Position numbers and translations under genes: made by a program. 33,463 nucleotides of DNA from Roseibacillus sp. (lineage in GTDB: Bacteria > Verrucomicrobiota > Verrucomicrobiia > Verrucomicrobiales > Akkermansiaceae): contig PARF01000051.1 in NCBI GenBank assembly GCA_002709915.1, positions 1 to 33,463 of the forward strand. The letters are read 5' to 3'. Within the stretch, counting starts at the first letter, position 1. Each line of letters starts with the position of its first letter. The notes under the pieces were generated by a model that searched no databases, was not told where the DNA came from, and saw only the letters and a program-made list of their open reading frames with translations. Shown in pieces: positions 1 through 33,463 of the stretch.

Positions 1-1
1 A

Positions 2-262
2 GGAACCTGGTTGATTGCCGATATCGGGCATGCGAAATCAGTGCATATCGGGGCGAGTGGTTTGGTATACTCTTACTTTGGATATATCCTCGCTCGAGCA
101 ATATGGGGACGTCGCCTGGTGTGGGCTGTGGTGGGTATTGTGGTGGCCGTAGTTTATGGAGGGATGGTTGGAGGGATTTTTCCTGAAGAGGACCATATCT
201 CGTGGGAGGCCCATCTGGTGGGGCTACTGGGTGGAATATGGCTGGGACAGCGTCACGCGTAG
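2..262 (+). CDS. Rhomboid family intramembrane serine protease, C-terminal part (5' end outside window)
   Basis: The reading frame is open from the first bases of the window and ends with TAG at 260-262. The visible part carries the rhomboid serine motif HIGASG, followed by GLVYSYFGY, and near the end a membrane helix with the second catalytic residue in the context WEAHLVGLLGG. These are the Ser and His of the rhomboid dyad, which cuts membrane proteins inside the lipid bilayer. Two or three hydrophobic helices are visible. The N-terminal helices lie upstream of the window, so the start cannot be chosen; the TTG at 11 is internal. A second, complete rhomboid gene lies at 16643-17362. The substrate is unknown. 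The next gene starts 169 bp downstream on the same strand. Confidence 0.85.
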   Translation, partial: GTWLIADIGHAKSVHIGASGLVYSYFGYILARAIWGRRLVWAVVGIVVAVVYGGMVGGIFPEEDHISWEAHLVGLLGGIWLGQRHA

Positions 263-311
263 AAGTCGCTCGCACGTGAAGTTCCCGGCCTAGGCAGGAA
301 GGTTTTCCGGT

Positions 312-328
312 TGCTTCGAAGAGAAGCA
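312..328. promoter_or_regulatory. Inverted repeat upstream of the sugar ABC operon
   Basis: TGCTTC, a 5-base spacer, then GAAGCA forms a 6-bp inverted repeat about 100 bp before the lipoprotein start. It lies in the 169-bp gap between the rhomboid gene and the ABC operon, the natural place for an operator or a leader hairpin. It is short and could be chance. Confidence 0.25.
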
Positions 329-431
329 TGTTCCGGATGTCCTATGAAAAACAACCTTTGGGGCGGGGAAGTTGGCCCATACCTCGATGCGGGCGCAATT
401 CTGCTGGACATGATCCCGGGGCTTTCCTTGC

Positions 432-1484
432 ATGGCGCTTATGACTATCGCATCTCGGATTGGATTAAGCGCTGTTGCCGGAGTTGGTATTCTGCTGGCG
501 GGCTGTGGAAAGAAGGGCGGCGGAGATGAGAGTTCCCTGAAAGGGAAGACTTATGGCAAGTTCATCATCCTCGATGAGGTTATGACAGATGGGGGAGACC
601 GTTCGCTCGCCAAGAAGAACGCGGAGAATACCCTCAGTAAGTATCCCGAGATAGACGCCATGATCGGGCTCTGGGCCTATAATGCGCCCCAGTGTCTCGA
701 GGCTCTCAAGGATGCGGGTAAACTGGGTGCCGTGAAAGTGTTCTCTTTTGATGAGGACCCGGTGGCTCTGGACGCAATCAAGGACGGACACTGCGAGGGC
801 ACGATCGTGCAGGATCCCTATCTTTTTGGATACGACGCCATCAGGTATCTCAAGGATATCGTGGTAGATGACAAGATGCCCGAATTGAACGAAGGGAAGA
901 ACGTCCCTGTGCCGATCCGCACAATCGCCAAGGATAACGTGGAGGAATTTCGAAAGACCGTGGTTGATCGGTTGGAAGCAGGAGAGGCGGCCAAGGGCGC
1001 CGAGGTTCCCGCAAATGCTCCAAAGTTTGCCTTTATCACAAACGTAGCCGATCCCTTCTGGAGCCATGCCGAGGCTGGGTGTTATGTTGCTGCCAAGGAC
1101 TTTGGTGTTGCAGTTGATTTTCAGATGAACAGCGCTGGAGACATCGCCGGACAGAAAAAAATCGTGGAGAACATCCTCAACAAAGGAGATTGCAAGGGCA
1201 TCGCAATCAGTGTCCTCAATCCGGAGAATCAGACTGAGATGATCAACAATGCTGCTGAAACTCTCCCGCTGATTACTCACGATAGCGATGCCCCGGAGTC
1301 CAAGCGTCTTTTCTTCCTGGGAACCGAGAACTATCAGGCTGGCCGAGAACTCGGCAAACTGATCAAGAAGTCCATGCCTGAGGGTGGCAAACTCATGCTC
1401 TATGTGGGAAAGATTGACCAATTGAACTCGATTCAGCGCCGCGATGGTTTGCTCGATGAACTCGCGGGCAAGCCCGCCAAATAA
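432..1484 (+). CDS. Sugar ABC transporter substrate-binding lipoprotein with circularly permuted halves
   Basis: This 350-residue periplasmic-binding-protein type I (RbsB-like) lipoprotein captures a sugar and hands it to the permease encoded downstream. Residues 1-25 are a lipoprotein signal ending in LLAGC, with Cys25 as the lipidated residue. The halves are in reverse order. Residues about 41-190 match the part that normally comes second (YGKFIILDEVMTDGGDR, then the GLWAYN and FSFDEDP segments, ending in the C-terminal VPVPIRTIAKDN strand). Residues about 198-350 match the normal beginning (KFAFITNVADPFW, then the SVLNPENQ and ITHDSDAP segments, ending RRDGLLDELAG). A linker of about 20 residues joins the natural C- and N-termini. 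The ATG at 432 is used; ATG 441 is also possible. The ATPase gene follows after 3 bp. A natural permutation, or a fusion left by a tandem duplication, is inferred; an assembly error cannot be excluded. Confidence 0.9.
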   Translation: MALMTIASRIGLSAVAGVGILLAGCGKKGGGDESSLKGKTYGKFIILDEVMTDGGDRSLAKKNAENTLSKYPEIDAMIGLWAYNAPQCLEALKDAGKLGAVKVFSFDEDPVALDAIKDGHCEGTIVQDPYLFGYDAIRYLKDIVVDDKMPELNEGKNVPVPIRTIAKDNVEEFRKTVVDRLEAGEAAKGAEVPANAPKFAFITNVADPFWSHAEAGCYVAAKDFGVAVDFQMNSAGDIAGQKKIVENILNKGDCKGIAISVLNPENQTEMINNAAETLPLITHDSDAPESKRLFFLGTENYQAGRELGKLIKKSMPEGGKLMLYVGKIDQLNSIQRRDGLLDELAGKPAK

Positions 1485-1487
1485 AAG

Positions 1488-2999
1488 GTGGCTGCAGACC
1501 CCGACTCCCAGCCACTCCTTGAGGCCCGCGCAATAAGTAAGCGCTTCGGGGGAGTTCGTGCCCTTGAGGGAGTAAGCGCTTCCTTCCATGCTGGCGAGGT
1601 TGTTGCCGTCATGGGAGAGAATGGGGCAGGGAAGAGTACGCTTATGAAGTGCCTTGCGGGCGTGCATCAACCGGATGCTGGGGAGGTTGTGGTGGACGGA
1701 AACATTGTTGAGATCGCGGACGTCCGAGCTGCCGAGGACCTTGGTATTGCATTTATTCATCAGGAATTGAACCTGGCAGAGAATCTTGACGTGGGAGCTA
1801 ATGTGTTCCTCGGCCGAGAACCTCGGATATTTGGTCCGTTCTTCAACCGTCGTGAGATTCGAATCCAGACTCAGGATCTTTTAAGATCGCTCGAGCTCCA
1901 GATTGCTCCTGACACTCGGGTAAGAAGTTTGCCCATAGGGCATCGTCAAATGGTTGAGATTGCCAAAGCGCTCTCACAAAAGGCGCGTATTCTTATCATG
2001 GACGAGCCGACCAGCTCGCTCTCCCTTCACGAGACCAGAATCCTTTTTCGACTCGTGAACAAGCTTCGTGAAGAAGGAATGTGTATTGTTTTTATTTCAC
2101 ACCGGATGGCGGAAGTAGAGCAAATCGCGGATCGTGTCATCGTTCTGAAAGATGGGCACAACAGCGGAGGACTTGGGAGAGAAGAGATCAGCCGGGAAAG
2201 TATCGTTTCTCTGATGGTAGGTCGGGAGCTCGTTGCACATGAAAAAACGGTCGCGAAGCCCGGTAAGGTTCTTCTGGAAATCGGTGATCTCCGGGTTGCA
2301 CGATTCCCTGACAGCACGGTGAGCTTTGAGGTGCGATCCGGTGAAGTCGTTGGAATGGCTGGTCTGGTGGGAGCAGGTCGCACGGAAGTCGCACGGGCAA
2401 TTTTCGGTATAGATCGCGCTCTGGGTGGCACAATCCGGGTCAAGGGTGAAGATGTGAATATCAAACACCCACAGGATGCGGTTCGAGCTGGACTGGCCCT
2501 CGTCCCGGAGGATCGCAAGGCACAGGGGGCAATCCTGAATCTCGCTATCCGTGACAACGTTGCCATGGTGGGGATGAATCATTGGCAGAGCGGTGGGTTT
2601 GTAAATGATCGCCAGATCGACGGGCAGGCGGAAGAAGCCCGGAAGTCATTGCGGATTCGGACTCCCAGCACGAGACAGGAGGTTTCCACTCTCTCGGGGG
2701 GAAACCAGCAGAAGGTGGTCCTCGCCAAGTGGATGCCGTTGCAGCCTCAGATCTTTCTCCTCGATGAGCCGACCCGGGGAATCGACGTAGGATCCAAAAG
2801 CGAAATTTACGAGGTTATCGACAGGATGACGGCAGAGGGTGCGGGAGTTCTCGCGATTTCAAGCGAGTTAGAGGAGATTCTTCGCATCTCGGATCGGGTC
2901 CTCGTCATGCACGAGGGACGCATCGCTGGAGAGGTGCGCAGGGATGATCCACAGTTTTCAGAGAAAGGAATCATGCAACTTGCTACCGGAGGAAAATAA
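1488..2999 (+). CDS. Sugar ABC transporter ATP-binding protein (RbsA/XylG/MglA type, two ABC domains)
   Basis: This 503-residue cytoplasmic ATPase energises sugar import with the neighbouring permease and lipoprotein. The first ABC domain has Walker A GENGAGKST (about residues 43-51), a weak signature LPIGHRQM (about 148) and Walker B ILIMDEPTS (about 168). The second has an altered P-loop, GLVGAGRTE (about 292-300), which lacks the usual Lys, a canonical signature LSGGNQQ (402-408) and Walker B FLLDEPTRG (about 423). Double ABC domains of about 500 residues with one degenerate P-loop are typical of the CUT2 sugar-importer subfamily. The start is a GTG, 3 bp after the lipoprotein stop, with only AAGG directly before it, so translational coupling is likely. 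The permease gene starts 1 bp after this stop. Confidence 0.96.
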   Translation: MAADPDSQPLLEARAISKRFGGVRALEGVSASFHAGEVVAVMGENGAGKSTLMKCLAGVHQPDAGEVVVDGNIVEIADVRAAEDLGIAFIHQELNLAENLDVGANVFLGREPRIFGPFFNRREIRIQTQDLLRSLELQIAPDTRVRSLPIGHRQMVEIAKALSQKARILIMDEPTSSLSLHETRILFRLVNKLREEGMCIVFISHRMAEVEQIADRVIVLKDGHNSGGLGREEISRESIVSLMVGRELVAHEKTVAKPGKVLLEIGDLRVARFPDSTVSFEVRSGEVVGMAGLVGAGRTEVARAIFGIDRALGGTIRVKGEDVNIKHPQDAVRAGLALVPEDRKAQGAILNLAIRDNVAMVGMNHWQSGGFVNDRQIDGQAEEARKSLRIRTPSTRQEVSTLSGGNQQKVVLAKWMPLQPQIFLLDEPTRGIDVGSKSEIYEVIDRMTAEGAGVLAISSELEEILRISDRVLVMHEGRIAGEVRRDDPQFSEKGIMQLATGGK

Positions 3000-3000
3000 A

Positions 3001-4047
3001 ATGTTTTCAGTGAAGAAAGCCCTTAAGGAAAATCCCAAGCTTCTGGTGATCTTTGGATTGCTAGTCCTTCTGTTCACGGCGACGAGTATTTTGCAGCCAT
3101 CTTTCCGTGATCCCGGTACCCTGACAAACACGATGCGATGGATTGGTCTTTATGGAATTATCTCAATCGGGGTCGCATTCGTAATCATAACCGGAGGTAT
3201 TGACCTGTCGATTGGGTCCCTGATCGCCTTGTCAGGGGTCATGCTTCCAATGCTCCTCAAGGGCGATATCTTCTTTTCTGAACCTCTACCGGTGCCATTT
3301 GCGTTTGGGCTCGTTTTGCTGATTTCCCTGGGGATTGGGTTTTTTCACGGAGTTATGGTGACCAAGCTCGGACTTCAGCCCTTCCTTGTCACCCTGTGCG
3401 GTCTGTTTATCTATCGGGGACTGGCGCGAGCTGCCGGGAATGATCAGACTCAGGGTTTTGGAGGAGACTTTGGAGAACTCAAAGACGCCTTGGTTAAGGA
3501 TAAGCTCTTCGATTTTGTGCCCATGTCATTCGTTGTTCTCGTAATCATCGGGGTTATTGCAGCTGTCGTCCTCAATAAAACGGTCTTTGGGCGGTATCTC
3601 CTCGCGGTTGGTCATAATGAGGAGGCAGCGAAGTTCAGTGGGATTAAGACAGATCGAGTTAAGATCGCAGCCTACATGATCTGCTCACTTCTTGGCGGGT
3701 TCGCAGGTATGCTCTTTGTTCTTGATACGAATGGTGCGACGCCATCGTCCTTTGGAAACTTTTATGAGCTTTATGCTATCGCAGGGGCAGTGCTTGGAGG
3801 CTGTAGCCTGAGAGGCGGAGAAGGTGCGATTTTCGGGGTTATCTGCGGGGCGGCCCTGGTCCAAGTGGCTGAAAAGGCGGTGTTTTTCCTGGGAGTAGAA
3901 GAGAAGTCAAAGTTCACCGTGATCGGAATATTTATTCTTGTTGGCGTGATCGCAGACGAACTCTTCCGCCGTCTAAGTGACCGAAGGAGTGGTGCAGGTG
4001 GTGGCGGTGCTCCACCCAGTGAGGCCCCGGCAAGTCCTTCGTCCTGA
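3001..4047 (+). CDS. Sugar ABC transporter permease (RbsC/BPD_transp_2 family)
   Basis: A 348-residue inner-membrane protein with about eight to ten hydrophobic helices. It carries the family motif VIITGGIDLSIGSL (about residues 62-75), and KLGLQPFLVTL and AGAVLGGCSLRGGEG further on. It forms the channel of the importer encoded by the two genes upstream. ATG 3001 is chosen because a good ribosome binding site, GGAGG at 2988-2992, lies 8 bases before it; an earlier in-frame start at 2944 would overlap the ATPase gene. The C-terminus is a Gly/Pro/Ser-rich tail. The gene converges on the SDR gene, whose stop is 47 bp away, and no clear terminator is visible between them. Confidence 0.96.
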   Translation: MFSVKKALKENPKLLVIFGLLVLLFTATSILQPSFRDPGTLTNTMRWIGLYGIISIGVAFVIITGGIDLSIGSLIALSGVMLPMLLKGDIFFSEPLPVPFAFGLVLLISLGIGFFHGVMVTKLGLQPFLVTLCGLFIYRGLARAAGNDQTQGFGGDFGELKDALVKDKLFDFVPMSFVVLVIIGVIAAVVLNKTVFGRYLLAVGHNEEAAKFSGIKTDRVKIAAYMICSLLGGFAGMLFVLDTNGATPSSFGNFYELYAIAGAVLGGCSLRGGEGAIFGVICGAALVQVAEKAVFFLGVEEKSKFTVIGIFILVGVIADELFRRLSDRRSGAGGGGAPPSEAPASPSS

Positions 4048-4094
4048 CGTAAAAAGTCCGCATGAGACAGGGGGCATAACGCGTTCACTGGATT

Positions 4095-4853
4095 TTACCA
4101 GGGAGTCATGCCGCCATTCACATAAAGGGTCTGTCCCGTAATGAAGGAGGCCTCCTCCGAGCAGAAAAACCGAACGGCGTGTGCGACGTCGTCGGGGACG
4201 CCCCACCGGCCCACAGGAATCTGTGACAGATAGGCGTCTTTCTTGTCCTGTGGGTCATCGGCATGGCGTTCCACGGGAATCCAGCCGGGGCCAACCATGT
4301 TGACGGTGATTCCGAAGGGTGCCAGTTCGCGGGCCATGGAGCGGGACCATCCAATCTGTCCTCCTTTTGCGGCGACATAGGCGGAAAATTCTGGAACGGA
4401 GGCAGAGAAGACCTCACTGATGATATTTACGTATCTGCCCCATCGGGTTTTCTTCATGAAGGGAAGGGTAGCCTGCGCGAGAAGGAACGGGCTCTTGATG
4501 AAGAACTCGTACATCTCATGGTAAAATGCTTCGTCGTATTCTTCGATCGGTTTGTGAGGTTGAGGGCCGGTCGCGTTTGGGACAACGATATCAATGGGTC
4601 CAAGTTTGGAAGTGACCTCTTCGACGAGTGTCGTAATCCCTCGTGAATCCGTAACATCTGCGGCCACTGCGATTGCCGTTCCTCCCTCGGAGTTAATGTC
4701 ATCCGCGATTTTCTGGGCGCGATCAACGTTGTTGAAGGCATTGACCGCAACGGAGGCCCCGGCAGAGGCTAGATTACGGACAATAGAGGCTCCAAGGCCC
4801 TTACTGCTACCGGTGACAAGGGCGACGTGGCCGGAAAGAGAGAAATCAGACAT
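4095..4853 (-). CDS. SDR family NAD(P)-dependent oxidoreductase
   Basis: A 252-residue classical short-chain dehydrogenase. The nucleotide-binding motif is TGSSKGLG (residues 14-21) and the catalytic set is Ser146, Tyr159 and Lys163 (YVAAK). The C-terminal SFITGQTLYVNGG segment is typical of the FabG-like group. The usual NNAG motif reads PNATG here, which is unusual. ATG 4853 is chosen because the glycine-rich motif then sits at the normal distance from the N-terminus; a longer frame upstream adds an unlikely 30 residues. It lies 65 bp downstream of the UxaA-type dehydratase on the same strand, so a role as a sugar or sugar-acid dehydrogenase in the same pathway is likely. The substrate is not evident. 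Confidence 0.92.
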   Translation of the reverse strand: MSDFSLSGHVALVTGSSKGLGASIVRNLASAGASVAVNAFNNVDRAQKIADDINSEGGTAIAVAADVTDSRGITTLVEEVTSKLGPIDIVVPNATGPQPHKPIEEYDEAFYHEMYEFFIKSPFLLAQATLPFMKKTRWGRYVNIISEVFSASVPEFSAYVAAKGGQIGWSRSMARELAPFGITVNMVGPGWIPVERHADDPQDKKDAYLSQIPVGRWGVPDDVAHAVRFFCSEEASFITGQTLYVNGGMTPW

Positions 4854-4918
4854 GAAGCGGAGGTTAGCCCAAGTTCGTCGGCCGGGAAGTCCCAATCCGC
4901 CTGCCTTGCAATCTCTTG

Positions 4919-6490
4919 TCAGGTGATAGCAGAGATGCTCCAAGGGACGAATTCATGATCTCCAAAACCCTGAATTTCAGATTTGGTCCGGGATCCTCCT
5001 GCGACTTCAACGATCCTATTGAGGATTCGGTCAGCCACCTCTGAGTGGTTTTCAATGCCATCCGCAATGGTTCCCGCATTGAGGTCCATGTCCTCCTCCA
5101 TTCGCTGGAACATGGTAGAGTTGCTCGCAATCTTAATCGAAGGGCAGGGTTTGTTCCCGTAGACTGATCCCCGGCCAGTGGTGAAGCAGATCATGTTTGC
5201 GCCCGATGCCACCTCTCCGGTAATTGACATGGGGTCGTATCCGGGGCTGTCCATAAAGTGAAGGCCCGGACCTACAGCCGGTTCAGCGTATCGAAGGACG
5301 GATTGCAGGGTTGTTGTCCCGCCCTTGCTGATTGCGCCAAGGGACTTCTCAAGGATGGTAGTGAGACCCCCCAGTTTATTTCCAGGAGCAGGATTGTTGC
5401 TGATATGGCCATCGAGCTTGGCCACGTAATCTTCCCACCACCTGACGAGGGAGATCAGTTTTTCGCCAACTTCCGTACTCGCAGACCTTCTCGTAAGAAG
5501 ATGTTCGGCGCCGTAGATTTCCGGAGTTTCGGCGAGAATTGCAGATCCACCTTGCTTGATGAGCTGGTCTACTGCCAGACCCAGAGCCGGGTTGGCAGTG
5601 ATTCCCGAGAGCCCATCTGAGCCTCCACACTGTAAGGCTAGACAGATTTCGTCGATAGGAACAGGCTCGCGTCGTGCCTTATCCGCATGGGGCAGGATCT
5701 CATTATGCAGACGGTCGAGACATGAGTCGATCGTCCTGCGGGTCCCCCCATGATGTTGAATGGTTTCAAGGTGAAAGCTTCCCTCAGGAGGTTTTCCAAA
5801 GTGCTCCACCATGAGCGGAATCTGATTTGCTTCGCAACCTAGTCCTACCATGAGGACCGATCCGAAATTGGGGTGACGGACATGACCCCAGATAGTTCGT
5901 TGCAGCATACGGAACCCCTCGTTTCTCGTGCTCACCGCGCAGCCAGCTCCATGAGTCAGTGCCACGACACCATCAACATTCGGGAAATCATCGAGGATTG
6001 CCCGCTTCTCGATCTCTTTCGCGATAAGTGATGCCACCGTGGCAGAGCAATTGACGGAGGTCAGAATGCCGACATAGTTGCGGGTGCCGACTTTTCCATC
6101 GTCGCGCCGATACCCCATGAAGGTGGACCGTTGATTCTCCGGGATAAGCTCTGTGGCGGAGGCATCCTCGGCAAAGGCATAATCACTGGAGTATTCCGCC
6201 ATCGTGAGATTGTGCTCATGGACGTGATCTCCCGGAAGAATTGAGCAGCTTGCCTGACCGATTACCTGTCCAAACTTAAAGACGTTGCAGCCGACAGGGA
6301 TCTTGGAGAGCGCCATTTTATGTCCCCCGGGGATCCGGCTGCGAGGTTTGACCTTGCAGCCACGTACGGTTCGGTCTGCCTCCAAAACTCCGCTGGCCAC
6401 GACGAGGTTGTCGTCTGGATGTAGTTGGAAGGCCTGAGGATGAGACATGGGAAGGACGCCGATGGAGCGCCCAGGATGGGTTTTCACCAT
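4919..6490 (-). CDS. UxaA family dehydratase (altronate/galactarate dehydratase type)
   Basis: A 523-residue cytoplasmic protein with an N-terminal SAF-like domain (FQLHPDDNLVVA, then a segment ending PGDHVHEHN) and a long UxaA domain beginning at YRRDDGKVGTRNYVGI. Conserved cysteine and histidine positions are seen in SVNCSATVA, THGAGCAVS and GLGCEANQIP. The C-terminal part includes FTTGRGSVYG and PSIKIASNS, as in altronate and galactarate dehydratases. These enzymes remove water from hexonates or aldarates to give 2-keto-3-deoxy acids. Start 6490 is chosen because GGAG lies 8 bases upstream; ATG 6448 is an alternative without a ribosome binding site. The downstream SDR gene is probably in the same operon. 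The exact substrate (altronate, galactarate, fuconate or other) cannot be told. Confidence 0.92.
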   Translation of the reverse strand: MVKTHPGRSIGVLPMSHPQAFQLHPDDNLVVASGVLEADRTVRGCKVKPRSRIPGGHKMALSKIPVGCNVFKFGQVIGQASCSILPGDHVHEHNLTMAEYSSDYAFAEDASATELIPENQRSTFMGYRRDDGKVGTRNYVGILTSVNCSATVASLIAKEIEKRAILDDFPNVDGVVALTHGAGCAVSTRNEGFRMLQRTIWGHVRHPNFGSVLMVGLGCEANQIPLMVEHFGKPPEGSFHLETIQHHGGTRRTIDSCLDRLHNEILPHADKARREPVPIDEICLALQCGGSDGLSGITANPALGLAVDQLIKQGGSAILAETPEIYGAEHLLTRRSASTEVGEKLISLVRWWEDYVAKLDGHISNNPAPGNKLGGLTTILEKSLGAISKGGTTTLQSVLRYAEPAVGPGLHFMDSPGYDPMSITGEVASGANMICFTTGRGSVYGNKPCPSIKIASNSTMFQRMEEDMDLNAGTIADGIENHSEVADRILNRIVEVAGGSRTKSEIQGFGDHEFVPWSISAIT

Positions 6491-6562
6491 GTAAGCTTCT
6501 CCCGATCGATGGGTCGAGCTGCTTTAAGTAGCCTGATCGAGAGAGAAGGCGGGGGAGAGCTA

Positions 6563-7210
6563 TTATTCCTCCTCGTGCTCCTCGTGCTCCTCGTGCTCCT
6601 CGTGCTCCTCGTGTTCCTCGTGTTCCTCGTGTTCCTCGTGTTCTTCTCCCAGGCGGTCCTCAATTAGCTCCCGGATTTCCTCTTCACGATTCTGGTCAAG
6701 CTCCTCGAGCTCCAGCTCTCGCTCCTCCAGCTCCTCAGCCCGTTCCTCCAGCTCTGTCAGTTCCTGCTCCAATTTCATCCGTTCGAGGTCAAGAATTCCT
6801 TCAAGGTGATTCGAGAGTACTTCCTCGAGCTCCAGCTGAAGGGCTTCCTCCTCTTCTCCCTCTCCATTACGGAGTTCCCCGACGATGCGGTCAGCAATAA
6901 GATCGTTTCGATGAATGGAGATAAAGGCCTCTGCCGCCTCCCGGCCAATGTCCTCGAACAGTAGATAAAATTCACCAACGAGCTCTCTGGCGTTCTGCCA
7001 TAGTTCGTGTTCGAATTCTTCATCCTCCTCCTCCGAGGCGTCGTTGATATCGTCCAGCGCTTCGGGGAAATGCTCTTCAAGGAACACGGCAATCTCAGCA
7101 TTACTTCGTCGGTCAAGCTCCTCGTCCACTTCCCGGTGCTCTTCTGCCAGTGATGGTAAGATAGTTGAGATGTAGAACGCGCTCGTAATTATTTTTGAGA
7201 AGAATTTCAT
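6563..7210 (-). CDS. Secreted acidic helical protein ending in Glu-Glu-His repeats, function unknown
   Basis: A 215-residue protein starting MKFFSKIITSAFYISTILPS, a typical signal peptide with likely cleavage after SLA (about residue 23). The mature protein is very rich in Glu, Leu and Arg, and residues about 120-190 look like a long amphipathic helix or coiled coil (ELEERAEELEEREL). The last 27 residues are eight EEH triplets followed by EEE, encoded by a 9-bp tandem repeat. ATG 7210 is preferred over a TTG 129 bases upstream because it begins the signal peptide. Similar His/Glu-rich tails can bind divalent metals, but this is only a possibility here. No family is recognised. It stands alone between the dehydratase and a sulfatase gene on the same strand. 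Confidence 0.7.
   Translation of the reverse strand: MKFFSKIITSAFYISTILPSLAEEHREVDEELDRRSNAEIAVFLEEHFPEALDDINDASEEEDEEFEHELWQNARELVGEFYLLFEDIGREAAEAFISIHRNDLIADRIVGELRNGEGEEEEALQLELEEVLSNHLEGILDLERMKLEQELTELEERAEELEERELELEELDQNREEEIRELIEDRLGEEHEEHEEHEEHEEHEEHEEHEEHEEE
6566..6646 (-). repeat. 9-bp minisatellite encoding Glu-Glu-His
   Basis: Eight copies of a 9-base unit sit at the 3' end of the acidic protein gene; on the plus strand GTG recurs every 9 bases at 6575, 6584, 6593, 6602, 6611, 6620, 6629 and 6638. Two unit versions form blocks: CTCCTCGTG towards the left and TTCCTCGTG towards the right. Near-perfect identity at synonymous positions points to recent expansion by slippage. Each unit change keeps the reading frame, so only tail length would vary. 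Confidence 0.95.
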
Positions 7211-7239
7211 GATTAGTGGTGCTTTGTATTTCCTGTGCA

Positions 7240-7252
7240 GGACAAGTTGTCC
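7240..7252. promoter_or_regulatory. Palindrome GGACAA-G-TTGTCC upstream of the acidic protein gene
   Basis: A perfect 6-bp inverted repeat around one central base lies 30 bp before the start codon of the acidic repeat protein, in a 213-bp gap with no other feature. The position suits an operator. No regulator is identified and chance cannot be excluded. Confidence 0.3.
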
Positions 7253-7423
7253 CTTCTTATAATCGAGCTGCAAGTGGCTGGCAATACACCATTGGTAGAA
7301 TTGAAAGTCATCTTGGAGTATGAAAATCTGGAATGTCAAAGCTTACTCGGGGCAGGCATGGTCGATCCACCCTAAGCTCCGACTCCCGGTCACAGCGCTA
7401 CCTTGATGGAAGGGCAATTATAT

Positions 7424-8923
7424 TCAGACCGACAGCTCGCTGAGCTGAGCTTTAATAGTCGGATTGGCGCAGTAGGGGTCCTTGAATTTCTTTCCGTAAG
7501 TCGCCAGTTCACGAGCGAGAGAAGTTCCCATATCCTTGTGGCGGGGGTCACGAATACAATTAGTTAATTCGTCAGGATCCTCTTTCAGATCGAGAAGCCA
7601 TGGCTCATCCGAACTAGAAAGAATCAGCTTGTATCTTGGGGTGACTGCCGCGATCCATCCGACCCGATCGCTGTCATCCCGGCCTGTGGATCGGAGGAAT
7701 GTCACATCATGCCACCCGGGGGGAGTCCTTCCGGTCTGTAGAATTCTCGAGCAGTCACGGCCCTCTTCTCTGCCAGCTGACTTGATGTTCATAAGGCTGA
7801 GAATCGTTGGAAGGAAGTCGACCGTGTTGATCGCCTGATCTACCTGCGTTCCCTTTGGAAGCGCACCCGGATAGCGCATAACGAGAGGAACCTTGGCAGA
7901 GGCCTCGAGAGGAACGCCCTTGTTCTGGCGGTGGTGCTCCCCACGCATGTCTCCATGATCGGCGGTAAAAACGAAGATGGTGTCCTCAATCAGACCAAGC
8001 TTTTCCAGATGCCGGAGCAAGCGTCCAACATTGTCATCGATGCATTTCATCATCCCGTGATATTGGGCCATCCGGTAGTGGCACTTGGGTGCAGGCTTGG
8101 CCCACGAGGGGGCGCTTTCCGCTTTTTTATCATAGGTTCTCGGTTTGGTGACAACCGCGTCATCAAACATTGAATCATAGGGAGCCCGAACCGTGTCCGG
8201 TCCATGTGGATCAGGGATACTAAGCATGTAGCAGAACGGATTTTCCCGGTTCGCACTGATGAAATCCATCGCCTTGGAGGTAAGGAAGTCTGTCGCAAAG
8301 GACTTTTCATCAGCCCCGGCAACGGAGTAGCTCGGTTTGCCATTCTGTCTAGCTTTGACGCGTGGTCCTTTCGAGGTGTCCTCGAACTGCTTCCAGTGTC
8401 CGCGGTTAAACATGTATCGGTTATCTTCAAAGCCGAATTTGCGCCTCGGAGCCCACTGGGGTTTACCCTCTCCATCGAGATGCCATTTCCCGCCATAACC
8501 CGTCGAGTAGCCTGCCTTTCGAAGAGTTTCAGCAAACGTAACTACCTCGTCTCCTAGCCGCACGCTGTTATTGGTGACCGGGGTATTGTGAGGGTATTGG
8601 CCACTGATAAACGAAGAGCGGGATGGAGAGCAGACAGGAGTTGCAGCGTAGAATTTTGTGCAGATTGCACCTTCTTTGGCGATTCGATCAATATGAGGAG
8701 TGTCGCAGACGGCTCCTTTCGCTCTTCCCCACATATAGGCTTGTTCCGGTTGGAGGGTTTCCCGATAGCAGCCGATAGTACGGAAATTCAGCTCATCGCA
8801 GTGTATGATTACAAGATTAGGCTTCCGAGGAGGGCCTTGCGCGAGGACCTTCGCTGCGGCTGCTGACGAAAGGGCACCACCAGAGGCTGCGGTAGAGGAT
8901 TTAATAAAGCGACGGCGTTTCAT
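7424..8923 (-). CDS. Tat-exported sulfatase (arylsulfatase family)
   Basis: A 499-residue S1-family sulfatase that would hydrolyse sulfate esters, probably on a polysaccharide. It begins with a twin-arginine signal, RRRFIKSSTAAS, so it is exported folded. The formylglycine motif is CSPSR (Cys98 to Arg102), which must be matured by a formylglycine-generating enzyme; none is in the window. Metal-binding segments are VIIHCDELN (about 38-46) and FTADHGDMRGEH. GGKWHLDG is also typical. ATG 8923 starts the Tat signal. The phospholipase D-like gene ends 71 bp upstream on the same strand. The substrate is unknown. Confidence 0.95.
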   Translation of the reverse strand: MKRRRFIKSSTAASGGALSSAAAAKVLAQGPPRKPNLVIIHCDELNFRTIGCYRETLQPEQAYMWGRAKGAVCDTPHIDRIAKEGAICTKFYAATPVCSPSRSSFISGQYPHNTPVTNNSVRLGDEVVTFAETLRKAGYSTGYGGKWHLDGEGKPQWAPRRKFGFEDNRYMFNRGHWKQFEDTSKGPRVKARQNGKPSYSVAGADEKSFATDFLTSKAMDFISANRENPFCYMLSIPDPHGPDTVRAPYDSMFDDAVVTKPRTYDKKAESAPSWAKPAPKCHYRMAQYHGMMKCIDDNVGRLLRHLEKLGLIEDTIFVFTADHGDMRGEHHRQNKGVPLEASAKVPLVMRYPGALPKGTQVDQAINTVDFLPTILSLMNIKSAGREEGRDCSRILQTGRTPPGWHDVTFLRSTGRDDSDRVGWIAAVTPRYKLILSSSDEPWLLDLKEDPDELTNCIRDPRHKDMGTSLARELATYGKKFKDPYCANPTIKAQLSELSV

Positions 8924-8994
8924 TCGGTAATCAGTGAAGTGAACTGTGGATTTATCTTTATCTGGGAGGAGGACAAATCCTGCCTTGGAGCGAC

Positions 8995-10452
8995 CTAAAG
9001 CTGGTCCGTAATAGATTCAATCAATGGCGCAAACTTCAGGTCGATATCGTCGATAGCAAGAGGAGAAGATGTCTGGAAGTCTGGTTCGAATACCCGGTCG
9101 ATCAGTTCGGACACCAGCTTGAATTCAGAAAACGAGACGTTCAATTCTCGGTTGATGTAGAGGCTAATAGTGTCGAGGTTGGCGGAGCCTACCGTAGCCC
9201 ATCCATCACATACCATGGCTTTCAGGTGAGTCATCTCCGGATACTGATACACTCTGACTCCAGCACTAAGAAGGTTTCGAGCAGTGACAGAATTTCCAGC
9301 ATTCATGATCTGATGATTTGCCTTTCCGGGCAGGATGACTCGGACGTCGACACCACGTGTTGCCGCAGCCTTGAGTTCAGTCTCGATTATGTCCGATGAG
9401 AAGTAAGGAGTTTCGATCCAGACACGATCACGCGCACAACGGATGGCCTGCTGCATGGCGAGAACGATTTCATTACGGGCAGTCAGGATATCCGTTCGAA
9501 GCAGTCGAAGAGGGGTCCCCGGTTCCTCCTCAAGTTGAATGTCCTTCTGCCTTAGAAATAGTGCAAAGTCGCCAAGCGGGCCATTCCTCCTCCATGTCTG
9601 ATCATAATCACTGCTCAAGGCGTCTACCACAGGACCCTTTACACTAACCATGAGATCATGCCATTCGTAGCGTGACTCCCGACCAAGATTCATCCCACCG
9701 AGGAATGCGACTTTTCGGTCAAAGATATGAAGTTTTGTATGGTCGGTAATCAACCATGGATTCAGCGTTTCACGGAGCAGAACATTAGATTTTCCTTCTA
9801 TGAGATACGCGCCGATATCCGCAGGCTGAATAAAGTCCTGCGGAAGATCCGAGGAGGGGTGCTTTCCATGGGCCATTGTGCTGCCAAGATCATCAAAAAT
9901 TATCCGGACAGGAATTTCCTCTGCTCGGGCACGCAGGAGGTTCGCATAGCGTACACCGATATCGTCGTTATCAAAAATGTAGACTTGGCTGTCTATTGAG
10001 AGGTTGGCCTCCGCCAGTTCCTTTTCAAAAGCAGTGAAAAATTCGCGGCCTCCAATATGGTAGTTCAGCTCGCCGGGGATCCGGTCTGGCAGCCCTGCCC
10101 TGTCGAGATGGAGTTCGAATTCCGGAGAGCCCGGGCGGGGGGCCTGCTCGGAAAACAATTGAGCCGCTTGCAGAGTTGGAAGGTTGTTATCGAACAGGGT
10201 GGCGCCACGCCTGCGTGACAGAGTAATGCCGAGGTGATAAGTAGTGAGAGGGTGTCGGATAATGGATCCGACGGTGGAGCGGAATGCAGTTTTGAGCAGG
10301 GGGCGCGGCAACGTGGCGTTCTCTGGTTCGTGCAGTGGTGGGGATGCCTTATCTGCAATGTGGTTTCCGGCCCGCTCTTCTCCGAAGGCGGCCAGCGAGA
10401 GCGTTGCCTGAAGAAGGGCGGTTCCGGAGAGATATAAAAGATGTCTTCTCAC
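8995..10452 (-). CDS. Secreted phospholipase D-like (two HKD motifs) protein
   Basis: A 485-residue protein with both phospholipase D catalytic motifs: His238-x-Lys240-x4-Asp245 (DHTKLHIFD), and His409-x-Lys411-x4-Asp416 (HLKAMVCD), followed by GSANLD. These motifs work together in phosphatidyl transfer or phosphodiester cleavage, as in cardiolipin synthases. The protein lacks the two N-terminal membrane helices of classical ClsA and instead has a signal-peptide-like start (MRRHLLYLSGTALLQATLSLAAF), so it probably acts in the periplasm. The region of residues 50-110 is not recognised. The gene lies 54 bp downstream of the KGW-repeat gene on the same strand. Cardiolipin synthase-like activity is the best guess; a secreted phospholipase or nuclease is possible. 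Confidence 0.88.
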   Translation of the reverse strand: MRRHLLYLSGTALLQATLSLAAFGEERAGNHIADKASPPLHEPENATLPRPLLKTAFRSTVGSIIRHPLTTYHLGITLSRRRGATLFDNNLPTLQAAQLFSEQAPRPGSPEFELHLDRAGLPDRIPGELNYHIGGREFFTAFEKELAEANLSIDSQVYIFDNDDIGVRYANLLRARAEEIPVRIIFDDLGSTMAHGKHPSSDLPQDFIQPADIGAYLIEGKSNVLLRETLNPWLITDHTKLHIFDRKVAFLGGMNLGRESRYEWHDLMVSVKGPVVDALSSDYDQTWRRNGPLGDFALFLRQKDIQLEEEPGTPLRLLRTDILTARNEIVLAMQQAIRCARDRVWIETPYFSSDIIETELKAAATRGVDVRVILPGKANHQIMNAGNSVTARNLLSAGVRVYQYPEMTHLKAMVCDGWATVGSANLDTISLYINRELNVSFSEFKLVSELIDRVFEPDFQTSSPLAIDDIDLKFAPLIESITDQL

Positions 10453-10506
10453 GAGAGGAGAAATGTTCAGCGGTGCACCATGTATGGCATTCCGTGCGGA
10501 GCCAAG

Positions 10507-11160
10507 TTATTTGGCCGGACGCACGGCAAAGTAAGATCCAGCTACGACCTTCTCAGCAAGGAGAACATTGATCGAGACTTCCCGACCTGATTCCTCATGA
10601 GAGGGATCGCCCCCGCCAAAGTCCCAGAACCATCCCTTATACTTTCCCGAAAGGGCCTCCAGGACGAGACCTCGATCAGTGAGAATAAGCTTCCAATGGC
10701 AATTGTCGGTGACGCTCCTGGCCAATCGGAGGGCCGGAGTCACTGTCAGATCTGGGCCTTCGGGCCGGGTCTTTGCCCGATCATCACGGGCAATTACCCA
10801 TCCCTTATATTTTCCTCCAGCTGCTCTGACCAGATAGCCGTGTTTGGTTTCGACAAACCGCCATCCTGAGGAGCCTCGAGCTTTGTTCGCCAGGGAGATT
10901 CCATCAGCAATCTCAACATTACCCAATTTGTCTGCTTTGGCATGGTCGGTCACATCGATAAACCAGCCTTTAAACCGGGAAACAACCGGGCTCAGGGTGC
11001 GGATGGTGCTGACGCTCTTGGCGCCGGGTTCTTTTCCTTCTCTTAATCCCTCGATGAAGGAGTCATGGCCTTGTGCGGCTGCGGGACTTCCGGCAGGTAA
11101 GATACCAGACGAAGCGGCAAAGATGGTGGCTGAGAGAGCAATCAGGGTAAAACGTCTCAT
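10507..11160 (-). CDS. Secreted protein with three KGW repeats, function unknown
   Basis: A 217-residue protein with a clear signal peptide (MRRFTLIALSATIFAASSG..., likely cleavage near SPAAAQ, residue 30). The mature part contains three similar units with the core R/K-F/Y-KGW: RFKGWFIDV (Trp66), KYKGWVIAR (Trp121) and KYKGWFWDF (Trp177), spaced 55 and 56 residues. Each unit is preceded by a short hydrophobic strand such as GYLVRAAGG or GLVLEALSG. A three-fold beta-rich repeat, possibly trefoil-like, is an inference; the unit is longer than the usual ricin-type repeat. No family is recognised. The gene is upstream of and probably cotranscribed with the phospholipase D-like gene. Confidence 0.75.
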   Translation of the reverse strand: MRRFTLIALSATIFAASSGILPAGSPAAAQGHDSFIEGLREGKEPGAKSVSTIRTLSPVVSRFKGWFIDVTDHAKADKLGNVEIADGISLANKARGSSGWRFVETKHGYLVRAAGGKYKGWVIARDDRAKTRPEGPDLTVTPALRLARSVTDNCHWKLILTDRGLVLEALSGKYKGWFWDFGGGDPSHEESGREVSINVLLAEKVVAGSYFAVRPAK

Positions 11161-11312
11161 CGTGCTGGCGTGTTAGCACCGAAGAGAGAGGAAAGTCCAG
11201 CAAGAGGAGCAATTTTGATGTAGGGCGGTGAATACAAATACTATGACAAAAAGTCTCTTTTCACACCGGAACCAAAACCGAATAACTTCAGGAGCTATCC
11301 TTTTGAGGCTAT

Positions 11313-13508
11313 CTAGAGTCCCAGCTCCAGAAGTTTGGGCTCAATCGCCTCGGCCCAGATCTCATAGCCTTTTTCCCGGGGATGAAGAAAGTCCGGCATG
11401 ATTTCCTTCGGAAGATGTCCCGTCTTGGATAAAAAGTGATGGCTTATATCGAGGAAGTGAACGCGTTTGCCATCATGAAAGTTGGCAAGTCGCTTATTGA
11501 GAGCGTCATTGATCCGCCGCTTTGGACCCTCAGGGGCTGCATCCCGGGGAAAGACTCCGAGAAGGAGAACCTTGGCGTCGGGACACCGTGCACGTAGAAT
11601 GGACAGGATCCGTGAGACTCCGTCGGCGGTTTCCCCGGGATTCTGATTCCTATGGCCCGTGTTGTTGGTGCCGATCATGAGAACGGCTACCTTGGCTTTC
11701 TGCTGTTTGCGAAGATTTCCATTGTTGAGTCGCCAGATCACATGCTCAGTACGGTCACCTGAGATGCCGAGGTTGAGTGCTTTCCGTTTCCCATAATACT
11801 TTTCCCAGCTCTTTCTGCCGGCTCCTTCCCATCCCTGGGTGATGGAGTCTCCAATAAAGAGAAGATCGTGAGAGCGAGCACTTGCCTTTCGATTCATTTC
11901 GGAGTGGCGCTTTTTCCACCAGTCCTCATTCAGTCTTTCATCGGGCAGAAGGGCAACGTGAGCACGGTAGTCCTTCTTCAAGCTCTCATATTGTTTTTTC
12001 AGCCCATCAAAAGCATCAGCATACTCTGGGTCGTTGTGTACGCTCTTCATTTGTTGTGGATCCTTCTCATTGTCGAAGAGTTGCCACTCCTGATATTTGG
12101 GGACATAAAACAGGGTGTAACGTTCTGTGCGGATTCCATCATGTCGAGCCACCTGGTGCGTCTGTTCGCCGTAGTAAGCGTAATATAATGCTTCGCGCCA
12201 GTTCGCGGGCTTCTCTTTGCTGTTTTTGAGAAGAGGAACAATGCTCCGGCCCTGCATGTCACGCGGAATTTCAGCTCCGCAGACGTCCAGAAAGGTCGGC
12301 CCATAGTCGATATTCTGGATGAGGGCCTTGGTCGTAGAGCCGGCCTTGATCACGCCGGGCCAGCGAATGACAAAGGGCATCTTGAAGCTTTCCTCAAACA
12401 TCCAGCGCTTGTCATACCACCCGTGCTCACCGAGGTAGAAGCCCTGGTCGCTCGAATAGATCACGATGGTGTTCTTTGCCAGTCCGCTTTCGTCGAGGTG
12501 TTGCAGGACGCGTCCAACGCCCTCGTCTACACTGGCGATGCTCTTGAGATAGTCCTTTATGTAGCGTTGGTATTTCCAGCGCACGATGTCTTTCTTGCTG
12601 AGCTTGCCGGCCTTCATATCCGCGATGAACTTCTGGTTTTCCGGCTCGTATACGGCGTCCCATGCCTTTTTCTGAGCGTCGTTCATCCGCTGATACTGGC
12701 GATTGACTATGCCACTTGAGAAGTGATTGGGAAAGAGGTTGGGCCCATTGAACTTCATGTCGTGGCCCCAGTACATGTGTTTATCGATGCCCATGGCATG
12801 TTCGCCAAGTACCTTGCTACGGTCGGCATAATCGTCGAAGAGGCTGTCGGGTTCCGGCATAGTGACGCCTTTGAAGAGTTCGAGATGTCGCAGAGCGCCG
12901 GACCAGTTACGATGAGGGGCCTTGAACTGGATCATGGCCACGAAGGGCTTTTCCTTGTCTCGATCCTCCCTGATCCACTTCAGTCCGAAGTCGGTGACGA
13001 GATCGTTGCAGTGGCCCTCGTAGCGCTTGCGACTTCCGTCCATCTCGATGAAGTCCGGATTATAGTAGGCTCCCTGCCCAGGGAGAATACGCCAGAAATC
13101 GAATCCGATGGGATTAGAGTGGAGGTGCCACTTTCCGATCATTGCGACCTCGTAGCCGGTATTTCTCAACAACTGGGGAAAAGTTTGTTGGTTGCCGTCA
13201 AAATAGGACGAGTTGTTATCGAGGAACCCGTTGAGGTGACTGTGTTTTCCGGTCAGGATATTCGCCCGGGAGGGACCACAGATTGAATTCGCGCAGAAGG
13301 AGTTCTCAAAAAGCATACCCTCATTCGCGATCCGGTCGATGTTTGGCGTGGGAGCAATCTGGTCGAAAAGGCCTCCTGGGTAAGCCGAGATTGCATTGCA
13401 GGCATGATCATCGGAAAACATAAAGATGATGTTAGGCCTTTTGTCAGCTGCATTACATGGGAGCAGAAAGGCCCCAATACTGAAAAGGGAGAGACGAAAA
13501 TAGTTCAT
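11313..13508 (-). CDS. Fused sulfatase and SGNH/GDSL esterase, secreted
   Basis: A 731-residue two-enzyme protein. After a signal peptide (MNYFRLSLFSIGAFLLPCNA), residues about 25-520 form an S1 sulfatase with the formylglycine motif CGPSR (Cys77 to Arg81), metal site FMFSDDH, MIGKWHLHS, and YSSDQGFYLGEHGWYDKRW, as in choline-sulfatase and iduronate-sulfatase relatives. Residues about 545-731 form an SGNH hydrolase: GDSITQGW (Ser555), NLGISGDRT, IGTNNTG and the terminal DFLH dyad (Asp706, His709). The esterase part resembles acetylhydrolases, so one chain could remove both sulfate and acyl groups. ATG 13508 is chosen because it starts the signal peptide; a TTG 39 bases upstream also exists. 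The gene is divergent from the gene at 13714. Confidence 0.93.
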   Translation of the reverse strand: MNYFRLSLFSIGAFLLPCNAADKRPNIIFMFSDDHACNAISAYPGGLFDQIAPTPNIDRIANEGMLFENSFCANSICGPSRANILTGKHSHLNGFLDNNSSYFDGNQQTFPQLLRNTGYEVAMIGKWHLHSNPIGFDFWRILPGQGAYYNPDFIEMDGSRKRYEGHCNDLVTDFGLKWIREDRDKEKPFVAMIQFKAPHRNWSGALRHLELFKGVTMPEPDSLFDDYADRSKVLGEHAMGIDKHMYWGHDMKFNGPNLFPNHFSSGIVNRQYQRMNDAQKKAWDAVYEPENQKFIADMKAGKLSKKDIVRWKYQRYIKDYLKSIASVDEGVGRVLQHLDESGLAKNTIVIYSSDQGFYLGEHGWYDKRWMFEESFKMPFVIRWPGVIKAGSTTKALIQNIDYGPTFLDVCGAEIPRDMQGRSIVPLLKNSKEKPANWREALYYAYYGEQTHQVARHDGIRTERYTLFYVPKYQEWQLFDNEKDPQQMKSVHNDPEYADAFDGLKKQYESLKKDYRAHVALLPDERLNEDWWKKRHSEMNRKASARSHDLLFIGDSITQGWEGAGRKSWEKYYGKRKALNLGISGDRTEHVIWRLNNGNLRKQQKAKVAVLMIGTNNTGHRNQNPGETADGVSRILSILRARCPDAKVLLLGVFPRDAAPEGPKRRINDALNKRLANFHDGKRVHFLDISHHFLSKTGHLPKEIMPDFLHPREKGYEIWAEAIEPKLLELGL

Positions 13509-13561
13509 GAGTGGATTCAGGACAGCAGACCATGCCGTTTTGGACAAGCGTGGGAGGACGC

Positions 13562-13577
13562 TCCTTTACGTAAAGGA
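13562..13577. promoter_or_regulatory. 16-bp perfect palindrome in the divergent promoter region
   Basis: TCCTTTAC directly followed by GTAAAGGA is a perfect palindrome without a spacer. It lies in the 205-bp gap between the divergent sulfatase-esterase gene (start 13508, minus) and the squalene-cyclase-repeat gene (start 13714, plus), 54 bp from the first. Such a site could bind a dimeric regulator of either gene. The regulator is unknown. Confidence 0.5.
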
Positions 13578-13713
13578 TGGAAGCTCTATCATTCAGCGGC
13601 TTGCATGCTGACATATGAGGGCCTGAGATATACGATTCCGAGGTGAAGATCAGCAAGTCGGGACAGTTCCCGGTAGAGATCTGGGCCGTCACCCCTCTCC
13701 GCCGAACCATAAC

Positions 13714-14733
13714 ATGAAAATAAGAGAGCGATTAAGAGTGTCTCTGATAGTAGTCTCGCTTGGCAGCGGTGTGGCGGGCGCAGAAAGAGAGCTCCCAGTG
13801 GAGGAAGTGAGATCTGCGATCAAGAAGTCCATTCCTCTCCTTGAAAAAACTACGATTGGGACAAGTGAACATCGTGGTTGTTTTACCTGCCATGGCCATG
13901 CAATGCCGGTTGTTGCTCTTGTCGAGGCTCGTCGACGTGGCTTCCTAATCGATGAGAATAATATCCGGGAACAGCTGGAGCACACTCTGGCTGATTTGGA
14001 AGTTGGCAAGGAACGTTATCTTGATGGAAGGGGTCAGGGAGGTGGATTTACAAGAGCGGGATATGCGCTTTGGATGCTTCAGGAGGCAGGGTGGAGACCA
14101 GATGAGATCACCGCAATAGTGAGCGGGTATCTTGTGCGAGACGAAAAAGCGGATCATTGGAAGAGTAATTCGAACCGTCCCCCTACGGAGTTCAGTCCTT
14201 TCACGGCGACGTATCTTGCTCTCGAAGCTATTGACCAGTTCGGAACTCAGGAGCAGGCTCCTCGAATCGCTGACAGGAAGAACAAGGCTAGGAAGTGGCT
14301 GTTGCGGACAAATCCAAAAGAGACAGAGGAGCGAGTTTTTCAACTCCTGGCGCTCGGGCAGTTAGGAGCCAGTGAGAAGGCGGCTGAGGCGGCGGGGGAT
14401 TTGCTTCAGTTGCAGCAGACTGATGGCGGGTGGGCACAGTTGCCTGGGAAGGGCCAGCAAAGTGATCCTTATGCAACTGGTTCCGCTCTCTTCGCCCTGC
14501 GCCGTGAGGGATTCCTCAGTGCAAAGGATAAGGGCTATTGGCGAGGCTTGCGCTTTCTTCTCGATACCCAGTATGATGACGGCTCATGGCAGGTGAAAAG
14601 TCGTAGTAAACCATTCCAGAAATACTACGAGAGTGGATATCCTCATGGGAAGGACCAGTTTATCTCAATGGCAGCCGGAAGTTGGGCAACCCTCGCTCTG
14701 CTCCACGCAGTCGGAGAAGAAAAAACCCCGTAA
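13714..14733 (+). CDS. Squalene-cyclase/prenyltransferase-repeat protein with a haem c (CxxCH) motif
   Basis: A 339-residue secreted protein: signal peptide at residues 1-23 (ending GVAGA), then a haem-binding motif CFTCH (Cys56, Cys59, His60), followed by an alpha-helical region with squalene-cyclase-type repeats. QW-like motifs are QQTDGGWAQ and QYDDGSW. The end, YYESGYPHGKDQFIS followed by WATLAL, is characteristic of a group of such proteins that I recall from planctomycetes, verrucomicrobia and acidobacteria. The fold is that of terpene cyclases, but the catalytic Asp-rich motifs are not evident and the haem motif suggests an electron-transfer or sensing role. The next gene starts 18 bp after this stop, so the two are likely cotranscribed. 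Confidence 0.85.
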   Translation: MKIRERLRVSLIVVSLGSGVAGAERELPVEEVRSAIKKSIPLLEKTTIGTSEHRGCFTCHGHAMPVVALVEARRRGFLIDENNIREQLEHTLADLEVGKERYLDGRGQGGGFTRAGYALWMLQEAGWRPDEITAIVSGYLVRDEKADHWKSNSNRPPTEFSPFTATYLALEAIDQFGTQEQAPRIADRKNKARKWLLRTNPKETEERVFQLLALGQLGASEKAAEAAGDLLQLQQTDGGWAQLPGKGQQSDPYATGSALFALRREGFLSAKDKGYWRGLRFLLDTQYDDGSWQVKSRSKPFQKYYESGYPHGKDQFISMAAGSWATLALLHAVGEEKTP

Positions 14734-14751
14734 TATCGCTGCGAGAGCAGA

Positions 14752-16620
14752 ATGCCCAAGATCTTAAAAAGTAAACGTGCTGCTTTTGTGCTGGGAAAGA
14801 TTCTGGCGGTGGGGATGTATCGGGGTTGCGCGATTTTCGCGTTCTACCTATGGAGTTTTCCTAACCATGGTCTGGCGGAGGCTCAGAAGGAGGGCCTCAC
14901 AGAGTATCTCACTGCTGAAAAACAGCGGGAGGAGCGTCAGTGGGCGAAGGCTGGTAACCTCTACAGGATAGTTGTTGAGACGGGACCCGAATTTCTTCGC
15001 CCCTACGCAACACTCGGATTGTTCCGGGTTGCGACCGGTCTCGGAGAAGGTGCTGCTGCCTTGAGTCTGCTGGACTCGTTAGTGGATGATGCCGGGCTCT
15101 TTCCGCGTCATCGCGAGTTCTGGCTAGCTGTCACTGCTCTTGAGCGCGCGAAAATTTTGCCCGGGGAGGATGGGGTCAAAGGATCGATTAGGGAACTTGA
15201 GGATGTTCTCAAGGTCATTGAGAATAGGCATCCACATATTCGGCTGCGCGCTGAAATACGTCTGGTGATGGCGGAGCTACTGTCACGGGCAGGGCAAGGG
15301 CGGCGAGCTATTCAGATTCTCACAGACAGTCTGCCGGAGCTGCGCTCAAGACAGTGGGCAGGTCTGCGTGCATACCAGAAGGCTCAGCTGGCAAGACTAT
15401 ACGTGGAAATTGGTGAACGGGACTGGGCGGTGAGTCTGTTGGAAGAAATTCGCCATGACCCCCATATGGATTCCCGGCATTTCAAAGTTGCGGAGGCTTT
15501 TGTAGAGGGGCACGATCTAAGCCAGAGCTGTGTCATGGGACTTGTCGTCCGAGATGAGCCAGCTTGTTTTTCAGTGGAATCGCCAGGATGCTTTGAACTT
15601 CGGATCACGGCGAGTAAAGGTGAGGGAAAAGAGCGGATCGCGGTGAAGGGGCAGGTCGTGACACATTGGTTTAATCTTCAGGAGGATCCATTCAGGACCG
15701 TGAACTTGCTCGCGGGAGGGTCTCTTCTGGAAGTTATGGATTCCTTTGTGCCCTCCAGTTCTCCCGCGCCTGGTCCGGTAATGATTGAGCTTCTTGAGAG
15801 CTCTTCTACACGAGTTCGTTTTCGGAGCCGCAGTTTGTCGCTTCCTTCCCCGAGGTGTGAGGAATATACAGTATATCCAGACGGCCGGGTTTTCGTTCTC
15901 ATCGGAACGGAGGAATTACTGCCGGATCAGCCCCGAGTGGAGCTCTTGCTCACGACTCCCCTTATTGATACTTCTGATGGCTGGCAGCTCATAAGTCCCA
16001 ATCGGAATCTGCCGGTGAAAGCTGGTGTTACCTTTGAGGGCCCGCATCTGCTTTTGGCGCGGTTGAGTTTTGCCGGCAGGCGTTGGGCAGTGGCCGATGA
16101 TCTGCTCCTCTTGCCAGGGATTGCAGGGGGCCGGCTGATCACCCAAGTGCCCTCTGATGCGGGGCTTTCCATGCGTAGGAAAGTTTCCTGCGAAGGGTGC
16201 GGAAAAGGCGGCAAAATGGCTCTCCAGCTGCGGATCATGCCATCGTTTCTTGAGCAACCCGATCTCGCGGAGAAATATCGAGGCAGTTATCACCATCCAG
16301 CAAATCTGGTTATCCCGGAAGGGAAACTTGTTATCGATGATTCAGGGGATCTGAATTCTGATGGGTATAATGAAGGAGAGGGGTGCCATGTGGTTCGCGG
16401 AGCAAGAGAGGTGGAGTTGCACGCTGGGGCCTACGATCGTACAGATCCCGTAATAAAGTTCGTGTTACCGGGTTTTGTGGGGCTGCCCGATGTAAGGATT
16501 GATGGCAAGATCGCAAATTCATCATCCTATAATTTAAGCTGGGTGGACCGTGACACCCTGATCCTACGTTGGAACGGAACAGTGCCTGCGGGAGGTCGTC
16601 TGCGGTTCGCTCTGGAATAA
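14752..16620 (+). CDS. TPR-type repeat protein with beta-rich C-terminal region, function unknown
   Basis: A 622-residue protein starting with a basic segment and a hydrophobic stretch (residues about 12-42, ending HGLAEA), either a long signal peptide or a membrane anchor. Residues about 45-260 are helical and look like tetratricopeptide repeats (REERQWAKAGNLYRIVVE, AELLSRAGQGRRAIQIL, ARLYVEIGERDWAVSLLEEI). The rest is beta-rich, contains a cysteine cluster CEGCGKGGK (about residue 483) and resembles a sugar-binding or propeller-like domain only in general character. No family is recognised with confidence. The gene sits between the haem-motif repeat protein (18 bp upstream) and the rhomboid gene (22 bp downstream), so the three probably form an operon acting at the cell envelope. 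Confidence 0.78.
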   Translation: MPKILKSKRAAFVLGKILAVGMYRGCAIFAFYLWSFPNHGLAEAQKEGLTEYLTAEKQREERQWAKAGNLYRIVVETGPEFLRPYATLGLFRVATGLGEGAAALSLLDSLVDDAGLFPRHREFWLAVTALERAKILPGEDGVKGSIRELEDVLKVIENRHPHIRLRAEIRLVMAELLSRAGQGRRAIQILTDSLPELRSRQWAGLRAYQKAQLARLYVEIGERDWAVSLLEEIRHDPHMDSRHFKVAEAFVEGHDLSQSCVMGLVVRDEPACFSVESPGCFELRITASKGEGKERIAVKGQVVTHWFNLQEDPFRTVNLLAGGSLLEVMDSFVPSSSPAPGPVMIELLESSSTRVRFRSRSLSLPSPRCEEYTVYPDGRVFVLIGTEELLPDQPRVELLLTTPLIDTSDGWQLISPNRNLPVKAGVTFEGPHLLLARLSFAGRRWAVADDLLLLPGIAGGRLITQVPSDAGLSMRRKVSCEGCGKGGKMALQLRIMPSFLEQPDLAEKYRGSYHHPANLVIPEGKLVIDDSGDLNSDGYNEGEGCHVVRGAREVELHAGAYDRTDPVIKFVLPGFVGLPDVRIDGKIANSSSYNLSWVDRDTLILRWNGTVPAGGRLRFALE

Positions 16621-16642
16621 GGAGTGGAGATGAAATCTCCTC

Positions 16643-17362
16643 ATGCATTCTCGTCAATGCCCAGATTGTAGGTTAAGACCCTCTCCGATGAAATGGTATC
16701 AACACAAGGTAGTCCAGAAGCAGTGGCTGCTCTTGCTTTTGATCCTTGTGATGTGCCTGATTCTGGGCATCCAGACCTTCGGGCCCGATGGGGCCGACGA
16801 GCGGTTCATGGTTGTCCCGAAAGAGATCACTACCAGCTGGCAGGCGGTCCGCTCCGGAGAGGCGACGATTAACGACGTATCTACTCTCTCCACTCTTGTG
16901 ACCAATACCATGTTGCATGGAGATGCGGGCCATCTGGCATTTAACCTTCTATTCCTTTGGATCTTTGCGGCATTGGCTGTGGAGCTTCTGGGATCACGCT
17001 GGATGGTGGCGGTATGCCTCCTGACGGCGGTGTCGGGATCACTGGGTCATGTGTTTCTTAATCCCCTTGAGAATCACCATCTGCTTGGAGCTTCCGGAGT
17101 GGTGATGGGTTTCGAGGGATTGTATCTCGGGATGGCAGTCCGCTGGCGTTTGCCTGATCCCAATGTATTTCCTCTGGCCCGGCCTGTGCCCCCTGCGAAT
17201 CTCGGGATTCTGACAGTGGTTGGGATCTCATTCGATTACTATCGCCTCATGGAGCGTGCTGAAGTCAATATTGCGTATGGGGCACACCTTGGGGGATTCA
17301 TGATGGGGTTGTTCCTAGCCTGCTTTATCGTTCCCAGGCCGAGGCTAGCGGATACAAGGTGA
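16643..17362 (+). CDS. Rhomboid family intramembrane serine protease
   Basis: A 239-residue membrane protease with about six helices. The first conserved block is MLHGDAGHLAFNLLFLWIFA (His residues 92 and 97, Asn101). The catalytic serine is in GASG (Ser151) and the catalytic histidine is in YGAHLGG (His215). The N-terminus carries CPDC (residues 6-9) but no second cysteine pair, so a zinc ribbon is not supported; if translation started at ATG 16688 this part would be absent. It is the last gene of a likely three-gene operon starting at 13714. The substrate could be one of the partner proteins with a single hydrophobic anchor; this is an inference. Confidence 0.9.
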   Translation: MHSRQCPDCRLRPSPMKWYQHKVVQKQWLLLLLILVMCLILGIQTFGPDGADERFMVVPKEITTSWQAVRSGEATINDVSTLSTLVTNTMLHGDAGHLAFNLLFLWIFAALAVELLGSRWMVAVCLLTAVSGSLGHVFLNPLENHHLLGASGVVMGFEGLYLGMAVRWRLPDPNVFPLARPVPPANLGILTVVGISFDYYRLMERAEVNIAYGAHLGGFMMGLFLACFIVPRPRLADTR

Positions 17363-17537
17363 GGGGTCCCGGCAACTTGGGGTCGATGGTCCGCTATGAG
17401 GGGGGCCGGATACCTCCGGCACCGCAAAGAAGCTCTGCTGACTAGCGGAATATACAGAGTGTCAACTCGACCTTTTCCGCTTTCACTCTGGAGCAGCCGG
17501 AAGCAAGTGGAGTTATGACGTAGTGGAGAGCTGCAGG

Positions 17538-17732
17538 TCAGCTTTTCCCGATCTTGGCGGGATACTTGAGCATGGTACGAACCTCTTTCTGATTCATTCC
17601 ATCCACTGCTGCTTGATCGACTCCGAGAGCGACGAGGCGCTTACGATGATCTGCCTGACGGCGACGCCTTGCAGCTCCGCTCTTTCGAGGACGGGTCAGA
17701 TGCGTCTTCATGAACTTTCTCTTCGTGCGCAT
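17538..17732 (-). CDS. Small highly basic protein, function unknown
   Basis: A 64-residue protein with an extreme content of Arg and Lys (MRTKRKFMKTHLTRPRKSG, then AARRRRQADHRKRLVALG) and a short helical C-terminus (NQKEVRTMLKYPAK). It may start at ATG 17711 instead, giving 57 residues. The composition is like nucleic-acid-binding or ribosome-associated small proteins, and similar short basic proteins occur, as far as I recall, in Verrucomicrobiota; no family name is known to me. It stands alone on the minus strand between the rhomboid gene and the aldolase operon. Confidence 0.6.
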   Translation of the reverse strand: MRTKRKFMKTHLTRPRKSGAARRRRQADHRKRLVALGVDQAAVDGMNQKEVRTMLKYPAKIGKS

Positions 17733-18211
17733 ATCGGAATGGAGTTCGGTCAGGAGAATCCCCGTGGGGGGCGGGTAATAGGCTCTCTCGGGCTTCCGGT
17801 CAACCTGAATTGTAGAGAGAAAGTATCTCTTATAAGGGGATAATCGCTATAAAATCTGGTATTTGAGAGTGATTGGCTTCCTGGTCCGTGGTCTGGCAAG
17901 GCTACGGGTGCTCTACCGGGGAGCCGATGGACTCCAAAGATAGGAATCGTCATCTAATCGGTGTCGCCTATTTAAGATGGATGCATGATATTTCCCATGA
18001 GGGTGCTTTCTAACGATGGTCTCTTGATCTGAAGCCGGGCGCATGAGGATTGTTGATGGGGCGACGGAGAGGGCGCTCGCAGATGCAGAGAGTAGTTCGA
18101 GCCCCGTTTCTCAAGATTTGTGTCAGTAGAGCCGGGAGTCTTCTACTGTGCCAGCAGGCAGGTTTATGGTTGGGTTCTGCGTCAACCGCCTCATCCTCAG
18201 GGGAAGAGAAC
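17733..18211. other. 479-bp intergenic region between the small basic gene and the aldolase operon
   Basis: No convincing protein gene is seen; open frames here lack a plausible start or family signal. One long frame runs in front of the aldolase from 18050, but its first 54 residues look non-coding (Arg/Ser/Gly-rich). The region holds a strong plus-strand RNA hairpin (17875-17925) and a TATAAA box at 17848-17853 without a good -35 element. The promoter of the aldolase operon should lie here. Confidence 0.6.
17875..17925 (+). ncRNA. Structured RNA candidate (two stacked helices with a 7-nt bulge)
   Basis: GGCTTCCTGGT (17875-17885) pairs fully with ACCGGGGAGCC (17915-17925), 11 bp including two G-U pairs. 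Directly inside it CCGTGGTC (17886-17893) pairs with GGCTACGG (17900-17907), 8 bp including two G-U pairs, closing the loop TGGCAA. The seven bases GTGCTCT (17908-17914) remain as a bulge. The G-U pairs would be A-C mismatches on the minus strand, so the structure favours a plus-strand transcript. No uridine run follows, so it is not a simple terminator. It may be a leader element of the aldolase operon, which starts 286 bp downstream, or a separate small RNA. No known RNA family is recognised with confidence. Confidence 0.4.
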
Positions 18212-18973
18212 ATGAAGAATACGCCACTAGAAGACTTGCTTAGGCTTTCACATGAGATCGGCAGGGAGGATCGCCGGCTTGCCATCCTTGGGGAGGGTAA
18301 TACCTCAGCGCGAGTTGCGGATGATGAATTCCTGGTCAAGGCGAGCGGCTCATGTCTGGAAAATCTGCGGAGCGATCAAGTTACTCGCTGTCTCTCGAGT
18401 AAGGTGCTCACCCTCATGGAGGACCGTGGGAGGGAATTTTCAAATGAGGAGGTTGATGAAATCCTCCAAGCGAGCAGATGCGACCCGGCAGCAAAAAAGC
18501 CGAGTATCGAGACCATGTTTCATGCGTGGCTTCTTTCCCTCGATGGGGTAGACTTTGTGGGTCATTGCCATTCAGAGGCGGCCAACAAGATTCTATGCAG
18601 CAGCAGGGCGCGTGACTTTGCAGAGAACCGGATCTTCCCCGATGAGATTGTATGCTGTGGGCGGGCCTCGGTCTTCGTGGGGAATTGTGACCCGGGCCTT
18701 CCGCTTGCGCTTGAAATCAAGCGGGAAACGCGGAAATACATCCAAGAGTATGGAGAGGCCCCGCGGTTAATTTTGCTGGAAAATCATGGAATCATTGCCC
18801 TTGGAAAAACCGCTGATGCTGTGCTTGCTTGCACATTCATGGCAGATAAGGCTGCGAATATCTTTGAGGGTGCTGCATCACTCGGTGGTCCGGTATTCCT
18901 GCCACGGGATCAGATCGAGCGTATCGCTGGGAGGCCTGACGAAGTCTACCGGCAGAAGCAGTTGAATCTTTAA
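18212..18973 (+). CDS. Class II aldolase/adducin family protein (sugar-phosphate aldolase-like)
   Basis: A 253-residue cytoplasmic protein of the L-fuculose/L-rhamnulose-phosphate aldolase family, which splits sugar 1-phosphates into dihydroxyacetone phosphate and an aldehyde using zinc. Visible motifs are GEGNTSAR (27-34), KASG (43-46), the catalytic Glu segment PSIETMFHAW (Glu at about 100), zinc ligands in GHCHSE (His118, His120) and LLENHGIIALG. ATG 18212 is chosen because GGGGAAGAG lies just upstream and the family N-terminus fits; a longer frame from 18050 adds an unlikely leader. The FGGY kinase gene follows after 24 bp, matching the usual kinase-aldolase pair of deoxysugar or pentulose breakdown. 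The substrate is not determined. Confidence 0.92.
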   Translation: MKNTPLEDLLRLSHEIGREDRRLAILGEGNTSARVADDEFLVKASGSCLENLRSDQVTRCLSSKVLTLMEDRGREFSNEEVDEILQASRCDPAAKKPSIETMFHAWLLSLDGVDFVGHCHSEAANKILCSSRARDFAENRIFPDEIVCCGRASVFVGNCDPGLPLALEIKRETRKYIQEYGEAPRLILLENHGIIALGKTADAVLACTFMADKAANIFEGAASLGGPVFLPRDQIERIAGRPDEVYRQKQLNL

Positions 18974-18997
18974 GAGCGTCAATGCCACCGCGTATCG

Positions 18998-20386
18998 ATG
19001 GGTTACCTTGGAATTGATCTGGGCACTGGTGGTGTGCGTTGTCTTCTCGTGGAGGACGATGGTGCCATCCGGTCGGAAAGTTCCCAGAAACTGGGTAATC
19101 GTAACTTGGCACGAGAGGTCGGTCGCTCGGAGCAAGATCCGGAGGAATGGGTTCTCGCGCTGGAGGATGCCATGGATCACCTGTTTTCTGATCCTGCTCA
19201 TCGCGATGTGCATGCGGTCGCGGTGGATAGCACTTCGGGGACGGTTCTCCCGGTGAGTCCTGATGGCAATCCGCTTGGAAGGGCCCTTATGTATGATGAT
19301 ATGCGGGCTACGGAGGAAGCGGATCGTTGTGGGGAGGTATTTGGAGGAAGATGCTCGCCAACCTTTTCCCTTCCTAAAATTCGATGGATGCAGAGCCATC
19401 TTGATTTGCCGGAAGATGTGCTCTTTTTCCATGCGGCCGACTTCGTCAACAGTTGGCTGGCAGGAACTCCTGAGATTCCAACTGATTTTACCAATGCCAT
19501 GAAGACGGGAGTTGACCCGGCTTTTGGAAAATGGCCATCCAGTCTGGTGGATCTCAGCTTGCCTGAGGTTGTGGCTCCGGGGCGGCGAATTGGATTCCTG
19601 AGTGAAAGGCATTGCAAGCGATGGCAATTGCCCCGGGAGGTAGTGCTTGTGAGTGGAGCGACCGATTCAAATGCAGCATTTTATGCCTCCGGCGCTGCGA
19701 GTCCCGGAGACTGGTCAACAACGGTGGGGACAACAATGGCGTTCAAGGGTGTGAGTGAGAGAAAAATCGAAGACCCGCAAGCGAGAATCTACTGCCATCG
19801 ACATCCGGATGGATCATGGCTGCCAGGTGGCGCGTCAAATGCCGGTGGAGAGATAGTGCGTCGACGTTTCGGTAATCGTATCGAGGAAATAGAACTGCGG
19901 TCACGGGAACGAGAAGAGACTAGTCATCTTATATATCCCTCAGTGCGTCAGGGTGAGCGCCTTCCGTTTGCCAGTAGTTCCTTCAAGCCCTTTTGTGATG
20001 GTGAGGAGGATGATGAAGTAGGATTTTTTCTTGGTTGTTTAGAGGGACTAGCATGCCTTGAGGCACTGGTATTCGAGTTGATCGAATCTTTAGGGGGAGT
20101 TGTTGGAGAAAACCTCTATGCGACCGGGGGAGGATCCCGGAGTCGGCGGAGTCTTCAGGTGCGTGCTGATATGCTGTGCAAATGTATCAAGATCCCAGCC
20201 CACCCCCATTCGGCAATGGGAGCCGCGATTCTGGCTGCTGCTGGATTTCATGGTGATCCTGTTGGGAACTGGTCTCGCAGGATGGTAAAAATGTCTCAGG
20301 TCGTGGAGCCTGAGAGCGGAAGAGAGAGCTACTACCGGGACCGATTTCTTGAATTCAGCGCACGCTGCCATCAGTCCCTCATATAG
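18998..20386 (+). CDS. FGGY-family carbohydrate kinase
   Basis: A 462-residue sugar kinase of the FGGY family (xylulose, ribulose, fuculose and rhamnulose kinases), which phosphorylates an open-chain ketose with ATP. The N-terminal nucleotide-binding motif is GIDLGTGGVRCL (4-15), the substrate-side segments are DSTSGTVLPV and YDDMRA, and the C-terminal domain has SGATDSNAA, TVGTTMAFKG and the ATP-binding ATGGGSRS. The partner aldolase lies directly upstream and the HAD phosphatase starts 4 bp after this stop, so the genes form one operon. The length is slightly below that of typical family members (about 480-540), with the C-terminal helices seemingly complete. Confidence 0.93.
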   Translation: MGYLGIDLGTGGVRCLLVEDDGAIRSESSQKLGNRNLAREVGRSEQDPEEWVLALEDAMDHLFSDPAHRDVHAVAVDSTSGTVLPVSPDGNPLGRALMYDDMRATEEADRCGEVFGGRCSPTFSLPKIRWMQSHLDLPEDVLFFHAADFVNSWLAGTPEIPTDFTNAMKTGVDPAFGKWPSSLVDLSLPEVVAPGRRIGFLSERHCKRWQLPREVVLVSGATDSNAAFYASGAASPGDWSTTVGTTMAFKGVSERKIEDPQARIYCHRHPDGSWLPGGASNAGGEIVRRRFGNRIEEIELRSREREETSHLIYPSVRQGERLPFASSSFKPFCDGEEDDEVGFFLGCLEGLACLEALVFELIESLGGVVGENLYATGGGSRSRRSLQVRADMLCKCIKIPAHPHSAMGAAILAAAGFHGDPVGNWSRRMVKMSQVVEPESGRESYYRDRFLEFSARCHQSLI

Positions 20387-20390
20387 TGCA

Positions 20391-21098
20391 ATGCCAATAG
20401 ATTTAGTCATTTCAGACCTCGATGGAACGATCTTGGAGACCGAAGACTACCATCGGAGGGCATATAATGCTCTGTTTCGTGAATTGAACCTTTCGCGGGA
20501 GTGGAGTGAGGAAGATTACAAGGCGCGGCTCGCCACGATGGGTGGAGCAAAGTTCGATGAGATCCTCAAATGGCTCTCGCCGCCCGTGGAAAATCATGGT
20601 GAGACCTGCAGGAAATTGTATGCGCGAAAGACGGAACTGTATGTGGATCTTGTTGTAGATGCGCTCGACCGAGAAGAGCTTGCTCTCCGGCCCGGGGTGA
20701 AATCTCTTTTCAAGGAAGTGATCGGCTCCGGGGTGGGACTGGCTGTTGGATCGGCGTGTGTCAAGTGGGCCGCGGAAAAAGTCCTCGAGGCTTCGTTGGG
20801 TGAGGAGCTCGTTTCGTCGCTGGAAACGGTGTGCGCCGGTGATGATGTGGAGGCTAAGAAGCCCGATCCGCAGGTGTATCTATTGGTAGCACAGCGTTGC
20901 GGGGTAGAGCCGCGAAATTGTTTTGTCATTGAAGATACAAGGCATGGCATGGAGGCCGCGCATAATGCGGGAATGCGTTGTCTTGTGACACCCAGCAAGC
21001 TTGCGAAAGGTGATGTGTTTCAGGGAGCCGCGGGGGAGATTGAAAGCCTTGAGGGAATTGGCATTCAGGATTTACGCGTGTTCTGGGAAAACTACTAA
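20391..21098 (+). CDS. HAD-superfamily phosphatase/phosphomutase (beta-phosphoglucomutase-like)
   Basis: A 235-residue haloacid-dehalogenase-type hydrolase. Motif I is SDLDGTILE (nucleophile Asp8 and Asp10), motif II GSACV, motif III KKPDPQVY and motif IV VIEDTRHGMEAA, the pattern of subfamily IA phosphatases that act on sugar phosphates. ATG 20391 is used: it starts 4 bp after the kinase stop and gives the normal distance to motif I. The position after a kinase and an aldolase suggests removal or isomerisation of a sugar-phosphate intermediate, but this is an inference. Confidence 0.92.
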   Translation: MPIDLVISDLDGTILETEDYHRRAYNALFRELNLSREWSEEDYKARLATMGGAKFDEILKWLSPPVENHGETCRKLYARKTELYVDLVVDALDREELALRPGVKSLFKEVIGSGVGLAVGSACVKWAAEKVLEASLGEELVSSLETVCAGDDVEAKKPDPQVYLLVAQRCGVEPRNCFVIEDTRHGMEAAHNAGMRCLVTPSKLAKGDVFQGAAGEIESLEGIGIQDLRVFWENY

Positions 21099-21150
21099 CT
21101 GTGTCCGGATCTACTGGTAGCTTGTCAAGGACCGGTAAATCAGGGAAGAC

Positions 21151-22713
21151 ATGGAAATGATTCGTCTCGCTGCAGTGCTGGTGCTTTTTTGGCCGGAAGT
21201 GATCGAAGGTGCCGATCGTCCAAATATTCTCTTCGCGATTTCGGATGATCAGTCTTGGATGCATGCCAGTGCCTATGGCGATAAGGGGACAAGCACACCG
21301 GCATTTGACCGGGTGGCACGGGAGGGAATTCTTTTCACGCACGCGTTTGCTTCCTGCCCTTCCTGCATGCCGTCCCGGACCTCGATTCTTACCGGGCGGA
21401 ACATGTGGGAGACTGGACCCGGGGGGAATCTGATGGGGTCCTTGAAATCTGAGTATGCCATTTTCTCGCTCCTCCTCCAGCAATCCGGATACCAGCTGGC
21501 CGCAACAGGAAAGACATGGGGGCCGGGAAAACTGGAGGGATTTACCCCGGCTGCAGGAAAAACGTTGCCACCCCGTTCGTATTCCTCAATCCATACCGAA
21601 GCAATTCTAGGCACCTCTTTTCACCGCAGGACATTGAAGGAGCGGCGTCCGGGAATGAGCCATCTTGATTATGCGTCTAACTTCGAGGACTTCCTCGCTA
21701 GCCGGGACAGGGAGAAGCCATTTTTCTTCTGGTATGGCTCGAATGAGCCTCACCAGAGGTTTGAGAAAGGGGCATGGAAAAAACATGGAAAGAAGCTGGA
21801 AGATGCGTTGCTACCCGGAAGCCTGCCGGATCACCCGGTTGTTCGGGGAGAGTTTCTCGACTACGCTCTTGAGATCGAGCACTTCGATACGCATCTCGGA
21901 AGGATGCTCGATATTCCTGAAAGGGAAAATCTGCTGGAGAATACCTTGATCGTGGTTACCAGCGATCATGGAAATCCGATGCCCCGATCCAAGTGCAACC
22001 TTTATGATTCTGGAACCCGGGTGCCTCTCGCTATTCGATTCCCCGGACCCGCCAAGAAAGGTGTGACTCGTCGAGATCTGGTTAACCTTATTGATCTCGC
22101 CCCAACTTTTCTGGAAGCGGCCGAGATTGAGATTCCAGCAGAGATGAACGGTCAGTCATTACTGAAAACGGGTAGTGCTCGATCGCGCGATTTTGTCGTT
22201 ACCGGATTCGAGCGCCATATTATCTGTCGCCGTGATGGAGTAGGTTACCCTGCACGGTGCATCCGAACTAATTCTTTTGCCTACATTCGGAACTATGAGC
22301 CGACTCGATGGCCGGCGGGCGATCCGGATTTCGTGTCGTCCCACCAGGGATTCCTTGGGGATTGTGACCGTGGAGCGACCAAGGAGTTCCTTATGAATAA
22401 ATGTAGTGAAACTGGAATAGCGCCTTACTACCGACTCTCTTTTGGGCGGCGTCCTGCTGAGGAGTTGTATGATATGAAGCAGGATCCGCATCAGTTGAGG
22501 AACCTCGCGGAGGACGAGCAATTTGCAGAGATAAAGTCATCGCTTCGGCAAAAGATGGAAGATTATCTTCGTGTGACTGATGATCCACGGATGCAAGGCC
22601 AGTCTCCCTGGGACGACTACGAGTTCACCGATAAGAGGATCTTTGGAAATCCGCGATGGAGAGAGGAGGGGCTTGCACTTCCAAGTGTGATCCTCGAACA
22701 CCGCCCCGATTAA
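21151..22713 (+). CDS. Sulfatase (S1 family, N-sulfoglucosamine-sulfohydrolase-like)
   Basis: A 520-residue secreted sulfatase. Residues 1-20 are a signal peptide ending EVIEGA. The formylglycine motif is CMPSR (Cys72 to Arg76), preceded by a second cysteine in CPSC. The metal site is FAISDDQSW, and VTSDHGNPMPRSK carries the second set of metal ligands. The spacing and the ATGKTWGPGK segment resemble heparan N-sulfatase-like members of the family; the true substrate is not known. It lies 52 bp downstream of the HAD gene on the same strand, so desulfation and sugar breakdown appear cotranscribed. It converges on another sulfatase gene. Confidence 0.93.
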   Translation: MEMIRLAAVLVLFWPEVIEGADRPNILFAISDDQSWMHASAYGDKGTSTPAFDRVAREGILFTHAFASCPSCMPSRTSILTGRNMWETGPGGNLMGSLKSEYAIFSLLLQQSGYQLAATGKTWGPGKLEGFTPAAGKTLPPRSYSSIHTEAILGTSFHRRTLKERRPGMSHLDYASNFEDFLASRDREKPFFFWYGSNEPHQRFEKGAWKKHGKKLEDALLPGSLPDHPVVRGEFLDYALEIEHFDTHLGRMLDIPERENLLENTLIVVTSDHGNPMPRSKCNLYDSGTRVPLAIRFPGPAKKGVTRRDLVNLIDLAPTFLEAAEIEIPAEMNGQSLLKTGSARSRDFVVTGFERHIICRRDGVGYPARCIRTNSFAYIRNYEPTRWPAGDPDFVSSHQGFLGDCDRGATKEFLMNKCSETGIAPYYRLSFGRRPAEELYDMKQDPHQLRNLAEDEQFAEIKSSLRQKMEDYLRVTDDPRMQGQSPWDDYEFTDKRIFGNPRWREEGLALPSVILEHRPD

Positions 22714-22733
22714 ACAATCCACATCCGGGTAAC

Positions 22734-22766
22734 GAGAAAAAGAAGAAGTCCACTTTGAAATGTGGA
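22734..22766 (-). terminator. Candidate intrinsic terminator of the minus-strand sulfatase gene
   Basis: Read on the minus strand, TCCAC pairs with GTGGA around an 8-base loop and is followed by the pyrimidine-rich run CTTCTTCTTTTTCTC. It lies just behind the stop codon of the sulfatase at 22771. The stem is short (5 bp, with two further A-T pairs possible inside), so support is moderate. Confidence 0.4.
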
Positions 22767-22770
22767 GTGA

Positions 22771-24198
22771 TCAAAGAGATCCCTTGGGGCGCTTGTTCGC
22801 CCTCAGACTGGTATCAAACTTCTTTGCGAGGTCCCGCAGACGATTGACGACTTGAGGATTATCTCCGGCTATGTTCGATTTCTGGCTAAGGTCCTTTTCA
22901 AGATCATAGAGGGTCACCTCTGTCTCTTTCTGAATATAGGGTCCAGGAATTCCATCCTTTCCTGGCTGATCTTTCAGACTGCGATAGGAGTGATTGAGAT
23001 GGAGACTCCATTTTCCAGAGCGAACCGCTTCAAGCCGGTCTCCACGGTAAAAGAAATACGCCTCGTGTGGACTCTCAGCCTCCCCGGGATTAGTGAGCAG
23101 GGAAATGATGTCTCGCCCATCAATCTGGTGGGGAGGTTCTTTCCCCCCCACAATATTCTGTATCGTTGGGAAAAGATCAATGTGCATGGCCGGAGTATGA
23201 CAAGCTTGGCCTGCAGGAATTCTACGAGGCCAACGCACGATGCAGGGGACCCGTTGCCCCCCTTCCCACGTAGTGCCCTTTCCTTCGCGGAGTGGTTGAG
23301 CGCTCCCGGCGTGGTTTCCGTAGCTCAACCAAGGCCCGTTGTCGCTGGTGAACAAGATCAAAGTATCGTCAGCCAGTTCAAATTTCTTCAGGGCCGCCGT
23401 GATCTGACCGACAGACCAGTCTATTTCCATGATGACATCCCCGTAAAGTCCCTGTTCAGATTTGCCCTTGAATTTGTCCGAGACGAAAAGAGGAACGTGA
23501 GGCATGGAGTGGGCCACGTAGAGGAAGAAGGGGTTAGTCCGGTTACGGGAAATGAAGTCCACTGCCCTTTCAGTGTAAGAGGTTGTGAGGCCAACCTGAT
23601 CCTCAGGCGAAACCTCTGTGTTGATGATTTCGTTACCCTCAATCATAGGGAGGTGAGGCCAGCGCTTCAGTCTCTTTTCCATTGGGAGATGGCGGACGCC
23701 CGGATGGTAGGGCCACATGTCATTGGAAAAGGGCAATCCATAGTATTCGTCGAAACCGTGCTGGAGAGGCAGAAACTTCTTCAGGTGACCCAAGTGCCAC
23801 TTTCCAAACAGGGCTGTGGCGTAGCCGCGATCCTTGAGCATCTCGGAGATAAGAACCTCTCCGTCTGCAATTCCCCCTCTCGAACTTGGGCCGGGAGCTC
23901 CAAGCATGTTGATACGATTCGGATAGCAGCCGGTGAGTAGTCCGGCTCGGGAGGCGCCACACACTGCCTGAGGAACATACCAGTTGGTAAAGATCAGCCC
24001 CTCGTCCGCCAGCCGGTCGAGGTGGGGTGTCGAGAACCCCTTCGCGCCGAATTTTCCTACATCAGCATAACCCTGATCATCGGTCATGATGATGACAATA
24101 TTAGGGGACCGAGTGGAGGTTTTGTTTCCTGTCGCAGAGACAGTGACCGGTACAATGCCAGTAATGAGTGTCAGAAATAAAAGATATACGGTCTTCAT
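22771..24198 (-). CDS. Sulfatase (arylsulfatase A-like, CGASR motif)
   Basis: A 475-residue secreted sulfatase with a signal peptide at residues 1-22 (MKTVYLLFLTLITGIVPVTV). The formylglycine motif is CGASR (Cys80 to Arg84), the accepted C-x-A-x-R variant of the usual C-x-P-S-R, and is followed by AGLLTGCYPNR. Metal ligands are in VIIMTDDQGYADVG and LFTSDNGPWLSYG; FGKWHLGH is also typical of arylsulfatase A relatives. It is convergent with the sulfatase at 21151, and a candidate terminator lies just behind it. The substrate is not known. Confidence 0.95.
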   Translation of the reverse strand: MKTVYLLFLTLITGIVPVTVSATGNKTSTRSPNIVIIMTDDQGYADVGKFGAKGFSTPHLDRLADEGLIFTNWYVPQAVCGASRAGLLTGCYPNRINMLGAPGPSSRGGIADGEVLISEMLKDRGYATALFGKWHLGHLKKFLPLQHGFDEYYGLPFSNDMWPYHPGVRHLPMEKRLKRWPHLPMIEGNEIINTEVSPEDQVGLTTSYTERAVDFISRNRTNPFFLYVAHSMPHVPLFVSDKFKGKSEQGLYGDVIMEIDWSVGQITAALKKFELADDTLILFTSDNGPWLSYGNHAGSAQPLREGKGTTWEGGQRVPCIVRWPRRIPAGQACHTPAMHIDLFPTIQNIVGGKEPPHQIDGRDIISLLTNPGEAESPHEAYFFYRGDRLEAVRSGKWSLHLNHSYRSLKDQPGKDGIPGPYIQKETEVTLYDLEKDLSQKSNIAGDNPQVVNRLRDLAKKFDTSLRANKRPKGSL

Positions 24199-24240
24199 GG
24201 TGTGGCAAAGAACCCCATCGCCAAGCCTTTGGGATAGAGA

Positions 24241-24375
24241 ATGGAAAGCGAACAGCCTGAAGATAGGAAGCGAGAAATGATCGAGGAAGGCATGAAGGCT
24301 CTTTTAAAAGTGGATTTTTATGAGGTGGGCTACAATGAGCTGCGTTGCACTTCTAGTTCACATAGGGTGAACTGA
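24241..24375 (+). CDS. Possible 44-residue leader protein in front of the ExbB-like gene
   Basis: ATG 24241 opens a 44-codon frame (MESEQPEDRKREMIEEGM, then KALLKVDFYEVGYNELRC) that ends with TGA at 24373-24375. An in-frame TAG at 24235 fixes the upstream limit. The charged helical start and mixed composition look coding. The frame is the same as that of the next gene, whose GTG start comes one codon after the TGA. It may be a separate small protein coupled to the next gene, or the first part of a longer protein interrupted by TGA. No family is recognised. Confidence 0.4.
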   Translation: MESEQPEDRKREMIEEGMKALLKVDFYEVGYNELRCTSSSHRVN

Positions 24376-24378
24376 GGT

Positions 24379-25701
24379 GTGAGATTCTCCTGTCCCTCTT
24401 GTAATCAGGCTCTTCTGGCTCAGCAATTCGCCTCAGAGACTCAGGTGAAGTGCCCCTTCTGCGGAACAAACTGTAGCGTTCCGGCTCTAGGATCGCTGTC
24501 TGCTCCGGGTGCGGTTTCCAAACAGCAGGACCCTGCTGCAGAGGGTAGCCCGGGGGGGCAGAACTGGGGAAGTGCCGGGAACCGGGAACTGTGGACAGGA
24601 TTTGCCATTGGGGCTGCAATTACTGCGGGCTTCCTGCTCATGATGCTTCCTTTCAAGGATACTTACTTCGGGGATCTCTTTCTTGATCGCGGATGGGTGC
24701 CTTTCGTCCTCGTTCTCTTTCTCGGATGGGCTGCAGGAATTATGATCCTGAAGTATCGGAGATTGAAGGTGGAGCGACGCGCACTCATCATGGACGTTCT
24801 TCCTGTTTCCATCGCGGATGCAATTACACCGCAGAACGTCGACAACTTTCTTAGCTATCAGGCAACTTTACCGGCTAAACTGGGGGACAGTTATATGCTT
24901 AGAAGGATACGCCGGGGTCTTGAGCATTTCAAGGCCCGCGAGAGTAATCCCGAAGTAGCGAGCATGATGGAAATGCAGTCCGAAATTGATGCGGGAAAAA
25001 TCAGTGGCAGTTACACCCTTGTGAAAGTGTTTCTCTGGGCCATTCCGATCATGGGTTTTATCGGAACAGTGCTCGGGATTTCGACTGCGATTGCCGGTTT
25101 GGCAGGTGGTATGTCGGGAACACAGGAAATGGCTTCACTCATGGATCAGTTGACAGAGGTGACCGTCGGTCTTGGGGTTGCTTTTGATACCACTCTGGTT
25201 GCCCTCTGCATGAGCATTCTCTTAAGTTTTCCTGCAAGTGGAATGCAGAAGGCAGAGGAAGACCTTCTGGCTTCCGTGGACAGCTATTGCCTTGAAAACC
25301 TTCTTAAAAGGCTCAGTGATGCCGGTGGGGTTTCAGATATTGCCGATAATACCCGGTCTCTCGCCAACGCCCTTGCTCCGGTTCTTGCAGAGAGCCAGCA
25401 AGACCTTCTGCAGCAGTTACGAGAGGTTGGAGAGGGGATGGCCGAGGGTCAGGCAAAACAGCTCCAACTGGTCGAGCAGACCACGGCCGCAATCGATTCG
25501 CAACGATCCGTGATTGAGGAAAAGGTTGGGGCAATGGCCGAAAGCCTTGAGGCTCAGTCCAAGCACACTCTCGATGCGACATCAGAGAGGGTGAAGGCTT
25601 CTTTTCAGGTCCTTGCGGACGGAATGAAAGAGCTCAACAAGATCCTGCGGGAATTAGATGGAAAGCAGGTCAAGATTGAGAAAAAAAGGAAGTGGTTCTG
25701 A
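24379..25701 (+). CDS. MotA/TolQ/ExbB proton-channel protein with N-terminal zinc ribbon
   Basis: A 440-residue inner-membrane protein. Residues 1-35 form a zinc ribbon (CPSC at 5-8, CPFC at 25-28). Membrane helices lie at about 72-90 and 105-123, a cytoplasmic domain follows, and the conserved TolQ/ExbB block is IPIMGFIGTVLGISTAIAGL (about 222-241) plus GLGVAFDTTLVALCMS (about 264-279). The tail from about 290 to 440 is helical, probably a coiled coil. In this family proton flow through a pentamer drives movement of ExbD-type partners. The GTG start at 24379 is forced: TGA lies one codon upstream and the cysteine pairs begin four residues later. Two ExbD-like genes follow on the same strand. 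The zinc ribbon and long tail are unlike classical ExbB. Confidence 0.9.
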   Translation: MRFSCPSCNQALLAQQFASETQVKCPFCGTNCSVPALGSLSAPGAVSKQQDPAAEGSPGGQNWGSAGNRELWTGFAIGAAITAGFLLMMLPFKDTYFGDLFLDRGWVPFVLVLFLGWAAGIMILKYRRLKVERRALIMDVLPVSIADAITPQNVDNFLSYQATLPAKLGDSYMLRRIRRGLEHFKARESNPEVASMMEMQSEIDAGKISGSYTLVKVFLWAIPIMGFIGTVLGISTAIAGLAGGMSGTQEMASLMDQLTEVTVGLGVAFDTTLVALCMSILLSFPASGMQKAEEDLLASVDSYCLENLLKRLSDAGGVSDIADNTRSLANALAPVLAESQQDLLQQLREVGEGMAEGQAKQLQLVEQTTAAIDSQRSVIEEKVGAMAESLEAQSKHTLDATSERVKASFQVLADGMKELNKILRELDGKQVKIEKKRKWF

Positions 25702-25720
25702 GTGTAATAATTTTAAATCG

Positions 25721-25751
25721 GGGGAAGTCGAAAAATGAATTTAAGATAATG
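25721..25751 (+). promoter_or_regulatory. Ribosome binding site and 4-codon minicistron coupled to the next start
   Basis: GGGGAAG at 25721-25727 stands 7 bases before ATG 25735, which begins a 4-codon frame, ATG AAT TTA AGA TAA (25735-25749). Its stop overlaps the ATG of the first ExbD-like gene in TAATG (25747-25751). The ribosome binding site is 21 bases from that main ATG, too far for direct use, so translation by stop-start reinitiation is likely. Confidence 0.5.
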
Positions 25752-26549
25752 GCCAGAGGGCGAGCATCAGCGGGACCAGAGATCTCGTTATTTCCATTTC
25801 TAAGCATCCTAGCGTGCCTGATTGGGTCTCTTACGATTCTGATTGTCGCACTGAGCGTATCAGAGGTTCTTCAGGGGCGGAAGAATGAAGCGGTCGCTCG
25901 GGCTGAAGACTATGTTGCCCTGCAGGATGAACTTGCAGAGCGAGAGGCCGAGATTGAGCTGAAGAAGCAGGAGTTGCAGCAGACGAATGCGGATGCCGCG
26001 ACTCTGGCCGAGATCAAGTTGCAGATGAAAAATGTCTCGGCCGAGATCGAGACACTTCAGCAGGAAGGGTCAGAGCTTCCTCCGCTTGTCAGACAGGTTG
26101 AGGAGGCAAAGGTAGAACGGGATAAAATCTTGGATGCCAACAAGAAGGTTGAGGCGGGTTTGGTTGAGGGGAAAGAAAAACTGGGAGAGCTCGCCAAGCA
26201 GGCTGGGAGAGGACTACCGCTGAGGATTCTCTCCAACTCCAACTATTTCCGGAAGGTCACTCCTGTTTTCATGGAAGCGCGAAAGGAGGGAGTGGTCATT
26301 CACAGTCCGTCCCAGCGAGTGGAGGTAATCCGTAAGGAAATTTCAAAGGACGCTAAGTTCCGACAGGCGGTTGATTACGTAGCATCGAGGAAAGATCGGA
26401 TCATTGTATTTCTTGTAAGGGAAGATGCGCGCTCCAGTTTTTATGCAGCTCGTGATTTCGCCAGGGGAGCTGGTGCGGTAACAAGCAAGGTCCCCCTGAT
26501 CGGTGAGGGGGATGTGGACCTCAAGGAGTTTTTCAGTAAACGACGTTGA
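25749..26549 (+). CDS. ExbD/TolR-like protein 1, membrane aspartate replaced by serine
   Basis: A 266-residue inner-membrane protein with a short cytoplasmic N-terminus, one membrane helix (about residues 13-36, LFPFLSILACLIGSLTIL), a long coiled coil (about 40-150, rich in Glu, Lys and Gln) and a C-terminal alpha/beta domain (about 155-266) with PVFMEARKEGVVIHS and FLVREDARSSFYAARDFA. The helix aligns with ExbD, but the position of the proton-carrying Asp is Ser19 in PFLS. The second ExbD-like gene follows after 7 bp. ATG 25749 is chosen because it overlaps the stop of a minicistron and directly precedes the helix; an earlier in-frame start at 25692 would overlap the ExbB-like gene. The family assignment is from layout and helix motif, not strong identity. 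Confidence 0.75.
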   Translation: MARGRASAGPEISLFPFLSILACLIGSLTILIVALSVSEVLQGRKNEAVARAEDYVALQDELAEREAEIELKKQELQQTNADAATLAEIKLQMKNVSAEIETLQQEGSELPPLVRQVEEAKVERDKILDANKKVEAGLVEGKEKLGELAKQAGRGLPLRILSNSNYFRKVTPVFMEARKEGVVIHSPSQRVEVIRKEISKDAKFRQAVDYVASRKDRIIVFLVREDARSSFYAARDFARGAGAVTSKVPLIGEGDVDLKEFFSKRR

Positions 26550-26556
26550 TGAAGCC

Positions 26557-27648
26557 ATGGCCCGACGTAAAAAAAGAGATGATACCATGGGGAGTCTGGA
26601 CTCCCTTCTCGATACCATGACAAATGTAGTCGGCGTTCTTATCGTTGTTCTTATTGTCACTCAGGTAAACGTCTCGAGTGCGGCTAAGCGGATTCGTGCC
26701 AATCTACCTGAAGTTACCGTGGCGATGATGTCCGACCTGAAGGCGAAGGAGAAAATCGTGATGGAGCGCCTTGAACAGCTGAAAGAGCCCGAGCCGGTGG
26801 CCTCTGAGGACCTGGAGAAGGCGCGAGAAGAGTTGCGGACATTGATCGCAGTCAGAAAAGAGCTTAGAAGCAACGAGGCCCGTTTTAAGAAGCTGGATCT
26901 CGAGTTGGCGATCATCGGGCAGGAGATCGAGGAACTAAGGCAAAAGCTCGTAGCCGAGGGCGGCAGACTGGCGCAGTTAAGAAGCAAGGCGAAGGAGGAA
27001 GAGAAAACTCTCAGAAACAGGAAGCCTAAACTGGTCCGTCTCCCCAATCCTCGCGTCCCTGAAGAGGAAGCAAAGGAGATCCGTATAATTATTCGTGGTG
27101 GAAAATTGATTCATTTCGACCGGGAGGGTATTCTGGACGCCATCGCAGCCACGGTGTCCCCGAGAAAGGATCTGCTGTCCGATGATCCTAAATATAAGAA
27201 TCGCTATGATAGAAAAAAAATTCTTCCTGTGCTGGATGCGTTAACGGACAGTAACCCTCTCTTCCGCTATGATTTCAAGCTGCATGAAAACGGACATCTG
27301 CAGGTTTTCTGTTACCCGAGGGATGGTAAGGGCGAAGATTTGGAGGACCTTGTAAAATCGAGATCTGCTGGCAACAAGGTGATGGTTGCGGCCTCGTTCA
27401 ACCGAGACTATCTTCGGTTTTTTGTGACCAGAGATTCTTTCGAGCAGTATATTGGTGCCCGGAGGATCGCAGAGGACAAGCGGATCCCGGTCGGCTGGGT
27501 ATTCGCCGATGATGCCGTGCGCCAGACATTGAATCTCGGCGAGAGAAAGATCTGGGCTACCCCCCATCCAGACTGGAAACCGCCGACGCAGAAGCCCGGA
27601 AAAAAGCCTCCACCTAAGAAAAAGCCGACGGAGGATATTCTCGACTGA
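26557..27648 (+). CDS. ExbD/TolR-like protein 2, membrane aspartate kept
   Basis: A 363-residue protein of the same layout as its upstream neighbour: basic N-terminus (MARRKKRDD), one membrane helix (about 20-37) in the context SLDSLLDTMTNVVGVLIVVL, a coiled coil (about 60-150), a C-terminal domain (about 170-335) and a Pro/Lys-rich tail. Asp19, at the start of the helix, matches the essential ExbD aspartate. The C-terminal segment LRFFVTRDSFEQYIGARRIA resembles the end of protein 1, so the two appear to be distant paralogs. ATG 26557 follows the previous stop by 7 bp; an earlier in-frame start at 26503 would overlap it. It converges with the beta-propeller gene with a gap of only 19 bp. Confidence 0.75.
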   Translation: MARRKKRDDTMGSLDSLLDTMTNVVGVLIVVLIVTQVNVSSAAKRIRANLPEVTVAMMSDLKAKEKIVMERLEQLKEPEPVASEDLEKAREELRTLIAVRKELRSNEARFKKLDLELAIIGQEIEELRQKLVAEGGRLAQLRSKAKEEEKTLRNRKPKLVRLPNPRVPEEEAKEIRIIIRGGKLIHFDREGILDAIAATVSPRKDLLSDDPKYKNRYDRKKILPVLDALTDSNPLFRYDFKLHENGHLQVFCYPRDGKGEDLEDLVKSRSAGNKVMVAASFNRDYLRFFVTRDSFEQYIGARRIAEDKRIPVGWVFADDAVRQTLNLGERKIWATPHPDWKPPTQKPGKKPPPKKKPTEDILD

Positions 27649-27667
27649 ACGAGCTCTGCTCTACTGG

Positions 27668-28909
27668 TTACTTCCAACTGTAGGCGGTGAGACCCTTGAG
27701 GTCCCGAATGTAGACTTCGTCCCCACACACAACAAGATGAGCCCACGTTGCTCGGCCGCTGACCTCGATCTTTCCGGCCGGCTTGAACCCTTTCGGGCTG
27801 GCGTTGACGAGGAGGAGATATCCCCGACTGTCCAAAGCGAGGATCTGCTTTCCGTTTGCTACCATGGACCAGTAATCACCGAATACCTCGCCGGTAGACC
27901 AGAGGACCTCCTTTTTCACTGGATCGATGCAGTGGAAACGCTTGTCGCGTCCATGCATGTAAATCAGGCCATCGACGACGACTGGCGAGGACATGTATCC
28001 TTCAACCTTATGCTGCCACAGGGACGAGATGTCCTGCTTGTTTCCCTTTGTTTCGACTCCATACCAGAAGGTGCCACCACCGTAGGTAGAGGTGAACACT
28101 TTATCGTCGATCACGGTAGGAGTAAGGATGTTCATTCCCCTGAAGGCTTTGACCGGGGTCTTCCAGATAACCTTACCATCATGCGGGGCTACGCCCGCGA
28201 GTTCCATCCGAGTCTGAACTACGATCTGGTCGCGCTTTCCGATTCGGGCACGAACCGGTGATGAAAATGCGGATCCGAACATTGCCCTTTCATCAGAGAG
28301 GGACTTCCACATTGTTTCTCCATTATCCTTCCGAATTTTGCGAAGGGCGCTACCGACCTGAACGTAAATGCTGTCTTCGTCCAGCAGAGGAGAACAGACA
28401 AAGCCGAACTGAGGTTTGGTTGTTTTTTCCTTCTTGGGGAAGTCGACGCTCCATTTTTGCTTGCCGGTGCTAATATCCAGGGCAACAAGGACGTCCAGCA
28501 TTCCGCCAATGTAAATGTTCTTGTCGTCCGCTGCTGGAGAACTTCGGACCCAGCTGCCGTTCTTAGCAGCAAAAAACGGAACCTTCATGGATCCTGCCCA
28601 TGAACTTTCCCAGAGCTGTTTTCCAGAATCACGATCAAACGCCCGGACGATTTCGTTCTTTTTAGATTTGGTCTCAACGGTAATCACACGATTACCCGAG
28701 ACGATGGGAGAAGAGTATCCCTCAGCGATATCAACCGACCATTTTTTCCTGAGATTACCCTCGGTCAGCTTGTCGGGCCACGCTTTAGCAGACTCATGAA
28801 TCTGACTGTCGCGTGTCGGGCCTCTCCACTGAAGCCATTCGGGTCGTGCGGCATAGACCGAAGTGCCGATCAGGGTTGTGGCAAGCAGAGTGGGAATAAT
28901 ATGATTCAT
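27668..28909 (-). CDS. Secreted PQQ-like beta-propeller repeat protein
   Basis: A 413-residue protein with a signal peptide (MNHIIPTLLATTLIGTSVYA, cleavage about residue 20) and a repeated pattern of PQQ-type propeller blades: the entry WLQWRGPTRDS, then blades such as AFDRDSGKQLWES, ALDISTGKQKWSVDF and CIDPVKKEVLWSTG. About seven or eight blades are visible. The fold is shared with BamB and quinoprotein dehydrogenases, but cofactor residues are not evident, so binding or scaffolding in the periplasm is more likely than catalysis. A 14-bp palindrome lies 58 bp upstream. The NagB-like gene ends 126 bp upstream on the same strand. A link to the convergent channel genes is not shown. Confidence 0.9.
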   Translation of the reverse strand: MNHIIPTLLATTLIGTSVYAARPEWLQWRGPTRDSQIHESAKAWPDKLTEGNLRKKWSVDIAEGYSSPIVSGNRVITVETKSKKNEIVRAFDRDSGKQLWESSWAGSMKVPFFAAKNGSWVRSSPAADDKNIYIGGMLDVLVALDISTGKQKWSVDFPKKEKTTKPQFGFVCSPLLDEDSIYVQVGSALRKIRKDNGETMWKSLSDERAMFGSAFSSPVRARIGKRDQIVVQTRMELAGVAPHDGKVIWKTPVKAFRGMNILTPTVIDDKVFTSTYGGGTFWYGVETKGNKQDISSLWQHKVEGYMSSPVVVDGLIYMHGRDKRFHCIDPVKKEVLWSTGEVFGDYWSMVANGKQILALDSRGYLLLVNASPKGFKPAGKIEVSGRATWAHLVVCGDEVYIRDLKGLTAYSWK

Positions 28910-28966
28910 GGCGAGGGAGTGGTTTTAATGGTCGTTCGAACCGGAAAAATCATTTGGTGCGATGCC

Positions 28967-28980
28967 AAAGTGGCCACTTT
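28967..28980. promoter_or_regulatory. 14-bp perfect palindrome upstream of the beta-propeller gene
   Basis: AAAGTGG directly followed by CCACTTT is a perfect palindrome in the 126-bp gap between the NagB-like gene and the beta-propeller gene, 58 bp before the latter's start codon. It may be an operator. The regulator is unknown. Confidence 0.35.
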
Positions 28981-29035
28981 CGCGAGTGGGTCAATATTTT
29001 GTCTCAGATTCTGGCAGGCTGCGCTTCCAGCGTAA

Positions 29036-29962
29036 TCAATGCATTTCTACGGCGCATGAGCCCAGTCCTCCTGTAAAATAGTTGAACTGCACATTGGGGT
29101 GGTCGGCGAGCAGTGACATAGGGACAGCGGAATCGGCAATTCCCTTAGATATCATGAGAGCGGTGAGGCGCTGGCCGAGAGGATTGTCGTGGGTTCCGGC
29201 CTGCCAGATGGCAACCTTCTCGGCCTGCCAGGTTTCGACCGGACCTACCGTAACTGCCTGTTTTGGCACGATTGTGATATTTCCACCACCAGAAGTGCGA
29301 GCATTCTGGGCGAGCGTTACAGGATGTAGATCGACTACCCGAGTTGTCAGCTTGCGGTATTCTTCCGGCGGGGGAGGAGAGTCCAGATACTGACCTTCAC
29401 GTCGAGGGGGATCGTTGAAGGCCCAATGTTTGATGTCACCTTGTCCTCCCTGCATAACTGCGCATCGTATTGTTCCGTTCCAGGAATTAATGTAGCGCCG
29501 GGTATCCGCAGCAGGGAAGTGGAGGTTGTTTTCTGGAAATCCTCTCTTGATGCGGTTGAAACACAGTTCCCGGTCAGCCCTTTCAAAGGAAAGAGGATGA
29601 TTTAGCGGCACTTCCTTTCCATCATCTCCTATCCACTCATCCATGCCCCAGAAGTGAGCATCAGAAACATCGATTTCCAGTTCATTGACAAGTCGGGCTA
29701 CAAGTGGGAGTTGCTCAGTCGGTCCGATGGGACCACATATACCTACCGGATTGTCGGCGGTCGACTGTCTCCATGCCTCGATGTATTCGAGTGCCTCAGC
29801 CAGGTAAAAATCCTCGAGGGTGTCGTAAAATTTGACCGCAAAACCAGGGCGAGAAAGCTGGAGGAGATCTGCCTGAGTCAGTTTAGCCGCATCTCGAATT
29901 ATGGAGGGGTCCAAGGTGGTGTAATCCCACCACGACGAAGAAATTTTTGATTGAGGACGCAT
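29036..29962 (-). CDS. NagB-like glucosamine-6-phosphate isomerase/6-phosphogluconolactonase family protein
   Basis: A 308-residue cytoplasmic protein with motifs of the NagB family: [10 protein letters not shown] (matching MDEY of NagB), [12 protein letters not shown] (matching the GHIAFNEP block with the active-site His) and the alternative-fold end [12 protein letters not shown]. NagB turns glucosamine 6-phosphate into fructose 6-phosphate and ammonia. The length is above that of NagB (about 260) through an N-terminal extension, so the substrate may differ. It is 29 bp downstream of the PIG-L gene, with the Gfo/Idh gene upstream of that, so an operon for amino-sugar use is likely. Confidence 0.87.
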
Positions 29963-29991
29963 TGTTCAGGGAGAAGCGTTGAATAGGATGA

Positions 29992-30777
29992 TCAGGGTCC
30001 GTTTTGTTCGCGAGTGAAATACTTCTCCGCGAGAATCCTGCTCAAGGGATCCTCGTCGCGAGTAGAGAAACCAAGGTGGAGGTGGCGTCGCCAGCCTTCG
30101 GCCTGTCGAAAGCGTCCAGATAGTCGGCCAACCTTCAGGGAGATGTCGTCGAGGACCTTGAGGTAGGAATCGGCACCCTGAGACTTGTCAAGCCAGTCTC
30201 GTTGGGAGGCATGGGCCGCAAGTGCTTCGCGCTGGGTCGCAAAGACGGAACTGGTGTCAACAAAGGATTCCACGGAAGCGGGGACGCGAAGAGGGTCGCA
30301 GAGGCCGTGGGGGATGGAGTGATAGATAAATACGTCGTCAGGGTAGATGTCATCGGAAGGTGGGGTGGTAACGAAATTGGGCATTCCGTGCGTAAATCCC
30401 GCCGTAACAGCCAGACGACAGGTGTTAGTGTGATCTTCCATATAGTCTTGTGGAGGATGGGTCAGAATTATGGAGGGTTTTACCTTACGCACTACCCCCG
30501 CTACCAGACGCAGGGTGGGCAGATCATAGAAGATCTCAAGGTCATCGCAGATAGGATGATGAAAATGAGCTCCAAGGATGCTGGCAGCGGACTGCGCCTC
30601 GGCCAGCCGAACTCTGCGTGTTTCCTCTGCGCCCATTTCGACTGACCCGCAGTTACCGGTTGATAGATTAAAATAATGCGTTTCGAATCCTGCCTTTTTC
30701 AACAGAATCAGAGTTCCCGCACCGAAATATTCGATGTCATCGGGGTGGGCAAAGATGGCAAGAGCAGTGCTTCGCAC
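29992..30777 (-). CDS. PIG-L family zinc deacetylase
   Basis: A 261-residue protein of the LmbE/PIG-L family, zinc enzymes that remove the acetyl group from N-acetylglucosamine-containing compounds. The zinc site is formed by AHPDDIE (His11, Asp14) and the later THPPQDYMEDH block (His107, His116). There is no signal peptide, so it should act in the cytoplasm on imported or activated sugar. It lies between the Gfo/Idh gene (40 bp upstream) and the NagB-like gene (29 bp downstream), which gives a plausible sequence of oxidation, deacetylation and deamination or isomerisation. The exact substrate is unknown. Confidence 0.92.
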   Translation of the reverse strand: MRSTALAIFAHPDDIEYFGAGTLILLKKAGFETHYFNLSTGNCGSVEMGAEETRRVRLAEAQSAASILGAHFHHPICDDLEIFYDLPTLRLVAGVVRKVKPSIILTHPPQDYMEDHTNTCRLAVTAGFTHGMPNFVTTPPSDDIYPDDVFIYHSIPHGLCDPLRVPASVESFVDTSSVFATQREALAAHASQRDWLDKSQGADSYLKVLDDISLKVGRLSGRFRQAEGWRRHLHLGFSTRDEDPLSRILAEKYFTREQNGP

Positions 30778-30817
30778 GGGTGAATAGTATGAGATTAAGG
30801 GTTAGCACTTTCATGCC

Positions 30818-31843
30818 CTAGAGCCTTACCGGCTTACCGCTGGCAGCACTCTGATCAGCGGCAAAGACAACCCGGAAGGTTTGAAGCGCGTCATCATAAC
30901 TGGTCAGGGGCATAGGCTCACCTCTGTCGAGCGCATCAAAAAAGGCTTGGAACTGGTCTTGATATGGATGATCGGCAACATCGCCGGAATCTGCGAGAGC
31001 AATGGGCAGCTTGGTCCACGCCTTGTCGCGTAGGTGGAGCTTGGAAGAAAAGATCTTGTCGTCGAGAATGCTCCCTTCACTACCACAGAGATGAGTGTGA
31101 AAATAATAGGGCATCATGCAGTCAATGAGGCTGGCGCACTTGCCCACAGCCCCGTTGCGGAATTTAAGAATGGTAGTTGTGGTGGTAGGGTACTCATAAC
31201 TGCTGAACACTTCATGAGAAGATTTCGTATTATACGCCATTACCTCCTCGACCTCTGATCCCATACAGAGAAGCAGAGCGTCGAGAGCGTGACATCCGGC
31301 AGAGAGCAGAGAGCTCCCTCCATTCTGCCTTGTGGTGTTCCAGCGATACTGTCCATACCAGGGGCCAATGCCATGGTAGTAGTCAATCTCTCCATAGTGG
31401 ATGTCTCCAATAAGTCCCTCTTCAATGATGGATTTGATGGTGGTGAACTGAGAGATGAACCTTAGCTCAAAACAGACGCAGCTTTGAGTGTGATTGGAGT
31501 CAAAAGCTTTCTGGATCTCCTCCGCGTCCTCAAGATTCAGCGTAATGGGCTTCTCAAGAATAACATGCTTTCCGGCCTTGGCTGCGGCGATTGCCTGAGC
31601 CTTGTGCTGGTTTGGATAAGAGGTAATGTCGACCACATCAATAGATGCGTCGGCAAGCATCTCATCCAGATTATCGAAGACTTTGATTTCGCCTCCATGG
31701 GTTGATGACAATTCTGCCGGATCAAGGTTGCGTGTGGAGAGTACTGCAGTGACGTTTCCTTGTGAGGTGTTGTTGAGAGCGTTTATGTGGGCAGCAGCAG
31801 CCCATCCATAACCGATTACACCGACGTTGTAATTACTGCTCAT
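30818..31843 (-). CDS. Gfo/Idh/MocA family oxidoreductase
   Basis: A 341-residue cytoplasmic NAD(P)-dependent oxidoreductase. The nucleotide-binding motif is VIGYGWAAAAHINAL (about 9-23), the conserved EKPITLN lies at about residues 95-101, and DYYHGIGPW, then NGGSSLLSAGCHALDALL, forms the substrate domain with the catalytic His. Family members oxidise or reduce sugars such as inositol, glucose or N-acetylated hexoses. It is the first gene of the likely operon with PIG-L and the NagB-like gene. ATG 31843 is chosen from the normal distance to the glycine motif. Confidence 0.93.
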   Translation of the reverse strand: MSSNYNVGVIGYGWAAAAHINALNNTSQGNVTAVLSTRNLDPAELSSTHGGEIKVFDNLDEMLADASIDVVDITSYPNQHKAQAIAAAKAGKHVILEKPITLNLEDAEEIQKAFDSNHTQSCVCFELRFISQFTTIKSIIEEGLIGDIHYGEIDYYHGIGPWYGQYRWNTTRQNGGSSLLSAGCHALDALLLCMGSEVEEVMAYNTKSSHEVFSSYEYPTTTTTILKFRNGAVGKCASLIDCMMPYYFHTHLCGSEGSILDDKIFSSKLHLRDKAWTKLPIALADSGDVADHPYQDQFQAFFDALDRGEPMPLTSYDDALQTFRVVFAADQSAASGKPVRL

Positions 31844-31872
31844 AGGAGACAGGGTCTCCGTTTACTTCGCAA

Positions 31873-32028
31873 GTGAAAGAAATTTATCTACGAGACGGTC
31901 GCCAGAACCGAATGGAAGGCCGTCTTGCTCCTGACCGCCAAGACTTCGTTAAGAACAAGGAAATGCACATGGAGAACTCCTCCAACCCCAAGGTCGCCAA
32001 AGGGCGGCACTTCGGATTGGAGACCTGA
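31873..32028 (+). CDS. Possible 51-residue protein, function unknown
   Basis: GTG 31873 opens a 51-codon frame (start MKEIYLRDGRQNRMEG, end NPKVAKGRHFGLET) that ends at TGA 32026-32028. It fills most of the 203-bp gap between the Gfo/Idh gene (divergent) and the last gene (convergent, 18 bp away). The composition is hydrophilic and protein-like, while the frames on the opposite strand look like shadows. An in-frame TAG at about 31844 limits the frame upstream. No ribosome binding site or family is recognised, so the call is tentative. Confidence 0.4.
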   Translation: MKEIYLRDGRQNRMEGRLAPDRQDFVKNKEMHMENSSNPKVAKGRHFGLET

Positions 32029-32046
32029 CGCGTTTTCCTAAGGACG

Positions 32047-33459
32047 CTATTTCCGGTGAGAAAGCAATGCCTCGAGCTCCTCCTTGACCTCGCGGACGGC
32101 ATAAAAACGTTTCTGGGCCTTGCCGATTATCAGAGCACTCTCTGAGATTCTGCGGGCATCGGGAATCCATCCTTCTTTCAGGGAATCCTTCAGTTGTTGC
32201 GCGAGAAGGGCATAACTGCGTTCAAATCCGACCATTAGCTGCTCAGATTCCCTGCTCCAGATCTCTGCGTTATAGTGTGCGGAGGAGAGGCGAGCCTCGT
32301 CTCCAAACTGTTTAGCCTTCGACAGTTGTGCTCGATAGTTGGAGTCCAGCTGGGTGATGGATTTTTGCACGAGATCGAGCTCATTGAGGAGAAGTTCGAT
32401 TTTTTCCATGATAGAGAAAACCTGAGGGTTGGGGACAAGGTGCTCGTCATTTACCGTGGCCAAGGCACGGCAGGCTTGAGCGAACGGTTCATCATATTTC
32501 TGGTTCCATGTTGCCACGGATACAGCGCCCTCTCCCCATATCATCTCTAGCTTCTTGTTAAAACTTTCGCGCGCTTTGGGAGCGAGATAGTAAAAGTGGC
32601 TATTGTTGTGTGTGATCATATCACTGGTGAGGACCTTTCCGTCAGGGACACCGAAAATATTGCGCTGGCGGTCTGAGGGCAGTTCGTCCTCTGTTAGGAG
32701 GGAGCGCTTTCCGCTGTAGTGATCCCAGAAATATTGTGAGTAGGCGATCAGGGCGATAAGTGTGGTCTGCGCCTGCCGTTGCTTGTCTCCCGGATTGGCA
32801 ACAATCCGGAATCCCCGCTCAACCGCCGACCTTATAGCGGGAAGCTTCAGTGCGACGAAAAATTCAGAGTCGGAAGTATCTCCTGAATTGGGATCCACAG
32901 AATTCAGCAGAAGCTCGGTCGCTTGTGCTTCGACGTTCAGACTACGAAGCGTTTCCTGGGCGTCCTTGAGATGTTGCTCGTGCTCTCGCTCAAGATTTCC
33001 AACAAATTTCCCCCGGGTGGAGAGGACTTCATTCCATGCAGCCTTTCCTCTTTCGGCGAGGCCCTCAAGGTCGGCGTATGCTGCCTTGAGGCTAGATATG
33101 GTTACCGCGGGATCGTGGGTAAGTTGCCGAAGTTCTCGTTGGGCTACCTGAATTCTTCCGGCTTTCGATCGGTGTTGCTTGTAGCGGGCTTTTTCCTTGA
33201 TAAGGCTTTTCCGGATTTCGGGGCGCTCCTCCGGATTGAGTTCCGGGTCCTCAAGGAATTCTTCATACCCTGCGATGAGAAGTTGAGCTTCTTCTGCTTC
33301 GGAAAGGGCCTGAGTCTTCTTTTGATTGAGAGCCTCGAGGAGTTGCTTCTCATTCACCTTTGGAGTGTCTGCTGCCAATCCACTTGTGGGAATAATTTGC
33401 AGAAGAGCAGTAACTGCCACGCTGAGGGCGGAGGAGTTAAGAAAAATGCGTGTGATCAT
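32047..33459 (-). CDS. Secreted helical protein, function unknown
   Basis: A 470-residue protein with a signal peptide at about residues 1-30 (ending TSGLAA), then long helical, charged stretches (residues about 35-190, including ELNPEERPEIRKSLIKEKAR) that suggest coiled coils. The middle part (about 200-330) is more globular, with YSQYFWDHYSGKRS and THNNSHFYYLAPKARE. The C-terminal third is again helical. No family is recognised. ATG 33459 starts the signal peptide and lies 4 bases from the window end, so a promoter cannot be seen. A cell-envelope or periplasmic role is inferred only from the signal peptide. Confidence 0.75.
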   Translation of the reverse strand: MITRIFLNSSALSVAVTALLQIIPTSGLAADTPKVNEKQLLEALNQKKTQALSEAEEAQLLIAGYEEFLEDPELNPEERPEIRKSLIKEKARYKQHRSKAGRIQVAQRELRQLTHDPAVTISSLKAAYADLEGLAERGKAAWNEVLSTRGKFVGNLEREHEQHLKDAQETLRSLNVEAQATELLLNSVDPNSGDTSDSEFFVALKLPAIRSAVERGFRIVANPGDKQRQAQTTLIALIAYSQYFWDHYSGKRSLLTEDELPSDRQRNIFGVPDGKVLTSDMITHNNSHFYYLAPKARESFNKKLEMIWGEGAVSVATWNQKYDEPFAQACRALATVNDEHLVPNPQVFSIMEKIELLLNELDLVQKSITQLDSNYRAQLSKAKQFGDEARLSSAHYNAEIWSRESEQLMVGFERSYALLAQQLKDSLKEGWIPDARRISESALIIGKAQKRFYAVREVKEELEALLSHRK

Positions 33460-33463
33460 GATT

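Follow-up and report, generated by a model that had tools for sequence, protein, structure and literature searches.

A circularly permuted sugar-binding lipoprotein from Roseibacillus and the probable repeated switching of half order in its importer family

The window, that is, the whole stretch of 33,463 nucleotides analysed from a Roseibacillus sp. contig (PARF01000051.1), carries near its left end a forward-strand gene (positions 432–1484) for a permuted sugar-binding lipoprotein of 350 residues (P0001), assigned on profile matches, on matches between structures and sequences, and on an order that is kept in relatives. As read from the sequence, the protein begins with a lipoprotein signal peptide (432–506) and the lipobox LAGC, which contains Cys25. 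The second, or C, half of a solute-binding protein (SBP) comes next, in first place (residues 41–190; 552–1001), delimited by alignments to PF13407 and to the structure 2qvc and by the elements of a structure model from strand 44–52 to helix 170–188. A short join of the old C terminus to the old N terminus (residues 191–197; 1002–1022), placed by sequence and model, leads into the first, or N, half, which stands last (residues 198–350; 1023–1481), is bounded by the alignments and ends after the model helix 330–345. All these parts and the two following genes lie on the forward strand. An earlier note on this DNA, made from the letters alone, had given the ORF coordinates, the frame and the 350-residue product, all of which were borne out on re-reading. 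Three nucleotides past the SBP stop codon, a GTG start opens the gene for an RbsA/AraG-type tandem ATPase of a sugar ABC importer (1488–2999), which follows the SBP in most relatives examined. Its end is overlapped by the gene for an RbsC-type permease (BPD_transp_2; 2944–4047), recognised by a profile match and by the neighbourhood of relatives, and the receptor gene of the window is found in an operon with both.

The window protein scored 180.1 bits with PF13407 (Peripla_BP_4), for which the cut-off is 35.1. The match falls into two stretches, the strongest of which paired residues 204–348 with profile positions 7–151. In the canonical T. maritima protein 2qvc, residues 11–150 corresponded to residues 205–344 of the window protein, and residues 158–250 corresponded to residues 48–140. 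Because each half was highly significant by itself, a chance match is excluded. The canonical order, with the N half first, is not that of the window protein; its halves are inverted, and this inversion makes it a permuted variant of the PF13407 family. The earlier note had placed the second half of an RbsB-like protein before the first, with the signal peptide still in front. The PF13407 and 2qvc alignments agree with that order, and the lipobox with Cys25 precedes the second half. The proposed position of the break, in the C-lobe where a helix gives way to a strand, was upheld by the structure model, in which the cut lies in the C-lobe past the first strand-helix unit. The description of the join fared less well: in place of a linker of ∼20 residues, the model gives a loop of ∼9 residues (189–197), and the joined ends, said to lie near the hinge, are placed in the N-lobe instead, with helix 170–188 and strand 198–203 being elements that we take to belong to the N-lobe of the type I fold.

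In the structure prediction that had been suggested as a check, AlphaFold2 folded the window protein as one compact protein (pLDDT 85.2, pTM 0.81), poor only in the signal region, with the halves forming a single binding-protein fold. A phmmer search found the PDB entry 5er3 to be colinear with residues 42–349 (E 2.9e-78), and the predicted model, a two-lobed clamp, matched this crystal structure with a TM of 0.73–0.79, a Z of 35.3 over 304 residues and 42–43% identity; canonical structures matched the model weakly or by one half only. The conjecture that the fold could survive the permutation thus found support both in the model (pLDDT 85) and in a crystal structure with the same order. 5er3, a solute-binding protein of Rhodopirellula baltica SH 1, shares half order and cut with the window protein, and both chains start near GKY/GDY and finish near DELAGKP. 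A canonical Poribacterial relative has the same predicted strands and helices in rotated order. The nearest canonical solved relative is the T. maritima glucose-binding protein (2h3h, 2qvc and 3c6q; ∼32% identity, over both halves), whose order is canonical, unlike that of the window protein. 5er3 was deposited and released in 2015, so the window gene adds one more case to an order that the PDB already contains. No paper on 5er3 or its topology was found among open-licence PMC papers, an absence that is weak evidence.

The earlier note knew of no described natural permuted binding protein of this family; such an absence is not supported, given 5er3, with the same cut, and Tp0684, with another. 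TpMglB-2 (Tp0684) of T. pallidum is a natural permuted sugar-binding lipoprotein described in 2016, which binds glucose, changes shape and is part of an ABC importer (PMC4990184). This “Type Ic” protein and the window protein are both circularly permuted type I SBPs and both lipoproteins, but TpMglB-2 is MglB-like, with ∼14% identity to the window protein, and is cut in the N-lobe, its first three strands having moved to the end, whereas the window protein is cut in the C-lobe. The position of the cut places the window protein outside the Tp0684 class, and its membership of “Type Ic” was ruled out. For the T. maritima ribose-binding protein, isolated lobes fold and permuted constructs are tolerated (PMC9815098); those are engineered single lobes, whereas the window protein is natural and whole. 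The natural circular permutations of DNA methyltransferases and of saposin/swaposin, for which permutation by duplication is favoured (PMC3320104), concern folds other than that of the window protein. Among open-licence PMC papers we found nothing relevant on permuted SBPs in Planctomycetes/Verrucomicrobia, which is again weak evidence, and no account of an operon family whose receptor was permuted repeatedly, and probably reversibly, at two cut sites.

Colinear full-length relatives occurred in several genomes of the window's genus at 68–98% identity and also in more distant Verrucomicrobiota. The search for the same order in related genomes, which the earlier note had proposed, turned it up in independent assemblies at 44–98% identity to the window protein; one of these relatives (L003/L032) sits on a 360-kb contig, and Blastopirellula marina DSM 3645 (L093) carries the same permuted order. 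The dN/dS of the window gene against close relatives was 0.03–0.09, with similar values for the two halves, and both halves are under purifying selection. Positions 1–1470, at the left end of the window's contig, overlap with the right end of another contig in its bin, C48 (L002), at 95% identity, and the overlap includes a second copy of the permuted gene; this probably reflects two strains in one bin, for which contamination is 5.5%. Among the matches listed for the window's genus, seven genomes had a permuted SBP, five had a distant canonical one with a short linker, and none had both.

When 84,980 species genomes were scanned with a profile, most of the permuted and canonical relatives came from Verrucomicrobiota, Planctomycetota and Poribacteria; further canonical relatives came from Acidobacteriota, Hydrogenedentota and Pseudomonadota. 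Because the scan relied on two conserved peptides, it may miss divergent permuted forms. Within the window's taxonomic order, the family was present in 112 of the 387 genomes sampled, with ∼15 of the 112 permuted. The sampled Planctomycetota had it in 72 of 392 genomes (10 with the window-type permutation and 2 with another order), and the Poribacteria had it in 5 of 85 (three permuted and two canonical). In Verrucomicrobiota, Planctomycetota and Poribacteria, three orders were found before the same RbsA-RbsC pair, namely the canonical order, the window-type permutation and a second permutation. The last, represented by L173 (genome G1032) and L174 (genome G1202, on a 3.84-Mb contig), runs from the lipobox through the later part of the second half and the first half to the early part of the second half. 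Compared with 5er3, these proteins are rotated again, residues 371–429 corresponding to 27–85 and residues 96–355 to 86–333, and they are cut ∼60 residues beyond the window-type cut, also at a helix-strand boundary. At nearly all loci with enough flank, an SBP of any of the three orders was followed by the ATPase and usually by the permease. The same operon behind every order indicates that all three are variants of a single transporter component.

Trees were built from 90 proteins with the halves rearranged into canonical order, giving an SBP alignment of 294 columns. The whole-SBP tree required six changes for the window-type permutation, five of them on starred branches, and the bootstraps gave six changes across the 5–95% range. 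The N-half and C-half trees required six changes each and kept the key pairs. As an independent check, the tree of the unpermuted partner RbsA required seven changes, with L056/L058 adjoining L037 and L012 adjoining L132. Placing all permuted proteins in one clade was rejected by the AU test (p = 4e-47 on SBP, p = 9e-41 on RbsA); the clades tested were chosen after the first tree had been seen, and L012, L053 and L163 are each represented by one MAG. On the trees, 5er3 falls among permuted planctomycete proteins in a clade apart from the Verrucomicrobiota/Poribacteria clade of the window gene, and because a single clade of all permuted proteins is rejected, the 5er3-type order of the window protein may be convergent. 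A chimera of different paralogues was rejected, as the N-half and C-half trees agree in how many switches they need and in the key pairs. Whole operons may have been transferred horizontally between lineages; the order changes remain. Two genomes of one genus, G054 and G433, have sister SBPs in opposite orders (L012 and L132) and sister ATPases (L193 and L194); a further, separate canonical copy (L199) is present in G433.

With a canonical root, the six changes are best read as about four gains and, probably, two returns to the canonical order. The gains would fall on L053, on L163, on the planctomycete clade with 5er3 and on the Verrucomicrobiota/Poribacteria clade with the window gene; the returns would be L056/L058 and L012, and the second cut site would have been used once. 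A reversible two-state model was better than an irreversible one by 2ΔlnL 11–13.5 on the SBP and RbsA trees. In the Poribacteria, the canonical L056/L058 group with the permuted L037/L039/L067 at 79–86% identity per half and in the same operon position. The linker of the canonical L056, SGLPSTAIMAGKYIILD, resembles the tail that follows Cys in the permuted L037, SSLPDTAITAGKYIIID, and the likeness is also seen in the DNA, to within a few codons of the Cys codon. This match shows that the two forms derive one from the other, through relocation of the signal peptide to a place beside the stretch; taken alone, it is neutral as to direction. Since the two canonical Poribacterial proteins are nested within permuted ones and have a linker similar to the N-terminal tail of a permuted relative, a reversal to canonical order in this group is likely. 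The nesting is not decisive for the direction of change, because holding L037 and L039 together was not rejected on the SBP tree (AU p = 0.32), and holding L037, L039 and L067 together was weakly rejected on RbsA (p = 0.029). On balance we lean towards the view that, in one orthologous importer operon, receptor permutation has been recurrent and reversible, one loop having been the site of six switches or more, some of them back to the original order. A second cut site would have arisen independently, and the Poribacterial proteins would be natural two-way permutants, 79–86% identical per half.

Many canonical relatives have ∼12–36 extra residues between the halves and others have 0–4, and the permuted chains start and finish inside this inter-half loop of their canonical relatives. 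Planctomycete permuted proteins end in LLDKPIP-like stretches, which resemble the start of the canonical linker (LLDRP). We infer that insertion of a loop preceded the permutation and made the site tolerant; a loop at the cut would accept new termini, and the order could then switch there repeatedly. In the DNA, a tandem duplication may have come first, as the earlier note had supposed, and the outer parts may then have been lost in frame, with the signal peptide staying in front; such duplication with trimming is a plausible route and the one that we prefer. No intact tandem, partial duplicate or split intermediate was found among the loci fetched. At the Poribacterial locus L067 (6814–7314), the last 34 codons and the intergenic stretch are tripled in units of 167 nt, with a 157-nt repeat further downstream; the tripling shows that the site duplicates and is not a permutation intermediate.

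Several other accounts of the swapped halves were considered. A contig end is 432 nt away from the window gene, and contig C48 of the bin ends in a second copy with 95% identity, so that a canonical tandem pair might have been collapsed or misjoined and the halves might only look swapped. This is extremely improbable, because the same junctions recur in independent assemblies, including the 360-kb contig and B. marina DSM 3645, a permuted protein (5er3) was expressed and crystallised, and selection has acted on both halves; recurrence of the order in independent genomes, together with the crystal structure, rules out assembly error. A single ancient permutation, with every canonical relative outside one permuted clade and the observed scatter due to tree error, could appeal to the shortness of the SBP trees (294 columns) and to long branches on some rows. 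It is very unlikely in view of its rejection by AU tests on two genes (p < 1e-40 on both SBP and RbsA), of the at least six changes on the whole, N-half, C-half and partner ATPase trees, and of the Poribacterial and L012/L132 pairs, which recur in every tree. If instead the canonical order was ancestral everywhere, with gains only, the permutation arose, by our count, about nine times independently at the same loop. The long loop at the cut in many canonical relatives could be a hotspot, and the Poribacterial nesting on the SBP tree is not firmly resolved; this history is possible but doubtful, for it needs about nine changes versus six, and the irreversible model that it implies was the worse one on both the SBP and the RbsA trees.

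Other alternatives concern the route and the cause. Permutation by duplication and fission followed by fusion are two recognised routes (PMC3320104), and under the latter the halves would once have been separate genes, rejoined in the other order. The folding of isolated lobes of ribose-binding protein (PMC9815098) is in keeping with this, but at the loci examined we noticed no gene split into the two halves, and we consider the route unlikely. That the permutation adapts the protein to membrane tethering, an idea put forward for Tp0684 (PMC4990184), would suit the lipoprotein nature of the window protein and of nearly all permuted relatives (lipobox in 34 of 35, the exception being a partial record). 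However, by a simple lipobox pattern, 47 of the 52 canonical relatives are also lipoproteins, including the close L056, L058, L012 and L175. With lipoproteins so common among the canonical relatives as well, tethering fails to account for the permutation and is a decidedly improbable cause. Repeated switching by duplication and trimming at a tolerant loop remains the reading that we favour.

Forty-eight near-invariant positions carry the identical residue in both orders. They include N204, F209, W210, D284, R336, N84, D107 and Q127, which would correspond to positions in the ribose pocket of E. coli RbsB. With residues kept in both orders and predicted elements that are rotated but equal, the window protein most likely has ordinary sugar-receptor function. 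It would be exported, lipidated at Cys25 and folded into a two-lobed clamp, which would bind a sugar-like ligand in its cleft and pass it to the RbsA-RbsC pair encoded downstream; sugar binding and transport by the window operon are inferred. Comparison of sequences and structures demonstrates the permutation, the fold, the operon, the purifying selection and the conservation across genomes. As a whole, the best explanation, to which we assign a probability of roughly 85%, is that the gene encodes a permuted, lipid-anchored sugar receptor of a ribose/arabinose-type importer, in a lineage with repeated switching at a tolerant loop.

Natural circular permutations are usually viewed as rare, old, one-way events between distant relatives. 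Here the same orthologous gene is found in both orders at ∼80% identity and in the same operon position, and another group has the other cut, the window gene being one member of a series of orders. With close natural pairs of this kind, one can ask what effect, if any, the order of the chain has on folding, export, tethering or ligand binding, and whether permutation becomes accessible once a loop has been inserted. They also carry a warning, as colinear homology tools show permuted proteins as two partial matches.

Elsewhere in the window, a short-chain dehydrogenase and a relative of galactarate/altronate dehydratase are encoded on the reverse strand (4095–6490), convergent with the transporter operon, and possibly belong to a sugar-acid pathway. 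A class II aldolase, an FGGY sugar kinase and a HAD hydrolase lie in a row (18050–21098), as in sugar breakdown operons. Four sulfatase genes are present (7424–8923, 11313–13547, 21151–22713 and 22771–24198), of which that at 11313–13547 is joined to a GDSL lipase domain. The sulfatases, the aldolase, the kinase and the dehydratase-like gene suggest that the substrate may be sugars or sugar acids derived from sulfated polysaccharides.
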